The notes under the pieces are model-generated. The model saw nothing but the letters and a program-made list of their open reading frames with translations. It did not search any database and had not been told where the DNA came from. A stretch of 64,000 nt of DNA from Candidatus Kryptobacter tengchongensis (GTDB lineage: Bacteria > Bacteroidota > Ignavibacteria > Kryptoniales > Kryptoniaceae), in NCBI GenBank assembly GCA_001485605.1, contig FAON01000012.1, positions 124,001 through 188,000 of the forward strand, written 5' to 3'. Below are positions 1-64,000 of this stretch, one piece after another. The first letter of the stretch is position 1, and each line of letters opens with the position of its first letter. A program made the position numbers and the translations under genes.

Positions 1-206
1 AAATTAACGATGTTTATGGTCAGGGCTCAGATAAAGGAGAGCCACACTTTGGTACACATATATGGCCAGATGTCAACACAATGATTTTAACCGTTATTCC
101 TGATGAAAAAGTTGAAGATTTTTTGAGCGAGGTGAAATTTCTGAACAATAGATTTGAAGAGGAAGGAATCCATGCATTTACTCTTAATGTTGAGCGGATG
201 GTATAA
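1..206 (+). CDS. P-II-like, PG0541-family transporter-associated protein (3' end only)
   Basis: Open from the left edge in the frame starting at base 3, ending at TAA 204-206; about 67 C-terminal residues are visible. A GEPHFGTHIWP stretch followed by an acidic helix and a short terminal strand resembles the PG0541 family, P-II-like ferredoxin-fold proteins usually encoded next to RND efflux pumps in Bacteroidota-type genomes. The pump itself would lie off the left edge. A strong bidirectional terminator follows at once. The family call is from remembered motif similarity, and the N-terminus cannot be seen. Confidence 0.6.
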   Translation, partial: INDVYGQGSDKGEPHFGTHIWPDVNTMILTVIPDEKVEDFLSEVKFLNNRFEEEGIHAFTLNVERMV

Positions 207-210
207 AAAT

Positions 211-240
211 AAGGCGGGCTTCTACGCCCGCCTTCACTTT
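211..240. terminator. Bidirectional intrinsic terminator
   Basis: A 9-bp perfect stem (AAGGCGGGC at 211-219, GCCCGCCTT at 226-234) with a 6-nt loop. It is followed by CACTTTTT on + and by a T-rich stretch on the minus side, so it can end both the P-II-like gene and the convergent SDR gene. Confidence 0.85.
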
Positions 241-1026
241 TTACCCTGCGATAAACTCCCCCCCATCAACCCCTATGATATTACCAGTAACCCATTGCAT
301 ATCATCATGGCTTAAATGAACGATTGCTTTTGCAACATCTTCAGGTGTTGTTAGTCTGCCAGATGGGTTTCTCCTAAGCGAATATTCAATCATTTGCTCA
401 TTTCCTGGTATTTTTCTCAACGCTGGAGTATCTGTAACACCAGCTCTTATACCATTAACAGTTATTCCATATTTTGCAAGTTCGTATGCAAGCTGTCTTA
501 TATGAGATTCAAGTGCAGCTTTTGCTGCTGAAACGGGTCCATAATATGCCCAAACTCTCGTTGACCCCTCACTTGTCATAGCGAAGATCCTTGTCCCTTT
601 CCCTATCAACTTACGATGAAATAAATCCTGAACCCAGTAAACCAAACTATGTGCCATTACATCAAGTGTCATATCCATTTGCTTCGGCGTCACCTGTTCC
701 TCGGGATTTTCGGCTATATACGGTCTTAAAGTTCCAAAAGCAAGTGAGTGAAGAACAACTTTTATAATTGATGGTTCGCTTGAAAATCTTTTTTCAATAG
801 CGTCCAAAACCTCTTTTCTTTTTTCATGATCTGCTGCATTTACATTAAAAAATTCAACCTCAACTCCATTTTCCTTTATCTGATTTATAACCTTCTCAAC
901 ATTTGGCATTGTAGCAGCTCTATCAAGATGGACTCCGAAGATATTATAACCATTTTTTGAAAGTTCAATTGCAGTGGCAGCACCAAAGCCACTTGATGAA
1001 CCAAGAATTAATGCCCATTTTTTCAT
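241..1026 (-). CDS. SDR-family oxidoreductase, probable enoyl-ACP reductase (FabL/FabI-like)
   Basis: A short-chain dehydrogenase/reductase of about 261 residues. The N-terminal nucleotide-binding turn is GSSSGFG. The catalytic region holds Tyr-x6-Lys (YGPVSAAK), the spacing of enoyl-ACP reductases rather than the Tyr-x3-Lys of classical SDRs. A C-terminal VTGNIIGVDGG cofactor/substrate segment is typical. The likely role is the last reduction of the fatty-acid elongation cycle using NAD(P)H. The start is taken at ATG 1026 because GGAG lies six bases upstream; an in-frame ATG at 1038 would add MEKE. It is followed by the terminator at 211-240 and lies 28 bp (from ATG 1026) downstream of the small ORF at 1055-1312. 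Another SDR activity cannot be excluded. Confidence 0.75.
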   Translation of the reverse strand: MKKWALILGSSSGFGAATAIELSKNGYNIFGVHLDRAATMPNVEKVINQIKENGVEVEFFNVNAADHEKRKEVLDAIEKRFSSEPSIIKVVLHSLAFGTLRPYIAENPEEQVTPKQMDMTLDVMAHSLVYWVQDLFHRKLIGKGTRIFAMTSEGSTRVWAYYGPVSAAKAALESHIRQLAYELAKYGITVNGIRAGVTDTPALRKIPGNEQMIEYSLRRNPSGRLTTPEDVAKAIVHLSHDDMQWVTGNIIGVDGGEFIAG

Positions 1027-1054
1027 CTCTTTCTCCATTTTATTTCACTTTGAT

Positions 1055-1312
1055 TTAAATTCCCCTTTCCTTTAATCTCATCCTTATAATTTTTATCGCC
1101 TCTTCCTCCGGTATATTCAATCTTGCCCTTGCCATCTTAACAGCTATCTCAAGCGAATCAATTTTGCCCGTAAGATAAAGCCAAATATGATATCCAAGAC
1201 GATTTAAATCATTTGGTTCTTCTGCTGGGATACCCTCAACGCTTGAATAAGCGATTTTCTCAAGACTATCAGATGGAAATTCTTTAACCGAAGATGGGGC
1301 TTTTGTCGTCAT
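1055..1312 (-). CDS. Conserved small protein of unknown function
   Basis: 85 residues, mostly polar, with no signal peptide or membrane segment. The C-terminal half is strongly helical and basic (VKMARARLNIPEEEAIKIIRMRLKERGI region, split by one Pro). It lies just upstream of the SDR gene on the same strand and is probably co-transcribed with it. I do not recognise a family. The start ATG at 1312 follows an AT-rich leader with no clear Shine-Dalgarno sequence. Confidence 0.6.
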   Translation of the reverse strand: MTTKAPSSVKEFPSDSLEKIAYSSVEGIPAEEPNDLNRLGYHIWLYLTGKIDSLEIAVKMARARLNIPEEEAIKIIRMRLKERGI

Positions 1313-1458
1313 TTAAATTTTTAACTTTTTTTACAATTTTACGATTTTACGATGAAAATTTCAAGTTTATATAACTCAAAAGTCACCGAATAGCTCAATT
1401 TGATTTTTTACGGACTATAACTTATATTTAAAACTCAAAAGCACACTTTATTTTCCTA

Positions 1459-2142
1459 ATGATCGCTGAAAACATCTCTGAAATAAAGAAAAGGATTTGG
1501 GAGGTCTGTAAAAAAGTAGGTAGAAATCCAGAGGAAATCACTATAGTAGCAGTTACAAAAACTGTTCCTGTTGATAAGATAAAAGAAGCCATAAACGCTG
1601 GGATTTACGACATAGGTGAAAACAAGGTTCAGGAGCTCCTTGAAAAAAGGAATTCAATTGAAAATGTAAGATGGCATTTCGTTGGACACCTCCAGACTAA
1701 TAAAGTTAAATACATAGTTGATTTCGTTTACCTGATACATTCTGTTGATAGCTTGAAACTCGCACTTGAGATTGAAAAGCGAGCTAAAAAAATAAATCGC
1801 ATAATTGATATTTTGATTGAGGTTAATACATCTGGAGAGAAAACAAAATATGGAGTAAAGCCAGAAGAGGCAATTGAACTTGTCAGACAGATTTCTGAAA
1901 GATGCGAGTTTGTCAGAATAAAAGGATTGATGACGGTTGCAGCATATTTGCCAAATCCAGAGGATGTTCGCCCGATGTTTAGATTATTAAAGCAACTGAA
2001 AGAGGAGATAGAAAAATTTAACTTTAAAAATGTTGAGATGAAGCATCTTTCAATGGGAATGAGCAATGACTACCTAATAGCAATTGAAGAGGGTGCAACT
2101 ATTGTAAGGATTGGAACTGCCATATTTGGACCAAGAAATTAA
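1459..2142 (+). CDS. yggS: YggS/PLPBP-family PLP homeostasis protein
   Basis: 227 residues, a full-length single-domain alanine-racemase-like TIM barrel. The PLP lysine is Lys34 in IVAVTKTVP. Other family marks are GENKVQE, WHFVGHLQTNK, the IEVNTSGEKTKYG segment and the C-terminal LSMGMSNDY...GATIVRIGTAIFG phosphate-binding region. These proteins bind PLP and buffer its free level; they are not amino-acid racemases. It heads a tight + strand group, with divIVA only 14 bp downstream, an arrangement common in bacteria. The 146-bp divergent gap upstream is AT-rich and probably carries promoters for both directions. Confidence 0.93.
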   Translation: MIAENISEIKKRIWEVCKKVGRNPEEITIVAVTKTVPVDKIKEAINAGIYDIGENKVQELLEKRNSIENVRWHFVGHLQTNKVKYIVDFVYLIHSVDSLKLALEIEKRAKKINRIIDILIEVNTSGEKTKYGVKPEEAIELVRQISERCEFVRIKGLMTVAAYLPNPEDVRPMFRLLKQLKEEIEKFNFKNVEMKHLSMGMSNDYLIAIEEGATIVRIGTAIFGPRN

Positions 2143-2156
2143 AAGGTTAAATAAAA

Positions 2157-2678
2157 ATGAAATTCACGCCACTTGCCATTAAAAAACAGCAATTCAAAAA
2201 ATCGTTAAGAGGTTACAATATTGAAGAGGTAAGGGTTTATCTTGAAATGCTTGCAGGTGAATATGAAAATCTTTTGCAGGAGAACAAGGAGTTAAAAGAA
2301 AAAATAGCAATGCTTGAAACTGAAATTTCAACTTATAAACAGATTGAAAAAAATTTGCACCTTGCGGTAACCCAGGCGCAGGAAACAGCAACGAAAACAC
2401 TTGAAAATGCCAAAAAGCAGGCTGAGCTCCTGATAAAAGAAGCTGAGCTTAAAGCAAAAGAAAGCATCAATAAGGCAAAACTTGAAATAGCAAAAATTGA
2501 AAATGAAATTCAAATCCTCAAAAATGAAAAGGAACGAATTTTAAGTGAATTGAAGAATTTCCTTCTATCTGAACTTGAAAAGTTAAATCTACTTGAACCT
2601 TCTGCAAAAATTGAAACACAAGAAAAAATTGAGGAAAAAATTAAACTTGACGATATAATTAAAAACCTTGAACAATAA
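2157..2678 (+). CDS. divIVA: DivIVA-family coiled-coil protein
   Basis: 173 residues. The first about 40 residues form the DivIVA/GpsB head (TPLAIKKQQFKKSLRGYNIEEVRVYLEML), followed by an almost unbroken coiled coil to about residue 145 and a short charged tail. The family binds negatively curved membrane and organises division or polar growth. Outside Firmicutes and Actinobacteria it is less studied, but it often sits next to yggS, as here. The ATG lies 14 bp after the yggS stop, so the two are almost certainly co-transcribed. Confidence 0.85.
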   Translation: MKFTPLAIKKQQFKKSLRGYNIEEVRVYLEMLAGEYENLLQENKELKEKIAMLETEISTYKQIEKNLHLAVTQAQETATKTLENAKKQAELLIKEAELKAKESINKAKLEIAKIENEIQILKNEKERILSELKNFLLSELEKLNLLEPSAKIETQEKIEEKIKLDDIIKNLEQ

Positions 2679-2696
2679 AACAAAGAGCAAAAAAGT

Positions 2697-3524
2697 ATGA
2701 GCGAATTGAAACAGCAGATAATGGAAGCGTTAAACTTTATAAGGACAAAGACAAATCTTGAACCCAAAATTGGTATAATTCTTGGAACCGGTCTTGGCGG
2801 ACTTGCAAAGGAAATTGAGGCTGAAACAGTGATTGACTATGCAGAAATCCCACATTTCCCAATCTCCACCGTTGAATCGCATCATGGCAAGCTAATTTTT
2901 GGAAAGCTAAGTGGGAAAGATGTTGTGGCAATGCAAGGAAGATTTCATTATTACGAAGGCTATACAATGAAACAAATTACATTCCCAGTCCGTGTGATGA
3001 AATTTTTAGGTGTTAAGTATCTTTTAATTTCAAATGCAGCGGGGGGATTAAACCCACTTTTTAGAAAAGGTGACCTGATGATAATAACAGACCATATTAA
3101 TCTACTTGGAGACAATCCCTTAATAGGTCCAAATGACGATGAACTTGGTCCAAGATTTCCTGATATGTCAGAACCATACAGTAAAGAACTTATTGAACTC
3201 GCAGAGCAGGTGGCACTTGAAGAAAGGATAAAAGTTCAAAAAGGTGTTTATGTTGCAATGACAGGTCCAAGCCTTGAAACAAGAGCTGAATACCGTTTCC
3301 TGAGATTAATTGGCGCTGACGCCGTTGGTATGTCAACAGTTCCAGAAAACATCGTCGCAAATCATATGGGGATGAAGGTATTCGGAATTTCGGTTATAAC
3401 TGATGAATGCTTCCCCGATGCACTTCAACCTTTAAGCGTTGAGGAAGTTATTAGAGTTGCATCTGAGACAGAACCTAAATTAACTTTATTAATGAAACGC
3501 TTGGTTGAAAAAATTAACGTTTGA
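2697..3524 (+). CDS. punA: Purine-nucleoside phosphorylase (PNP/MTAP family)
   Basis: 275 residues, normal length for the trimeric family. Motifs in order: [12 protein letters not shown] phosphate loop, HHGKLIFG, the GRFHYYEGY segment, SNAAGGLNP, and [24 protein letters not shown] near the C-terminus, the purine and ribose binding region. It cleaves purine nucleosides with phosphate to base plus ribose-1-phosphate in nucleotide salvage. It lies 18 bp after divIVA and ends just before the DUF2905 gene, so it belongs to the same operon. Substrate range (guanosine/inosine or methylthioadenosine) cannot be fixed by eye. Confidence 0.92.
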
Positions 3525-3531
3525 AATCGTT

Positions 3532-3774
3532 ATGTTTCAGTCGTTTGGAAAAATTCTTATGCTTTTAGGCGTTTTAATTTTTGTTTTTGGTCTCATACTT
3601 TTAATCGCCGATAAAATAGGAAGCAAAATCCCATTTTTGGGTAAATTGCCAGGCGACATCTTGATACAGAAGCGAAATTTTACTTTTTATTTCCCGCTCA
3701 CGACGAGCATCTTGTTAAGCTTGATCCTAACTTTGGTATTATGGATTTTATCTTTCATATTTAGAAAGCACTAA
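3532..3774 (+). CDS. DUF2905 family small membrane protein
   Basis: 80 residues with two transmembrane helices (about 8-27 and 52-75) separated by the family hallmark LPGDI...KRNFTFYFPL. ATG 3532 is chosen; a TTG at 3505 would overlap punA and add nothing conserved. The function of the family is unknown. It is normally found in housekeeping clusters, here between punA and ileS. Confidence 0.85.
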   Translation: MFQSFGKILMLLGVLIFVFGLILLIADKIGSKIPFLGKLPGDILIQKRNFTFYFPLTTSILLSLILTLVLWILSFIFRKH

Positions 3775-3820
3775 GTCTTCAAACGCAAAGAGAAATTCTA
3801 AAAATAAATTGAAAGCAAAG

Positions 3821-6800
3821 ATGTATAAAGAATTAACCGACAAAATAAAATATTCCGAGCTTGAACGTGAAATTTTAAAATTCTGGAAAGAGAATAAAAT
3901 TTTTGAAAAAAGCATAAAAACACGAGAAGGGAAACCAAATTTTACATTCTATGAAGGACCACCCACGGCAAATGGTCGCCCTGGAATTCATCATGTCATG
4001 AGCAGAACCATCAAAGACCTCGTCTGTAGATATAAGACGATGCGGGGTTTCAAAGTTTACCGCAAAGCTGGTTGGGACACCCATGGACTTCCAGTTGAGA
4101 TTGAAATTGAGAAAAAACTCGGGATAAAACATAAAGATGAAATAATTGAATACGGGATTGAAAAGTTTAACGCCGAATGCAAAAAATCCGTCTTTGAATA
4201 TCTTGATGATTGGGAAGAAATGACGGAAAGAATTGGATATTGGATTGACCTTGAAAATGCTTACATAACCTTTACAAATGAGTATATTGAATCAATCTGG
4301 TGGGCTTTGAAGCAATTTTTTGATAAGGGATACATTTACAAGGGTTATAAAATTCAACCTTATTGTCCAAGGTGTGAAACACCGCTTTCATCGCATGAAG
4401 TTGCACAGGGTTATGAAGATGTCAAAGACCCCTCAATTTATGTTAAAGTAAAAGCAAAGGATGAAGAAAAAACCTATTTCCTTGTCTGGACAACCACTCC
4501 ATGGACATTGATCTCAAATGTTGCACTTGCGGTTCACCCAGAAGTAACTTATGTTAAAATTTTTCACAAAGGTGAAAACTTAATCCTTGCAAAAGATAGA
4601 TTAAATGTAATTGACGGGGATTATGAAATTCTTGCCGAATATAAAGGGCATCAATTAAAAGGAAGGGAATATGAGAGACTTTTTAGCTACATACCCGTTG
4701 ATAAAAAAGCTTTTTATGTTGTTACCGCCGAATTCGTCAGCACAGAAGATGGAACTGGCATAGTTCACATCGCTCCTGCATTTGGTGAGGAAGATTATCA
4801 AGTTGGGTGCGAATATGATTTGCCAACGCTTCAACCAGTTGATAAAAGCGGTGAATTCACAGATGAAATCATTGATTTCAAAAGAAAGTTTGTTAAAGAT
4901 GCGGATCCAGAAATAATTCAAAATCTAAAGTCCCGAGGATTGCTCTACAAAAAGGAGACGATTGTTCATAGTTATCCACATTGTTGGCGTTGCAAAACTC
5001 CGTTGCTTTATTATGCCCGTGAATCGTGGTATATAAGCACAACCAGATATGTTGATAGGATGATTGAACTTAACAGGCAAATTTCCTGGCATCCGCCAGA
5101 AGTTGGCACAGGAAGATTCGGGAATTGGCTTGAAGAGAACAAGGATTGGGCACTTTCAAGAGATAGATTCTGGGGAACTCCACTTAACATATGGATATGT
5201 GAAAGTTGTGGTGAAATGAGAGCAATTGGCAGTATTGAAGAGATAAAGAAAGAAGGGAAAAATGTGCCCGAACCGCTTGATCTTCATAAGCCATTTGTTG
5301 ACCAAATAATCTTTGATTGCAAAAAATGCGGTGGGATAATGAAGAGAACCCCCGAGGTGATTGATGTATGGTTTGACTCTGGAGCGATGCCCTTTGCACA
5401 GTTTCACTATCCATTTGAAAATCAAGAACTTTTCAAAGAAAATTTCCCAGCGGATTTCATCGCTGAAGGGATTGACCAAACGAGAGGTTGGTTTTACTCA
5501 CTTCATGCGATCTCAAGCTTTCTGTTTGATTCCCCAGCATATAAACATGTGCTCGTAAATGAGCTTATACTTGATAAGGAAGGTCAAAAAATGTCAAAAT
5601 CACGCGGGAATGTGGTTGATCCATTTGAGGTCGTTGAGAAATACGGTGCTGATTCTGTAAGATGGTATCTTATGTCAGTGAGCCCACCTTGGAAACCAAA
5701 ACTATTCAACGAAGAAGACATAGTTGAAATTCAGCGCAAATTTTTCAGCACACTACTTAATACTTACTCGTTCTTTACACTCTATGCAAACATTGATAGA
5801 TTTACATACTCTGAAGAGAGAATCCCTGTGAAAGATAGAGCTGAAATTGACAGATGGATAATTTCTGCCTTAAATTCTCTCATCAAAAATTACATTGAAG
5901 CAATGGATAACTATGATTTGACGAAAGCAGCTCGTTTAATCTCCGACTTCACGATTGATCAGCTTTCAAATTGGTATGTAAGAAGAAGTAGAAGGAGGTT
6001 TTGGAAAAGTGGCGTTGAAAAGGACAAAATTTGTGCCTTTCAAACCCTCTATGAATGTCTCATCACAATATCAAAACTTATGGCTCCATTTGCCCCATTC
6101 CTCGCCGATGAAATTTACAGAAACTTAAATGATGTCACGAATAAAGAGCCATATGAATCTGTTCATCTTGCATACATACCTGAACCAAACGAAGATGAAA
6201 TAGACCTTGAACTTGAGAAAAGAATGGAACTTGCACAAAGGATTGTTTACATTGTCAGGTCTTTGCGTGCAAAGACAAACTTAAAAGTTCGCCAACCACT
6301 TAGAAAAATCATAATACCTGTTTCAGATGAAAGTGAAAAAGAAAAAATTGAAATGATGAGAGATGTCATTCTTGACGAGATAAATGTCAAAACAATTGAA
6401 TATGTTGACGATGATTCAGATATAGTTGAAAAGAAAGCAAGACCCAACTTCAAATCAATAGGTCCGAAATTCGGGAAGAAAGCCCAAAAAATTGCCCAAG
6501 TAATTAGAGAATTCAAAAAAGATCAGATAAGAGAGATTGAAAACAAAGGTAAAACCGAAATTGTTGTTGATGGAGAAAAACTTGAAATCACAAAAGACGA
6601 TCTTGAAATTTATAGTGAAAACATAAAAGGTTGGGTCGTTGAATCAGATGGAGTTATAACCGTAGCACTGGATACGGAACTTACAGAAGAATTGATAAAC
6701 GAAGGTTTTGCTCGTGAATTCGTTAATAGAGTCCAAAACATGAGAAAGGAAGCTAATTTTGAGGTAACAGATAGAATTCGTATCTTCTTTAGAACTGAAT

Positions 6801-6964
6801 CCGAAAAGTTGAAAAAAGCTGTGTTTGCCATGAGCGATTATATCAAAAATGAAACACTTGCTATTGAACTTACTGATAACTTCAGGGAAGCTGAATATGT
6901 GAAGTCATGGGATGTGAACGACGAGCCTTGTGATATTGCAATTGAAAGAGCAAAGTTAAACTAA
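3821..6964 (+). CDS. ileS: Isoleucyl-tRNA synthetase
   Basis: 1047 residues from ATG 3821 (a TTG at 3809 is possible). Class I synthetase. The HIGH-type site reads GIHH within GPPTANGRPGIHHVM near residue 57, a form typical of the long eukaryote-like IleRS2 group. The CP1 editing domain shows TTTPWTLISN and GTGIVHIAPAFGEEDY. KMSKS is present as GQKMSKSRGN near residue 590. Paired cysteines (CPRCETP, CWRCKTP, CESCG, CKKCGG) suggest zinc knuckles. The C-terminal anticodon-binding region is long and helical. It charges tRNA-Ile and clears mischarged Val. IleRS2 enzymes are often mupirocin-tolerant; that is family knowledge, not tested here. The DksA-type gene follows 24 bp later. Confidence 0.96.
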   Translation: MYKELTDKIKYSELEREILKFWKENKIFEKSIKTREGKPNFTFYEGPPTANGRPGIHHVMSRTIKDLVCRYKTMRGFKVYRKAGWDTHGLPVEIEIEKKLGIKHKDEIIEYGIEKFNAECKKSVFEYLDDWEEMTERIGYWIDLENAYITFTNEYIESIWWALKQFFDKGYIYKGYKIQPYCPRCETPLSSHEVAQGYEDVKDPSIYVKVKAKDEEKTYFLVWTTTPWTLISNVALAVHPEVTYVKIFHKGENLILAKDRLNVIDGDYEILAEYKGHQLKGREYERLFSYIPVDKKAFYVVTAEFVSTEDGTGIVHIAPAFGEEDYQVGCEYDLPTLQPVDKSGEFTDEIIDFKRKFVKDADPEIIQNLKSRGLLYKKETIVHSYPHCWRCKTPLLYYARESWYISTTRYVDRMIELNRQISWHPPEVGTGRFGNWLEENKDWALSRDRFWGTPLNIWICESCGEMRAIGSIEEIKKEGKNVPEPLDLHKPFVDQIIFDCKKCGGIMKRTPEVIDVWFDSGAMPFAQFHYPFENQELFKENFPADFIAEGIDQTRGWFYSLHAISSFLFDSPAYKHVLVNELILDKEGQKMSKSRGNVVDPFEVVEKYGADSVRWYLMSVSPPWKPKLFNEEDIVEIQRKFFSTLLNTYSFFTLYANIDRFTYSEERIPVKDRAEIDRWIISALNSLIKNYIEAMDNYDLTKAARLISDFTIDQLSNWYVRRSRRRFWKSGVEKDKICAFQTLYECLITISKLMAPFAPFLADEIYRNLNDVTNKEPYESVHLAYIPEPNEDEIDLELEKRMELAQRIVYIVRSLRAKTNLKVRQPLRKIIIPVSDESEKEKIEMMRDVILDEINVKTIEYVDDDSDIVEKKARPNFKSIGPKFGKKAQKIAQVIREFKKDQIREIENKGKTEIVVDGEKLEITKDDLEIYSENIKGWVVESDGVITVALDTELTEELINEGFAREFVNRVQNMRKEANFEVTDRIRIFFRTESEKLKKAVFAMSDYIKNETLAIELTDNFREAEYVKSWDVNDEPCDIAIERAKLN

Positions 6965-6988
6965 TTTCAAAATTTATTGAGGTGCGAT

Positions 6989-7606
6989 ATGGCGAAAAGA
7001 AAAACCAAATCAGCTAAAAAGAAAACTGCTGTAAAGAGAACGCTTAAAAAATCAACCCCGAGATCAAAAAGTAAAAAAACAGCCAAAACTACCGCGAAGA
7101 AAACGGTAAAAAGAAAGATAAAGGAAATTGAAACCAAAACCACACAGAATGTTATCGCCGCGGGCTCAGATAGTTTAATAAAAAATGAACAACAGAATAT
7201 AAAGAAAACAGAAAATCAGCCAGGAAAAACATCCTACTCAAAAGAGGAGCTTGAATACTTTAAACAAATCCTCCTCAAAAAGCGAGAAGAGATTCTTGAA
7301 ATGCTTGAATTTCATAGACAATCTCTCATTGAATCAACCACGCAAAATGATAAACCAGTTGGAACTCCCTACTCAATCCATATGGAGTATGGAACTGAAA
7401 CGGAGGAACGGGAGAAAACGATGTTTTTTATAGCAAGGGAAGAAAAAATGTTAAATTATATTGATGCTGCTCTCGTGAGGATAGAGCGTGGAACATACGG
7501 TGTTTGTGTAAGCTGTGGGAAATTGATTGATAAAAGACGTCTTGAAGCGGTCCCGCATACCCAACTATGTATTGAATGCAAACTTGCACAAAAGAAAAGA
7601 TTCTGA
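6989..7606 (+). CDS. DksA/TraR-type C4 zinc-finger protein with lysine-rich N-terminal tail
   Basis: 205 residues. Residues 1-50 are a Lys/Ala/Thr-rich, histone H1-like tail. A helical region from about 90 to 165 carries FKQILLKKREEILEML, and the C-terminal finger is CVSCGK-x14-LCIEC. The TraR/DksA coiled-coil-plus-finger type binds the RNA polymerase secondary channel and mediates stringent control; this one belongs to the shorter YteA/TraR-like class. ATG 6989 is used because GAGGTG lies just upstream; a TTG at 6977 is less likely. It lies between ileS and lspA. The acidic tip residues of true DksA are not clearly visible, so the exact role is open. Confidence 0.8.
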   Translation: MAKRKTKSAKKKTAVKRTLKKSTPRSKSKKTAKTTAKKTVKRKIKEIETKTTQNVIAAGSDSLIKNEQQNIKKTENQPGKTSYSKEELEYFKQILLKKREEILEMLEFHRQSLIESTTQNDKPVGTPYSIHMEYGTETEEREKTMFFIAREEKMLNYIDAALVRIERGTYGVCVSCGKLIDKRRLEAVPHTQLCIECKLAQKKRF

Positions 7607-7613
7607 AGAACCC

Positions 7614-8207
7614 GTGCGAATACTATTTGTATCACTTTTTATAATTCTATGCGACCAATTAACAAAACTCTTCGTAAGGGGATTTGAAATCCCAGCCCTT
7701 GGAATTAAAGTTGAAGGGATGAGACTTGGTGAATCAAAACAAGTGATTGGCGACTTTGTAAGGTTAACATACACCGAAAACCCTGGAATAGCTTTTGGGA
7801 TAAATTTAGGGAACAAATTTTATTTAACACTTCTTGCCACCGTAGCTGTAGTTATTGTTTTTCTCTACCTTTATAAAGTAAGAAATGGAAATTTTATCAT
7901 TCGCCTTTCACTTGGAATGATACTTGGTGGAGCAATTGGAAATTTGATTGATAGAATTTTCCATGGTATCATATTTAACTATGCAAAACTATTTCACGGT
8001 AGGGTAATTGATTTCATTGATATTGACTTTTTTGACATAAATCTCTTCGGATATCACATTGACAGATGGCCAATTTTTAACATTGCAGATGCATCGGTTA
8101 CGATTGGGGTTTTGCTACTTCTTTTTGCTCCCCATGAAAAACAAGCGACAGAACAAGCTGAAGAAATAAATCCCGACGCTATGAACAATGTCACCAGCGA
8201 AAAATGA
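7614..8207 (+). CDS. lspA: Lipoprotein signal peptidase (signal peptidase II)
   Basis: 197 residues from GTG 7614; upstream in-frame codons overlap the DksA-like gene and encode no conserved residues. Four transmembrane helices. Family motifs: DQLTKLFV, TENPGIAFGI, GGAIGNLIDRI with the first catalytic Asp, and FNIADASVTIG with the second. It removes the signal peptide from diacylated prolipoproteins in the inner membrane. The loop between the two catalytic Asp motifs is longer than in E. coli (an FDINLFGYHIDRW insert), as often seen in Bacteroidota-type LspA. It overlaps rluD by 20 bp. Confidence 0.93.
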   Translation: MRILFVSLFIILCDQLTKLFVRGFEIPALGIKVEGMRLGESKQVIGDFVRLTYTENPGIAFGINLGNKFYLTLLATVAVVIVFLYLYKVRNGNFIIRLSLGMILGGAIGNLIDRIFHGIIFNYAKLFHGRVIDFIDIDFFDINLFGYHIDRWPIFNIADASVTIGVLLLLFAPHEKQATEQAEEINPDAMNNVTSEK

Positions 8208-9210
8208 AGTAATTGAGATCTCGGGGAAGTTGAAAATCTTAAAAGAGATTGAAATTATTGTCCCAAATGTTGAAAAAAGAGAAAGAATAGACAAATTTCT
8301 TGCAAATCAAATTGAAAATGCAAGCAGAAGCAAAATTGAAAAATTGATTGAATCCGGGCTTGTCCTTGTAAATGGTCAAACCGTGAAACCAAGCCATAAA
8401 ATCTCCCCCGGGGAGAAAATAACTGTAAAAATTCCAAAAGAACCAAGACCTGAACTCGAACCAGAACCGATCCCTCTTGATATAGTTTATGAAGATGATT
8501 ATCTCCTCGTCGTCAATAAACCAGCAGGTATGGTCACTCACCCGGGACATGGCAATTATACTGGAACGCTTGTAAACGCTCTCCTTTATCACTGCTCAAA
8601 ACTTTCTAAAGTAAATGTCTCAGGTGATGAAGTTCGCCCCGGCATAGTTCATCGCCTTGATAAAGACACAAGTGGATTACTTGTTGTGGCAAAAGATGAT
8701 GAAACTCACAGGCACCTTGCGAGGCAGTTCTTTCACAAAACAGTTGAGCGCGAATATTGGGCAATCGTATGGGGACATTTTAATTCCACTCGTGGTGTAA
8801 TTGAAGCGGAGCTTGGAAGAAGCAAAAGCGACAGAACAAAATTTACAGTTGTCAAAGGAGGAAAACTTGCAATAACCGAATACGAAGTTCTTGAAAAATT
8901 TGAATTCCTTTCGCTTGTTAAGCTAAGGTTGAAAACTGGGAGAACACATCAAATAAGAGTCCACCTTGCACATATAGGACATCCTGTTTTTGGAGACCCA
9001 ACTTATGGGGGAAGAAGAATTGCGTGGGGAGGAGTTGAGAGGAAGAAAAAATTATTCGTGGATGAACTTTTAAAAATCATGCAACGACAAGCGCTTCACG
9101 CAAAAACTCTCGGGTTTATTCACCCTGCAAGGAACGAATTCATGAAGTTTGATTCAGAGCTCCCAGAGGATATGAAAAATCTTTTGGAAATTCTAAGAAG
9201 GACTTCTTGA
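8188..9210 (+). CDS. rluD: RluD-family 23S rRNA pseudouridine synthase
   Basis: 340 residues. An S4 RNA-binding domain lies at about residues 25-90 (RIDKFLANQI, LVLVNGQTVKPSHKISPGE), followed by the RluA-type catalytic domain with HRLDKDTSGLLVVAK, where the Asp of RLD is the nucleophile, and the C-terminal LKTGRTHQIRVHLAHIGHP signature. It isomerises uridines in large-subunit rRNA, probably the helix 69 sites. The ATG lies inside the end of lspA; lspA-rluD coupling is common. About 20 residues precede the S4 domain and could be partly non-coding. Confidence 0.92.
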   Translation: MSPAKNEVIEISGKLKILKEIEIIVPNVEKRERIDKFLANQIENASRSKIEKLIESGLVLVNGQTVKPSHKISPGEKITVKIPKEPRPELEPEPIPLDIVYEDDYLLVVNKPAGMVTHPGHGNYTGTLVNALLYHCSKLSKVNVSGDEVRPGIVHRLDKDTSGLLVVAKDDETHRHLARQFFHKTVEREYWAIVWGHFNSTRGVIEAELGRSKSDRTKFTVVKGGKLAITEYEVLEKFEFLSLVKLRLKTGRTHQIRVHLAHIGHPVFGDPTYGGRRIAWGGVERKKKLFVDELLKIMQRQALHAKTLGFIHPARNEFMKFDSELPEDMKNLLEILRRTS

Positions 9211-9368
9211 TCTGTCCTATTCTTAAAACGATGCAACTTCCCACAGTTTGATTTTTTATATAGCCTTTTTTAACTTTTTAAAAACTAATTTAAAACTTCG
9301 CTCCTTTAATAATTTCCCCCATTGATGGCGTTAACTGATAACATCAAGAAAAATATAAACGACAAGAG

Positions 9369-10811
9369 ATGTTTAAAAGTGGAACTGAGATTGAAGTAAA
9401 AATTGAAAAAACTGTTTTTGAAGGGAAAAGCATTGCGAGAGTAAATGGATTCGTCCTATTTGTTAGGAATGTCGTCCCAGGGGATGTGGTCAGGGTGAAA
9501 ATTACAAAAGTTAAAAAATCATACGCTGAAGCAGAACCAGTTGAGATAATTCAAGGTTCTAATTTAAGAGTTAAACCGAGATGTAAATTTTTCGGTGTAT
9601 GTGGGGGTTGCAAATGGCAAAATCTTGACTACAACGCACAGATTGAATTCAAAAGAGATCATGTAATTGAAAGTTTTGAAAGAATAGGGGGATTTAAAGG
9701 CATTGACAAAATAGTTTTGCGCACTCTTCCCTCTGATGAAATTTTCTTCTACAGAAACAAAATTGAATTTTCTTTCTCGGAACAGCGATGGCTTTTGGAT
9801 GAAGAATTAAACAAACAAGATAAGCTCGGTGAAAATTTCGCACTTGGTTTCCACTTGCCCGATAGATATGATAAAGTTATTGATATTGATGAATGCCTAC
9901 TTCAGTCGGAATTAAGCAACGGAATTTTGAACTTCACAAGGGATTATTTCAAATCAAAACGAATTCCAATTTATTCATCTGAAAGAAACGAGGGTTATCT
10001 CCGCTTTCTCGTGATAAGGGAGGGAAAAAACACGGGCGATGTCATGGTTAATCTTGTGACATTTGAGGACAACCCAGAAATAATGTCTGAATTTTCAAAC
10101 GTCCTTCTCTCTAAATTTCCTAAAATTACAACGATAGTTAATAACATCAATACAAGGAAAGCACAGATCGCAGTTGGAGAATACGAGAAAATCTATCACG
10201 GCGATGGAACAATATATGAGAGACTCGGTGATTTCATTTTTCAAATTTCGTCAAACTCATTCTTTCAAACGAACACAAAACAAGCAGAAAAACTCTATAA
10301 GAAAATAGTTGAGTTTGCAAATTTCAAACCCGATGATATCGTTTATGATTTTTATTCAGGAACTGGAACGATATCAATTTTCATTTCGTCTTATGTAAAA
10401 AGCGTCATTGGGCTTGAGATAGTTGAAAGTGCAGTTGAAGATGCATGGAGAAACGCACAGATAAATAATGTTAAAAATTGCAGATTTATTGCTGGGGATT
10501 TAAGAGAAAAACTTTACAAAGATAAAACTTGGATGAAAGAAACTCCGAAACCAGATGTAATCATAATTGATCCACCAAGGTCTGGGATGCACCCAGATGT
10601 TGTAAAAGCGGTGGCGAAAATTCAACCAAGAAAAGTTATTTATGTAAGTTGTAACCCGACAACACAAGCAAGAGATGTAAAGATGCTAATAGAATATAAC
10701 CCGAACTATGAGATTGAAATCGTTCAGCCAATTGACATGTTCCCGCATACATATCATATTGAAAATATAGTTGTATTAAAATTGCTTCCCTCGCAACGGA
10801 AATCCATTTAA
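9369..10811 (+). CDS. rlmD: 23S rRNA (uracil-5-)-methyltransferase, RlmD/RumA family
   Basis: 480 residues. N-terminal TRAM domain (residues 1-60). Iron-sulfur cysteines C-x5-C-x2-C occur in RCKFFGVCGGCKW, with a probable fourth Cys in IDIDECLLQ. The Rossmann methyltransferase core has YDFYSGTGTISIF for SAM binding, IIDPPRSGMHPDV, and VSCNPTTQARD with the catalytic Cys. It methylates C5 of uridine in rRNA (U1939-type) or related RNA sites; the target base cannot be read from sequence. A 158-bp AT-rich gap without visible genes separates it from rluD. Confidence 0.9.
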   Translation: MFKSGTEIEVKIEKTVFEGKSIARVNGFVLFVRNVVPGDVVRVKITKVKKSYAEAEPVEIIQGSNLRVKPRCKFFGVCGGCKWQNLDYNAQIEFKRDHVIESFERIGGFKGIDKIVLRTLPSDEIFFYRNKIEFSFSEQRWLLDEELNKQDKLGENFALGFHLPDRYDKVIDIDECLLQSELSNGILNFTRDYFKSKRIPIYSSERNEGYLRFLVIREGKNTGDVMVNLVTFEDNPEIMSEFSNVLLSKFPKITTIVNNINTRKAQIAVGEYEKIYHGDGTIYERLGDFIFQISSNSFFQTNTKQAEKLYKKIVEFANFKPDDIVYDFYSGTGTISIFISSYVKSVIGLEIVESAVEDAWRNAQINNVKNCRFIAGDLREKLYKDKTWMKETPKPDVIIIDPPRSGMHPDVVKAVAKIQPRKVIYVSCNPTTQARDVKMLIEYNPNYEIEIVQPIDMFPHTYHIENIVVLKLLPSQRKSI

Positions 10812-10833
10812 AAATAAATTATCCTCAAACACC

Positions 10834-12951
10834 ATGAAGAGAATCTTAATTCTAACCCTGACGCTTATTCTTACTGTCTCCATCTCACTTTCGCAAAAAT
10901 TGAACTATCCCCAAACTAAAACCGTTGATGTCGTTGAAGATTACCACGGCGTTAAAGTTGCTGACCCATACCGCTGGCTTGAAAACTTTAACTCGGAGGA
11001 AGTTAAACAATGGGTTGAGGCACAGAACAAAATTACATTTGAATTTGTCCGCTCCATTCCTTCATATGATAAGATAAAAGCAAGATTAACAGAGTTGATG
11101 AATTACCCAAAATTTTCAGTCCCATCAAAAGCAGGCAATAGATACTTCTTTTTTAAAAATGATGGACTTCAGAACCAGTCTGTCCTATACATGCGTGAAG
11201 GTTTGAAAGGAAAAGATAAACTTGTGATAGACCCGAACAAATTTAGCGAAGATGGGACAGTTGCTTTGATGAATCTTTCATATAGCAAAGACGGGAAATT
11301 CATTGCTTACGGGGTTTCCACAAGTGGTAGCGATTGGCAGGAAATAAAAATAAAAAATGTCATAACCGGAAAAGATTTTGACGAGGTTTTAAAATGGTGC
11401 AAATTTTCAAGTGTTGCATGGCTTCCAGATAATTCTGGTTTTTATTACAATCGTTTTCCTGAACCGGGAACAGTGCCAAAAGAAGATGAAAACAATTATA
11501 ACAAGGTTTATTTTCACAAACTTGGAACGCCTCAATCCGAGGATAAACTTGTTTATGAAAGACCAGACGCGAAAGAACTTAATTTTTACCCGAGCATAAC
11601 TGAAGATGGGAGATATCTGATTTTAACCGTAACTCATGGAACAAGCCCCAAAAATAGAATCTACTACCGTGAGTTGAAAAGCAATGGCGACTTTATAAGA
11701 TTACTTGACGAGGCTGACGCAAGTTATGATTTTATCGGAAATAAGGGAAATATCTTTTACTTTGTCACGGATTTAAATGCCCCAAGGTATAAAATCATAG
11801 CAATTGACATAAAAAATCCGGAAAGAAAAAATTGGAAAGACATAGTCCCAGAACATAAAAAAGCAGTTATATCAGATGCGAGAATAATTAACGACCATTT
11901 TGTCATCGTTTACAACGAAGATGTAAAGCATAGAATTGAAATTTATTCACTTGATGGAAAATTTGTCCGGGAAATTAAACTTCCGGGGATTGGAACTGTC
12001 TCAGGACTTTCAGGTAAGCAAAAAGATAAAGAGATGTTCTTTGGTTTCACATCATTTTTACACCCATTAAATGTTTATAGATACGATTTCACCACAGGAA
12101 AACTTGAATTATTCTTTGAGACGAGATTAACTGGCTTTGACCCCAATGATTATGAAGTGAAACAAGTTTTTTACGAGTCAAAAGACGGTGTTCGCATCCC
12201 GATGTATATAATCCATAAACGAGGTTTGAAACTTGATGGGAATAATCCTGCTTTACTTTATGGTTATGGTGGTTTTAATATAAGCATTATGCCTTCATTT
12301 TCCGCTGTTAGGTTGCTTTGGCTTGAGATCGGAGGAGTTTACGCCGTTGCAAATTTGAGAGGCGGGAGTGAATATGGTGAGGAATGGCATCAGGCAGGAA
12401 TGCTTGATAAAAAACAAAATGTTTTCAACGATTTCATTTCCGCCGGTGAATGGTTGATAAAAAACGGATACACAAATTCTAAAAAACTTGTGATAAATGG
12501 AAGAAGCAACGGCGGGTTACTTGTAGCTGCGTGCATGGTTCAACGTCCCGATCTTTACGGAGCTGTTGTGTGTGAAGTTCCAGTTATTGATATGCTAAGA
12601 TACCATAAATTTACTGTTGGAAGATATTGGGTTCCTGAATATGGGAATGCTGAGGCAAATCCAGAACATTTCAAGTTTCTGTATGCATATTCCCCACTTC
12701 ACAACGTTAAAAAAGGAACTTCCTACCCGCCTATTTTGATAACGACAGCTGATCACGATGATAGAGTTGTTCCGTTACATGCTTATAAATTCACCGCAAC
12801 GCTTCAATCCGCAAATGCTGGGGATACACCGGTTCTTTTAAGAGTTGAAACGAAAGCAGGGCACGGGGCTGGGAAACCAACTTCAAAAATCATAGAAGAA
12901 CAAACAGATATCTACGCTTTTCTATTCAAAGTCATCGGGATTAACTATTGA
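10834..12951 (+). CDS. Prolyl oligopeptidase (S9A), secreted
   Basis: 705 residues with a clear signal peptide (KRILILTLTLILTVSISLS, cleavage near Ser-Gln 20-21), so it is probably periplasmic. The N-terminal seven-bladed propeller spans roughly residues 70-410, with the alpha/beta hydrolase behind it. The triad is Ser in GRSNGGLLVA, Asp in HDDRVVPLHAYKF, and His in AGHGAGKPT. The conserved YPQTKTVDVVEDYHG start and ADPYRWLE are typical of the family. It hydrolyses short proline-containing peptides, consistent with peptide scavenging. It ends convergently with miaA. Confidence 0.92.
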   Translation: MKRILILTLTLILTVSISLSQKLNYPQTKTVDVVEDYHGVKVADPYRWLENFNSEEVKQWVEAQNKITFEFVRSIPSYDKIKARLTELMNYPKFSVPSKAGNRYFFFKNDGLQNQSVLYMREGLKGKDKLVIDPNKFSEDGTVALMNLSYSKDGKFIAYGVSTSGSDWQEIKIKNVITGKDFDEVLKWCKFSSVAWLPDNSGFYYNRFPEPGTVPKEDENNYNKVYFHKLGTPQSEDKLVYERPDAKELNFYPSITEDGRYLILTVTHGTSPKNRIYYRELKSNGDFIRLLDEADASYDFIGNKGNIFYFVTDLNAPRYKIIAIDIKNPERKNWKDIVPEHKKAVISDARIINDHFVIVYNEDVKHRIEIYSLDGKFVREIKLPGIGTVSGLSGKQKDKEMFFGFTSFLHPLNVYRYDFTTGKLELFFETRLTGFDPNDYEVKQVFYESKDGVRIPMYIIHKRGLKLDGNNPALLYGYGGFNISIMPSFSAVRLLWLEIGGVYAVANLRGGSEYGEEWHQAGMLDKKQNVFNDFISAGEWLIKNGYTNSKKLVINGRSNGGLLVAACMVQRPDLYGAVVCEVPVIDMLRYHKFTVGRYWVPEYGNAEANPEHFKFLYAYSPLHNVKKGTSYPPILITTADHDDRVVPLHAYKFTATLQSANAGDTPVLLRVETKAGHGAGKPTSKIIEEQTDIYAFLFKVIGINY

Positions 12952-12966
12952 ATTTTTCTTTCATCA

Positions 12967-12999
12967 CCCGAAGAGAGCCTAACCTGGTTTCTCTTCGGG
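12967..12999. terminator. Hairpin between convergent genes, without a T-tract
   Basis: Perfect 10-bp arms (CCCGAAGAGA 12967-12976, TCTCTTCGGG 12990-12999), extendable by GCC/GGT. The miaA stop codon sits in the loop. Neither side has a good T run, so intrinsic termination is doubtful; it may be a weak terminator or a 3'-end stabiliser for the two convergent transcripts. Confidence 0.4.
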
Positions 13000-13926
13000 C
13001 TTGTATAAATTGAAGATTTCTATCACTTTATCTGCAAGTTCATTTAAATCTGTATTTTCATCAACATCAACCCAAATAATTCTTTTATCTTGTCTGAACC
13101 ATATAAGTTGTCGCTTTGCATATCGCCTTGAATTTCGCTTTATCAAATAAACCATTTCATCATAGGTTATTAACCCATCAAGATAATTGAACACCTCTTT
13201 ATATCCGACGGTTTGAAGTGAGTTTAAATTTTTATCATATCCAAGTGTTCTTAAATTTTTTACTTCGTCAATCAAACCCTTGTTTAGCATCTCATTAACC
13301 CTTTCCTCAATTCGTTTATATAATTTTTTTCTGTCCCACTTGAGCCCAATTTGAACTGCGTTAAAATTTATCTCCGGCTTCACTTCTTTCTGAAGTTGAG
13401 AAATCGGTTTACCTGTTAAATAATAAACTTCAAGAGCCCTTATGATTCTCTTCAAATTGTTCGGATGAATTTTTTGGGCTGATTCTGGATCAATCTTTTT
13501 AAGCTCTTCATAGAGAGATTCTTTTCCAAATTCCTTTGCCCTGTTGTAAAGTATTTCCCGAAGTTCCCAATCGGCACCAGGTCCCTCAAAGAAGCCATCA
13601 ATTAAAGCTTTGATATAAAGCCCTGAACCACCAACGATGATAGGAACTTTTCCCCTTGAAAATATATCTTCAATGATTTCACGTCCTCTTTCACCAAAAA
13701 TTCCTGCGTTGAATTCTTCATCGGGATTTAACTCATCAATAAAGTAATGTTTTATTTTCTCTCTTTCTTCCCTTGATGGCTTAGCTGTGCCAATATCCAT
13801 ATACTTGTAAACCTGCCTTGAATCGGCTGATATTATCTCTCCATTTATCCTTTCAGCAACGATAAGAGATAGCTTTGTTTTCCCCGATGCTGTTGGACCC
13901 ACAATTGCAAGAACTTTTCTCTCCAT
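12979..13926 (-). CDS. miaA: tRNA dimethylallyltransferase
   Basis: 315 residues. Walker A is GPTASGKTKL near the N-terminus, followed by ISADSRQVYKYMDIGTAKPS, the VGGSGLYIKALIDG segment, and the C-terminal SRRYAKRQLIWFR tRNA-binding signature. It adds the isopentenyl group to A37 of tRNAs reading UNN codons, the substrate for later methylthiolation. It is the last gene of the rtcA-folP-cdaA-GT2-pcm-miaA run, 9 bp after pcm. Length and motifs are normal. Confidence 0.96.
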   Translation of the reverse strand: MERKVLAIVGPTASGKTKLSLIVAERINGEIISADSRQVYKYMDIGTAKPSREEREKIKHYFIDELNPDEEFNAGIFGERGREIIEDIFSRGKVPIIVGGSGLYIKALIDGFFEGPGADWELREILYNRAKEFGKESLYEELKKIDPESAQKIHPNNLKRIIRALEVYYLTGKPISQLQKEVKPEINFNAVQIGLKWDRKKLYKRIEERVNEMLNKGLIDEVKNLRTLGYDKNLNSLQTVGYKEVFNYLDGLITYDEMVYLIKRNSRRYAKRQLIWFRQDKRIIWVDVDENTDLNELADKVIEIFNLYKPEEKPG

Positions 13927-13935
13927 GTTTTAAGT

Positions 13936-14616
13936 TCATCTGCCATTATTTCTGAATCTTTCTTCACTCCATCCTTCCTTTCCAATCAGTGGAACAAATT
14001 TGAAACCAAATTTTTTCTTTATATCAAGTTTATGCTCCTCAATTTTCTTTATGATGTAAAGCTCTTGAACCTCAAGGTCACCAATTGGGATGACAAGTCG
14101 CCCGTTAATTTTAAGCTGATTGACGAGCGATTTTGGAATTTTTGGAGCCGCTGCTGTGACAATTATTCCATCATACGGGGCAAATTCACTCCATCCAATA
14201 GAGCCATCACCAACAGTTCCAACGACATTATATCCAAGCTTTGAAAGCGTCTCAAGCGCTTTTTTTAAAAGCTCCTCAAATCTCTCAATTGTGAAAACCT
14301 GCGCTCCCATCTCTGCGAGAATTGCTGCTTGATATCCAGACCCGGTTCCAACTTCTAAAATTTTATCACCAGGTTTAACTTCAAGAGCCTCGGTCATAAC
14401 CGCAACTGTATAAGGCTGAGAGATCGTTTGCGAGCACCCTATCGGTAGTGCTGAATCCTCATAAGCATAATGTATAAATGCCTCTGGAACGAAAAGATGC
14501 CTTGGGACTTTTTCCATCGCCCGTAGAACATTTTCATCTTTTATTCCTCTTCTACGTAACAGCTCAACCATCGCTTTCCTTTCATCTTCAAATTTCCCCA
14601 AATTAAAATTTTTCAC
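13936..14616 (-). CDS. pcm: Protein-L-isoaspartate O-methyltransferase
   Basis: 226 residues. Hallmarks are the PRHLFVPEAF start region, the substrate loop GCSQTISQPYTVAVM, the SAM motif ILEVGTGSGYQAAILAE, and DGIIVTAAAPKIP. It methylates isoaspartyl residues in damaged proteins so that they can revert to aspartate, a repair task important at high temperature. The start overlaps the end of the GT2 gene by 14 bp, indicating coupled translation. A C-terminal tail of about 15 residues (EGWSEERFRNNGR) is ordinary for the family. Confidence 0.95.
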   Translation of the reverse strand: MKNFNLGKFEDERKAMVELLRRRGIKDENVLRAMEKVPRHLFVPEAFIHYAYEDSALPIGCSQTISQPYTVAVMTEALEVKPGDKILEVGTGSGYQAAILAEMGAQVFTIERFEELLKKALETLSKLGYNVVGTVGDGSIGWSEFAPYDGIIVTAAAPKIPKSLVNQLKINGRLVIPIGDLEVQELYIIKKIEEHKLDIKKKFGFKFVPLIGKEGWSEERFRNNGR

Positions 14617-15310
14617 CTTTGTTTTTTAACTCAAGAAAGTCATTGGAATAAAAACTTCTGAGATAAATTGACACAAATTTTAATGTATCGCCAAAATGTT
14701 TTATGTAGCTTCTTTCACCATTGTAGATTGTCTTAATATCAACGAAGCCGACCTTGAATCCAGCAAGCAACGCCTTTATTAAAAATTCGCTTTCAAAACC
14801 AAAACCATCACTTTTAACCTTGATCTTCTCAATTACTTCCCTATTAATCAATCTGAATCCGCACTGGCTATCGGGAACCTTGTGTCCAGTTCTTAACGAG
14901 ATCAAAAAAGATGTTGTTTTATTAGAAAAAATCCGTTCAATCGGCATCGGTTTCAAATTTCCCATTCTATTTCCTATAACAATGTCAAAACCTTCATTGA
15001 ATTTATCAAAAAACTTAGGAATTTCATCTGGGTCATGCTGAAGGTCTGCATCAAGGGTTAAAACCGCACTGTAACCGCCCAACTTTGCAAATTCAAATCC
15101 AGTTTTCAGTGCTCTTCCCTTGCCATAATTCCTGTCAAGCTTTAAAACATTAACACCAAAACTCAGTGCAACTTCCGATGTCCTGTCAGATGAACCGTCG
15201 TCAATAATAGCTATGTTCCTCAAAGGAATATATTTTTTTATTCCATCAATTAAAACTCCGATTGTCCTTTCAGCGTTATATGCAGGTATTACTGCACAAA
15301 CATTATTCAC
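14603..15310 (-). CDS. Family 2 glycosyltransferase (DPM1/Ppm1-like)
   Basis: 235 residues from GTG 15310, which overlaps the end of cdaA; a longer frame to 15406 reads inside cdaA and is rejected. GT-A fold: CAVIPAYNAERTIG, IAIIDDGSSDRTSEVA, RNYGKGRALKTGFE, and the LTLDADLQHDPDEIPKF DxD region. The nearest type is polyprenyl-phosphate mannosyl/glucosyl transferase. It has no C-terminal membrane anchor. A sugar donor and acceptor cannot be assigned. Its place in a folate/c-di-AMP operon gives no functional clue. Confidence 0.85.
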   Translation of the reverse strand: MNNVCAVIPAYNAERTIGVLIDGIKKYIPLRNIAIIDDGSSDRTSEVALSFGVNVLKLDRNYGKGRALKTGFEFAKLGGYSAVLTLDADLQHDPDEIPKFFDKFNEGFDIVIGNRMGNLKPMPIERIFSNKTTSFLISLRTGHKVPDSQCGFRLINREVIEKIKVKSDGFGFESEFLIKALLAGFKVGFVDIKTIYNGERSYIKHFGDTLKFVSIYLRSFYSNDFLELKNKGEKF

Positions 15311-16118
15311 TTTGTGAAACCTCTTCAAAAATTTCTTTTGGAGACTTATCTTCAGCTTGAAGTTCCGCAAGTAGTTTTTTCCGCAGACCTTCAGGCGATA
15401 GTCCACGGATTAATTTCCCCGCCTCAGCAACTGAAATTGTTCCTGTTTCTTCGCTTACAACTATCACAATTGCATCGGAAATTTCACTCAAACCAAGCGC
15501 TGCTCTATGTCTTGTTCCAAGAAGGAAATTTCCAATTCTTGATTGCGCACTTAAAGGAAGAGTACATGCTGCAGCTTCAACTCTATCTCCCGATATAACC
15601 ACAGCGCCATCGTGAAGAGGTGATTTCGGGAAAAAAATTGTCAAAAGAAGTTCTTTTGTGACCTTTGCTTGAATTGGAACGCCAGTTTCAATTATTGACC
15701 TTATGCCTGTTTGCCTCGGGATCACAATCAAAGCGCCAATTTGCTTTTGTGACATCTCTCCAACCGCCTCAATAACCTCATCAATAACAGCGGTCACGCT
15801 TGGCTTAAAAATCAAGCGAAACAACGGATTATTCCCAACAAGCATAAGAAGACGACGTAGCTCTGGCTGAAAAAGAATGATAAACGCAAGAACCCAAACA
15901 TCGCTGATAAACTTCAATAACCAGTTAAGAAGTTTTAAATTTACAAGCTCTGAAACAAATGAAAGCAAAACAAGAAACATCAAACCCAAAAAGATCTGAG
16001 CAGCAATTGTCCCTTTCATCCAAATGTAAAGTTGGCGAATTATAAGACTCACTATTAAAATATCAATCAAGTCAACAAGAGTAAGATGCAAGAATCCTAT
16101 TTTTAAAATTTCTGGCAT
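15303..16118 (-). CDS. cdaA: Membrane diadenylate cyclase (c-di-AMP synthase)
   Basis: 271 residues. Three transmembrane helices fill residues 10-85, then the DisA_N catalytic domain with the DGA motif in SPLHDGAVVI and the GTRHRAALG motif (RHR), both needed to condense two ATP to c-di-AMP. FQPELRRLLM precedes the domain as usual. c-di-AMP controls potassium and osmotic balance in other bacteria. It follows folP with a one-base overlap; folP-cdaA pairing is frequent in Bacteroidota and relatives. No CdaR homologue is visible next to it. Confidence 0.94.
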   Translation of the reverse strand: MPEILKIGFLHLTLVDLIDILIVSLIIRQLYIWMKGTIAAQIFLGLMFLVLLSFVSELVNLKLLNWLLKFISDVWVLAFIILFQPELRRLLMLVGNNPLFRLIFKPSVTAVIDEVIEAVGEMSQKQIGALIVIPRQTGIRSIIETGVPIQAKVTKELLLTIFFPKSPLHDGAVVISGDRVEAAACTLPLSAQSRIGNFLLGTRHRAALGLSEISDAIVIVVSEETGTISVAEAGKLIRGLSPEGLRKKLLAELQAEDKSPKEIFEEVSQSE

Positions 16119-17329
16119 TAAACTTGGCTTTGCTTAATTGTTATCTGTTTTATCGCATCAACAACTCTCACAACCCTCGTCATTTCCTTAACATCGTGAA
16201 CCCTGACAATGTTTGCACCGTTCCAAACCGAAATAGCAACAGCTCCAGCAGTTCCCTCAACTCGTTCCTCAACAGGCAAATTTAAAACATTTCCAATGAA
16301 AGATTTCCTTGAAACTCCTATCAAAATCGGATACCCAAGCGATTTGAACTCACGGAGTCGCCTTATTATCTCAAGATTATCATTTAATCTTTTCCCAAAG
16401 CCGATCCCAGGATCAATGATTATTTGCTCAATTCCAGCGCTTTGTGCCTTTGCTATGCCATCACTCAAATAGCTATAAATCTCTGAAATAACATCATCAT
16501 AATGCGGATTTTGCTGCATTGTTTTAGGAGTCCCTTTGATATGCATGATGACAACACTCGCATTATACCTTGCAATAATTTCAGCCATCTTTTCATCAAA
16601 TCTCAAACCACTTATATCATTTACAATTACAGCCCCATTATCAAGTGCTTGCCTTGCCACTTCTGATTTATATGTATCAATTGAAACTGGGACATCCGTT
16701 CTTTTCACAATTTCCTTTATCACAGGTATAACACGCCTCAATTCTTCCTCAAGTGGAACAGGCTCTGAACCAGGACGAGTTGATTCCCCACCCACATCAA
16801 TTATGTCTGCTCCCTCTTCAATCATTTTCATAGCATGCGCCACTGCTGAATCAACCGTGAAATACTTCCCCCCGTCTGAAAAAGAATCTGGCGTCACATT
16901 TAAAATTCCCATTATGTAAGTTCTCCTTGAAAAATCAAATTCCCTACCTCCAAATCTATAAACCATAAAATCATCGTAAAAACCTCTCACCGCTGTTGTT
17001 AACTTTTCAGCAAGCGCTTCCCCTTCGGCAGAGAAATTTTTTAACATGTTTATTAAATGCCAAAAATTTTCAACCTTTACTGAAATTATCAAATCCCTTC
17101 GCCCATTTCCATCCAACTTTGAAACGAGGACATCGCTCTCAAGATATCTGGCTATCTCCCGTGAGATAAAGGATGCAATTTCATCAGTTGCATTCTCAAT
17201 TTTTAAATTCACACAGACAAATTTTTCTGGTTTAAATTCAGAAGAAAGAAAGGGTTCAACCTCGCCAAATCTTGAAAATTCTTCAATTGCCTCCTCAATA
17301 GTGTTAATTTTAAGAACCCTAACCCTCAT
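16118..17329 (-). CDS. folP: Dihydropteroate synthase with an N-terminal extension of about 130 residues
   Basis: 403 residues; the usual length is about 270-290. The catalytic TIM barrel begins near residue 138: IMGILNVTPDSFSDGG, VDVGGESTRPGSEP, SIDTYKSEVA, VNDISG, IIDPGIGFGK, GVSRKSFIG and RVHDVKEMTR are all intact. It joins pterin pyrophosphate to p-aminobenzoate in folate synthesis and is the sulfonamide target. Residues 1-133 form an alpha/beta region I do not recognise (see findings). It starts 3 bp after rtcA ends and overlaps cdaA by one base. Confidence 0.93.
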   Translation of the reverse strand: MRVRVLKINTIEEAIEEFSRFGEVEPFLSSEFKPEKFVCVNLKIENATDEIASFISREIARYLESDVLVSKLDGNGRRDLIISVKVENFWHLINMLKNFSAEGEALAEKLTTAVRGFYDDFMVYRFGGREFDFSRRTYIMGILNVTPDSFSDGGKYFTVDSAVAHAMKMIEEGADIIDVGGESTRPGSEPVPLEEELRRVIPVIKEIVKRTDVPVSIDTYKSEVARQALDNGAVIVNDISGLRFDEKMAEIIARYNASVVIMHIKGTPKTMQQNPHYDDVISEIYSYLSDGIAKAQSAGIEQIIIDPGIGFGKRLNDNLEIIRRLREFKSLGYPILIGVSRKSFIGNVLNLPVEERVEGTAGAVAISVWNGANIVRVHDVKEMTRVVRVVDAIKQITIKQSQV

Positions 17330-17332
17330 AAT

Positions 17333-18394
17333 TTAACCAAGGTTAGTTTTTATTTCAATTTTATATGAGTTTTTGAACTCACTGATCTTAAACTCAACAT
17401 CAATAAATTTTTTGATCGTGTCCATATTAGTTTTCAGATGACTCGTAATTTTGGGCGTTGTAAATTGAGAAATCCCACTGGCTATAGAAAGCGGGAGTAA
17501 AATTTGATCTGCCATATATTCATCAACAGCTGATTCAGTTGATAAAAATTTTATAAACTTCTCACATGCCTCTTCAGCCACCAGTTCAGCTCTTTTGCCT
17601 TTCTCACCAAGATTAGTATAGCAACAAATTGAATTTTCAAAAATCCCAGTTATAGCAATTGTCGTGTTCTTTGAATAAGATTCGAGTTCGTCAATTATCG
17701 TTTCAATTTCGCCATATCCTTTTAAAATCCTCTCAGCGGTTCTCGCCTGTCTTTTTGCAACCTCATCTGTTAAGTTTGTATGTGCAGAATAAATTTGAAT
17801 TTTTAGAAGTTTGCCTCTATCAATAAGATTTAATGGTTTTACCCCATCAGCAGGATTTATAAGAGCTTTTATCTCGCCACCTCCGTGAGGATAAAATCCA
17901 GCCCTTTTTAGCTCAACCTTGATCTTCAAACCAAGAATTTCCATAAAATAAATCCAGCAATTTTTAATGTAATCAAAAGTGGGACTCCACGAAACATGCG
18001 TTCCACCTGTTATCGTCAAATTAGATGTTCCACTTGCAAAAGAAAGTGGGAGGTAAAGCGTTTGTAAAACAAGCGATGTAGCTCCAGCAGTGCCAATGTC
18101 AAATCGGAAATTTCCATTTTTTATTCTCTTCGGGAAAAACTTTATCCAACTTGATTTAAGTTTGGCACCCTCAACGATTGCCTCCGATACAATAGAAGCT
18201 GCTTCAATTGCTTTAAGATGCTGGGCTTGAATTCCTGGATTTGGTCTATTGGCTCTGATATTTATCATTTCAAAAGGTTTGAAGAGAAGAATTGAAAGAG
18301 CAAGGGATGTTCTTAACATTTGCCCACCACCCTCACCATATGAGCCATCAATTTGGATAATTTCTTGATTTGCTTTGACTTTTGCATCCTCCAT
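17333..18394 (-). CDS. rtcA: RNA 3'-terminal phosphate cyclase
   Basis: 353 residues. It opens with the family signature IDGSYGEGGGQMLRTSLALS. Further marks are ANRPNPGIQAQHL, GTAGATSLVLQTLYLPL, GGTHVSWSPTFDY and the ERAGFYPHGGGE-type segment (here LKRAGFYPHGGGEI). The adenylated His is probably the His of TSHLKTN near the C-terminus. The enzyme converts RNA 3'-phosphate ends to 2',3'-cyclic phosphate through ATP. In many bacteria it is paired with rtcB; here it instead heads the folP-cdaA group. No RtcR-type regulator is nearby. Confidence 0.93.
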   Translation of the reverse strand: MEDAKVKANQEIIQIDGSYGEGGGQMLRTSLALSILLFKPFEMINIRANRPNPGIQAQHLKAIEAASIVSEAIVEGAKLKSSWIKFFPKRIKNGNFRFDIGTAGATSLVLQTLYLPLSFASGTSNLTITGGTHVSWSPTFDYIKNCWIYFMEILGLKIKVELKRAGFYPHGGGEIKALINPADGVKPLNLIDRGKLLKIQIYSAHTNLTDEVAKRQARTAERILKGYGEIETIIDELESYSKNTTIAITGIFENSICCYTNLGEKGKRAELVAEEACEKFIKFLSTESAVDEYMADQILLPLSIASGISQFTTPKITSHLKTNMDTIKKFIDVEFKISEFKNSYKIEIKTNLG

Positions 18395-18471
18395 TTACAA
18401 GGTATGAGAAAATTTTTATTCCGTTTTCACTTAAAAATAAACAAAAAAATGCTCTTTTAAAATTTAAAACA

Positions 18472-18501
18472 AAAAAGGGCGGGATTTAACCCGCCCTTTT
18501 T
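18472..18501 (-). terminator. Intrinsic terminator of the tricorn-like gene
   Basis: A 12-bp perfect stem (AAAAAGGGCGGG 18472-18483; CCCGCCCTTTTT 18490-18501) with a 6-nt loop, just after the stop of the protease gene. On the minus strand it is followed by TTTTTTGTTTT. Its GC core resembles the terminator at 211-240. Confidence 0.9.
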
Positions 18502-18505
18502 GTGA

Positions 18506-21500
18506 TCATTTCTTGGGATATGGTGGTACTGGAGGAAGTTTCTTTTCTTTTGTCTTCAATTCTTCAAGTATAAGTTCAATCGCCTTGTTTAGCTGTTCAT
18601 CTATTCCCTCATATTCCTTAGCTGGATCATTGTCAACATATACATCAGGTTCAACACCATACCCTTCAATTATCCATCCTTCACCTTCAGCACCATAAAC
18701 AGCAAATTCTGGCTTGTTAAGATATCCTCCGTCAAGCAGGGGAAGCGTTCCTCTTATTCCTATCACACCGCCCCAAGTCCTCTTTCCAACAAGCTTGCCA
18801 AGCCCATATTTTCTAAATCTGTATGGGAATATATCCCCATCTGAAGCAGAAAATTCATCAATTATACAAATTTTTGGTCCGTAGTGCATATCCCTTGGAT
18901 TTGGTGTTGGGCTCATATATCTTGAGATACTTACCATTGCGATCTCCCTTCTTAATCTCTCAATTATCATCGGTGAAACATTTCCACCTCCATTCCCCCT
19001 TACATCAATTATCAAAGCTTTCTTACGAAGTTGTGGATAAAAATGCTTCACAAATTCATTCAACCCCATCACTCCCATATCAGGAATGTGGATATAACCA
19101 ACTTTCCCATTTGTCGCTTTATCAACTTTTTCAATATTGTTCTGAACCCAATTATAATAGTAAAGCCGTGTTTCGTCTGCTATCGGAACAACTGTAACTT
19201 CCCAACTTCCCTCTTCTTTCGGTTGCGAATTAACACGAAGTTTAACCTGTTTTCCAACAGTGTTAACAAGCAACTCATAAATGTTTCTCACTTCCTTAAC
19301 CGATTTACCATTCACAGCAAGAATGTAATAATTCTCTTTTACATTTACCCCAACCTCAGTCAAAGGCGAGCGAAGATTCTTATCCCAGTTCTGTCCCTTT
19401 AAAATTTTCTTTATTCTATAATAGCCTGATTTTTTATCTCTTTCAAGTTCTGCCCCAAGCAAACCAACTTGCGTTTTATCAATTTTTGGCAAATCGCCAC
19501 CACCAACATAAGTATGCCCTGCGTTAAGCTCACCTATCATCTCACCAATTATATAAGTTAAATCAGCGCGATGATTAACATACGGAAGCAAAACTTCATA
19601 TTTTTTCTTAACCCCTTCCCAATTAACGCCATGAAGATTCGGGTCATAGAAAAATTCTCTCATCTGTCTCCAACACTCATTGAAAATCTGCGTCCATTCA
19701 GCACGCCTGTCAAGATTTACCTCAAGCCCAGAAAGATCAAGTTTATCCTTTAATTCAACTTTCCCCTTCGGAAGATCTATAATAGAATAAGTTCTCTCCT
19801 TAACTACAAGCATTTTCTTTCCATCAAACGAGATCACAAAATTATCAAATTGCCCTATCTCCGTTTCCTTCTTCTCACTTAAATCATACACCAAAAGCAA
19901 AGGTTTCTCATCCTTCAACCCCCTTCTGATATAATAAATTTTGTCCGAAACATATCCAATTGTTGAATAACTTGATGGTGTGATCGGCAAACCAATTATT
20001 CTATCTTTTATGCCATCAAGATCAATGACAACATTAACGGGTTTCTTTTCCTGCGTTGTTTCTTTCTTTGGCTGTTCCATGCCAGATTGTTTCGCTTCAT
20101 CGCTTACTTTAACCTCATCACTTGTTGGCTTAAATGGAGATTCAACGCTCTTTGAAAGAGTTATCAGGTAAATCCTCGCCATATCTTGATAAACATGGTT
20201 AAATTCCGTCCTTCCGTAGATCGGGTTAAAATCCCTGTCCGAAACAAAAATCAGATATTTCCCATCGGAACTAAAAACTGGATTATACGAGGAATGCCAT
20301 CCATCCGTGACTTCGTATGACTCATCTTTTTCAACAGAGTAAAGGTAAATTTTTGAAAGACCTTCCTCTTCTGGTTTTACATATGCGATCCATTTCCCAT
20401 CTGGAGACCATGAATACTGTCTTATTTCCCCTGCTGTTGCCTGTGCGACATCTTTTATTTTTTTCGTTTGCACATCAACATACCTTAATCTTAATTTTCT
20501 ATCCGACCACATTATCCTTTTACCATCTGGTGACCACACAATACGATATTTGTATGTATCTTCACCAGAGGTTAGTTGAATTGGTTTGCCGCTTCCATCC
20601 TGTGGGATTATGTAAATTTCGTCTTCACCAGAAGCATCAGAGATATAAGCGATATATTTCCCGTCGGGCGACCACACGGCGTCACGCTCATGAACACCTG
20701 AAGTATTTGTCAGGTTTCTCGTCTGTCCTTCTTTCGCTGGAACTGTAAATATATCACCTCGCGCAACGAATAAAGCCCTTTTCCCATCAGGTGAAATATC
20801 ATAATCAGTTATAAATTCGGCAACCTTGATTATCCCGCCACGACCATTTGCCATATCATCAGCAATTATAATGGGAACTTTTTCAACCTTCTCCGTTTTC
20901 AGGTCAAATTTGTAAATATATCCACCGTATTCAAATACAATCGCATTCTTCCCAATGGATGGGAATTTGATATCATAATCTTTGAAGTTTGTAAGCTTTC
21001 TGGTTTGTTTCGTCTTCAAATCATAAACATAAAGATTCATTCTTTGATTTTCATCTCTATCTGAGAGAAAATAAATTTTATCACCATACCACATTGGTAT
21101 GATATCCGAAGCTGGGTTGTTGGTTATATTTTCTGTTTTCTTTGTTTCAAAATCATAAATCCATATATCATCCGCCATTCCACCTCTATATCTTTTCCAT
21201 GTGCGGAACTCGCGGAACACCCGATTGTATGCAAGCTTTTTACCATCTGGCGAAAATGAGCAAAACCCTCCCCTTGGCAATGGCAATTCCTCAGGAATAT
21301 CTCCATCAAGCGAAACTTTGTAAAGTTTTCCTTGAAAAGCATTCCAGCTTTTCATCCTTGAACGGAAAATTATATATTTCCCATCAGGTGTCCACCCCAT
21401 AACGATATTATTCGGACCCATTCTATCTGAAACATCGTCACGCTCAAGTGTAGCTGTATAAGTTAATCTTCTCGGAACCCCACCTTCAGCAGGCATTACA

Positions 21501-21772
21501 TAAACCTCAGTATTCCCATCATACTGCGCTGTAAAGGCGATATACTTTCCATCTGGAGAAAACCTCGGGAACATCTCATAACCTTTGTGGCTTGTGAGCT
21601 TCCTGGCTATACCTCCGCTTGAAGATACAATGTAAAGATCGCCAGCATAAGTGAAAACAATTTGGGAATCATAAATCGCTGGAAAACGGAAAAGCCGAGC
21701 TTCTTCCTGAGATAAAACTATTGTTGTAAATATCAAAATTAAGAAGACTGATAAAAGTGTGCGCTTGAGCAT
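18506..21772 (-). CDS. Secreted tricorn-like protease (S41) with propellers and PDZ
   Basis: 1088 residues from ATG 21772, which gives a proper signal peptide (LKRTLLSVFLILIFTTIVLS); a longer frame adds 14 residues without sense. Order: six- and seven-bladed propellers built of PD40/WD40-like blades (repeated SPDGKYIAF/SPDGKRIMW units) to about residue 680, a helical core with His in NAGHTYVGGG, a PDZ domain around 800-880, and the S41 core with RGNGGGN and the catalytic Ser in DEFSASDGDIFPYRF. This matches bacterial tricorn homologues, here probably periplasmic. It degrades peptides and may work with the S9A peptidase encoded at 10834-12951. The gene is monocistronic with its own terminator. 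Confidence 0.93.
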   Translation of the reverse strand: MLKRTLLSVFLILIFTTIVLSQEEARLFRFPAIYDSQIVFTYAGDLYIVSSSGGIARKLTSHKGYEMFPRFSPDGKYIAFTAQYDGNTEVYVMPAEGGVPRRLTYTATLERDDVSDRMGPNNIVMGWTPDGKYIIFRSRMKSWNAFQGKLYKVSLDGDIPEELPLPRGGFCSFSPDGKKLAYNRVFREFRTWKRYRGGMADDIWIYDFETKKTENITNNPASDIIPMWYGDKIYFLSDRDENQRMNLYVYDLKTKQTRKLTNFKDYDIKFPSIGKNAIVFEYGGYIYKFDLKTEKVEKVPIIIADDMANGRGGIIKVAEFITDYDISPDGKRALFVARGDIFTVPAKEGQTRNLTNTSGVHERDAVWSPDGKYIAYISDASGEDEIYIIPQDGSGKPIQLTSGEDTYKYRIVWSPDGKRIMWSDRKLRLRYVDVQTKKIKDVAQATAGEIRQYSWSPDGKWIAYVKPEEEGLSKIYLYSVEKDESYEVTDGWHSSYNPVFSSDGKYLIFVSDRDFNPIYGRTEFNHVYQDMARIYLITLSKSVESPFKPTSDEVKVSDEAKQSGMEQPKKETTQEKKPVNVVIDLDGIKDRIIGLPITPSSYSTIGYVSDKIYYIRRGLKDEKPLLLVYDLSEKKETEIGQFDNFVISFDGKKMLVVKERTYSIIDLPKGKVELKDKLDLSGLEVNLDRRAEWTQIFNECWRQMREFFYDPNLHGVNWEGVKKKYEVLLPYVNHRADLTYIIGEMIGELNAGHTYVGGGDLPKIDKTQVGLLGAELERDKKSGYYRIKKILKGQNWDKNLRSPLTEVGVNVKENYYILAVNGKSVKEVRNIYELLVNTVGKQVKLRVNSQPKEEGSWEVTVVPIADETRLYYYNWVQNNIEKVDKATNGKVGYIHIPDMGVMGLNEFVKHFYPQLRKKALIIDVRGNGGGNVSPMIIERLRREIAMVSISRYMSPTPNPRDMHYGPKICIIDEFSASDGDIFPYRFRKYGLGKLVGKRTWGGVIGIRGTLPLLDGGYLNKPEFAVYGAEGEGWIIEGYGVEPDVYVDNDPAKEYEGIDEQLNKAIELILEELKTKEKKLPPVPPYPKK

Positions 21773-21920
21773 GGCTTTGCCATTTTTGTTTTTAATGTGA
21801 GGTTTGATTTTCAAAGTTTTGACGAGTCTTTCTTTGGATTAGTTTCTCGGTTTTTTTAAAATAATATGTTGCCTTTGAACCTGATTAAAATTTTAAAATA
21901 AACTCAATTAAAATCAAAAA

Positions 21921-22955
21921 TTGCCTCAAATTTCAAAAGAAAAAATTAACAAAATTCTTGTTATAAAACTTCGTGCAATTGGAGATGTCCTGTTATCAAC
22001 GGCTGTTCTGAAAAACTTGCGATATAATTTCCCAAACGCAAAAATTGACTTCTTAACTGAACCCCCAGCAAAAGAAATAGTAGATGGAAACCCATTCATT
22101 GACGAATTGATAATTTTTGAGCGAGAAAAAAATAACTTAATTAAATTTTGGGAATTGAGAAAAAGGAAATATGACCTTGTGATTGACCTTTTTTGCAATC
22201 CAAGATCCGCCTTGCTGACATTTATAACAGGAGCAAAATACCGTGTTGGTTATGCCTTTCGGGGTAGAAGCTACGCCTACAATGTCAAACTAAAACCAAG
22301 AAAAGAAGTTCATCACAATGTTGAATTTAACCTTGATGCCTTGAGAGCCATTGGACTTGAAATAATTGATAAAGAAATTTATATACAACTTAATGAGGAA
22401 GCTGAAAAATTCGCAGAAAAATTCTGGAAGGAGAACAATCTTAATGGGAAAATGGTCATCGCCTTAAACCCAAGCGGGACATGGGAAACAAAAAGATGGG
22501 GAATTGAAAAATTCGCAAAGCTTGGTGATATAATAGCCAAAAATTTTAACGCAAAAATTTTAATCCTATGGGGAAATCAAAAAGAACTTGAAGATGCACA
22601 AAAAATTTTCTCAATCATGGAAGAAAAACCCCTGATTCCCCCAAAGACAAACTTGAAACAACTTGCATCAATTTTAAAAAGATGTTCTTTCACGATAAGC
22701 AATGACTCAGGTCCTATGCATATCTCAACCGCCGTTGGAACACCAACACTTGGGATTTACGGTCCAACAAATCCCTACGCTCAAGGTCCATATGGAGAAA
22801 AACATCTATGGGTGAGAAAAGAAGATCTTGAATGTATAGCATGCAATCTAACAAAATGCCCAATTGGAAATATCTGCATGAAAGATTTAACAGTTGAAAC
22901 AGTTTTTGAAGCTTTCCTTAAACTCGTTGAAAAAAACAAAGAAAGCAAAATATAA
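21921..22955 (+). CDS. Family 9 glycosyltransferase (heptosyltransferase-like)
   Basis: 344 residues. The start is TTG 21921, as no ATG precedes the conserved ILVIKLRAIGDVLLSTAVL. Other GT9 marks are NPSGTWETKRW, the NDSGPMHISTAVGTPTLGIYGPT nucleotide-sugar site, and GT9-like cysteines near the C-terminus (CIACNLTKCPIGNICM). The family adds heptoses to LPS inner core from ADP-heptose. It sits 14 bp upstream of ostA-lptB, supporting a role in envelope glycolipid. The four clustered cysteines at the C-terminus are typical of many GT9 proteins. The exact acceptor is unknown. Confidence 0.88.
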   Translation: MPQISKEKINKILVIKLRAIGDVLLSTAVLKNLRYNFPNAKIDFLTEPPAKEIVDGNPFIDELIIFEREKNNLIKFWELRKRKYDLVIDLFCNPRSALLTFITGAKYRVGYAFRGRSYAYNVKLKPRKEVHHNVEFNLDALRAIGLEIIDKEIYIQLNEEAEKFAEKFWKENNLNGKMVIALNPSGTWETKRWGIEKFAKLGDIIAKNFNAKILILWGNQKELEDAQKIFSIMEEKPLIPPKTNLKQLASILKRCSFTISNDSGPMHISTAVGTPTLGIYGPTNPYAQGPYGEKHLWVRKEDLECIACNLTKCPIGNICMKDLTVETVFEAFLKLVEKNKESKI

Positions 22956-22969
22956 ATTCAAACTTTTCC

Positions 22970-24259
22970 GTGTCCAGATGCGGTTTCAAACATATTCTGA
23001 TTTTATTTCTTTATCTGCTCCCAACCTTTAAAACAGTTTCACAGCAAAAACTTGTCCAATTAATTCATGCAGATAGCTTAGTCGGAAAAAGATATGATTC
23101 AAAGACTGTGCGAGAGCTTATCGGAAATGTTCAACTCAAACATGAAAACATCTATGTCTGGTGCGATAGGGCAATCCAATATGTTGATGAAAACAGAATT
23201 GAAGCATATGGAAATTTAAAAGTCAAACAGGATACGCTCTTGCTTGAAGCAAATCAAGGAATTTACCTTGGAGATAAAAAAATTGCAATTTGCGAGGGAA
23301 ATGTAAAATTAACAGACGGAAGGACAACACTTGAAGCATCATATGGAAATTACGATACACAAAAAAAACTCGCTGTCTTCAAATCAAATGTAAAACTTGT
23401 TGATTCAACCACAGTCATAACATCCGATGAACTTTTCTATTATCGCACGGATAAAAAATCAATCGCAGTTGGAAATGTTATTATCAAAAATCTTGAAAAC
23501 AACATTACGATCTACGGCGGCTATTTTGAAAACTATGATAGTGCCAAATATAGCGTTATAAAAACTAATCCCAAACTCGTTCAAATAGATACATCCTCCG
23601 ACGGGAAGATTGACACATTGATTGTTGTTGGAAAATTTATGGAGGCATTTAGAGACACAAATGTAAGCATGTTTTCGGCAACGGACAGCGTTATGATAGT
23701 TCGCGGAGATTTTTCAGCGATTTGCGGAGATGTTTTTTACTATGATAAAAAAGATTTGATAATCTTATGGCGAAACCCGATTGTATGGTATGAAAATAGT
23801 CAGATATCTGGCGACTCAATTGTTGTTAAGTTAAGGGATAGAAAAATTGAAGAGGTTTTTATTTATGGTTCCGCCTTTGCAATTGACCCAGCCGATTCTG
23901 CTTATCCCGAAAGGTTTAATCAATTAAAAGGAAAGACGATGTGGATTAAATTTAAAAAGAATAAAATTGATGAAGTCTATGTTGAAAAAAATGCGATGAG
24001 TTTGTATTATATCTTTGAGACAACCGAAACAAATGAAAGAAAACCAAACGGAGTTAACTTTGTAAGTGGAGACAGTGTATGGATTAAATTTAAAGACGGG
24101 AAAATGCACAGGATAAAAATTATCGGTGGAATTGAAGGGTTTTATTATCCCGAGGAACTTGTTGCGGGTAAGGAATCAAACTTTAATCTTGAGGGTTTTA
24201 ACTATATAAAAAGAAAGCCAGAGAAAAATGCTAAACTTGAGATTGTTTGGTTTAAATAA
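22970..24259 (+). CDS. OstA-like LPS-transport protein (LptA/LptD N-terminal type)
   Basis: 429 residues from GTG 22970, with a hydrophobic N-terminal signal ([14 protein letters not shown]) ending before SQQ. The body is a repeated beta-strand pattern ([48 protein letters not shown]-type units), the beta-jellyroll of OstA/LptA. No C-terminal barrel is present, so it is a periplasmic bridge component rather than LptD. It overlaps lptB by 32 bp. It is longer than E. coli LptA (185 aa), as usual for the OstA-like proteins of FCB bacteria. Confidence 0.82.
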
Positions 24260-25019
24260 AAAAAATGAACTTGAAAAAAACTCAAACAACAGCGTTTTAC
24301 GGGCTGAATCTCTTTATAAACGATATAAAAAAAGATATGTCGTCCGAAATGTCAGCATAGAGGTAAAACAAGGGGAAGTGGTTGGACTCCTTGGACCAAA
24401 CGGTGCTGGGAAAACAACAACATTTTATATGATTGTTGGGATGATCAAACCAAATGCTGGAAAAGTTTTTATTGACGATGTTGAAATCACAAAATTACCA
24501 ATGTATAAAAGAGCAAGATTAGGGATAAGTTACCTGCCACAGGAAGCAAGCATATTCAGGAAATTAACGGTTGAAGAAAATATCATGGCAGTTTTACAAA
24601 TTATGGATTTAACGCCCGAGCAGAGAAAAGAGAAACTTGAAGAACTTCTTGAAGATTTCGGCATCGCTCACATTAGAAAAAGCAAAGGATATATGTTAAG
24701 CGGTGGCGAAAGAAGAAGAACCGAAATCGCCCGTGCACTCGCAACAGAACCAAAATTTATACTTCTTGATGAACCATTCGCAGGAATTGATCCAATCGCC
24801 GTTGAAGATTTAATGAATATAGTTGCAAATCTAAAAAATAGAAATATCGGCGTTCTCATCACTGATCACAATGTCCACGAAACTCTTTCAATCACGGATA
24901 GAGCTTACCTTTTATTTGAAGGGCAAATTTTAAAAGAGGGAACAGCAGAATTTCTTGCCAATGACCCTGAAGCAAGGAGATTATACCTTGGCGAGAAATT
25001 CAAACTTGACAGATATTAA
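24228..25019 (+). CDS. lptB: LPS export ABC transporter ATPase
   Basis: 263 residues. Walker [19 protein letters not shown]-loop [18 protein letters not shown], signature [16 protein letters not shown], Walker [17 protein letters not shown] and the H-loop TDHNVHET are all characteristic of LptB rather than of a generic importer. It powers LPS extraction from the inner membrane with LptFG. ATG 24228 lies inside ostA; an extra 20 residues or so precede the conserved core, so the true start could be a little downstream. The end overlaps mnmA by 4 bp in convergent orientation. Confidence 0.95.
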
Positions 25020-26122
25020 ATATCAAGCGCCCTTTCAATTATACCACCGCCAACAACAATATCACCATCATAAAATACAACTGACTGCCCTGGAGTGATG
25101 GCACGCTTTGGCTTTTCAAATTTTACAAGAACTTTATCATCATTGTAGTTTTCAAGGATTGCGGGACTTCCTTCATCAGAATATCTTATCTTTGCGGTAA
25201 CCCTCATCCCATTTTCAATTTTTTCAACAGAAATCAAATTAACATTTCCAGCTATTAACGCATTGTGATAAAGCTTTTCTTCCGTTCCAACCTCTATAAT
25301 GTTTCTTTCAGGATCAATCCCAATAACATAAACTGGATAACCAAGCGCAACCCCAAGCCCTTTCCTTTGCCCGATTGTATAAAATGGATAACCTCTATGC
25401 TTCCCAATGACTTTCCCATCCATAATTATATCTCCACCTCTAACTTTCTCAGCAAGCCCCTGAACGCTATTTTCCAAAAACCTTGTATAATCATTATCTG
25501 GAACAAAGCAAATTTCAAAACTTTCAGGCTTATTTGCGATTCTCAATTCATACTTCTTCGCAAGCTCCCTCACCTCCTGCTTTGTAAGTTCACCAAGAGG
25601 AAATATTGTCCTACTTAGACTTTCCTGGGTTAAACCCCAAAGAGCGTATGACTGATCCTTTGATGAATCAATCCCACGCATCAAAATATATCTTCCTTTC
25701 ACTTCATCAAATTTAATCCTTGCATAATGACCCGTAGCGATATAATCAGCCCCAAGCGAAATCGCTTTTCTTATCAAAGCTTCCCACTTTATCTTTCTAT
25801 TGCAGATGACACAAGGGTTCGGGGTTCTCCCCTCAAGATAATCTTTAATGAAATAGTTAATCACCTCACGATGAAATTCCTTTGTAAAGTCAACAACATA
25901 ATGAGGAAAACCAAACTTTGTAGCTACATTTCTCGCATCATTTATCCCCTCAAGCGAACAACAGCTGTGTTCATTTTTCACCCCCACATCTTCGTAATTA
26001 TATGTCTTTATCGTTATCCCAATCAGATTGTAACCCTGCTCTTTTAAAATTGCAGCTGCAACCGATGAATCAACACCACCGCTCATTGCAACAACGACGG
26101 TTGTATTTCTTGGATTTCGCAT
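25016..26122 (-). CDS. mnmA: tRNA-specific 2-thiouridylase
   Basis: 368 residues. PP-loop [17 protein letters not shown], the first catalytic Cys in [16 protein letters not shown], the second in [12 protein letters not shown], and the GHYARI and [10 protein letters not shown] motifs. It thiolates U34 of Lys, Glu and Gln tRNAs. It is the last gene of the rfbB-to-mnmA run, 41 bp after the EamA gene. An extra [14 protein letters not shown] segment after the PP-loop is as seen in Bacteroidota-type MnmA. Confidence 0.96.
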
Positions 26123-26163
26123 CTATTTCAAAACCTTACTTTTTCTTTTTCTTAAATTAAAAC

Positions 26164-27084
26164 TTATTTCCTTTGTAAAAAATTTCCAGACCGACTTTTA
26201 AATACGATATCAGATAGCTCTGAAATTAAAAGCCCTCCAAGCATCAAAGCGGAACCAAGCAAAGCAAAATTAGAAAATCTCTCATTTAAAAATATCCATG
26301 CGATAATTCCAGCAAAAACTGGCTCCATTGTAAAAATTACAGCAGCACGAGTTGGTGTTGTAAATTTTTGATATTCTGTTTGAATATAAGTTGCAAATAT
26401 AGTAGCAAGAAGAGAAGTGTAAATGAGCGCAAACAGCAATTGAAATGAAAAATTCAATTTGATCTCCTCAAAGAAAGACGCAATTAAAAATGAAAAAATT
26501 GAAGTCGTCGCAAGCTGAACAAGAACGAGAGCTGAGGTTGGATGTAACCTTGAATATATATCAAGATAAACAATGTAAAGCGCAAACATTATAGCACAAA
26601 GGAGCGTTAAAAAATCACCAATTGTAAAATTTTTCCCAAGCGAATAAACAAAACTTCCAATTGAACTTTCACTTGAGGTAAGGAACAAAAGACCTAATGT
26701 CACAAGAAAAATTCCAATCAAATTTCCAATTTTAGGTGGTTTCCGCTCAATTACCAACTGCGCAACTGGTGTGAAAATTACAAGCATTCCAGTTATAAAA
26801 CCAGACTTTGAAGCAGTTGTGTATTTCAATCCAAGCGTTTGAAATGCAAAACCGGCAAACAGAAAGAAAGCGATTACAAAACTATGTTTCAAAGCTAGAA
26901 GATTTAAATGCTTAAGCGATCCAGGGAAAAATACAAAATATAAAACTGTTGAAATCCCAAATCGTATCCCAAGAAAAATTAACGGAGAGACATTTTCAAG
27001 GGCTGTTTTAACAATGCTAAATGTTCCACCCCAGATAAAAGTGATAAGTAAAAGCAAAAGTTCTGCTTTATATCGTTGCCTCAT
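26164..27084 (-). CDS. EamA-family (DMT superfamily) transporter
   Basis: 306 residues with ten predicted transmembrane helices as two EamA repeats. The first repeat begins LLLLITFIWGGTFSIVK, and the second has a TREYQKF-like EYQKFTTPTRAAVIFTMEPVFAG segment plus the conserved LNERF. The family exports or imports small metabolites; the substrate is not predictable. It lies 15 bp after the Wza-like gene, so it is probably co-transcribed with the polysaccharide genes. Confidence 0.88.
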   Translation of the reverse strand: MRQRYKAELLLLLITFIWGGTFSIVKTALENVSPLIFLGIRFGISTVLYFVFFPGSLKHLNLLALKHSFVIAFFLFAGFAFQTLGLKYTTASKSGFITGMLVIFTPVAQLVIERKPPKIGNLIGIFLVTLGLLFLTSSESSIGSFVYSLGKNFTIGDFLTLLCAIMFALYIVYLDIYSRLHPTSALVLVQLATTSIFSFLIASFFEEIKLNFSFQLLFALIYTSLLATIFATYIQTEYQKFTTPTRAAVIFTMEPVFAGIIAWIFLNERFSNFALLGSALMLGGLLISELSDIVFKSRSGNFLQRK

Positions 27085-27099
27085 CTATTTCTCAAGAAG

Positions 27100-28779
27100 T
27101 TATTTCGCTTTAAGCTGATTGTAAATTAAAATTATCGTTGCAACAGTTGAAGCGACCGCACCAACAGTTAAAATTACATCTTTGAAAACATTCCAGTAAT
27201 AAATTGGCTCTCTTACTACTTTCTTCGGAACAAATATAAAATCACCGGGTTCAATTTTGGTGTCATCAGCATCATACCAAACATATGTTTTCCGCTTTAT
27301 AACCTTTACCTCCCCTCTTCTTGCAAGTTGTGAAAATCCCCCAGCTTGAGAAATGTAATATCTATAATCTTTGCCCTCCTTATAAGCGACAAAACCAGGG
27401 TTACTTACCTGACCAAAAACATAAACCATCGGAATTTGTTTCCTCGGTATATAAATAAAATCCCCGTCTTGCAGTTCTAAGTCAGCTGTTCCGCTAATTA
27501 TCTTAATAAAGTCAATAGCAACAAATTTAACAGAATCCAAAAGACTTAACTCCTGAGAGAAATTTAAAGAATCCTCCCTTGAAAATGCGAAGTTTTTAAG
27601 GAATAAATACCCCAAAATATGCTCCCTTTGCGGATCAAATGGTGCCAAACCTCTAACTATATAAGCATTCTCAACATCAGAAAAACTATTTATCCCAACC
27701 TTCCCCAATATTTCACTTAACATTGTTCCATTCCTTGAGATAGGATAAACCCCAGGATATTTAACCTCGCCCATGACTGTAATAGTATAATTTTGCTTCA
27801 GTGTCCTTTTTTCAGGGATAAAAATTCTATCATTATTTTCAAGCGTTACATCATCCCCTTTACCATTCAAGATATTACTTAAATTAACACTTAACCTCTC
27901 TTTCAATTCTCCGCTTTCATTAAGCCTTACGATTTCAACATTTTCAACATCAGCGCTTTCAATTATTCCCCCAGCTATTTTGATAATATCGGTAAGTTTA
28001 TCACCTTGCACAAACTCATAAACCCCAGGTTTATTCACACCCCCATATATTGCGACAAAAGATGATGGATCACGACGCTGAACCACAATCCAATCCCCCT
28101 CAAGCAGGTAAGGATTATATTTATCTTCCCCTGTCGCAAGGTATTTGTGTAAATCAACTTTAAAAATTTTGTCCCCTCTTTTCAAGAGAATTTTTCTCAA
28201 AGAAACGCTATCAATCATAGTATTTCTTCGTGTTAATTGAAGCGAATCAGATGGTAAAAAAGCGAACAATATCGCATCTGAAACTCTATCAATTGAACGA
28301 ACTTTATATTTCCCCTCGTTTAAAACATAGCCCGTTACAATCACATTGAACGATCGTGGCGCTATAAGCGTTGTTGTGATTTCGCTTGCGATATATTTTG
28401 ACTTTATTTTTTGAATCATAACCTTTTTTGCTTCTGAAAGAGTAAGCCCCGAAACTTTAAATTCCCCAACAGTTGGAACTATAACCGTGCCCTCAACGGT
28501 GACCTGAACCATGAAATTTAAGGGAGGTGAACTCCATATATTTACACTTAGAACATCACCTGGTCCAATTATGTAAGTCTCTGGATCAATGGGTTTTTCA
28601 AGTGAAAAAAGAGATGGATCAAGTAAAGGATATTGAAGGTTCTGGCTCTGCTTAAAAAGTTCATCAAAAAATTTCATCCCCAATTCCTTTTTTGTCACCT
28701 CAGGCTTTATTTCTAGAAGTTGTGCGAAGAGGTTAAACTTTAAAATGAAAATAATCAACAGCAGAAGAAACTTTTTCAT
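27100..28779 (-). CDS. Wza-like polysaccharide export protein with SLBB domains
   Basis: 559 residues from ATG 28779 (a TTG lies one codon upstream). A signal peptide (KKFLLLLIIFILKFNLFA) leads into the Poly_export domain starting GPGDVLSVNIW. At least three SLBB/ubiquitin-like folds follow (VAIYGGVNKPGVYEFVQGD, ITVMGEVKYPGVYPIS, VYVFGQVSNPGFVAYKEG). A C-terminal hydrophobic helix (VILTVGAVASTVATIILIY) lies near residues 535-555. It forms the periplasmic/outer-membrane conduit for capsule or exopolysaccharide. No lipobox Cys is seen. No Wzc kinase or Wzx/Wzy is encoded nearby, so the rest of the machinery is elsewhere. Confidence 0.9.
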   Translation of the reverse strand: MKKFLLLLIIFILKFNLFAQLLEIKPEVTKKELGMKFFDELFKQSQNLQYPLLDPSLFSLEKPIDPETYIIGPGDVLSVNIWSSPPLNFMVQVTVEGTVIVPTVGEFKVSGLTLSEAKKVMIQKIKSKYIASEITTTLIAPRSFNVIVTGYVLNEGKYKVRSIDRVSDAILFAFLPSDSLQLTRRNTMIDSVSLRKILLKRGDKIFKVDLHKYLATGEDKYNPYLLEGDWIVVQRRDPSSFVAIYGGVNKPGVYEFVQGDKLTDIIKIAGGIIESADVENVEIVRLNESGELKERLSVNLSNILNGKGDDVTLENNDRIFIPEKRTLKQNYTITVMGEVKYPGVYPISRNGTMLSEILGKVGINSFSDVENAYIVRGLAPFDPQREHILGYLFLKNFAFSREDSLNFSQELSLLDSVKFVAIDFIKIISGTADLELQDGDFIYIPRKQIPMVYVFGQVSNPGFVAYKEGKDYRYYISQAGGFSQLARRGEVKVIKRKTYVWYDADDTKIEPGDFIFVPKKVVREPIYYWNVFKDVILTVGAVASTVATIILIYNQLKAK

Positions 28780-28787
28780 CAATGTTG

Positions 28788-30128
28788 TTAACCCTTTGTT
28801 TTAAATTTTTTAACCGCGCCAAGTTTAACTATTTTTGCATTATTGGCTTTAACATTTTTCGTAGCATTTCTTGTATCAATTACAATTTTTGAATTCTTGA
28901 CGATAAAATCAAAATCATAACTGCTGTGGTCTGTTGTGACAACAACGATATCAAAACTTTGCAAATTTTCACGACTTAACTCAATAGATTTAAACCTTAC
29001 TCCATTTACCAACACCTCAGGAACATATGGATCATTATAAGATATGTTTCGTGCTCCCTCGTTCATAAGTATTTCAATAATTTTCAACGCAGGTGAAAGC
29101 CGTGTATCATCAACATCTTTTTTAAACGCAACGCCAAGAAAAAGTATGTTTGCATCCTTTATAGTTTTCGGGATGCTACTCAACTCCTTCAAAATTAAAT
29201 TTACAACATAAAAAGGCATTGACTCGTTTGTCTCAGCAGCTAACTCAATAAAATTTGTATGAAAATCATATGACCTTGCAAACCACGCAAGATAGTATGG
29301 ATCAACCAAAATACAATGCCCACCAATTCCGGGTCCAGGATAAAATGGCATAAAACCAAATGGTTTGGTTGAAGCTGCTTCAATAACCTCCCAAATGTCA
29401 ATTCCACCAATTCTATCACAAAGCTGAGCAAGTTCGTTGACAAGAGCGATGTTAACACTTCTAAATATATTCTCAAGAAGTTTTGCCATTTCCGCAACAC
29501 TTGGAGATGAGACACGATGAACATTTTTTGAAATTTGCTTTATAACTGCTTCAGCTAAACTGGTACACTCTGGTGTAACACCACCAACAATTACAGGGGT
29601 ATTTGAAAGATTCCATTTCTTATTACCAGGATCAATTCTCTCGGGTGAAAAAGCCAGGAAAAAATCTTGACCAACCTTTAAGCCCGTTTTTTCCAGTATC
29701 GGAAGGACATAACTTTCAGTGGTTGTGGGAAAAGTTGTGCTCTTTAGAATTATAATTTGCCCAGATCTTAACTTTTTAGCTATATTTTCAGTTGCATTTA
29801 AAATGTGCGAAATATCAGGATCTTTATTTTCTTTAAAAGGCGTTGGAACACAGATGAAAATTACATCAAGTGTGTCAACACAAGAGTAATCATCCACAGC
29901 TGAAAGTTTCCCAGATTTGACAAGTTTCCTTAATTTCTCAGAATCAACATCCAAGATGTAATTCTCACCCTTGTTTAACCTCTCAACTTTGCTTTTATCT
30001 ATGTCAATCCCAATCGTTGTGAAACCCTTTGAAGCATACTCAACTGCAAGTGGAAGTCCAACATATCCAAGCCCAACAACACCAATTTTGGCTTCCTTTT
30101 TGAGAATTTTTCTTCTTAAATAGTCCAA
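28788..30128 (-). CDS. Nucleotide-sugar dehydrogenase (UDP-HexNAc 6-dehydrogenase type)
   Basis: 446 residues from TTG 30128. The NAD-binding start is IGVVGLGYVGLPLAVEYA. The central domain has PERIDPGNK and LENIFRSVNIALVNELA, with the catalytic Cys in PGPGIGGHCILVDPYYLAW. The C-terminal domain holds AFKKDVDDTR. Sequence style is that of WbpA/WecC (UDP-GlcNAc or UDP-ManNAc to uronic acid) rather than UDP-glucose dehydrogenase. It supplies acidic sugar for the exported polysaccharide. Gaps of 13 bp upstream and 5 bp downstream support an operon. Confidence 0.9.
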   Translation of the reverse strand: MDYLRRKILKKEAKIGVVGLGYVGLPLAVEYASKGFTTIGIDIDKSKVERLNKGENYILDVDSEKLRKLVKSGKLSAVDDYSCVDTLDVIFICVPTPFKENKDPDISHILNATENIAKKLRSGQIIILKSTTFPTTTESYVLPILEKTGLKVGQDFFLAFSPERIDPGNKKWNLSNTPVIVGGVTPECTSLAEAVIKQISKNVHRVSSPSVAEMAKLLENIFRSVNIALVNELAQLCDRIGGIDIWEVIEAASTKPFGFMPFYPGPGIGGHCILVDPYYLAWFARSYDFHTNFIELAAETNESMPFYVVNLILKELSSIPKTIKDANILFLGVAFKKDVDDTRLSPALKIIEILMNEGARNISYNDPYVPEVLVNGVRFKSIELSRENLQSFDIVVVTTDHSSYDFDFIVKNSKIVIDTRNATKNVKANNAKIVKLGAVKKFKTKG

Positions 30129-30141
30129 GTTGAAAATTTAC

Positions 30142-31164
30142 TTAATTTTTTAATCTTTCCCCATACCAAAGTTGATAGTAATTTTGATATTCGCCTGAAA
30201 TTATTCTCTTCCACCAGCTTTCGTTCTGAATATACCAATTTATTGTTTCTGTGATCGCCTCTTCAAATGAATAAATCGGTTCCCAACCAAGTTCATTTTT
30301 AATTTTTGACCAATCCATAGCATACCTTCTATCATGCCCGGGTCTATCTTTGACAAATTTTATAAGCGATTCAGGTTTTCCGAGTTTTTTTAAAATCAAC
30401 TTTACAATATCAATATTTTGCCATTCATTGCTCGCACCAATATTGTAAATCTCCCCAGGTTTGCCTTTTTGAATTACAAAATCAATCGCGCGACAATGAT
30501 CAATAACATAAATCCAATCTCTCACATTCTTTCCATCTCCATAAACTGGCAACGGTTTATCATTTAGAGCATTTATTATCATCAATGGTATGAGTTTCTC
30601 CGGAAACTGATATGGTCCAAAATTATTTGAACATCTGGTTATTACAACGGGAACTCCAAATGTTTTAAAATAAGCTCTACACAGAAGGTCAGCACTTGCT
30701 TTGCTTGCTGCATAAGGTGAATTTGGCAAAAGTGGCATATCCTCTCTGAATTTCCCTTCTGGACCAAGCGAGCCATACACCTCATCAGTTGAAATTTGTA
30801 TAAACCTTTCAATACCGAATTTCTTTGTCACCTCAAGCAGAACCTGAGTTCCAAGAATGTTTGTCCTTATAAAAATTTCCGGTCCAAGTATACTTCTATC
30901 AACATGAGATTCAGCAGCAAAATTCACAATTACATCAACTTCAAATTTCTGAACAATATATTCCACAAGTTCCTGATTACAAATATCACCCCTCACGAAA
31001 TGATAATTTGGGTTATCCTCAACATCTTTTAAATTCTCAAGGTTACCAGCGTAGGTAAGCTTATCAAGATTTACAACTCTGACATCCGGGTAATTTTGAA
31101 GCATATACCTTACAAAATTGCTCCCTATAAACCCCGCTCCTCCTGTTATCAGAATGCTTTGCAT
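30142..31164 (-). CDS. rfbB: dTDP-glucose 4,6-dehydratase
   Basis: 340 residues. The Rossmann start is ILITGGAGFIGSNFVRYML. Also present are ESHVDRSI, STDEVYGSLG with the catalytic Asp/Glu pair, YAASKASADLL with the catalytic Tyr and Lys, and RDWIYVIDHC. It makes dTDP-4-keto-6-deoxyglucose, the precursor of rhamnose and other 6-deoxysugars. RfbA, RfbC and RfbD are not in the window. It is the first gene of the minus-strand polysaccharide run, with a 188-bp divergent upstream region. Confidence 0.94.
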   Translation of the reverse strand: MQSILITGGAGFIGSNFVRYMLQNYPDVRVVNLDKLTYAGNLENLKDVEDNPNYHFVRGDICNQELVEYIVQKFEVDVIVNFAAESHVDRSILGPEIFIRTNILGTQVLLEVTKKFGIERFIQISTDEVYGSLGPEGKFREDMPLLPNSPYAASKASADLLCRAYFKTFGVPVVITRCSNNFGPYQFPEKLIPLMIINALNDKPLPVYGDGKNVRDWIYVIDHCRAIDFVIQKGKPGEIYNIGASNEWQNIDIVKLILKKLGKPESLIKFVKDRPGHDRRYAMDWSKIKNELGWEPIYSFEEAITETINWYIQNESWWKRIISGEYQNYYQLWYGERLKN

Positions 31165-31226
31165 TTGAAAATTTCCCTTTTTAATTTGAAATTGATTCCA
31201 AATTGAAAATTCCCCTCACCAAAAAC

Positions 31227-31250
31227 TCCTCCCCCTTTAAAGGGGGAGGA
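31227..31250. repeat. 24-bp perfect palindrome in a divergent intergenic region
   Basis: TCCTCCCCCTTT followed by its exact reverse complement, with C-rich (31212-31220) and G-rich (31255-31263) flanks that could lengthen the stem. It lies between divergent genes, where no terminator is needed. It resembles dispersed palindromic elements seen in some FCB genomes, but no second copy was noticed in this window. Confidence 0.6.
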
Positions 31251-31352
31251 TATGAGGTGGGGGTGTAAACTCACGAAAAATTCAATTAAATCTATAAAAA
31301 CGCACCCAAAAAATCAATTAAACACAAAAGCACCTTTAAATAAAATTCAGCA

Positions 31353-34300
31353 ATGATAAATTTCTTCATCAATTTTCTGTCATATGCCATGCGTTTTATA
31401 ATTTATGCTTTGTCTCTGCTTACTGGTTTGTGCCTCGCTCAGATTCAAAATGTTGAAATTGCAATTTCAAAAAATGATTCCATAATCAACCTCCCGCATC
31501 GTTTCATCATCCCTCAAAGTGAGGTTATTAAAATTGACTCCCTTTCCCTTTTCCCCGAAATTCACTATAAAATTGACTATAACATTGGAAAAATTTACCT
31601 GTATAAATCCATCATTGAAAAGGTTAATTCATCAGAACCGAAACTCAAAGCAACTTATAGGACGATTCCCATTGATACAGTGTTTTTCAAATATAGCAAA
31701 ATTGAATTTTTAGAGACAAGTAAAAAACAGGAGGAAAAAATTTTTAAAGTTGAAAAAATTTCTGATGAAGCATCGTCATTTTCAGGAAACATACAGAAAA
31801 ATGGGAGCATAGTTCGTGGTTTCACATTTGGAAGCAATCGTGACCTTATGCTTCAATCTGGTTTCAACTTGCAATTATCAGGAAATTTAACCAAAGATAT
31901 TGAGATTGTGGCTTCGTTGACAGATGAAAATATACCAATTCAACCAGAGGGAAATACGCAAACCTTGCAAGAAATTGATAAAATTTTTATTCAAGTGAAA
32001 TCAAAAAACTTATTTGCAACATTTGGAGATTATGATATCGGTTATCAGTTAAGCGATGATCAAAATTTATATTTTTCTGAATCACCCGAATTTGCAGGAA
32101 TTAGAAGAAGATTACAGGGCGGAAAATTTCAAGCTAATTACCAGCTTGATTTTTTAAAAACGAAAAATACAGTTGCCATTGCTTCGTCAAGAGGAAAGTT
32201 CGCAACAAATTACTTCAACGGGATTGATGGTATTCAAGGTCCGTATAGATTAACTGGACAAAATGGCGAAAAAGATATAATTGTAATCGCAGGGACAGAA
32301 AAAGTTTACATTGATGGAGAACTAATGACCCGTGGAGAAAGCAACGACTATGTAATTGACTATTCAACTGCCGAAATAACATTTACTCCAAATCGTTTAA
32401 TAACTTCTGCTTCAAGGATAACCGTTGATTTTCAATACACGGATAGAAAATATGCAAGAAACTTCCTCGCCCTTGTCTCTGACAACCTGCTCTTTGACGA
32501 TAAATTGAATCTATCTTTCTCCTATTTTTACGATTCTGACAATAAAAATGCCCCAATTGACCTCGCTCTTTCGCAATCTGACATTGAAGTTTTACGCATG
32601 AGCGGTGATGACATATTCAAAGCAATTAAAAGCGGGGTAAACTATGTTGGTTTTGACTCATCAAAAGGGATAGGAAAAGGACAATATGTTAAGAAAGATA
32701 CAGTAATTGACCTTGAAAGATATGAAATTTTCATATATGCACCAGGCGACAAAAACGCCCTTTATTCGGTGACTTTCTCATATGTTGGTACTGGGAAAGG
32801 AGATTATATGCGTCGTGGAATTGGGAAATATGAGTTTGTCGGAAAAGGCAAGGGTGATTATCTTCCTGTGATTTTTCTTCCCATGCCACAATCATCGCAA
32901 ATTTTTGATATTGGAGCAAGATATAAAACAGGAAATTTCAATTTTCTCACCGAGCTCGCTTTGAGCAACTCTGATAAAAATCAGTTTTCCACAATAGACG
33001 ATGATAACAACAAAGGCTTTGCCTTAAAATATGGATTCAGCTATTCAAGTGGCAAAATTTTTGAAAAAGGATTAAGAAAAGTTGAATTTAACATCCATCA
33101 AAGACATAAAAACAAGAACTTTACTGGGCTTGATAGATTTGATGTCGTTGAATTTAATAGGAAATGGAACACCACTGATGAAGCATCTAAACTTGATGAA
33201 TCAATACTTGAATCTGCTCTGCGATTTGAAATTTTTGGAAATAGCTTCTTTGGTCTTGGATACGGCTTTCTAAAAAATGAAAATAGATTTAAAACCAATA
33301 GAAGTGTGTTCAACTTAAAAATCAATGAAGATAAATTTCCTGAAATTGATAACCTCACCGAAATTTTGCTATCAAAACTTGATACATTAAAATCAAAATG
33401 GCTGAGAAACAAGGGTTTCATAAAATACAAAACTTGGTTCTTAACTCCATTTGTAAACTATGAAATGGAACTTAGGCAAAACTTTACAAGCAGTTCATCA
33501 GAAGCTGGGAATTTTAGGTTTCTGAGGTTGATCCCTGGATTTGAAATAGGGTTAAAAAAAGTTAAAGCATCTTTTTCGTATGAATTAAGATTTGACGACA
33601 TCGTAAGAGATGGCAAATATATCCATTCAAGCAAGATGCAAAACCAAAACTACAGAATAAGCTTAGGAAATGAAAGATTTGAACTTAATAGCGATTTAAC
33701 CTTGAATAGAAAAACTTACTTCATTGATTCCATCAAATCAATAAACAATATCCTGATAAGAACTTATAGTAGAGCGGAAATTTTAAAAAGAGCGATCAGA
33801 ATAAACTTAATTTATCGTGCGATGACAAAAATGGTTTCACGACTTGAACCTGTCTTTATAAAGGTTCAAAAAGGGACAGGAAATTACAGATATCTTGGCG
33901 ACCTAAACGGAAACGGAATACAGGATGCAAACGAATTTGAACAAACAAAATTTGACGGGGACTATATCATGCTAACACTACCTGGAGATTTACTTACCCC
34001 AACAGCAAATGTTGATGCAAGCTTTAACCTAAGATTTTATCCCGAAAGATTGACAAAATCTTCATTGCCATTTTCAAGCGATACATATTTTCAAGTTTCA
34101 GAAAGCAGTTTGGAATCCCAAGATAAAATTTATCTTTTGCGATTAAATTACTTTCAGCGCGAAAATAAAACGATAAATGGAACGATTACATTTAGACAGG
34201 ATATTTACTTATTTGAAAATAGCAGAAAATTCTCGTTGCGATATAGATTCCTAAAAACCGGCTCAATGTTTAGCTATAACATTACAACAAGAAAAACATC

Positions 34301-34817
34301 AAGCATTGAAAACTCAATGCGAATAAGATGGTATCCAGAGCCTGATCTGGGATTTCAAGCAGAGGGATTAATTAAAAAGAAAACATCAGAGGGTGGGTTT
34401 AAAGAAAGTGATGTTTTTGACATACGGGGTCAAAGTTTAAACCTTGAAATTTTCTATAAGCCGTTCAATTATGTTGAGTTAAGTTTTAAAATAGGAACTG
34501 GTCAGAATAAAGACATAGCTGGAACAGTTAAAAACGCTTCCTTAAATCGGGAAGGGGTTAAGATAAGTTGGCTTTTGATGAGCAAGGGACGAATTGACCT
34601 TGAAATTGAGCGAAATGAAGTTTTGGTAAAAGGTTTAGCACAAAATCCAAGTTATGAACTTATTGAAGGAAACTATCTCGGGAAAAGCGTTTTTTTGAGG
34701 TTAAATTTTTATTACAGCATCGGGGATTACATTCAAGTCAGCGGGAATTATAATGGTCGTTTTCTTTCAACCGGAGCAATTCATATTGCACAAGCGGAAG
34801 TGAGAGTATATTTTTAG
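31353..34817 (+). CDS. Large predicted outer-membrane beta-barrel protein, FCB type
   Basis: 1154 residues from ATG 31353; ATG 31389 would give a cleaner signal peptide (RFIIYALSLLTGLCLAQ). After about 130 residues of Ig-like start come NGSIVRGFTFGSNRDLML, a repeated alternating strand pattern (INPEGNTQTL-like, ATFGDYDIGYQL), a DGELMTRGESNDYVIDY segment, three GKG-x-Y motifs near residues 443-500, and a DLNGNGIQDANEFEQ possible Ca-binding loop. The end is a strand finishing in Phe, as in barrels. It shares style with SprA-like surface proteins of FCB bacteria but is about half their length. It is probably exposed; function unknown. It is alone, divergent from rfbB. Confidence 0.7.
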   Translation: MINFFINFLSYAMRFIIYALSLLTGLCLAQIQNVEIAISKNDSIINLPHRFIIPQSEVIKIDSLSLFPEIHYKIDYNIGKIYLYKSIIEKVNSSEPKLKATYRTIPIDTVFFKYSKIEFLETSKKQEEKIFKVEKISDEASSFSGNIQKNGSIVRGFTFGSNRDLMLQSGFNLQLSGNLTKDIEIVASLTDENIPIQPEGNTQTLQEIDKIFIQVKSKNLFATFGDYDIGYQLSDDQNLYFSESPEFAGIRRRLQGGKFQANYQLDFLKTKNTVAIASSRGKFATNYFNGIDGIQGPYRLTGQNGEKDIIVIAGTEKVYIDGELMTRGESNDYVIDYSTAEITFTPNRLITSASRITVDFQYTDRKYARNFLALVSDNLLFDDKLNLSFSYFYDSDNKNAPIDLALSQSDIEVLRMSGDDIFKAIKSGVNYVGFDSSKGIGKGQYVKKDTVIDLERYEIFIYAPGDKNALYSVTFSYVGTGKGDYMRRGIGKYEFVGKGKGDYLPVIFLPMPQSSQIFDIGARYKTGNFNFLTELALSNSDKNQFSTIDDDNNKGFALKYGFSYSSGKIFEKGLRKVEFNIHQRHKNKNFTGLDRFDVVEFNRKWNTTDEASKLDESILESALRFEIFGNSFFGLGYGFLKNENRFKTNRSVFNLKINEDKFPEIDNLTEILLSKLDTLKSKWLRNKGFIKYKTWFLTPFVNYEMELRQNFTSSSSEAGNFRFLRLIPGFEIGLKKVKASFSYELRFDDIVRDGKYIHSSKMQNQNYRISLGNERFELNSDLTLNRKTYFIDSIKSINNILIRTYSRAEILKRAIRINLIYRAMTKMVSRLEPVFIKVQKGTGNYRYLGDLNGNGIQDANEFEQTKFDGDYIMLTLPGDLLTPTANVDASFNLRFYPERLTKSSLPFSSDTYFQVSESSLESQDKIYLLRLNYFQRENKTINGTITFRQDIYLFENSRKFSLRYRFLKTGSMFSYNITTRKTSSIENSMRIRWYPEPDLGFQAEGLIKKKTSEGGFKESDVFDIRGQSLNLEIFYKPFNYVELSFKIGTGQNKDIAGTVKNASLNREGVKISWLLMSKGRIDLEIERNEVLVKGLAQNPSYELIEGNYLGKSVFLRLNFYYSIGDYIQVSGNYNGRFLSTGAIHIAQAEVRVYF

Positions 34818-34951
34818 ACAATCCCGAATCTGAAGTCAAAATATTCTACCTAATTTTACATAGCAATTTAGAATGCTTGATAGCTAATTTTTTAAGTATG
34901 AATTGTCATCTATCGGTAAGGATTTCTCTGTATCTTTACGAATTAATTAAT

Positions 34952-35731
34952 TCATTGCTCCCCAAGTAATTCCGATAAAATTTTCTCTATTACTTTCCTT
35001 ACCTTCTCAACACTATCTATATTATCTATTATAGGTTTGAGGTAATTCTCATGAAAAACAACAAAACCGTTTGAAAGTCTAATAAAATATTTATTAAATG
35101 CCTGTAACGATTTTTGATAGAGTGTTTTATTTCTTACCCTTGGGCTTTTAATTTTCCTTTCAAGTTCATCAATATCAAACACCGGATAAGGAATAATAAC
35201 TAAATTTTTCCTTTTACTTGCACTACGACCCTCTTTTCTATAAGTAATTTTAGCTACCTGAAACTCAATCTCATTTACTTTTGCATCAATTCCTTTTACA
35301 TCCAGCTCAGCGTTACATTCAAGTTTTAGATTTTTATTTTCTTTTGCACAAATATATTCAAATAAATAACAGAAATCCAGCTGGGTGAGCACAGAAACCC
35401 ATGTCCGATACATTCTTGCTTTAAATCCTTTCTTAAACCAACCATTTTCATTCAATTTTTTATTGAAATAATATTTCTTAAATCCTTTAAGCGCTTTTTT
35501 GCTTTTAACGTCGGTGTTGATTTCTTCCCAAAAACTTTTAAACCATTTTTCAAAATTTAAAAAATTTCTTTCCTCCCAGTAATACCTGAATATTGAAGCC
35601 AGCGGCAATATCTCCTTGGGTAAATCTTGCTCTACCCATTTAACATCTGTTAACTCTTCACGATATTTATCCAGCGGGATAGAACCAAGAAATTCTCTAA
35701 ACCTTTGTAAATCTTTAATTGGTTCCTTCAT
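34952..35731 (-). CDS. TaqI-like type II restriction endonuclease
   Basis: 259 residues from ATG 35731, which overlaps the methylase stop as ATGA and has AAGGA eight bases upstream; an earlier ATG at 35761 is inside the methylase. Similarity to TaqI is recalled in KWVEQDLPKEILPL, the RMYRTWVSVLTQL stretch, ELDVKGIDAK and FQVAKITYRKEGR, and LSNGFVVFHE near the end. The putative PD-(D/E)xK-type site is Asp of GIDAK with Gln-x-x-Lys of QVAK. It is predicted to cut TCGA together with the methylase next door. Identity rests on remembered TaqI sequence and on the very clear methylase partner. Confidence 0.82.
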   Translation of the reverse strand: MKEPIKDLQRFREFLGSIPLDKYREELTDVKWVEQDLPKEILPLASIFRYYWEERNFLNFEKWFKSFWEEINTDVKSKKALKGFKKYYFNKKLNENGWFKKGFKARMYRTWVSVLTQLDFCYLFEYICAKENKNLKLECNAELDVKGIDAKVNEIEFQVAKITYRKEGRSASKRKNLVIIPYPVFDIDELERKIKSPRVRNKTLYQKSLQAFNKYFIRLSNGFVVFHENYLKPIIDNIDSVEKVRKVIEKILSELLGEQ

Positions 35732-37047
35732 AGAGATAATTCCTTTTTTATTCTTTCCCATTCTCTTTTTTGGGGTAAAGGTAAATTTTTTAGCTGAGTG
35801 ATGCTCAAATGGTAAGTAATTTCTCTATAAGTATCCTTTATATAACGCTTTACACAGTTTGAATTGAGATACTCAACAACCTCCTTCTCAGTCATATTAA
35901 AATTTAAGTTAAGCAAACTACTTTTTCTCAAAAGATGATAAACATCACCCATCCAGGGATAACATTTTTCATCGTAGGCAGCCGCAATCCTACCATTTTC
36001 TCTAAATCCTAAACCAACTACGATATGAGGTGAACCAAAGTATTTTCTAAGTTTTTTTATTTCCGATTTTTTAATCCAATAACCAGTGAGATTATCATAG
36101 ACAATTTTCTTACATTTAAGATTTTTACCATTTAAGAGTGGCAAGTATTGATCACTATTGGGAACTTTATCTTTAACTATGTATGGGTTATTTTTAATTT
36201 CGGAAGTTCTTGGTGAAATTCTTATATCGTAAATATCGCCTAACTTATAGGATGAGTTAGATTCCAAAGCCTTACTAAAATTTGTCTCAAATGTAACTAT
36301 CTCACCTTTCCAGTTAGATCTCACTTTTATTGTTTTTATTTTATCTCCCTTGTATTCAGAAAGTTCCATCATGTTTATTAAACTACTTGATTTGATGAAA
36401 TTAAGAACAACTACTGAAACATCTGCTTCTGGTTTAAATACTTCCGACCCCAAATATATTATCTTAGTTTTGCCATTTTGAGATAAAAAAGATCTTAGTT
36501 TTTTAAATTCATCAAGAATCATAAATGTAGCTGGAACGATAAAAATCAATTGTCCTTCCGGCTTGAGTAATTTAATTGATTTCTCTATAAATGCACCATA
36601 AACGTTGTATTTTCCATACCATGTTTCATACATTTTTTTATATTTTTCTTTTACTAATGGTGGAACTTTTATTGTGTAGTGTTCCGAAAGACTTGGAATA
36701 CCATAAGGTGGATTGCCAATTATTAAATCAAAATAGTCTTTGCTTTCCCAAAGAAGGTAATCTCCTTCAATTAATTCAAAACCATCAATGTTTAAGGTTT
36801 TCAAATAATTTATAACTTCTTGGTTTATTTCCACCCCAATAAGTTTTGCTTTTTTAAAAATAAAAGGATAGTTTTTCTTTATTCCTATTAAAAATTGTGC
36901 TAAGCCACAAGCAGGTTCTAGTATGGCTATATCATTTTTATTAATAAGTTCGTCAACATTAATTAATTTAACCATAAAATCAACCACCCATTCAGGGGTA
37001 AAAAATAGCCCATAATCTTTTCTTACGCTTTTTAATATGTTATTCAC
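35728..37047 (-). CDS. M.TaqI-like N6-adenine DNA methyltransferase
   Basis: 439 residues from GTG 37047. A gamma-class methylase: motif X/I (FFTPEWVVDFMV, ILEPACGLAQFL) and catalytic motif IV GNPPYGIPS, followed by KYNVYGAFIEKSIKLLKPEG and IFIVPATFMIL, which align well with M.TaqI through to the C-terminal target-recognition domain (LLNGKNLK, SPHIVVGLGF, CYPWMGDVYHLL). It should methylate adenine in TCGA and protect against the endonuclease it overlaps by 4 bp. The methylase is first in the operon, so protection is made before cutting. Confidence 0.93.
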   Translation of the reverse strand: MNNILKSVRKDYGLFFTPEWVVDFMVKLINVDELINKNDIAILEPACGLAQFLIGIKKNYPFIFKKAKLIGVEINQEVINYLKTLNIDGFELIEGDYLLWESKDYFDLIIGNPPYGIPSLSEHYTIKVPPLVKEKYKKMYETWYGKYNVYGAFIEKSIKLLKPEGQLIFIVPATFMILDEFKKLRSFLSQNGKTKIIYLGSEVFKPEADVSVVVLNFIKSSSLINMMELSEYKGDKIKTIKVRSNWKGEIVTFETNFSKALESNSSYKLGDIYDIRISPRTSEIKNNPYIVKDKVPNSDQYLPLLNGKNLKCKKIVYDNLTGYWIKKSEIKKLRKYFGSPHIVVGLGFRENGRIAAAYDEKCYPWMGDVYHLLRKSSLLNLNFNMTEKEVVEYLNSNCVKRYIKDTYREITYHLSITQLKNLPLPQKREWERIKKELSL

Positions 37048-37098
37048 TGTAAATTACAACTTAATGTTTTCATATCTTTGTGGGTAAACTCTATGTAG

Positions 37099-37172
37099 TC
37101 GGGGCGCCCGGACTCGAACCGGGGACCTCTTGGTCCCGAACCAAGCGCGCTAACCATCTGCGCTACGCCCCG
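37099..37172 (-). tRNA. tRNA-Pro (anticodon CGG)
   Basis: On the minus strand the 74 bases fold as a full cloverleaf: acceptor CGGGGCG/CGCCCCG, D arm GCGC...GCGC, anticodon arm CTTGG-TTCGGGA-CCAAG, five-base variable loop, and T arm CCCGG-TTCGAGT-CCGGG, with A as discriminator. The anticodon CGG reads CCG. CCA is not encoded. It borders the R-M pair on its 3' side. Confidence 0.97.
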
Positions 37173-37226
37173 CTACCTCAATTTAAAAATAAATAAACTC
37201 TCACAAAGTTGCAAATCTTAAAATAA

Positions 37227-37254
37227 AACCCTTCCCCTAAATTGGGGAAGGGTT
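37227..37254 (-). terminator. Intrinsic terminator of the DJ-1/PfpI gene
   Basis: An 11-bp perfect stem (AACCCTTCCCC 37227-37237; GGGGAAGGGTT 37244-37254), 6-nt loop, followed on the minus strand by TTATTTTA. It lies 7 bp after the stop of the PfpI-family gene. Confidence 0.85.
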
Positions 37255-37261
37255 GAAATGC

Positions 37262-37861
37262 TCACACGGTCACCTTTTCTTCATGGATTATCTTTGTTCC
37301 AAGAAGTTCTAAAAACTTTGCAAGCCATTCAGGATGAGCTGGCCACGCTGGAGCAGTTACAATGTTACCATCAACGATCGCTTTATCCCAAGGAAGCTCC
37401 ACATATTCACCACCAGCTGCGTTAACTTCTGGACCAACTGCAGGGTATGCGTTAATTTTTCTCCCCTTGACAACGCCTGCTGCTGTTAAAACCTGTGCAC
37501 CATGACAAATTGCTGCAATTGGTTTATTCTTCTCTGCAAAATGACGCACAATCTCAAGGACTTTGCTGTTCATTCTGATATACTCTGGGGCTCTTCCACC
37601 AGGAATAACAAGCGCATCATATTCCTCGGGGTTAATATTATCAAATGTTGCATTGAGGGTGAAGTTATGCCCTGGTTTTTCGCTGTAAGTTTGATCCCCC
37701 TCAAAGTCATGAACTGCTGTTTTTACTTTTTCACCCGCTTTCTTCCCAGGGCAAACAGCATGAACAGTATGACCAACCATTTGAAGCGCCTGAAACGGCA
37801 CCATGACCTCATAATCTTCCACGAAGTCACCAACAAGCATCAAAATTTTCTTCCCTGCCAT
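37262..37861 (-). CDS. DJ-1/PfpI family protein
   Basis: 199 residues. The glutamine-amidotransferase-like fold starts [19 protein letters not shown]; the Glu of the start region and the nucleophile Cys of [10 protein letters not shown] on the elbow are present, as is the [10 protein letters not shown] loop. Members act as glyoxalase III/deglycase or as chaperone or protease-like stress proteins. It has its own terminator and a divergent promoter region, so it is a single-gene unit. An AAGGAGGG Shine-Dalgarno precedes the ATG. The exact reaction cannot be told. Confidence 0.9.
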
Positions 37862-38003
37862 AGTGTGCCCTCCTTTTTTATTTGGTTTTAATGCAAAATC
37901 AATTTAAAAAATTTCAAAACAAATGTCAATCCCCAACATAAAAACTGATTGATTACGAAAATTGATTTTTGTATATTAACACAAAACAAAAATTTAAAAC
38001 CAC

Positions 38004-39539
38004 ATGAAACGGCGCCCAATTTACAGGTTGATTCTTATTTTTACCCTTATACTCGTTCAAATCCTATTCTCTCAAAATCTTGAAAAAATTCTTATCCTAC
38101 ACTGGAATGATTTTCACTCTCAAAATATACCGATGCGCTCAATCTGTGGTGATTCCACATGCTACATCGGTGGAACCGCTAACCTTCTTGGTTTAATAAA
38201 TAAGTTTAGAAATGAAGAGAAAAACGTACTCGTTCTAAATGCTGGCGATGATTTTCAAGGAACGCCAATTTCTTCACTTACAAAAGGAAGATCACAAATT
38301 GAATTAATGAATTTGATAAATCCAGATGCGATGACACTTGGAAACCATGAATTTGATTATGGAAGAAATGCACTTGAAGAAAATCTAAAAATTGCAAAGT
38401 TTGAAGTCATCAGCGCTAATCTCTGGGACAAAAGAAAAGGAAAACTCTTCGTAAAACCATACATCGTTAAAAAACTTGGTAAAGCAAAAATCGGCGTGAT
38501 AGGTTTGATAACTCCCGAACTGTTTAAACTTTCTCTTAAAGAAAACCTCAAAGACCTTGAACTTCTTAACACCGAAAGAGTTTTAAAGCAATATATAAAC
38601 GAACTTAAAAATAAAGAAAAAGTTGATCTAATAATTGCACTAACACATATCGGCGTAAATGAAGACTCAATCCTTGCAACAAAATTTCCGGAAATAAAAA
38701 TTATAATCGGAGGGCATAGCCATACAGTTTTACAAGAACCGAAAATCGTAAATAATGTAATTATCTGTCAAGCGGGTTCAAGAGGTGAATATCTCGGGTA
38801 CCTTGAGGTATCTATTGATCTTGATGGAGATTCAGTCTATTCATATAAGGGGAAATTGATTCGTGTAATTAATGGAATTGTAAAACCAGATGAAACTGCG
38901 CTGAAAAAGGTTGAAGAACTTGAAAAAATGGTTGACAAAGAATTTGGTCAAGTCATCGGAAAACTTGAAGTTGATTGGAAAAGAAATTTTTATGGTGAAA
39001 GTAATCTTGGAAACTGGGAAGCTGATGTAATGCGTGAATTCGCAAAAACTGATATAGCATTCCAAAATTCAGGAGGATTAAGAAAAGATCTACCTAAAGG
39101 AGATATAAAAGTTAGAGATATATGGGAGATAAATCCATTTGGAAATACATTCGTTGTTTTTGAGGTTGACGGAAAAACATTAAAAAATATGATTGAATGG
39201 CAAGCATCTGGCAAAGCTGAACTTATGCAAGTTTCTGGGCTTAAAATAGTGATTGACTCAAGAAAAAACATTGGCGAAAGAGTTGTATCAATTGAAGTCG
39301 GCGGGAAACCACTTGATGAAAATAAAATATACTCAATCGTCACGAACAACTGGGTTGCAGATCATCTTTATGATTTATTCGGAATCCCACAAAATAGCGT
39401 TAAAGTGAAAAACCTTGGTGTAGTTGATAGAGATGTTTTTATTGAAGCGGTGAAAAAGCAGAAAATAATAAAATCCGAAGTTGAAGGAAGAATAATAGAT
39501 ATTTCAAAACAAAGAGGGGAACCAAATAATGAATATTGA
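38004..39539 (+). CDS. Secreted 5'-nucleotidase/metallophosphoesterase (UshA family)
   Basis: 511 residues. Signal peptide YRLILIFTLILVQILFS. The calcineurin-like metal site is built from HWNDFHSQ, NAGDDFQGTP, MTLGNHEFDYG, ALTHIGVNED and IGGHSHT. The C-terminal 5'-nucleotidase domain (from about residue 325) has NLEADVMRE-like NWEADVMREF and the IWEINPFGNTFVVFEVDG region. It hydrolyses nucleotides or UDP-sugars in the periplasm, for nucleoside uptake and salvage together with the PNP-type enzyme. It overlaps the DUF4013 gene by 11 bp. Confidence 0.92.
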   Translation: MKRRPIYRLILIFTLILVQILFSQNLEKILILHWNDFHSQNIPMRSICGDSTCYIGGTANLLGLINKFRNEEKNVLVLNAGDDFQGTPISSLTKGRSQIELMNLINPDAMTLGNHEFDYGRNALEENLKIAKFEVISANLWDKRKGKLFVKPYIVKKLGKAKIGVIGLITPELFKLSLKENLKDLELLNTERVLKQYINELKNKEKVDLIIALTHIGVNEDSILATKFPEIKIIIGGHSHTVLQEPKIVNNVIICQAGSRGEYLGYLEVSIDLDGDSVYSYKGKLIRVINGIVKPDETALKKVEELEKMVDKEFGQVIGKLEVDWKRNFYGESNLGNWEADVMREFAKTDIAFQNSGGLRKDLPKGDIKVRDIWEINPFGNTFVVFEVDGKTLKNMIEWQASGKAELMQVSGLKIVIDSRKNIGERVVSIEVGGKPLDENKIYSIVTNNWVADHLYDLFGIPQNSVKVKNLGVVDRDVFIEAVKKQKIIKSEVEGRIIDISKQRGEPNNEY

Positions 39540-40227
39540 AAGGGGTTTTAGATTTGTTTTCCAAGAAAGAAATTGGTTTGGGAAAATCATTGTCGGTGGT
39601 GTGATGATGCTTTTCTCCTTTTTGATAATTCCACTTTTAATTTACTACGGTTATCTCGTTGAAGTCGCAAAACGAACAATAAAAGAAGAGCAACAACTAC
39701 TCCCCGAATGGGATGAAATTGGACGAAAGCTTGCAAATGGTTTCAAACTGGCTGTAATAATCATAGTTTATCTGATACCCTTTTTTATCCTGCTTGGGAT
39801 CTCATTCCCATTCAGCACATTGGAATTTGAAAATTTTAAAAGCAGAGAAATAATCACATATATTATGCCTCTTCCACCAAATCTATTTCTCAAATGGGAA
39901 CTAACAGGAATTTCATTTTTACTTTTTCTCTCCTCACTTGTTTATATCATCCTTTTCGCTTTGATTTTACCATTTATCATTGGGAAATTCGCTGAAAACG
40001 AATCAATAAATGATGCGTTTGCAATATCAGATATTTTTTCAATGTTTAGAGATAATATCGGTGATGCGATCATAGTTTTCCTGCTGACAATTTTCCTTCA
40101 ACTTCTCGCTTCGCTTGGCTTTGTCCTTTGCTTCGTTGGGATACTTCTAACTGGATTTTGGGCGAGCATTGTTCAGTATTATCTTTATGGTGAACTTTAC
40201 AAGAAAGCCAAAACAACTAAAGTATAA
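39529..40227 (+). CDS. DUF4013 domain membrane protein
   Basis: 232 residues with about four to five transmembrane helices. The start RGFRFVFQERNWFGKIIVGG and YYGYLVEVAKRTIKEEQQLLPEWD are the recognisable DUF4013 features. The function of this family is unknown. ATG 39529 is inside the end of the nucleotidase gene, suggesting translational coupling. Confidence 0.82.
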   Translation: MNIERGFRFVFQERNWFGKIIVGGVMMLFSFLIIPLLIYYGYLVEVAKRTIKEEQQLLPEWDEIGRKLANGFKLAVIIIVYLIPFFILLGISFPFSTLEFENFKSREIITYIMPLPPNLFLKWELTGISFLLFLSSLVYIILFALILPFIIGKFAENESINDAFAISDIFSMFRDNIGDAIIVFLLTIFLQLLASLGFVLCFVGILLTGFWASIVQYYLYGELYKKAKTTKV

Positions 40228-40266
40228 AAACAACTTCAACTATTTAAAAACAAAGACGAAGATAAG

Positions 40267-40518
40267 ATGGAAAAAATTGAAAAGAAGAAGTTTGGTTTTA
40301 TTGAATTCCGAGCTCAAAAATTAAATGAAAAATTTACACGCATTGAAATAGATTTCAAGGGTCGCCACATCTGGACAACATGCAAAAATGGTGAAGAAAA
40401 AGAAGCAATCGTTGAACTTTTAAAAGAACTTTTTGAAGATGAGATTGAATCACTTTTAAAGATATGTTCCGAATTCAAAATAGACATCAGAAAAATTATT
40501 AAATCCGAAAAAACATAA
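40267..40518 (+). CDS. Small protein of unknown function
   Basis: 83 residues, highly charged, with no signal or membrane segment. An N-terminal beta-rich half (FGFIEFRAQKLNEKFTRIEID) leads to a helical C-terminus. I recognise no family. It lies 39 bp after the DUF4013 gene and 83 bp before the LolA-like gene; AAGACGAAGATAAG provides only a weak ribosome site. Codon use is like its neighbours, so it is probably real. Confidence 0.6.
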   Translation: MEKIEKKKFGFIEFRAQKLNEKFTRIEIDFKGRHIWTTCKNGEEKEAIVELLKELFEDEIESLLKICSEFKIDIRKIIKSEKT

Positions 40519-40601
40519 ACCCCTGAAACGAATTAAACTTTTGAATCGTCAAAACTTTTGAACTTGATTTTCAAGATGAAAATTTAGAATAAAACTTTAC
40601 C

Positions 40602-41354
40602 ATGAAAATACGCACTTTCATTTCTTTCATGATTTTACCACTCCTTTCCATCCAAGCCACAGCTCAATCCCCGCAAGAAATAATAAAAAAATCAGAAAAT
40701 CAAATAAAAGGAAAAACATCCTACGGCATCGTTGAGATGACAATAATCACCCCCGATTTTAAAAGGACTTTGAAGATGGAAGGATGGTGGATTGGAAATG
40801 AAAAAGCATTGATTGAGATAAAATATCCTAAAAAAGAAGAAGGGAACAAAACCCTAAAGATTGGCAAAGAGATTTGGCTTTACTTGCGGAATACAGAAAG
40901 TTTGATCAAAATTCCCCCATCTATGATGTTACAATCGTGGAATGGCTCCGACTTTACTTATGATGATCTTGTTCGGGAATCAAACCTTGAAAGAGATTAC
41001 GAAATGAAAATCATTTCTTCCAGCGATACTGTAAATTCTGAAATCTGCTGGAAAATAGAACTCATCCCCAAACCGCAAGCCCCCGTCATTTGGGGAAAAA
41101 TTATTTACTGGGTGAGAAAATCAGATTATTTGCCTGCAAGAATTGATTATTATGATGAAAAAGGAAAACTTGTAAGATATATGGAATTTTATGATGTGAA
41201 GGAATTCCATAGTAAAAAACTTCCTGCAAAATGGGTGATGTATAACAACATTGAAAAAGGGCGAAGAACCGAATTTACGCTAATAGATATTAAGTTTGAT
41301 ATAAAAATAGATGAAAAAATTTTCTCCTTCAAAGAACTTGAGAAAAGAAGATGA
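40602..41354 (+). CDS. LolA-like outer-membrane lipoprotein-sorting protein
   Basis: 250 residues with signal peptide (KIRTFISFMILPLLSIQATA, cut before QSPQE). The fold is the half-barrel of the LolA/TP0789 group: RTLKMEGWWIGNEKALIEI, NKTLKIGKEIWLYLRNTESLIKIPPSMM, SWNGSDFTYDDLVRES and a C-terminal TEFTLIDIKFD strand. It starts the five-gene group lolA-like/permease/permease/ATPase/barrel and ends 4 bp before the first permease. The family carries lipid-modified cargo across the periplasm. This type differs from classical LolA and probably serves a dedicated exporter. Confidence 0.88.
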   Translation: MKIRTFISFMILPLLSIQATAQSPQEIIKKSENQIKGKTSYGIVEMTIITPDFKRTLKMEGWWIGNEKALIEIKYPKKEEGNKTLKIGKEIWLYLRNTESLIKIPPSMMLQSWNGSDFTYDDLVRESNLERDYEMKIISSSDTVNSEICWKIELIPKPQAPVIWGKIIYWVRKSDYLPARIDYYDEKGKLVRYMEFYDVKEFHSKKLPAKWVMYNNIEKGRRTEFTLIDIKFDIKIDEKIFSFKELEKRR

Positions 41355-41358
41355 AATC

Positions 41359-42585
41359 ATGTTCTTCTTAAAAATTGCATGGCGAAATATATGGAGAAAC
41401 AAGCGAAGAACAATTATCACTATTACCGCCATTGCCTTCGCTACCACTATAACGGTTATAATGAGAGGGATACAACTCGGAACCTATGATTACCTCATAC
41501 GAACAATAGCGGGCAATTATTCTGGTTATATTCAGATCCAAAGCAAAGGATACAGCGAAGATCCATCTCTTCGTAAAACATTTATATATTCCGATGAAAT
41601 AAAAAAGATAATTAAATCAACCCCCGATATTATAGCCTATGCCCCAAGGTTATACGCTGATGTAATGATAAGTTCGGGTGAAAATTCTTACGGTGGGATA
41701 ATTTACGGGATTGATCCAGAAATTGAGTTCAATTTTTCAAATTTCCACAAGAAAATAAAACATGGAAGATTTTTACGCAAAGATTCTTCTTACGAGGTTC
41801 TCCTCGGGGATAAGTTATTTGAAAACCTGAAAATCAAACTCGGTGACGAAATTATTATACTTAGTCAAGGCTTTGATGGAGCTTTATGGGATATGAAATT
41901 CAAAGTTGTTGGTGTTATAAAACTTGGCTATACAGAGCTTGACAATGCTGTTATATTTATGAATTTAAAAGACGCACAGGAATTTTTATCTGCGGAAAAT
42001 AGAGTTAGCGTCATAGCAATTTTGATATCAGAACTTGAAAAAATAGAAAAAATCAAACGAAAACTTTCAGAAGAACTCAACTCTAAAAGTTTAGTTGCCT
42101 TATCCTGGGAAGATGTGATGGTTGAATTAAAACAATCAATTGAGTTTGACAATGCAAGTGGAGTTTTGTTTCTGGCATTTTTAATTATAATAGTTGCTTT
42201 TGGAATTCTCAATACGATATCAATGTCAGTCGTCGAAAGATTCAATGAATTTGGCATATCTCTTGCGATAGGTTTTAAAAACCAAAAGCTTGTCTTGATT
42301 GTTTTACTTGAAATCCTTTTCATCGTCCTCATAGGTATATTGCTTGGAAGTTTACTTGGTGGAATTTTTAATTATTACCTTATAAAAAATCCAATAGTTC
42401 TCACAGGCGATTTCGCTTCAGTATATGAGGAGTTTGGTATTGAGCCAAAATTTGTCTCTTCTTTGAAACCAAGGATATTTATAAATACCGGATTATCCAT
42501 TTTGATTGTTTCACTCATTTCAAGCGTAATCCCACTTTATAGAGTTTACAAACTTGAGCCATTAAAGGGAATAAGGTTTACATGA
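41359..42585 (+). CDS. LolC/E-like ABC transporter permease 1 (FtsX/MacB fold)
   Basis: 408 residues from ATG 41359, five bases after the LolA-like stop; an ATG at 41311 lies inside that gene. The N-terminal IAWRNIWRNKRRT is the typical cytoplasmic start of this class. Helix one is followed by a large periplasmic MacB_PCD domain (to about residue 265) and three C-terminal helices. It overlaps permease 2 by 4 bp (ATGA). With the ATPase at 43804-44490 it forms a LolCDE/MacB-type mechanotransmission exporter, extracting substrate from the outer leaflet of the inner membrane. Confidence 0.9.
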   Translation: MFFLKIAWRNIWRNKRRTIITITAIAFATTITVIMRGIQLGTYDYLIRTIAGNYSGYIQIQSKGYSEDPSLRKTFIYSDEIKKIIKSTPDIIAYAPRLYADVMISSGENSYGGIIYGIDPEIEFNFSNFHKKIKHGRFLRKDSSYEVLLGDKLFENLKIKLGDEIIILSQGFDGALWDMKFKVVGVIKLGYTELDNAVIFMNLKDAQEFLSAENRVSVIAILISELEKIEKIKRKLSEELNSKSLVALSWEDVMVELKQSIEFDNASGVLFLAFLIIIVAFGILNTISMSVVERFNEFGISLAIGFKNQKLVLIVLLEILFIVLIGILLGSLLGGIFNYYLIKNPIVLTGDFASVYEEFGIEPKFVSSLKPRIFINTGLSILIVSLISSVIPLYRVYKLEPLKGIRFT

Positions 42586-43793
42586 TTTTGAAACTTGCAT
42601 GGCGAAATATATGGAGAAACAAGCGAAGAACGCTTATCGTGATGCTTTCAATTATTGTGAGTGTTTCAGTTCTTTTACTTGTAGACACTTTATCAGTCGG
42701 TATGGTAAAGCAAATGCTTGACAATCAGATCAACATCCACATTTCGCACATACAGGTGCATAAAAAGGGATTTAAAGATGATAAAACAGTTAAAAATTAT
42801 ATTCCAGATGATTTAAAAGTTGAAAAAGCGATAACTGAAACAAAAGAAATAAAATCTTACAGCAAACGCATAATAACTTATGGAATGATAAATAGCGCAT
42901 ATAACTCTTCATCTGCTATCATAGTTGGAGTTCAACCCGACAAAGAAAAATCCATAACGATAATATCAAATTCAATATCCAAGGGGAGATACCTTGAAAA
43001 TGAGAACGAAATTTTATTGAGTAAAAAACTTGCGCAAAAATTAAATGTTGAAATTGGAGACAAAGTTGTTCTTATGGTTTCGGATGTTGATGGAAACATC
43101 TCCTCAGAACTTTTTAGAGTTGTTGGACTTTACGAATCGCCATATTCAGAATTTGACAAACTTCATGTATATATTGTGATTCAAGATGCGCAGAAAATTT
43201 TAAAACTTGATGATAAAGTTATTGAGTTTGCTATAATAGTTAAAGATTCAAAGTATGTAAACCATGTTAAAGAAAGACTTGTCCAAAAACTTGGTGATTT
43301 ATATGAGGTTTTAACATATGCAGATGTCGCCCCGTTTATAAGCATTATGCTTGATATATATTATCAAATGATATGGATTTATTACCTTATTTTCGGAGTT
43401 GCTGTTTGTTTTGGAGTCATAAACATAATGCTTATGTCTGTTTTTGAAAGGGTAAGAGAGTTTGGTGTGCTTAAAGCAATAGGAATGAAAAATAAAGACA
43501 TTTTTTTGTTAATAATGACTGAATCATTTATTATTGGTGTTCTTGGGACTATTATTGGGCTTGCACTTGGATTTGCGCTTTATATACCACTTTCAAAATC
43601 TGGAATTGACCTCGGAATTTTCGCAGAAAGCTTGGCGTGGTATGGAGTCGGAAGAGTTATCTACCCGGTTTTAACCAATTTCACACTTGCTCTTGTAGCA
43701 TTCACTATGCCGTTCATGTCCTTGATTGGAGCAATCTATCCAGCTGTTAAATCAATTAAAATTGAACCAGTTGAAGCCATAAAATATATCTGA
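42582..43793 (+). CDS. LolC/E-like ABC transporter permease 2 (FtsX/MacB fold)
   Basis: 403 residues, same architecture as permease 1: LAWRNIWRNKRRT start, one helix, a periplasmic domain and three C-terminal helices (INIMLMSVFERVREFGVLKAIGMKNKDI is the conserved FtsX segment). The first 37 bases of the shared motif are identical in the two genes at the DNA level, although the rest has diverged widely (see findings). The stop lies 10 bp before the ATPase start. Confidence 0.9.
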   Translation: MILKLAWRNIWRNKRRTLIVMLSIIVSVSVLLLVDTLSVGMVKQMLDNQINIHISHIQVHKKGFKDDKTVKNYIPDDLKVEKAITETKEIKSYSKRIITYGMINSAYNSSSAIIVGVQPDKEKSITIISNSISKGRYLENENEILLSKKLAQKLNVEIGDKVVLMVSDVDGNISSELFRVVGLYESPYSEFDKLHVYIVIQDAQKILKLDDKVIEFAIIVKDSKYVNHVKERLVQKLGDLYEVLTYADVAPFISIMLDIYYQMIWIYYLIFGVAVCFGVINIMLMSVFERVREFGVLKAIGMKNKDIFLLIMTESFIIGVLGTIIGLALGFALYIPLSKSGIDLGIFAESLAWYGVGRVIYPVLTNFTLALVAFTMPFMSLIGAIYPAVKSIKIEPVEAIKYI

Positions 43794-43803
43794 AAAAAAA
43801 TTT

Positions 43804-44490
43804 ATGACAATAATTAAGACGGAAAATTTAACAAAAATCTATTCTGACGGAAAAGTTGAAGTGGTAGCTTTAAAGGATGTCAGCCTTGAAATTTTGTCTG
43901 GTGAATTCATTGTAATTGCAGGACCATCTGGCTCTGGCAAAACAACACTTTTAAATCTAATCGGTGGGCTTGATAAACCAACCAAAGGAAAGGTCTATCT
44001 TGAAGGCAAAGATATAACAGTGATGAAAAGAGAGGAACTTTCGGATTTAAGATTAAGAAAAATTGGCTTTATTTTTCAAGCTTATAATTTAATTCCTGTT
44101 TTGACCGTTTTTGAAAATGTGGAATTGCCACTTGTTTTGCTTGGGATTTCAGAAAAAGAGAGATTTGAAAGAGTTATGGAAGTTTTGAAAGCCCTTGGTA
44201 TAGCAGAACTTGTGAATAAAAAACCAAATGAAATAAGCGGGGGACAACAGCAAAGGGTCGCAATTGCAAGAGCAATTGTTACAGAACCAGCAATAGTTCT
44301 TGCAGATGAACCAACAGCACACCTTGATTCAAAAACGGGTGGAATGTTAATTGATATAATGCAGGAAATGAATCAGACACGAAGAATAACTTTTGTGATC
44401 TGCTCACACGACCCACAGGTAATTCAAAGAGCAAGAAGATTAATTAAATTAAGGGATGGGATGGTTGAAAGCGATGAAAAGTTATGGTAA
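43804..44490 (+). CDS. LolD/MacB-like ABC transporter ATPase
   Basis: 228 residues. Walker A GPSGSGKTTLLNLIGGLDKP, Q-loop FIFQAYNLIPVLTVFENV, signature ISGGQQQRVAIARAIV, Walker B IVLADEPTAHLDSKTG and the H-loop CSHDP. The QAYNLIPVLT segment and the length match the LolD/MacB subclass. It powers the two permeases directly upstream. The end overlaps the barrel gene by 17 bp. Confidence 0.93.
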   Translation: MTIIKTENLTKIYSDGKVEVVALKDVSLEILSGEFIVIAGPSGSGKTTLLNLIGGLDKPTKGKVYLEGKDITVMKREELSDLRLRKIGFIFQAYNLIPVLTVFENVELPLVLLGISEKERFERVMEVLKALGIAELVNKKPNEISGGQQQRVAIARAIVTEPAIVLADEPTAHLDSKTGGMLIDIMQEMNQTRRITFVICSHDPQVIQRARRLIKLRDGMVESDEKLW

Positions 44491-45622
44491 AATTGTCCTA
44501 TTGCTCATATATCTTGCCGAGATATGCTTCACACAGCAATTTGATTTTTCAGGCTATATTTTAAATTTTTCAATCTATCAAAACCTTAAAACCGAATTTG
44601 CAAGATCATTTAACATTGATAAAAATCTATTTCTGATACTTGGACGAATTCGCCTTCGCCCCGAATTCAAATTTCAGCATGAAAGCAGTATTTACCTTGA
44701 ATATGAAATTTCAACATTTTTCCATTCCGCAAAACTGTTTTTCAATCCTAATGAAATTACTCTACGAAGACAACTTTACAAGTTAAAATGGAATTTAATT
44801 AATGAACAAAACATTAAAGCGTATCACTTCGTTGACAGATTTTATTTTAGAAAAGATTTTGATTTTGGAAATCTGATAATAGGAAGACAGAGAATTTCCT
44901 GGGGAACCGGAAGAATTTGGAATCCAACCGATCTTTTCAATCCCATAAACCCAGCGGATTTCAGCAAAATTGAAAAAGATGGGGCAGATGCGCTTACAAT
45001 GAAAATTTACCTTGGGAATTTCACTGATCTTCATTTTGTTTTTAACCCGAGCGATAAATTTAAAAATAATAACTTTGGCTTTCGTTTGAGGTCAAACTTG
45101 AGAAAAATTGACTTTTCCTTTATGTCTGGGATCTTTGATAAACGAGCGATTGCAGGTTTTGACTTCGCTGGAAATTTTTTCAATGCGGGTATAAGAGGTG
45201 AAGCTATAATTTCGGCTGACTTAAAAAATTTAAATTCAAACTTTACAAAATTTGTTCTTGGCTTTGATAATCAATTTACAAAAGGTTTATATGCCTTGAT
45301 TGAATACTATTTTAACGGTGAAGGCAAAACCAAGAAAGAAGAATATGAGATAGAGCGACTGATAAAAGGAGAAATTTTAAATTTGAGCAAAAACTATGTC
45401 TATTCATCTGTGATTTATAACTTTAACCCAATTTTATCTCTTTCTTTATCTGCGAATAAAAACCTAAATGATAAAAGCGGATTTATAAGCTCACTTATTC
45501 ACTGCTCACTGTCTGATAACTCAGAACTTGGTTTAGGAGTGATTTTATTTTTTGGGGACAGTGGCGATGAATACTGGTATTATTCAACATCTGTATTTTT
45601 GAAAATCCAACTTTTCTTTTGA
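44474..45622 (+). CDS. Predicted outer-membrane beta-barrel of the LolCDE-like cassette
   Basis: 382 residues from ATG 44474; an in-frame ATG at 44456 is inside the ATPase gene. A signal peptide KSYGKIVLLLIYLAEICFTQ leads to a barrel of alternating strands. A conserved motif GRQRISWGTGRIWNPTDLFNP (split here near GRIWNP) is reminiscent of DUF1302-type barrels, which also occur beside LolA-like/permease cassettes. It ends in a strand with terminal QLFF, a good Bam recognition end. It may be the outer-membrane exit or anchor for the exporter. Substrate unknown. Confidence 0.75.
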   Translation: MKSYGKIVLLLIYLAEICFTQQFDFSGYILNFSIYQNLKTEFARSFNIDKNLFLILGRIRLRPEFKFQHESSIYLEYEISTFFHSAKLFFNPNEITLRRQLYKLKWNLINEQNIKAYHFVDRFYFRKDFDFGNLIIGRQRISWGTGRIWNPTDLFNPINPADFSKIEKDGADALTMKIYLGNFTDLHFVFNPSDKFKNNNFGFRLRSNLRKIDFSFMSGIFDKRAIAGFDFAGNFFNAGIRGEAIISADLKNLNSNFTKFVLGFDNQFTKGLYALIEYYFNGEGKTKKEEYEIERLIKGEILNLSKNYVYSSVIYNFNPILSLSLSANKNLNDKSGFISSLIHCSLSDNSELGLGVILFFGDSGDEYWYYSTSVFLKIQLFF

Positions 45623-45712
45623 CATTTTAACTTTAAAATCCGGGGCTAAATTGATTTTTTTTGCTTAACTTGATAAATTAAAGCAAAATTTAATAAAAGA
45701 TCCCATTTCTAA

Positions 45713-47263
45713 ATGATGATAGATAAACCACTTTCTCCAGAACCAATTGTAAAACTCGTTAAATATTTCCCTAACCCATTTAAAAATGTGATTGCAACAG
45801 CAAGAACCTGTTATTCATCAAAGGGGATAATAAAAGACGAAGATATTGACCTTAACAAATACATTGATCTTGCAAAAAGTATTTATGAAGCTGGACATCA
45901 TACGACCTTTCAACATGCACATTTTCAATTCGCTATTGAAAATGTCTCAAGATATTTCATCTGGTCATTTCTTCACAGTCACCCGTTTTACAACTCAGAA
46001 CAGGTTTCACAAAGATATGTAGAGGTTAAACCGGGCAATTACTTTATACCACCGCTTGATGCGAAGGCACTTGAAATTTATATATCAACCGTTGAATTCC
46101 AAAATGAGGCATATAAAAAATTAACAGATATTCTTCTTCCCATCGTTGAAAGCGAGTATTATAAAAGATTTCCGGCACGAAAATTCAATCAGGAGAAATA
46201 TAAAAGAGATATAAAAAGAAAAGCACAGGAAATTGCCAGATATGTCCTCCCAATTGCTACATTTGCATATCTTTACCACACCGTAAGCGCAATTACAATT
46301 TTAAGATATTACAAACTCTGCAATCAATTTGATGTCCCGTTTGAACAGAAAATCGTTGTTGGGAAATTAATTGATGAGATTTTAAAAGTTGATCCAAACT
46401 ACAGAATCGTCCTTGAAGAACCAATTGACGAAAAAGATCTTGTTGAATTTAATTTTGTCCAGAGTTTGGAAGGAAGCAACTTATCAAAAGAATTTGCAAA
46501 AGAATTTGACAAATCGCTCAACGGTAAAATTTCACTTTTAATTGACTACAAACCCAACGCTGAAAAAATCCTCGCTGACTCTGCAAGGGAGATATTTGGA
46601 CTACCATCAACTGCTCTGAGCGATGACGAAGCGATAACACTTATTTTAAACCCATCAATAAATAAAATCCTTGCTGAATCTCTTGTCCTTACAACACACA
46701 GCAAGATTTCAAGGGCAATGTTTCATGTTTCATATACATTTAAAAAGAAATTGAGCCACACAGCGGACTCCCAAGATCAAAGGCATCGCATGACCCCAGC
46801 GTCAAGACCAATTTTAATGTGTCAAGTTTCGGATGAGCCGGATTTCATAACCCCTGCTTTAATTTTGCAAAATGATTTAGCCTTTAAATTTTACACAGAG
46901 GTAATGGAAAAAATTTGGGAAAACATTAACAAATTAAGAAGCCTGGGTGTTCCACCAGAATTTGCGCTTTATCTTTTGCCAAACGCTGTTAGCATAAGAT
47001 TCACAGAATCAGGTGATCTTTTAAACCTACATCACAAATATGCGATGAGACTCTGCTATAACGCACAAGAGGAGATATGGCGTGCCTCGTTTGAGGAAGT
47101 TCAGCAAATTTCCGAGATTCATCCAAAGATCGGCAAATTCCTTCTCCCTCCGTGCTCAATCAGGGAAATCGCAAATGTAAAACCCATTTGCCCAGAAGGA
47201 CCAAGGTTTTGCGGTGTGAAAGTATGGAAATTAAAACCAAATGAGTATTCAAGATCAATATGA
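45713..47263 (+). CDS. Double-length (tandem) ThyX-like FAD-dependent thymidylate synthase
   Basis: 516 residues, twice the usual ThyX length. Each half looks like a ThyX domain. Half one: GHHTTFQH at 61-68 and the degenerate signature SHPFYNSEQVSQRY at 89-102. Half two (from about 275): THSKISRAMFHVSYTFKKK and an intact RHR at 357-359, but with a shortened tail (RHRMTPASRP) in place of NExSxRY. ThyX uses FAD, NADPH and methylene-THF to methylate dUMP. It overlaps the DUF2400 gene by 4 bp. It may act as a pseudo-dimer with split active sites; activity on dUMP is inferred. Confidence 0.8.
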   Translation: MMIDKPLSPEPIVKLVKYFPNPFKNVIATARTCYSSKGIIKDEDIDLNKYIDLAKSIYEAGHHTTFQHAHFQFAIENVSRYFIWSFLHSHPFYNSEQVSQRYVEVKPGNYFIPPLDAKALEIYISTVEFQNEAYKKLTDILLPIVESEYYKRFPARKFNQEKYKRDIKRKAQEIARYVLPIATFAYLYHTVSAITILRYYKLCNQFDVPFEQKIVVGKLIDEILKVDPNYRIVLEEPIDEKDLVEFNFVQSLEGSNLSKEFAKEFDKSLNGKISLLIDYKPNAEKILADSAREIFGLPSTALSDDEAITLILNPSINKILAESLVLTTHSKISRAMFHVSYTFKKKLSHTADSQDQRHRMTPASRPILMCQVSDEPDFITPALILQNDLAFKFYTEVMEKIWENINKLRSLGVPPEFALYLLPNAVSIRFTESGDLLNLHHKYAMRLCYNAQEEIWRASFEEVQQISEIHPKIGKFLLPPCSIREIANVKPICPEGPRFCGVKVWKLKPNEYSRSI

Positions 47264-48081
47264 AAATAAAAATTCCGGATGAATTTTCCTCGCTTAAAGA
47301 TTACCTTGATTGGCTTTTTAAAAAGTATAACACGCCAGACTTCATAAATTCAGACCCCATAAAGTTTGTCCATCGCTTCTCAAAGCCAGAGGATATGGAA
47401 ATAGCTGGATTTATTGCATCACTTCTCGCAATGGGAAACAGGAAGATAATTTTGTTAAGTAATGAACGACTATTTGACCTTATGGAAAACCGACCCTATG
47501 AGTTTATTTTGAACTTTGATCCATTTTGGTATGAGAAAAGTTTGAGCAATTTCGTTCATTTCGCTTATAGAAACATTGAGGGTAAGGATTTACTTGTGAT
47601 ATTTTACCTCTTGAAGCAAACAATTGAAAAATACGGAAGATTAAAAAACCTCTTTTTGAAATATTATGACGATAAGCATCCAACAGTGAAACAGGCGCTT
47701 TCTGGATTTGTGAGGGAAATTTTATCTTTTGATCCGCCACCAAAGTTTAACGGCATACCTGAAAGCATAAATGGACTCATCCCAGACCCAGAGAAAAACA
47801 GCCCTTGTAAGCGCCTTAACATGTTCTTGAGATGGATGGTGAGAAAAGATCAAGTTGATGTTGGAATTTGGAATGAAATTGATAAATCAAAATTAATAAT
47901 ACCACTTGATACACATGTTTCTAAAATTTCACGAGCACTTGGACTAACTCAAAGAAAAACAGATACATGGAAAACAGCTGAAGAAATTACAAACAATTTG
48001 AAAAAATTTGAGCCCGAAGATCCCGTTAAATATGATTTCGCCATCTTCGGGCTCGGTATAGAATTAAAACAAGTATATTAA
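47260..48081 (+). CDS. TIGR02757/DUF2400 family, HhH-GPD glycosylase-like protein
   Basis: 273 residues. IAGFIASLLAMGNRK near residue 50, DPPPKFNG, a KRLNMFLRWMVRKDQVDVGIW segment and IIPLDTHVSKISRALGLT are the family marks, with DPVKYDFAIFGLGI near the C-terminus. The DTHVSKISRALGL stretch resembles the catalytic Asp motif of HhH-GPD DNA glycosylases (Nth VDTHIFRV). The C-terminal Fe-S cysteines of Nth are absent. Function unproven. Its ATGA overlap with the tandem ThyX shows co-translation. It ends with a 4-bp overlap with the convergent Spy-like gene. Confidence 0.85.
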   Translation: MKIKIPDEFSSLKDYLDWLFKKYNTPDFINSDPIKFVHRFSKPEDMEIAGFIASLLAMGNRKIILLSNERLFDLMENRPYEFILNFDPFWYEKSLSNFVHFAYRNIEGKDLLVIFYLLKQTIEKYGRLKNLFLKYYDDKHPTVKQALSGFVREILSFDPPPKFNGIPESINGLIPDPEKNSPCKRLNMFLRWMVRKDQVDVGIWNEIDKSKLIIPLDTHVSKISRALGLTQRKTDTWKTAEEITNNLKKFEPEDPVKYDFAIFGLGIELKQVY

Positions 48082-48449
48082 CTTGGTCTGCCTCGCCACT
48101 CGCGCGTCCTCTCCTGTCTCTCCTTCTTTATCTGCTCATACTTTTTCTTCTGTTCTTTCGTTAAAACCGCTTCAATTTCCTTATCAATCTTTTCCCACCT
48201 CTCACGCGTCGCCTTCATCATCGCTTCCCTATTCCCCTGATATTTTTCCCTGTCAATCTCCGCCTGCTTCTGCGCTGAATCAAGTATCTTTTGAATCTTC
48301 ACCACCTGCTCAGGAGTTAAGTTAAGCTCCTGCTTCAATCTCTCAAGATACATTCCATATCCCCTGCCCGTTTGCTGAGAAAATATAAAATTAACAAAGA
48401 TAAGCGAAAACAAAACTAACAAAGCGAATGTGAATGTTTTTCTAAACAT
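48078..48449 (-). CDS. Spy/CpxP-like periplasmic protein (LTxxQ)
   Basis: 123 residues from ATG 48449; the longer frame to 48488 has no sense as a leader. A signal peptide FRKTFTFALLVLFSLIFVNFIFS is followed by an all-helical body with two LTxxQ-type motifs (LNLTPEQVVKIQKIL and VLTKEQKKKYEQI) and an Arg-rich end. Spy/CpxP proteins are periplasmic chaperones or stress sensors. It is placed 51 bp downstream of the lipoprotein gene on the same strand. Confidence 0.82.
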   Translation of the reverse strand: MFRKTFTFALLVLFSLIFVNFIFSQQTGRGYGMYLERLKQELNLTPEQVVKIQKILDSAQKQAEIDREKYQGNREAMMKATRERWEKIDKEIEAVLTKEQKKKYEQIKKERQERTREWRGRPS

Positions 48450-48500
48450 TGGCAAAATCTTTTTTTCTTTTTTGATGCACACAAACAAAATAAGGTTGCA

Positions 48501-49181
48501 TTATTTTATCCTAACAGAAACCCCAACTGATGTGAAACTAAGTTTTTCACCCGACGGATGAAATCCCACCCAAAAACCGCCATAGTTTATATTGTAATAG
48601 CTTACCCCTAAAGAATAACCACCCAGAAGCCCCCAACCAAATTTAACAGAAAGTTTATCGTTTTCTGAAATGTTAAATTGAGTGAAAAAATATTGAAAAG
48701 AAAGAGGGATAAATATTTTAAGGATAGAATTCTCAACTTCACCTTTCCAAATTGAAGCATAGTCTCCGAATTCACTAATAACGCCCCCGTATAAACCAAC
48801 TCCAATGTTTAAAAAGTGAAGTGGTAAAAAGGCATTAACATCAATATCCCCTCCTATTCCAAAATATGACTTTTTCCCTTTTTTAGCATGCTGTGTTACA
48901 TTATATTCGCCAAAATATGCAAGAGCGCCGCCACTAAACCTATACCAGCTACCACCAATTGCCTTGTTGAAATTTACCCTCAGGAATTTATTTGATTCAC
49001 CTTTATGGAACCCATCAGTTTGGTTGTAATATCCGCCCACAAATGTGCTATTGCCTTTAACCTCAGTTGGAGTTGACATCGGCGGAGCTGAATCAAAAAT
49101 TGCGGGAAGATAAGTAGGACCACAACCAGTTAAGAAAACGAAAATAAACAAAATTACTATTTTAAAAATCTTACCCGTCAT
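48501..49181 (-). CDS. Predicted lipoprotein with beta-rich body
   Basis: 226 residues. Signal peptide with lipobox LTGC (Cys20), so it is probably processed by Lsp and lipid-anchored. The body is Gly/aromatic rich with alternating strands (YRFSGGALAYFGEY, IGVGLYGGVISEFG, FGWGLLGGYSLGVSYY) and ends in SVGVSVRIK, a pattern typical of small outer-membrane beta-barrels. No family recognised. An AGGAGG site precedes the ATG. It is probably co-transcribed with the Spy-like gene. Confidence 0.72.
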   Translation of the reverse strand: MTGKIFKIVILFIFVFLTGCGPTYLPAIFDSAPPMSTPTEVKGNSTFVGGYYNQTDGFHKGESNKFLRVNFNKAIGGSWYRFSGGALAYFGEYNVTQHAKKGKKSYFGIGGDIDVNAFLPLHFLNIGVGLYGGVISEFGDYASIWKGEVENSILKIFIPLSFQYFFTQFNISENDKLSVKFGWGLLGGYSLGVSYYNINYGGFWVGFHPSGEKLSFTSVGVSVRIK

Positions 49182-49234
49182 TGTAGCACCTCCTTTTTAT
49201 TTTTAAATAAAAATTCTGATTTTGGCGATGTTTT

Positions 49235-50533
49235 CTAATCATTCACAATTTCACCAATCGCGGTTAAATTTTCAACCCCAGTAATTTTAACAGGTGTAAT
49301 CTTATTGACGAAAGAAGGCTCATATTTCATCTTAACCTTAACATAATTTTTCGTGAAACCAAACATCATTTCATCTTTAACTTCTGCTTCCCACAAAACA
49401 TCAAAAGTTTTCCCCACCATCTCCCGATAAAAATTCATCTTCTTCTTTAAACCTAAATTTCTCAACATTTCGCTTCTCTTATGTCTTTCATTCACTGGAA
49501 CTTTATCAGGCAAATTTACAGCGTCTGTATTCGGTCTTTCTGAATATGTGAAAACATGAAGATATGAAATTGGTAGTTCATTTATAAAATTATATGTTGC
49601 TTCAAAATGGGTTTCTGTCTCCCCTGGAAAACCAACGATTACATCGGCACCAATGCATGCGTTTGGGTCTTTTTCTTTTATATATTCAATTCTCTTCCTG
49701 TAAAGTGCTGTATTATATCTTCTCCTCATCTTTCGCAAAATTTCATCGCTACCACTTTGCAAGGGGATATGAAAATGATTGCAGATTTTTTCAGAGTTTA
49801 TAAAGTAATCAATCATTTCTTCAGTCAAAAGATTTGGCTCAATTGAACTTATCCTTATTCTTTCTATCCCATTTATTTTTTCAAGTTCTTTGACAAGATC
49901 AAAAAGACTTGTTCCAATTTTTCTACCGTAATCGCCGACATTTACCCCGCTCAAGACAATTTCTTTGTAGCCAAGTTGGGCAAGTGTTTTTGCTCTTTCA
50001 GTTATAAGACTAATTTCAGGGCTTCTGCTTTCGCCACGAGCAAGCGGAATTGTGCAATATGAACAATTATAATCACAGCCATCTTGAACTTTTAAAAATG
50101 CCCTTGTCCTATCAGATGCCGGGGTTGAACTTGCAATGTGAAACTCATTAACCCCAGTTATAGGTGAAACAAAAATTTGTGCATGGTAATTTTTTTGAAA
50201 GTCGCTGATGTAATCAAAAATTTTAAACTTTTCATTTGATCCAAGAATGAGGTCAACCCCCTCAATCTGGGCTATCTCATGCGGGCGAAGTTGGGCATAG
50301 CAACCAGTGACAATTATAAAAGCGTTTGGGGATATTTTTAAAGCCTTCCTCACAGCACGACGACAATCTTTATCTGCATTCTCCGTAACAGAACATGTAT
50401 TTATAACACAAACATCCGAAGGCTCACCAAATTCAACTATTTCAAAACCACGCTTTTTAAATTCCTCACCTATTGTTGATGTCTCCGCAAAATTTAACTT
50501 ACACCCTACTGTGTAAAATGAAACCTTCTTCAT
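49235..50533 (-). CDS. mtaB: tRNA t6A37 methylthiotransferase
   Basis: 432 residues. The UPF0004 domain has cysteines in VGCKLNFAET, NTCSVTEN and VTGCYAQL. The radical SAM site is CDYNCSYCTIPLARG, with a C-terminal TRAM domain from about residue 370. The CxxxCxxC/CSVTE combination is MtaB-like, not MiaB (which has NTCxxR). It adds methylthio to t6A37 of tRNAs decoding ANN. It ends 53 bp upstream of the lipoprotein start on the same strand. Confidence 0.94.
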   Translation of the reverse strand: MKKVSFYTVGCKLNFAETSTIGEEFKKRGFEIVEFGEPSDVCVINTCSVTENADKDCRRAVRKALKISPNAFIIVTGCYAQLRPHEIAQIEGVDLILGSNEKFKIFDYISDFQKNYHAQIFVSPITGVNEFHIASSTPASDRTRAFLKVQDGCDYNCSYCTIPLARGESRSPEISLITERAKTLAQLGYKEIVLSGVNVGDYGRKIGTSLFDLVKELEKINGIERIRISSIEPNLLTEEMIDYFINSEKICNHFHIPLQSGSDEILRKMRRRYNTALYRKRIEYIKEKDPNACIGADVIVGFPGETETHFEATYNFINELPISYLHVFTYSERPNTDAVNLPDKVPVNERHKRSEMLRNLGLKKKMNFYREMVGKTFDVLWEAEVKDEMMFGFTKNYVKVKMKYEPSFVNKITPVKITGVENLTAIGEIVND

Positions 50534-50708
50534 CTATCAGAAGTGGTGGATTAGTTTTCAATTTTTTTATTTTAATCAAGATAAAAATTTAAAGAATTAA
50601 AATCAAGCAGTGTGTCAAAAAAATAGACATGAAATTCCATTTTCCTTTGATTTTTTAAAAAAATTTCCGAAATATATTGTGTAAAAACAAAACTTAAAGA
50701 GGATTGAA

Positions 50709-51038
50709 ATGATGCCCGAACTTGAAAAATACTGGCATGCAGTTCAAAATACTGTCTGTAAGGTTTGTATAGACAGTGATCCTTACGGAAATGGCATATG
50801 TAGAGTTTCGGAGATGTCAATGTGTGGGGTAAAAGAATATTTTCCGAAAATTGTAAATATCATTCTTTCAATTAAAAGCGATAAAATGGATGATTATATT
50901 CTGGCTTTAAGAGAAAACATATGTAAAGAATGCAGGGAAACACCAGACGGGGTTTGTGAGCTAAGAAATTCAGTTGAGTGTGCACTTGATAGATACTTTC
51001 CACTGATTGTTCAAGCAATAGAATCTGTTAACAAGTAG
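50709..51038 (+). CDS. Small protein with two four-cysteine repeats
   Basis: 109 residues, no signal or membrane segment. Two tandem units: C17-x2-C20-x10-C31-x7-C39 and C72-x2-C75-x7-C83-x7-C91, each followed by a helix with EYFPKIV or RYFPLIV. The pattern suggests a metal site (Zn or Fe-S) in each unit and an ancient duplication. I do not recognise the family. GAGG lies six bases before the first of two adjacent ATG codons. It ends 302 bp from the convergent dnaA stop, beside the origin. Confidence 0.8.
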   Translation: MMPELEKYWHAVQNTVCKVCIDSDPYGNGICRVSEMSMCGVKEYFPKIVNIILSIKSDKMDDYILALRENICKECRETPDGVCELRNSVECALDRYFPLIVQAIESVNK

Positions 51039-51076
51039 TTTATTCTTTAAGAATATAAAGGATTGTTAATAAGCGG

Positions 51077-51340
51077 TGTGGATATGTTGATAACTTTTTT
51101 TGAAAAATAACTCATAAATGTAAAGATTTGAAAAGTCTTTGTCAATTAATTTGTTTTTTTAAATTTTTGGGGCAGTGTTTTAAAATTTACACAATAACAA
51201 GTGTTAATCTGATGTTGATAACTTTGGGTTTATCCACATTTTGAAGTTATCCACAATTTAAATGTTGATAACTATCTGATTTATCAACATACAACCCACA
51301 CCAATTCACATTTTATCCACATTGTTATCAACATTGTTTG
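51077..51340. other. Probable oriC, arm 1 (downstream of dnaA): DnaA-box cluster
   Basis: Non-coding, AT-rich 302-bp gap 51039-51340. Exact TTATCCACA boxes lie at 51230, 51247 and 51313. TTATCAACA-type boxes lie at 51085, 51213, 51263 (minus orientation), 51281 and 51325, and a near box TGTGGATAT at 51077. The AT-rich run around 51095-51180 could unwind. No gene is seen. Confidence 0.8.
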
Positions 51341-52864
51341 TTATTTTGAATTGAACTCAATTTTTCTTCGCAAAGATTCAATGAGGTTTCTAAATTTTTC
51401 GCTTTTTTTCATCTCTTCTTCAACGGATTGGCAGGCGTGAATTACTGTGCTGTGATCTCTTCCGCCAAAGTGTAATCCTATTGTTTTCAAAGATGAGTCA
51501 GTAAGTTCTTTACATAGATACATTGCGATTTGTCTTGCAGTTACAACTTCCTGTTTTCTCGTTTTTGCTTTTAACATATCTGGTGGAATTTCAAAGTGCT
51601 CGCAGACGATTCTTTGAATTTCTTCAATTGAAACCTTTACAGATGTATCTTTTACGATTGTTTTGACAACTTCTTTTGCAAGTTCAATATCAATTTTTCT
51701 GTTTTCAAGTGATGATTTTGCAAGCAAACTTATCAGACATCCTTCAAGTTCTCTTATATTTGATGTTATGTGAACTGCGATATATTCAATTACCTCCTGT
51801 GGGAGTTCAACTCCGCTATCTTCTGCTTTTTTCTTTAAAATTGCGATTCTTGTTTCCAAATCTGGCGGTTGAATGTCAGCAATTAATCCCCATTGAAATC
51901 TTGAAATTAATCTATCGTCAAGACCTTTTAGTTCTTTTGGCGGTCTATCACATGAGAGAACAATTTGTTTTCTTGCTTGATGAAGTGCGTTGAATGTGTG
52001 GAAAAAATTATCCTGCGTTTTTTCTTTCCCCGCAAAGAATTGGATATCATCAACGATTAAAACATCAATGCTTCTATAAAAATTTGAAAAATCACTCACT
52101 CTATCCTTTTGAATGGCTTCAACAAAATCAATTGTAAACTTTTCGCTTGATACATAATAAACTCTCGTTGCTTTTTTATTTGCAAGGACATAGTTTCCAA
52201 TTGCCTGTATTAAATGAGTTTTACCAAGCCCAACTCCTCCATAAATTACAAGCGGATTGAACGATGTTCCACCAGGATTATTTGCAACTGCGAGTGCAGC
52301 TGCTCTCGCAAGTTGATTACAATCACCCTTGACAAAATTATCAAATGTATATCTTGGATTTAAATTGCTTTCAAAAGGTTGAGATTCGTAGGAGCTTTTT
52401 ATCTGAACTTGATAAGATGGCTTAGGTATTGGCTTTGGAGATGAAGGTAAGTTTATCGTTGTTTTTGTTTCATCTGTTGAGGAATTTTCCATCACAACTG
52501 AATAAACAAGTTTTGCCCCTTCCCCAAGAACTTTAGTGAGAGTTTTTTTAATTAAACTGTAATAATGTTCTTCAAGCCATTCATAGAAAAACTGGCTTGG
52601 CACTTGAATTGTAATTTGCTTCCCTTCAATTTTAAGTGGAACAATTGGCTCAAACCATGTTTTGAAACTCAATGGATTTACATTATCACGGATTATTTCA
52701 AGACATTGATTCCATATGGCTTTTACATCTTGGTGATCAGATGTTGGGCTTTTTAAAGATTCAGAATCTAAATCGTTGAGGTTCAGGGTTTCTTTGTTTT
52801 CTAAAAACAATTCAGATTGATTTTGAGATGGGTCTTTTCTTGGAGATTTTAAGGATTTGTCCAT
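51341..52864 (-). CDS. dnaA: Chromosomal replication initiator DnaA
   Basis: 507 residues from ATG 52864. A longer frame to 52966 is rejected because it would translate DnaA boxes. Domain I spans about residues 30-115 (IWNQCLEIIRDNVNPLSFKTWFEP), then a linker. AAA+ domain III has Walker A GGVGLGKTHLIQAIG, Walker B VLIVDDIQFFAGKEKT and the RLISRFQWG arginine region. Domain IV carries GRDHSTVIHACQSV, the helix-turn-helix signature that reads TTATCCACA. It is flanked on both sides by box clusters, as at a chromosomal origin; no dnaN, recF or gyrB follows it here. Confidence 0.97.
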   Translation of the reverse strand: MDKSLKSPRKDPSQNQSELFLENKETLNLNDLDSESLKSPTSDHQDVKAIWNQCLEIIRDNVNPLSFKTWFEPIVPLKIEGKQITIQVPSQFFYEWLEEHYYSLIKKTLTKVLGEGAKLVYSVVMENSSTDETKTTINLPSSPKPIPKPSYQVQIKSSYESQPFESNLNPRYTFDNFVKGDCNQLARAAALAVANNPGGTSFNPLVIYGGVGLGKTHLIQAIGNYVLANKKATRVYYVSSEKFTIDFVEAIQKDRVSDFSNFYRSIDVLIVDDIQFFAGKEKTQDNFFHTFNALHQARKQIVLSCDRPPKELKGLDDRLISRFQWGLIADIQPPDLETRIAILKKKAEDSGVELPQEVIEYIAVHITSNIRELEGCLISLLAKSSLENRKIDIELAKEVVKTIVKDTSVKVSIEEIQRIVCEHFEIPPDMLKAKTRKQEVVTARQIAMYLCKELTDSSLKTIGLHFGGRDHSTVIHACQSVEEEMKKSEKFRNLIESLRRKIEFNSK

Positions 52865-52892
52865 AAGTTGAAGATAGTTTTTGTTTTTAAAC

Positions 52893-53137
52893 TTATCCAC
52901 ATTTTTATAAAAATTGTGGATAACTTGTGGATAAATCATCAGGTTAATCTGGGACATTATCCACATTTATTCACATAGTTATCCACATGTCAATATCAAA
53001 AATTTTATTTGATTTTCAATGAGTTTTTAAAATGATAATGAAAAATTATCCACAGTTTCGTTATAGGGACAGTTAAGCGACCTTTTGGTAAAATTTTTAT
53101 TGAACAAAAATTTTTAGTTATTCACAAGTTATCCACA
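52893..53137. other. Probable oriC, arm 2 (upstream of dnaA): DnaA-box cluster
   Basis: Non-coding stretch between dnaA and the pseudogene (52865-53315). Exact TTATCCACA boxes lie at 52893, 52957, 52979, 53046 and 53129 (+) and at 52915 and 52926 (minus, TGTGGATAA). TTATTCACA variants lie at 52967 and 53118. An AT-rich stretch 52988-53045 sits inside. It could also serve dnaA autoregulation, since the dnaA promoter must be here. The rest, 53138-53315, holds only a doubtful 24-codon ORF. Confidence 0.85.
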
Positions 53138-53315
53138 CACATAAAAGCCTATGCCTAATTATTTATAAGCAAAATTTTTGGCAAACGCAAGGGGGAGTTA
53201 GATGATAGGTCTGAAAAATTGGAAAAATGCTTTAAATGGTTATCCGCTTATTAACATCGTCTTGGTGAGAAATTAGTAAAAGGTTGCCTTGTGGCTTTGG
53301 GGCTCAGGTTTTCAA

Positions 53316-53835
53316 TTATGATTTTAAAACTTTTGCGACTTCTTTGAGAAGTGTTATAGCGGTATACGGTTTTTGGATAAACCCTGAGATGTTTTGGAGC
53401 GATACCTCTAACAAATTTGATGGGCTTTCAAGACCACTCGTTGCTATGATCTTTACAAGGGGGTCTATTTTCTTGATAGTTTTTATCATTTCTGCGCCAT
53501 CCATTATTGGCATTCCGAGATCAACTATTAAAAGTTTAATGTCGTTTTTGTTCTGAGCATATTTAATTAAACCTTCTGCACCGTTGTTTGCAACTATAAC
53601 CCTGTAGTTGTTTTATTCCAGCAACTGTTTTTATCAAGAGCTCGCCATCTTCAAGTATCGCTATTGCTCCTCCGTCGGCTTTAATTACCTCAATTAATCG
53701 GGTCAGCAGGGTCTGGAGCAATTCCTCAAGTTCAAGTGTGCTGACCATGTTTTCTGTAATCCGGGTTAAAATATCAAAGTTTTGCTTTAACTTTTCATAT
53801 TTTTCCCTTAAGGCTTCAAATTCTGATAGACTCAT
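53316..53835 (-). pseudogene. Remnant hybrid sensor kinase (GAF fragment joined to receiver fragment)
   Basis: Two adjoining minus-strand frames. The upstream frame, 53563-53835, has a coiled coil and the first part of a GAF domain (LEELLQTLLTRLIEVIKADGG) up to LLIKTVAGIK. The downstream frame gives a receiver-domain core (YRVIVANNGAEG, then LLIVDLGMPIMDGAEMI with the phospho-Asp, FIQKPYTAITLL with the conserved Lys-Pro). The receiver has lost its first strand and acidic pair, the rest of GAF and all kinase domains are gone, and the join near 53605-53615 is out of frame. An internal deletion is the simplest reading. It lies next to the origin, upstream of dnaA. Confidence 0.75.
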
Positions 53836-53856
53836 GGTTTTATTTATCTTTATTAT

Positions 53857-54507
53857 TTATCCTTTTATCCCGATGCTTTCAAAAATTTTTTGGGCTATGG
53901 TGTTTATTTCCCCAATTCCATTTATTGATTTCAGAATTCCTTTTTTCGCGTAGTAATCAAGGACGATTTGCGTTGATTCCCTGTAGACCTTTAATCTATT
54001 TTTAATTACATCAGGGTTGTCGTCATTTCTTTGATATAGTTCTCCACCGCATCTGGGACATTTATTATCTTCGGGTATTTTGTCAATCAGGAGGTTATAA
54101 ACTGCACCACAGTTTCTGCAAACGCGGCGATTTGTGAGGCGTTTTATTATTTCTTCGTCGTTAACTTCTAAACTTATTACATAGTCAAGCTTTATTTTGA
54201 GTTCTTCAAAAATTTCATCAAGTGCTTTGGCTTGTGGAAGTGTTCTCGGAAAACCATCAAGGATAAATCCATTTTTGCATTTTTCGGAGGATAGAACTTC
54301 CTTTATTATTCCGATCATAACATCATCTGGGACGAGCTCGCCTCTGTCCATATAGGATTTAGCTTTCAAGCCAAGTTCTGTTTGATTTTTTACCGCTTCC
54401 CTTAGCATATCTCCTGTGGAGATGTGAGGGATATTTAACTTTTGAGATAGAATTTGGGCTTGTGTTCCCTTACCAACTCCAGGTGGTCCAAAAAGTATCA
54501 GCCTCAT
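53857..54507 (-). CDS. adk: Adenylate kinase, zinc-LID type
   Basis: 216 residues. P-loop LFGPPGVGKGTQA, NMP-binding region HISTGDMLREAV, and DGFPRTLPQA. The long LID carries the four-cysteine site VCRNCGAVYN and NKCPRCGGEL, a zinc-stabilised form frequent in Gram-positives and thermophiles. It interconverts AMP, ADP and ATP. It lies 16 bp after rlmN on the same strand, an unusual partner (no secY or map next to it). Confidence 0.96.
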   Translation of the reverse strand: MRLILFGPPGVGKGTQAQILSQKLNIPHISTGDMLREAVKNQTELGLKAKSYMDRGELVPDDVMIGIIKEVLSSEKCKNGFILDGFPRTLPQAKALDEIFEELKIKLDYVISLEVNDEEIIKRLTNRRVCRNCGAVYNLLIDKIPEDNKCPRCGGELYQRNDDNPDVIKNRLKVYRESTQIVLDYYAKKGILKSINGIGEINTIAQKIFESIGIKG

Positions 54508-54523
54508 GAAAAGTTCTCCTTTT

Positions 54524-55582
54524 TTATTGATTTAAAATTGCCAGTTGTCCGCATGCTGCTTTTATGTCTTCGCCTGCGTTGCTTCTAACGAAGACAGTAA
54601 GATTATTTTCGCGAAGTTTTTGTGCAAATTCTTCAAGCCTCCTTGATGGTTTTAAAATTTTTAAAATTGGGTCTTTTCTTATAAAGTCAACAGGATGAAA
54701 TTTTAGCAAATTTATCTTACATGGGATCATTTTAGCAAGTTCTACAAGATTTTTGACATCTTCATCTCTATCGTTTAAGCCGTCAAACACGATGTATTCG
54801 TATGTGATTCTTAAGCCAACTTTTTTGTAGTAATATCTCAATGCCTCAAGCAAAGATGAAATTGGGTATCTGCTTGCGATTGGGATAAGTTTTGAGCGTA
54901 AATTTTCATCAAGTGTATGAAGAGATAGGGCGATTTTGACCTTCCTTCCGGCGTCGGCAAGTTCTTTTATTTTATCCGGGATTCCAACGGTTGAGACAGT
55001 TATTTTTCTTGCCCCAATTCTTATTCCATTATCGCTTGTTATTATATCAATTGCCTTGATGAGGTTTTTTAAGTTTAGCAGAGGTTCGCCCATTCCCATA
55101 AAAACGATATTTGTTATTCTTCGTTCGGAATATTTTTGTGCCTGTATTACTTGGTCAATTATTTCGCCAGCGGTTAAGTTTCTTTTAAAGCCCATTGCCC
55201 CGGTTGCGCAGAATTTGCAATCAATCGGGCATCCAACTTGAGTTGAAATACATAACGTGAGGCGTGATTCATCTGGGATTAAAACGCTTTCAATTTTCTC
55301 ACCATCTTTTAGTTCAAATAGAAATTTTATTGTTCCATCACAATTTGATTTTTCAAAGGTTAAAAGTTTTAGTTCATTTATTTGCGCAATTTGGGATAAT
55401 TCCTCTCTGTAGTGTTTTGGGATGTCCGTCATCTGGGCGAAATCATCAACTTGCTTGTTATAAATCCATTTAAAAATTTGCTTTGCACGGAACTTTTCCC
55501 ATCCCATATCAAGCACAAAATTTTCAAGTTCAGGTAAGGTTAAGCCTTTGAGCGATATGGGTGTTTTATTTAGCATTTTCAT
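54524..55582 (-). CDS. rlmN: 23S rRNA/tRNA adenine-C2 methyltransferase
   Basis: 352 residues (a second ATG two codons in is possible). N-terminal GWEKFRAKQIFKWIYNK, SRLTLCISTQVGCPIDCKFC with the radical SAM CxxxCxxC, GMGEPLLN, and KINLLKFHPV; the catalytic Cys near the end is in KAACGQLA. It makes m2A2503 in 23S rRNA and m2A37 in some tRNAs. It starts divergently from the flagellar operon, sharing the upstream region 55583-55785. Confidence 0.96.
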   Translation of the reverse strand: MKMLNKTPISLKGLTLPELENFVLDMGWEKFRAKQIFKWIYNKQVDDFAQMTDIPKHYREELSQIAQINELKLLTFEKSNCDGTIKFLFELKDGEKIESVLIPDESRLTLCISTQVGCPIDCKFCATGAMGFKRNLTAGEIIDQVIQAQKYSERRITNIVFMGMGEPLLNLKNLIKAIDIITSDNGIRIGARKITVSTVGIPDKIKELADAGRKVKIALSLHTLDENLRSKLIPIASRYPISSLLEALRYYYKKVGLRITYEYIVFDGLNDRDEDVKNLVELAKMIPCKINLLKFHPVDFIRKDPILKILKPSRRLEEFAQKLRENNLTVFVRSNAGEDIKAACGQLAILNQ

Positions 55583-55641
55583 TTTTCTGAGTTTGTCCTA
55601 CCGAGAAAATTTATCAAATTTCAAAATTTTTAACAAAATTG

Positions 55642-55680
55642 TTGCCTAATATTGTTCAACATCTGCCCAATATTCTTCAA
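55642..55680 (+). promoter_or_regulatory. Two phased dyad sites, probable enhancer for a sigma-54 activator
   Basis: Dyad 1 at 55642-55659 reads TTG-N3-AATATT-N3-CAA. Dyad 2 at 55663-55680 reads CTG-N3-AATATT-N3-CAA. Their centres are 21 bp apart (two helical turns), and over 16 shared bases they match at 14. They lie near -107 and -86 from the predicted start of the -24/-12 promoter, the usual distance for NtrC/FleQ/FlgR-type activators. Confidence 0.6.
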
Positions 55681-55731
55681 TTGGGTCAGTTGTGGGGAGT
55701 TTAATTTTTGCAAAATATAAAGTTTTGGGAG

Positions 55732-55747
55732 TGGCATTTATTTTGCA
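55732..55747 (+). promoter_or_regulatory. Sigma-54 (-24/-12) promoter of the flagellar operon
   Basis: TGGCATTTATTTTGCA at 55732-55747: GG at -24 and GC at -12 exactly ten bases apart, matching consensus TGGCAC-N5-TTGCA at all but one position. It is 38 bp upstream of the 44-codon ORF and on the strand of the flagellar genes. It implies RpoN-dependent expression with an AAA+ activator; neither protein is encoded in this window. Confidence 0.75.
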
Positions 55748-55785
55748 TTTAAATTTTTGTGAAGTAAAAAATTTCGGATGGAGCG

Positions 55786-55920
55786 ATGAAAAAGTTGATT
55801 TTAATTTTTGGGATTATTGGGGTTTTGGTTTCAATTTTTGCGATTGTAAGGAAGGGTGGAGCAAATGTTGAGTGCGATTTTGAAGACGATGAAATTCACT
55901 TTGAACTTTATGCTCAATAA
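55786..55920 (+). CDS. 44-residue single-pass membrane protein, first ORF of the flagellar operon
   Basis: ATG 55786 to TAA 55920. One hydrophobic helix (LILIFGIIGVLVSIFAIV) then a basic KK/RK anchor and an acidic tail (CDFEDDEIHF), giving a likely N-in/C-out or reverse single-pass topology. GGA/GAG sequence lies just before the ATG. It stands 28 nt after the predicted sigma-54 transcription start and 15 bp before flgB. No family recognised; too short to be sure it is translated. Confidence 0.55.
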   Translation: MKKLILIFGIIGVLVSIFAIVRKGGANVECDFEDDEIHFELYAQ

Positions 55921-55935
55921 ATTGAGGATGTGAAA

Positions 55936-56367
55936 ATGTTAAAAATTTTTCTTTTCAACAGGACGAAAATTCCGCTTCTTGAAAAAGCTCTTGATGCGTA
56001 TTCGTTAAGACAAAGGGCGATTGCATCAAATATAGCAAATATAACGACAATTGGATACCGGCGGGTTGATGTTAAATTTGAAGATGAGCTTCAAAGGAAT
56101 TTGGGTGGGGAATTTATAAAGGGAATGAGGACAAATGAGAAACACATTGCAATTGGTGCAAAAGATATTAATGATGTTCAACCAGAAATTGCACGGCAAA
56201 GTTCAGATTATAACCCAGATCCACTTGCAAGTGGTGTGAATGATGTTGATATTGATCAAGAGATGGTTGAGCTTGCGAAGAATCAAATAAGATATAGGCT
56301 TGCTTCCAGATTAATTGCTGAGTCGTTCAGGGGAATTCAAAAAAGCATAAAAGGAGGGGGCGTATGA
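55936..56367 (+). CDS. flgB: Flagellar basal-body rod protein FlgB
   Basis: 143 residues from ATG 55936 (GAGG eight bases upstream); GTG 55930 is too near the ribosome site. The N-terminal rod-protein motif LRQRAIASNIANITTIGYRRVDV is present, and the C-terminal helix ends the rod fold. Part of the proximal rod with FlgC, FlgF and FliE. It overlaps flgC by 4 bp. Confidence 0.94.
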   Translation: MLKIFLFNRTKIPLLEKALDAYSLRQRAIASNIANITTIGYRRVDVKFEDELQRNLGGEFIKGMRTNEKHIAIGAKDINDVQPEIARQSSDYNPDPLASGVNDVDIDQEMVELAKNQIRYRLASRLIAESFRGIQKSIKGGGV

Positions 56368-56861
56368 AGATTGAAAGGTTATTTGCATCTTTTAACATAA
56401 GTGCAATGGGGTTGAGTGCTCAAAGGAAAAGGATGACCGTTATCGCTGAAAATATTGCAAATGTTGAAACAACAAGAACTGAGAATGGAACTCCTTACAG
56501 GAGGAAGGTTGTGGTGATGAGGTCTTTCCCTGCGCAAAGTTTTACATCTGTTTTGAAAAATGAAACGATAGGTCTTAAGACGACGAATGAAAACCATTTT
56601 TCTTCTGATTTGTTTGAATTTACGCAAGATGAGAACACCATAAGAGGAGTGGTGACGGAAATAGTTGAGGATAATTCCCCTGAACGGCTCGTTTACAATC
56701 CAGAACATCCTGATGCCGATGAGAATGGTTATGTTCATATGCCTAATGTTAACATCATCGTTGAGATGGTTGATATGATTTCGGCAACACGTTCTTATGA
56801 AGCGAATGTGACTGCTTTCAATGCTTCAAAAAATATGGCAAAAGACGCAATGGAGATATGA
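56364..56861 (+). CDS. flgC: Flagellar basal-body rod protein FlgC
   Basis: 165 residues, about 25-30 more than enterobacterial FlgC. The start MGLSAQRKRMTVIAENIANVET is the rod signature; the middle insertion (about residues 55-110) is Thr/Asn rich. The end has GYVHMPNVNIIVEMVDMISATRSYEANVTAFN, the FlgC/FlgG type C-terminus. Proximal rod component. Confidence 0.95.
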   Translation: MKIERLFASFNISAMGLSAQRKRMTVIAENIANVETTRTENGTPYRRKVVVMRSFPAQSFTSVLKNETIGLKTTNENHFSSDLFEFTQDENTIRGVVTEIVEDNSPERLVYNPEHPDADENGYVHMPNVNIIVEMVDMISATRSYEANVTAFNASKNMAKDAMEI

Positions 56862-57076
56862 GCATGAAAGTTGATGGTGTAAATAGTTATTTTCATCATT
56901 TTAATTTTCAGAAGTTGAAAATTTCCAGATCTGTTGAAGTTTTGAGTAAGGAAGAGATTGAATTTTTTGAGAAACTTTTCCCAGATGATGTTGAAAGGAT
57001 AAGGGAATATTATCGTTATGATTTGCGTGACAGTTCTATTTTTGAAGCAGGTAAGATAATTAACAAAAAGGTGTGA
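56858..57076 (+). CDS. 72-residue protein of unknown function between flgC and fliE
   Basis: Starts with ATGA overlap at the flgC stop and ends 3 bp before the fliE start, so it is translationally embedded in the operon. Sequence is mixed, with a central helix (LSKEEIEFFEKLFPDDVERIREYYRY, two halves). No signal or membrane segment. I know no flagellar protein like this. It could be a FliE/FlgC partner or chaperone; only the position supports this. Confidence 0.7.
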   Translation: MSMKVDGVNSYFHHFNFQKLKISRSVEVLSKEEIEFFEKLFPDDVERIREYYRYDLRDSSIFEAGKIINKKV

Positions 57077-57079
57077 ATT

Positions 57080-57376
57080 ATGTTGAAGCCCATTAATTTG
57101 ATTGATTCGGTTGAAGCTTCAAATTCTGATATAAAATGGAGAGCAAAAGAGAGCGTTGAAAGTTTTCAAAATGTTTTAAAGGAGTTTATCAAAGATGTAA
57201 ATCAACTTCAAAACGAAGCGGGTGAAGCGATAGAGAAAGCAATAACGGGAGAGATAAGTGATATTCACGATGTTATGATTGCTGTTGAAAAGGCGAAGAC
57301 AAGTTTTGAACTTTTAATGGAAGTTAGGAATAAGATGCTTGAGGCATATAAAGAGCTGATGCGTTTACAGGTTTAA
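57080..57376 (+). CDS. fliE: Flagellar hook-basal body protein FliE
   Basis: 98 residues, normal length. The C-terminal signature DIHDVMIAVEKAKTSFELLMEVRNKMLEAYKELMR region is typical (helices 40-98); the N-terminus contains SFQNVLKEFIKDVN. It joins the MS ring to the proximal rod. It lies 18 bp before fliF. Confidence 0.94.
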   Translation: MLKPINLIDSVEASNSDIKWRAKESVESFQNVLKEFIKDVNQLQNEAGEAIEKAITGEISDIHDVMIAVEKAKTSFELLMEVRNKMLEAYKELMRLQV

Positions 57377-57394
57377 AAAAATTCATAGAGTTTA

Positions 57395-58972
57395 ATGAGT
57401 ACAATTTCTCAGTTGAAAGAGTTTTGGGACAAATTATCACTTGCGAGGAAAGTTTTACTCATCGGGGTTGCGATTGCTTCAATTGTTGTTTTTGCATTTT
57501 TGATCTCGTGGGTTCGTGAGCCTGAATATGGTGTTTTGTTTTCAAATCTTGAGGCGCGGGATGCAAGTAAAATAATTGAAAGGTTAAAGGAGAGAAAAAT
57601 TGAGTATAAACTGGAGGATAACGGGCGGACGGTACTTGTCCCAAGGCAAAATGTTTATGAGTTACGACTTCAGTTTGCCGGTGAAGGGTTACCTAATTCA
57701 AGTATTGTTGGGTATGAGATTTTTGACAAAAACAACATCGGCGTTTCGGATTTTGTTCAGAAGATAAATTATAAACGAGCACTTGAAGGGGAGCTTGCCA
57801 GAACGATTTTACAAATTGAGGGTGTTGAAGCAGTAAGAGTTCATATCGTTATGCCTGAGAAAACTCTTTTTAAAGAAGACCAAAAAGAACCAACAGCTTC
57901 AGTTATACTTAAGCTAAAGCAAGGGACGAGGATAACGCGTGAAAATGTCCAAAGTATCGCCTATCTTGTTGCAAATAGCGTTGAAGGTCTTGACCCGAAA
58001 AATGTCACTATACTTGATTCCAGAGGGAGACTTTTATCGGATAATTCGGAATCTGATCCGCTTGCAAAGGTGAGCGGTAAACAATATGAGCTAAAGAGAA
58101 GCGTTGAGCAGTATCTTGCTGATAAGGTTCAAAGTTTGCTTGATGGTGTTCTTGGTCAGGGAAATTCAATTGTAAGGGTTGATGTGGAGCTGAATTTTAC
58201 GCAGGTTGAGAAAACAATTGAAGAATATGATCCAGATAAAACTGTCGTTCGGAGTGAGCAGACAACTCAAGAAAGAAGTAGTTCAGTTGATTCGTCGTTT
58301 GCCAGCACAAATTCTCAGAGGACAAATACGATAACAAATTATGAGGTTAATAGAACACTTCAAAGAATAGTTGAAAGCGTTGGAAATATAAAAAGACTTT
58401 CTGTTGCTGTTCTCGTAAATGGAACTTATAAAGTGAGTGAAGTTGATGGGGTTAAGAAGGTTGAATATATCCCACGTGATGAGGAACAAATCCAAAAGTT
58501 GACAGAGATAGTTAAAAACGCTGTTGGTTTTAATCCTGATAGAAATGATCAGATTTCAGTTGTGAGCATTCCCTTTGAACCAGCAGGTGAGGGAGTGGAA
58601 TTTGTGCGAAGGGAGGACAAGAGGGAGAATTGGCGTGATCTTGTTGAGAAAATTGTGATTGGATTTGCTATACTTGGTTCAATCGTAGTGATTTTCTCTC
58701 TTCTTGGTAGATTGAAGGTTAAAAGGGAAATTCCAACTGTTGAAGTTAAGGAATTTCCACAGGTTCAGCCTCAACCGACGCTCAAAGAACCTGAGACGGT
58801 TACAATTGAAGCAGTTGAGCCAGCGGAGGAGGAGATTGAATTTGAGAGGATGAAGAGGGAGCAGATTAAAGAAAAAGTGATGGAATATATTCGTGAAAAT
58901 TCGGAGCAGGCGACAAGATTAATCAAAGTTTGGTTGCTTGAGGAGGAAAAAGCGAAATGGCAAAGGCGTTAA
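57395..58972 (+). CDS. fliF: Flagellar MS-ring protein FliF
   Basis: 525 residues. Helix 1 is at about residues 20-42 (VLLIGVAIASIVVFAFLIS). The YscJ/FliF ring-building motifs are VLFSNLEARDASKIIERL, ALEGELARTILQIEGVEAVRVHIVMP and PTASVILKLKQG; RBM3 and the beta-collar segment lie around 230-400 and helix 2 around 418-438. The C-terminus (MEYIRENSEQATRLIKVWLLEE) is the FliG-binding tail. It overlaps fliG by 16 bp. Confidence 0.96.
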   Translation: MSTISQLKEFWDKLSLARKVLLIGVAIASIVVFAFLISWVREPEYGVLFSNLEARDASKIIERLKERKIEYKLEDNGRTVLVPRQNVYELRLQFAGEGLPNSSIVGYEIFDKNNIGVSDFVQKINYKRALEGELARTILQIEGVEAVRVHIVMPEKTLFKEDQKEPTASVILKLKQGTRITRENVQSIAYLVANSVEGLDPKNVTILDSRGRLLSDNSESDPLAKVSGKQYELKRSVEQYLADKVQSLLDGVLGQGNSIVRVDVELNFTQVEKTIEEYDPDKTVVRSEQTTQERSSSVDSSFASTNSQRTNTITNYEVNRTLQRIVESVGNIKRLSVAVLVNGTYKVSEVDGVKKVEYIPRDEEQIQKLTEIVKNAVGFNPDRNDQISVVSIPFEPAGEGVEFVRREDKRENWRDLVEKIVIGFAILGSIVVIFSLLGRLKVKREIPTVEVKEFPQVQPQPTLKEPETVTIEAVEPAEEEIEFERMKREQIKEKVMEYIRENSEQATRLIKVWLLEEEKAKWQRR

Positions 58973-59985
58973 ACTTAAAATACGAAAATCTTACGGGTAA
59001 GCAAAAGGCGGCTATTTTGCTTCTTGCGCTTGATGTTGAAACTGCTTCAAAGGTTTTTCGGCATCTTGAGCCCCAGGAAATGGAACAGCTTGCAATAGAA
59101 ATTTCATCGCTTGATGGAGTTTCTTCATCCGTTGTTCAGGCTGTAATTGAAGAATTTTTTCAAATGATGAAGGCTCAAGAATATATAATCGTTGGTGGTT
59201 TTGAATATGCTAAAACATTGCTTGAGAAATCGCTTGGTCCACAAAAAGCTTCTGAAATAGTTGAGAAAGTTCATGGTATGACGCAGATAAAAGGATTTTC
59301 TGTTTTGAAAAAAGCGGATGCGACACAACTTGCAAATTTTTTGCAGAAGGAGCATCCTCAAACAATAGCGTTGATTTTATCACATCTCCCGCTTGAGCAA
59401 ACCGCAAAGGTTATAAATCAATTTCCTGAGGATTTAAGAGTTGAGGTGGTATATAGGATTGCGAAGCTTGGCAAAATTTCCCCAACGATTTTAACGGAGC
59501 TTGAGAATGTTGTTGATATGATGGCTGAGGCATCTTTAAGTCAAGAAGTCAGCGCAACGGGTGGAGCAAGAACAGTGGCGTCAATTCTTAATAAGATTGG
59601 TTCACAGGAGGCGAGAGAACTTTTGCAAAGGATTGAGGAGCAGGACCCGGACCTTGCAAACGAGATCAAGAGATTGATGTTCCTGTTTGAAGATATAATT
59701 TACATTGACGATAGAAGCATACAAAGAATCTTGCGAGAGGTTGACAAAAAAGATCTTGCCCTTGCTTTGAAAGGTGCTGATCAAAAAATCAAGGAGAAGA
59801 TTTTCAAGAATATGTCAGAAAGGGCAGCTGCTATGTTGCAGGAGGAAATTCAGTATATGGGACCTGTGCGATTGCGTGAGGTTGAAGCAGCGCAGATGAG
59901 AATTGTTGAGATTATAAAACGGCTTGAGGAAAATCAAGAGATTGTAATTGCAGGAAGAGGAGGTGAAGAAGACATTGTTTACTAA
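58957..59985 (+). CDS. fliG: Flagellar motor switch protein FliG
   Basis: 342 residues, normal length. N-terminal LTGKQKAAILLLALDVE; middle EHPQTIALILSHLPLEQTAKV with the EHPQ motif; C-terminal domain LFEDIIYIDDRSIQRILREVDKKDLALALKG, with the charged torque helix retained, and EEIQYMGPVRLREVEAAQ. It is the rotor side of torque generation. The fliH start overlaps it. Confidence 0.97.
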   Translation: MAKALNLKYENLTGKQKAAILLLALDVETASKVFRHLEPQEMEQLAIEISSLDGVSSSVVQAVIEEFFQMMKAQEYIIVGGFEYAKTLLEKSLGPQKASEIVEKVHGMTQIKGFSVLKKADATQLANFLQKEHPQTIALILSHLPLEQTAKVINQFPEDLRVEVVYRIAKLGKISPTILTELENVVDMMAEASLSQEVSATGGARTVASILNKIGSQEARELLQRIEEQDPDLANEIKRLMFLFEDIIYIDDRSIQRILREVDKKDLALALKGADQKIKEKIFKNMSERAAAMLQEEIQYMGPVRLREVEAAQMRIVEIIKRLEENQEIVIAGRGGEEDIVY

Positions 59986-60694
59986 AAAGGTAATAAAAAA
60001 TCAATTGTGGAAGGAAAGGTTTCTATTTGAGGAATTGAAGATTGATGATTTGGATTTTAAGAATTTATCGGATGCTGACGCAAAAGATGAATCGGTGGTT
60101 GAATCGTTAAGCGATTATGCACAAAATTCGGCTGAAAAGGGAAATGAAGTTGATGTTGAAACAATAATAGCACAAGTAAAGGATGAATATGAGCTGAAGG
60201 TAAGGGAAGCATATCAAAGGGGGTTTAGGGATGCGGAAAGAATTTTAAGGGAGAAGATGAATAACGAATTAAATGAACATATTGCTCTTTTTGAGCAGCT
60301 TTTAAAAAGTTTTTATAACGAGGTTGAATCGTTTGAGACAAAAGTTGAGATATTCGTTGTCTCACTTGCTATAAAAATTGCCGAAAAAATAGTTAAGCGT
60401 GAGATTGAGAAAAATGATGATTTTATTTTAAATCAGGTGAAAGAAGCAATTAAGAGAGTTATCGGAATTGAGAAGATTAAGTTGAGAATAAACCCTGATG
60501 ATGAAAAACTTATAAGGGAGTCAAAACCAGAACTTTTGCAAATGCTTGGCTCAGCAAGCGAAGTCATCATTGAAGCAGATCCAGGAATTGAAAGGGGAGG
60601 CTGTATAATTGAAAGTGAGCTTGGAAATGTTGATGCAAGAATTTCAACACAATTTTCATTAATTGAAAATTCACTCATTGAGGGCATCAGATAA
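59963..60694 (+). CDS. fliH: Flagellar export stator/regulator FliH
   Basis: About 243 residues. The start is uncertain: GTG 59963 is used, TTG 59948 and TTG 59975 are in frame, and a strong AGAGGAGGTG lies over 59956-59965. A charged N-terminus, a coiled-coil centre (VKDEYELKVREAYQRGFRDAERIL with small-residue spacing) and the V-ATPase-E-like C-terminus (FVVSLAIKIAEKIVKREIEKN, IEADPGIERGGCIIES) identify FliH. It binds and regulates FliI, whose ATG overlaps its stop. Confidence 0.88.
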   Translation: MKKTLFTKKVIKNQLWKERFLFEELKIDDLDFKNLSDADAKDESVVESLSDYAQNSAEKGNEVDVETIIAQVKDEYELKVREAYQRGFRDAERILREKMNNELNEHIALFEQLLKSFYNEVESFETKVEIFVVSLAIKIAEKIVKREIEKNDDFILNQVKEAIKRVIGIEKIKLRINPDDEKLIRESKPELLQMLGSASEVIIEADPGIERGGCIIESELGNVDARISTQFSLIENSLIEGIR

Positions 60695-62019
60695 TGATAG
60701 GTCTTGAATTTAGAATGAGAAAATACTTTGATAAGATTGAACATCTTGATATGGTCAAAGTCAATGGGAGGGTAACGCAAGTCATTGGACTTGTAATTGA
60801 ATCAGTTGGTCCGTCTGCTTCACTTGGTGAGGTATGTATTATAAGATCCAGAAATGATGAGGCAATTTGTTTTACCGAAGTAGTTGGGTTTAAAAATAAT
60901 CGTGTTCTTTCAATGGCTCTTGGTGATATAAATAAGATAAGCCCTGGTAGTGAAATTGTTGCAACTGGAAAAGCATTTTCAATTCCAGTTGGAAGGAATC
61001 TTCTTGGTAGGGTTATAGATGGGCTTGGTCGTCCGATTGATGGAAAGGGATGGATTGAGGCTGATGAAATAAGGTCAATTTATAATCAACCGCCAGAACC
61101 TCTTGAAAGGAAAAGGATAAATCAGCCAATAGCAACTGGGGTAAGAGCTATTGATGCACTTCTTACTTGTGGGAAAGGGCAAAGAATTGGGATTTTCGCT
61201 GGCAGTGGTGTGGGTAAAAGCACACTTATGGGCATGATCGCAAGACATACAAATGCTGATGTTAATGTGATTGCTTTGATTGGGGAACGAGGCAGGGAGG
61301 TGAGAGATTTTATTGAAAAAGAACTTGGAGAGTTTGGGCTCTCAAAAAGTGTTGTCGTAGTTGCAACAAGTGATAAGCCACCGCTTATAAGGGTTAAAGC
61401 GTCGCTTGTTGCAACAACAGTTGCGGAGTATTTCAGGGATCAAGGTTTTGATGTTATGTTTATGATGGACTCTTTAACTCGTGTTGCGATGGCTCAGCGT
61501 GAGGTCGGGCTTGCAATTGGTGAGCCACCAACAACGAAAGGTTATACTCCCTCAGTGTTTGCTTTGCTTCCAAGGCTTGTTGAACGTGCTGGAACCTCTT
61601 CAAAGGGAAGCATCACAGCGCTTTATACAGTTCTCGTTGAAGGTGACGACCTTAATGAGCCAATTGCTGATTCAGCAAGGTCTATACTTGATGGTCACAT
61701 TGTCCTTTCAAGAAAACTTGCAAATATGGGACACTATCCTGCAATTGAACCACTTGAAAGTATAAGCAGACTTATGCCAGATATAGTGAGCCCCGAACAT
61801 AAAAAATCAGCTGAGAAAATAATAGATATACTTGCAACTTATAGAGAAGCGGAAGATTTGATAAACATTGGAGCCTATGCTAAAGGTAGCAATCCAAAAA
61901 TTGATAAAGCGTTGCAAATGATTGAAAAAATAAGGGAGTTTTTAAAACAGGATATAAAGGAAAAAGCAGAGTTTGAAGATTCGGTTGCTCGTTTAATTGA
62001 ACTTGCAAAATTAATCTGA
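60694..62019 (+). CDS. fliI: Flagellum-specific ATPase FliI
   Basis: 441 residues, F1-type ATPase fold. The beta-barrel start includes VNGRVTQVIGLVIESVGPSASLGEVC. Walker A is FAGSGVGKSTLMGMIARH, followed by ALIGERGREVRDFIEKEL, Walker B DVMFMMDSLTRVAMAQREVGLA and PPTTKGYTPSVFALLPRLVERAG. Its end is normal. It powers or helps type III export of flagellar subunits with FliH and FliJ. Start ATG overlaps the fliH stop (TAATG). Confidence 0.97.
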   Translation: MIGLEFRMRKYFDKIEHLDMVKVNGRVTQVIGLVIESVGPSASLGEVCIIRSRNDEAICFTEVVGFKNNRVLSMALGDINKISPGSEIVATGKAFSIPVGRNLLGRVIDGLGRPIDGKGWIEADEIRSIYNQPPEPLERKRINQPIATGVRAIDALLTCGKGQRIGIFAGSGVGKSTLMGMIARHTNADVNVIALIGERGREVRDFIEKELGEFGLSKSVVVVATSDKPPLIRVKASLVATTVAEYFRDQGFDVMFMMDSLTRVAMAQREVGLAIGEPPTTKGYTPSVFALLPRLVERAGTSSKGSITALYTVLVEGDDLNEPIADSARSILDGHIVLSRKLANMGHYPAIEPLESISRLMPDIVSPEHKKSAEKIIDILATYREAEDLINIGAYAKGSNPKIDKALQMIEKIREFLKQDIKEKAEFEDSVARLIELAKLI

Positions 62020-62026
62020 GGTGAAA

Positions 62027-62455
62027 ATGGCTCGTTTCAAACTTGACCCCGTTCTAAAGGTTCGTCAAATACAGGAAAAAAAATACAAAAAGGAACTTTC
62101 GGAGATTAAAGTAATTCGTGAAAATGCCGAAAAATTATTAGAAGACCTTAAAACGGAGAAAATACGACAAATGGAAAATATGGAGGTTGAAGAAAAAATC
62201 AAGGCGGTTGATCTTCAAATTCAATATGCCTATTTAAATGCAATCGCTGTTCAAGTTGAAAGGCAAAAGGATATGCTTGAAAAAATTTCCAAAGAAGAAG
62301 AGAAAAAGCGTGATATCTTGGTGAAAACGAATCAAAACAAACGAATGATTGAAAAATTAAAACAAAAGTTTAACGAGCAAATTTTAAAGGATTATCAAAA
62401 GAAAGAACAATCACTTCTTGACTCAATTTCACACAGAGCAACATTGAACAGGTAA
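62027..62455 (+). CDS. fliJ: Flagellar export chaperone FliJ
   Basis: 142 residues from ATG 62027 with GAGGTG just upstream. An all-helical coiled coil starting FKLDPVLKVRQIQEKKYKKELSEI (the FliJ N-terminal signature) to the end. FliJ links the FliI ring to FlhA and recycles chaperones. Sequence identity is always low in this family, so position (fliH-fliI-fliJ) carries weight. Confidence 0.87.
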   Translation: MARFKLDPVLKVRQIQEKKYKKELSEIKVIRENAEKLLEDLKTEKIRQMENMEVEEKIKAVDLQIQYAYLNAIAVQVERQKDMLEKISKEEEKKRDILVKTNQNKRMIEKLKQKFNEQILKDYQKKEQSLLDSISHRATLNR

Positions 62456-62458
62456 TAT

Positions 62459-63043
62459 ATGGGAAAGTCAATTTTTGGTTACATACTTGGTTTCACTTTT
62501 TCTTTTGTGACGATTTTTGAGGGTATGTATGTTCTTTCAAAACTTCATCCCGAACTTTTCAGACCGATCCCAAGTTCAGCCCCTGTTTCGGCGATGATTG
62601 ATTCTATCAAAGTTAAAAATGATTCGCTTGGAATTGTATGGGAAGATACAAGCTCAATTGGGTTTGAATATGTTGAAGCATATAAACTTGATAGTTTAAA
62701 AAATTTGCATAACAAGACGCTTGCAGAATTGGGGAGGTATAAAGATAGCGTTAATGTGCTTATCAGTATGATCCGTAACCTTGAAATTGAGATGAAGAGA
62801 AAAGATTTTCTTATTGAAAAGTTGCAAAAGCAGGCTTCAAGTCAACAGAGTGAAAAAGTTAAATCTTTAGCGAAAATTTATGAGGCAATGGAGCCAGAAA
62901 CAGCTGCAAGGATTCTTGAAAATATGTCTGAAGATGAGGCGCTTGCTATCATTTTAAATATGCAAAGACGTCAAGCTGCGAAGATACTTTCCGAACTTAA
63001 CACGAAAAAGGCAGTTAAACTTTCAAAACTTAACGGGAAATGA
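62459..63043 (+). CDS. MotE-like protein (MgtE intracellular-N domain), flagellar
   Basis: 194 residues. One transmembrane helix near the N-terminus (IFGYILGFTFSFVTIFEGMYV), a linker, a coiled coil (about 85-135) and a C-terminal MgtE_N-like domain (AKIYEAMEPETAARILENM, LNMQRRQAAKILSELNTKKAV). This is the layout of MotE, a periplasmic chaperone for the stator protein MotC in alphaproteobacteria; similar proteins sit between fliJ and fliK in many other bacteria. MotE in the strict sense is not proven. Stop TGA overlaps the next ATG. Confidence 0.8.
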   Translation: MGKSIFGYILGFTFSFVTIFEGMYVLSKLHPELFRPIPSSAPVSAMIDSIKVKNDSLGIVWEDTSSIGFEYVEAYKLDSLKNLHNKTLAELGRYKDSVNVLISMIRNLEIEMKRKDFLIEKLQKQASSQQSEKVKSLAKIYEAMEPETAARILENMSEDEALAIILNMQRRQAAKILSELNTKKAVKLSKLNGK

Positions 63044-64000
63044 ACTTAATTTTAAACAACATATTAAACAATTTCGCCTCAGTTCAAGTTGAGGGAGGTT
63101 CTAAATCCCGTAACGAAATTGCGGAAAATTTTGGTGATATTTTAGGACTTCTTTTAATTCAGCTTTTTGCAAGCGCTGAGAGAAGTGAAGCGAGCTTACA
63201 TCTCATAAACGAAAAATCAGCTGAGAGCGGTGGAGATTCTTGTATTCAAGTTGTGGAGTTAAAGCAGGCAGTGAGTTGCGCCTCAGAATTTAAAGAATTA
63301 ACACAAACCGAAACTCAGAATCATCAAGCCAAGCAAATTGCCGATTTTAAAATTGCAAAAATAGTTCAATTAACAGTTGAGCAAAATAAAATTTCTCAAG
63401 TTTCAGAATTGGTAAACAGGCGTGATGATAGCGGAAATCATAATGTTGTTGAGATGTCGGATAGCAAAACTCAAAAAGCAGGAAACAGTGCCTTGAACTA
63501 TCAGGGGAACGGGCAGATAAACTGTGCTTATGAATCTGTGCCTCTGATCAAGTTTGATATTACGAAATTGAGAAAAGTTAAGATAAATAGTCAGAATGTA
63601 GATGAAAAAAGTAAATGCAATTTTCAAGTTACAGGGTCAATGGGTAGCGAACAGGTGATGATGTTTGAAAAGGAAATTTTTGAAGATAGGCTTGATAAAG
63701 GTTTAAGTTTTGAATTTAAAATAAGTGAAGAGAAATTCACTCCGAAATTGATGAGGCATCAATCTCAAGGTGAAAATGTGAAAGATAACGAGGGAATTAG
63801 CGCAACAATGGAATCTCGGGTTTCGGCTGTTTATAAAAGCGAGCAGATGAATAATAATTTTGAATTTCGGCGCAATTTCAAAGGGAATTATTTAGAGGAT
63901 TCCAAGTTTGAAAGGATGCTTGAAAAAATTAATACGAGAAATTTTGTTGATGTTGATATCAAAGATTTAGATGAGAGAATAGGCGTAGAGAGACCAGTTT
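63040..64000 (+). CDS. FliK-like flagellar hook-length control protein, 5' part
   Basis: ATG 63040 overlaps the stop of the MotE-like gene (ATGA) and the frame stays open to the window edge, giving at least 320 residues. Composition is polar, Ser/Asn/Gln/Glu/Lys-rich and low in predicted structure, as in the ruler part of FliK; the conserved C-terminal hook-length domain would be beyond the edge. Position after fliJ/motE is where fliK lies in many operons. The identity is inferred from place and composition. Confidence 0.62.
   Translation, partial: MNLILNNILNNFASVQVEGGSKSRNEIAENFGDILGLLLIQLFASAERSEASLHLINEKSAESGGDSCIQVVELKQAVSCASEFKELTQTETQNHQAKQIADFKIAKIVQLTVEQNKISQVSELVNRRDDSGNHNVVEMSDSKTQKAGNSALNYQGNGQINCAYESVPLIKFDITKLRKVKINSQNVDEKSKCNFQVTGSMGSEQVMMFEKEIFEDRLDKGLSFEFKISEEKFTPKLMRHQSQGENVKDNEGISATMESRVSAVYKSEQMNNNFEFRRNFKGNYLEDSKFERMLEKINTRNFVDVDIKDLDERIGVERPV

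Follow-up and report, generated by a model that had tools for sequence, protein, structure and literature searches.

The genome of Candidatus Kryptobacter tengchongensis carries a gene for a double-length protein, hereafter tandem ThyX, in which the residues of the ThyX active site are divided between two halves. We consider it likely that this protein consists of two fused ThyX copies that share the work of the active site and act as a flavin-dependent thymidylate synthase. Its activity, oligomeric state and number of sites are inferred from its sequence and from published ThyX structures.

Gene and predicted fold

The gene was located in a stretch of 64,000 nucleotides (the window), and its features are listed in Table 1. 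The Thy1 family of Pfam (PF02511) matched twice along the protein (181.7 bits, cut-off 24.8). When the sequence was split, residues 1-255 scored 108.6 bits and residues 256-516 scored 77.9 bits against the same cut-off. The NCBIfam thyX model, TIGR02170, scored 103.5 bits (cut-off 87.9), and the Pfam search gave no match to PF00303 (Thymidylat_synt, ThyA) in this protein.

An AlphaFold2 model of the whole protein, made from 79 relatives, had a pLDDT of 91.3 and a pTM of 0.89. Half 1 of this model (residues 7-242) could be superimposed on M. tuberculosis ThyX with a Z score of 15.1 over 209 residues at 3.1 A. Modelled alone, half 2 had a pLDDT of 86.5, with its RHR stretch below 50, and ThyX occupied rows 1-47 of its 50 structural matches. 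The best of these had a Z score of 14.7 over 184 residues at 2.4 A, and Z dropped to 2.6 after the ThyX entries. This top match was the atypical ThyX of C. glutamicum NCHU 87078 (3fnn, 3ge9), a single-copy protein that is dispensable for thymidylate synthesis according to the entry titles. Direct identity between the two halves was 16%, and hhalign profile comparisons of half 1 with half 2 and with canonical ThyX gave low probabilities. By prediction, tandem ThyX contains two ThyX folds in one chain. A preliminary description of this DNA had proposed a ThyX-like fold twice within the 516 residues, and the Pfam scores and Z scores of both halves support that proposal.

The stop of the tandem thyX gene overlaps by 4 bases with a DUF2400 gene (window 47260-48081, + strand; Pfam). 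DUF2400 was found downstream of tandem thyX in 3 of 80 loci, all from Kryptonia, these loci being the best 80 of 187 relatives. Directly upstream, at window 41311-44490 (+), two putative permease genes, recognised by eye, and an ABC ATPase gene (Pfam) form a set resembling a lipoprotein or efflux exporter. When 11 window genes were compared with the same 80 loci by tblastn, no conserved neighbours were found outside the closest relatives.

Table 1. Features of the tandem ThyX gene in the window (Mtb, M. tuberculosis ThyX; subunit roles are predicted)
Feature	Window position	Strand	Basis
Tandem ThyX gene	45713..47263	+	Single ORF, ATG start, 516 aa; Pfam and NCBIfam matches
Half 1 Thy1 domain, residues 14-229; putative B and C subunit roles	45752..46399	+	Pfam; fold Z 15.1
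GHHTTFQH, residues 61-68; H62 = Mtb H69 (Tm H53), T64 = Mtb S71	45893..45916	+	Mtb alignment
R80 = Mtb R87, subunit C dUMP contact	45950..45952	+	79/79
HSHPFYNSEQVSQRY, residues 88-102; RHR lost, SQRY kept	45974..46018	+	Mtb alignment; alignment A1
R176 = Mtb R172 (Tm R147)	46238..46240	+	Half 1 only, 79/79
Linker joining the two folds, residues 243-270; helical for the most part in the model	46439..46522	+	AlphaFold2 model
Half 2 Thy1 domain, residues 276-471; putative A subunit role	46538..47125	+	Pfam; alone, fold Z 14.7
QDQRHR, residues 354-359; FAD motif RHR, Q at the Tm Q75 position	46772..46789	+	Q354, R357, H358, R359 in 79/79
R446 = Mtb R199 (Tm R174), A-subunit dUMP contact	47048..47050	+	79/79
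C448, C481, C493, C500 (PPC-x11-CPEGxRYC tail); possible metal site	47054..47212	+	Each 79/79

Division of active-site residues between the halves

Conservation was assessed in an alignment of 79 rows (A1) comprising the window protein and 78 of the best 80 of 187 confirmed relatives. Two relatives were left out of it, L026, which is cut by a contig end, and L077, whose match does not lie in a single frame. A second alignment (A2) held 46 rows, namely the window protein and 45 of the 78 relatives, and residue equivalences were taken from alignments to M. tuberculosis (Mtb) ThyX.

In half 1, HSHP (residues 88-91) stands where RHR would be expected, and EQVSQRY follows at residues 96-102. The preliminary description had noted GHHTTFQH, EQVSQRY and the replacement of RHR by SHP, all of which the sequence shows. 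Half 1 keeps HHTxxQH throughout A1, with H62, T64, Q67 and H68 invariant in all 79 rows, as are S99, R101 and Y102, the equivalents of Mtb S105, R107 and Y108. At the positions of Mtb R95, R97 and R199, the half 1 rows mostly have S89, P91 and C203 (at the R199 site, C203 or another residue). H90, the equivalent of Mtb H96, is retained, so that H96 is common to both halves.

Half 2 has QRHR at residues 356-359 and no SxRY downstream, as had also been described from the sequence. The counterpart of R176 in half 2 is variable (L419 in the window protein). All 79 proteins, namely the window protein and the relatives aligned from the best 80 of 187, had SQRY in the first half and QRHR in the second, and the contiguous motif RHRx7SxRY was present in none of them (0/79). 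Chance or a damaged gene is excluded as the cause by this uniform split. The contiguous motif was found in 30 of 30 ordinary ThyX proteins of the same phylum, a control that is partly built in, because these proteins had been selected from loci by that motif. Fifteen ordinary ThyX proteins were aligned, five of which (L116, L119, L121, L122 and L123) had been chosen without the motif. All five kept SxRY, and four kept RH, with KH in L122.

We considered whether DQRHR of half 2 might be the counterpart of SQRY, and rejected this. The spacing from Q354 to R357 is that of Q75-R78, residues 349-358 lie in a helix after a strand in the model, and the alignments place DQRHR on the canonical RHR.

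The published structures assign these residues to different subunits. One ThyX site uses residues of three subunits (PMC6514825). Subunit A gives RHR and R199, subunit B gives S71 and R190, and subunit C gives R87, Q103 (backbone), S105, R107 and Y108; the RHR arginines and R199 bind FAD and dUMP in known ThyX (PMC6514825). PMC3498832, which describes 222 symmetry, has one monomer contributing Gln-75 together with the R174 equivalent and a different monomer contributing Ser-88, and PMC11940539 places H53 on a third monomer.

On this basis, we counted Q75, R95, H96, R97 and R199 as A positions, and H69, S71, R190, R87, S105, R107 and Y108 as B and C positions, H69 being assigned to B because it lies two residues away from S71. 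Half 2 keeps 5 of 5 A positions and 0 of 7 B and C positions (Fisher p 0.0013; 12 positions). For half 1 the corresponding counts are 1 of 5 and 6 of 7, which was not significant (Fisher p 0.072; 12 positions). At least one half keeps 11 of the 12 positions. The exception is R190, a B residue kept by neither half (I, L or V in half 1, mostly L in half 2), and an invariant R198 lies one helix turn beyond its position. R87 is a weak marker, since its position is occupied by P in 12 of the 15 ordinary ThyX proteins aligned.

Predicted assembly and mechanism

Set against these subunit roles, the residues suggest that half 2 is an A-type subunit and that half 1 serves as both B and C. The R172 equivalent should then come from B or C, as it is kept in half 1 only. 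In the proposed mechanism, RHR of half 2 would bind FAD and R446 would contact dUMP. Half 1 in its B role would supply H62 and T64 to the FAD/folate pocket, and in its C role it would supply R80, S99, R101 and Y102 to dUMP. The chemistry would be that of ThyX, running from CH2-THF to reduced flavin and then to dUMP, and yielding dTMP and THF.

Two tandem chains would pair to form a pseudo-tetramer. If the four sites of the 222 tetramer are written as A(B,C), B(A,D), C(D,A) and D(C,B), in the order of FAD, B-role and C-role subunit, the placement of the halves would determine which sites are complete. Putting the two halves 2 in positions A and B, or in A and C, would make every site incomplete. 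If halves 2 instead occupied A and D, leaving B and C to halves 1, two sites would be live, and the other two would be dead with all roles misfilled. The A/D placement would be the sole one agreeing with the residues. This placement would also explain the residue losses, since almost all of the lost residues would serve dead sites only. Each live site would draw on a single half 2 and a pair of halves 1, so that the active enzyme would be expected to comprise two tandem chains. The preliminary description had proposed that the halves complement each other as a fused pseudo-dimer. The residue losses do match the published roles, but one half 1 plus one half 2 would be insufficient for a site.

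Relatives and a second tandem type

Scanning genomes yielded 187 confirmed relatives, and the best 80 of them were retained. The titles of these 80 include Kryptonia, Ignavibacteria, Nitrospirota, Acidobacteria, Planctomycetota, Verrucomicrobia, Omnitrophota, Gemmatimonadales, Myxococcales and others, although single taxonomic placements may be wrong because many of them are metagenome bins. The closest among the best 80 were from Kryptonium and Chrysopegis (81-88% identity). The 78 aligned relatives from this set were 54-88% identical to the window protein, with some 85 invariant columns. Many distantly related bacteria share this divided double-length ThyX. Within the phylum, 247 genomes were searched, and the tandem gene was found in 9 of the 105 that bear Thy1.

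The Thermomicrobium roseum DSM 5159 protein WP_012643046.1 is also tandem (42% identity over 97%). It has the same division and the same four cysteines as the window protein, but it is encoded on a 918-kb plasmid, and it differs from the window protein at R365 and H441. Databases label it merely as FAD-dependent thymidylate synthase.

A second tandem type was found in the phylum of the window genome (L124 and L125, in genomes G018 and G073). It likewise has two Thy1 domains, and it shows the same division, with STRY in half 1 and QRHR plus the R199 equivalent in half 2. It differs in sequence (20-22% identity by half), in the absence of the four-cysteine tail and in having D at the Q75 position, which is Q354 in the window protein. 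We built a tree of 57 rows from 21 tandem proteins and 15 of 39 ordinary ThyX proteins, with no row for L077. The halves 1 (91/60), the halves 2 (96/87) and the ordinary ThyX proteins (92/50) each clustered; branches were long and drew a program warning. With moderate support, this tree suggests that the two tandem types diverged after fusion and division had taken place, and one origin of the division is favoured, though not proven. A phage origin was rejected, as none of the 12 matching phage records was tandem or covered more than 47% of the protein.

Two further proteins of the same phylum, L129 (G090) and L130 (G157), are single-copy ThyX with an insert of ~340-360 residues inside the catalytic loop. 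The insert, whose ends read QEFC ... HN-SQRY, looks like an intein.

Thymidylate synthases in genomes with tandem ThyX

In the source genome, which is 98.7% complete, the only Thy1 matches were the two halves of tandem ThyX, and neither ThyA (PF00303) nor DHFR was found. The search for another thyX or thyA suggested in the preliminary description thus revealed no normal copy elsewhere, and both halves match ThyX. None of the 9 tandem genomes (94-100% complete) had ThyA, whereas it was present in all 20 Thy1-less genomes checked in this phylum, the first 20 listed of 142. DHFR exceeded its cut-off in none of the 9 tandem genomes (one had a weak match below it), in all 20 genomes with ThyA and in 6 of the 16 single-ThyX genomes, these 16 having been chosen by hand. 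According to PMC1971073, ThyX gives THF rather than DHF, and many ThyX bacteria have no DHFR. The absence of DHFR here fits ThyX activity for both of these reasons.

Among the best 80 of 187 relatives, whose genome completeness is not stated, 77 genomes had no PF00303 match and 79 had no further Thy1 match above the cut-off. In the exception to the latter, a second, ordinary ThyX split in two frames (L115, G278:C74) accompanies the tandem gene, and the break may reflect decay, misassembly or contamination. The three genomes with PF00303 matches had weak partial ones (33-40 bits). Weak partial ThyA matches of 33-41 bits, covering about positions 92-223 of the model, were noted in G288:C230, G315:C77, G322:C39 and C46, and G014:C60. 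The ORFs are some 300-360 aa long, and that of G014 adjoins a full ThyA. They would form a ThyA-like family.

Taken together, these counts indicate that tandem ThyX is probably the cell's thymidylate synthase. It had been argued beforehand that a sole synthase must be functional. The argument is strong but not absolute, since the genome also has a thymidine kinase gene, which makes salvage possible.

That gene is also one of the two points in favour of another role, namely a ThyX-like methylase acting on another pyrimidine nucleotide, comparable to PolB on UMP, with dTMP supplied by salvage or by an unknown synthase. The other is that PolB, a UMP/dUMP methylase with the ThyX fold, was among the fold matches (Z 14.1). 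However, tandem ThyX is the sole recognisable thymidylate synthase in all 9 complete tandem genomes checked, and these genomes lack DHFR, which many ThyX organisms also do without (PMC1971073). Moreover, the gene stands alone, with neighbours unconserved outside the closest relatives, unlike a gene of a biosynthetic cluster. We therefore regard such a methylase as quite improbable. We would give equally little weight to catalysis by half 1 alone, for example with another grip on flavin, next to a degenerate half 2 with a structural or regulatory role. Half 1 does have the higher Thy1 score (108.6 vs 77.9 bits) and keeps SxRY and H62, but it is without both RHR arginines and R199, the residues with which characterised ThyX enzymes bind FAD and dUMP. 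Half 2, on the other hand, retains exactly RHR, R446 and Q354 in 79 of 79 proteins while its other roles are lost, and a merely structural half would not need these residues. Neither half has the canonical contiguous motif, as might be expected of a dead or decaying duplicate, but among the best 80 of 187 relatives, 78 have an intact gene (the other two are L026 and L077), and the level of identity and invariance reported above makes decay barely conceivable.

Comparison with known ThyX

We return to the reading of tandem ThyX as a flavin-dependent thymidylate synthase. Both halves match Thy1 and fold, by prediction, like the ThyX of T. maritima (TM0449) and M. tuberculosis, and jointly they hold the equivalents of RHR, SxRY, H53, S/T55, R147, R174 and Q75. 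The differences are that tandem ThyX has two copies per chain, neither with the full set, and an extra four-cysteine tail in half 2. ThyX is a homotetramer with 222 symmetry and four sites, whereas we predict a two-site pseudo-tetramer for tandem ThyX. Because the contiguous signature is divided between the halves, we class tandem ThyX as a variant and not as an ordinary member. We found no description of it in the open-access literature searched, including PMC9931769, PMC5954106 and PMC10733785.

Where no other thymidylate synthase exists, ThyX is essential, and it is under study as a target for drugs. The suppliers of residues in its three-subunit site are known from homotetramers, in which one mutation alters all four sites. 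With the FAD and dUMP roles on separate halves, each would be changeable alone, which would permit testing whether two sites suffice. Double-length proteins annotated simply as FAD-dependent thymidylate synthase form a distinct class, spread over many phyla.

Four-cysteine tail of half 2

The cysteine tail of half 2 is perhaps a metal site, for which its conserved cysteines make it a candidate, and zinc would be likelier than an iron-sulfur cluster. A broader reading would hold that tandem ThyX is an ancient, widespread class in which a flavin half and a nucleotide/folate half specialised after fusion, that its activity requires a pseudo-tetramer of two chains in which exactly two sites are live, and that the cysteines bind a metal, possibly an iron-sulfur cluster feeding electrons to flavin in place of NADPH. 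Taken as a whole, we consider this reading unlikely. The four cysteines were also present in the T. roseum protein, and in that protein and L126-L128 they are the only four of half 2. Exactly four cysteines occurred within the last 260 residues in 47 of the 79 proteins.
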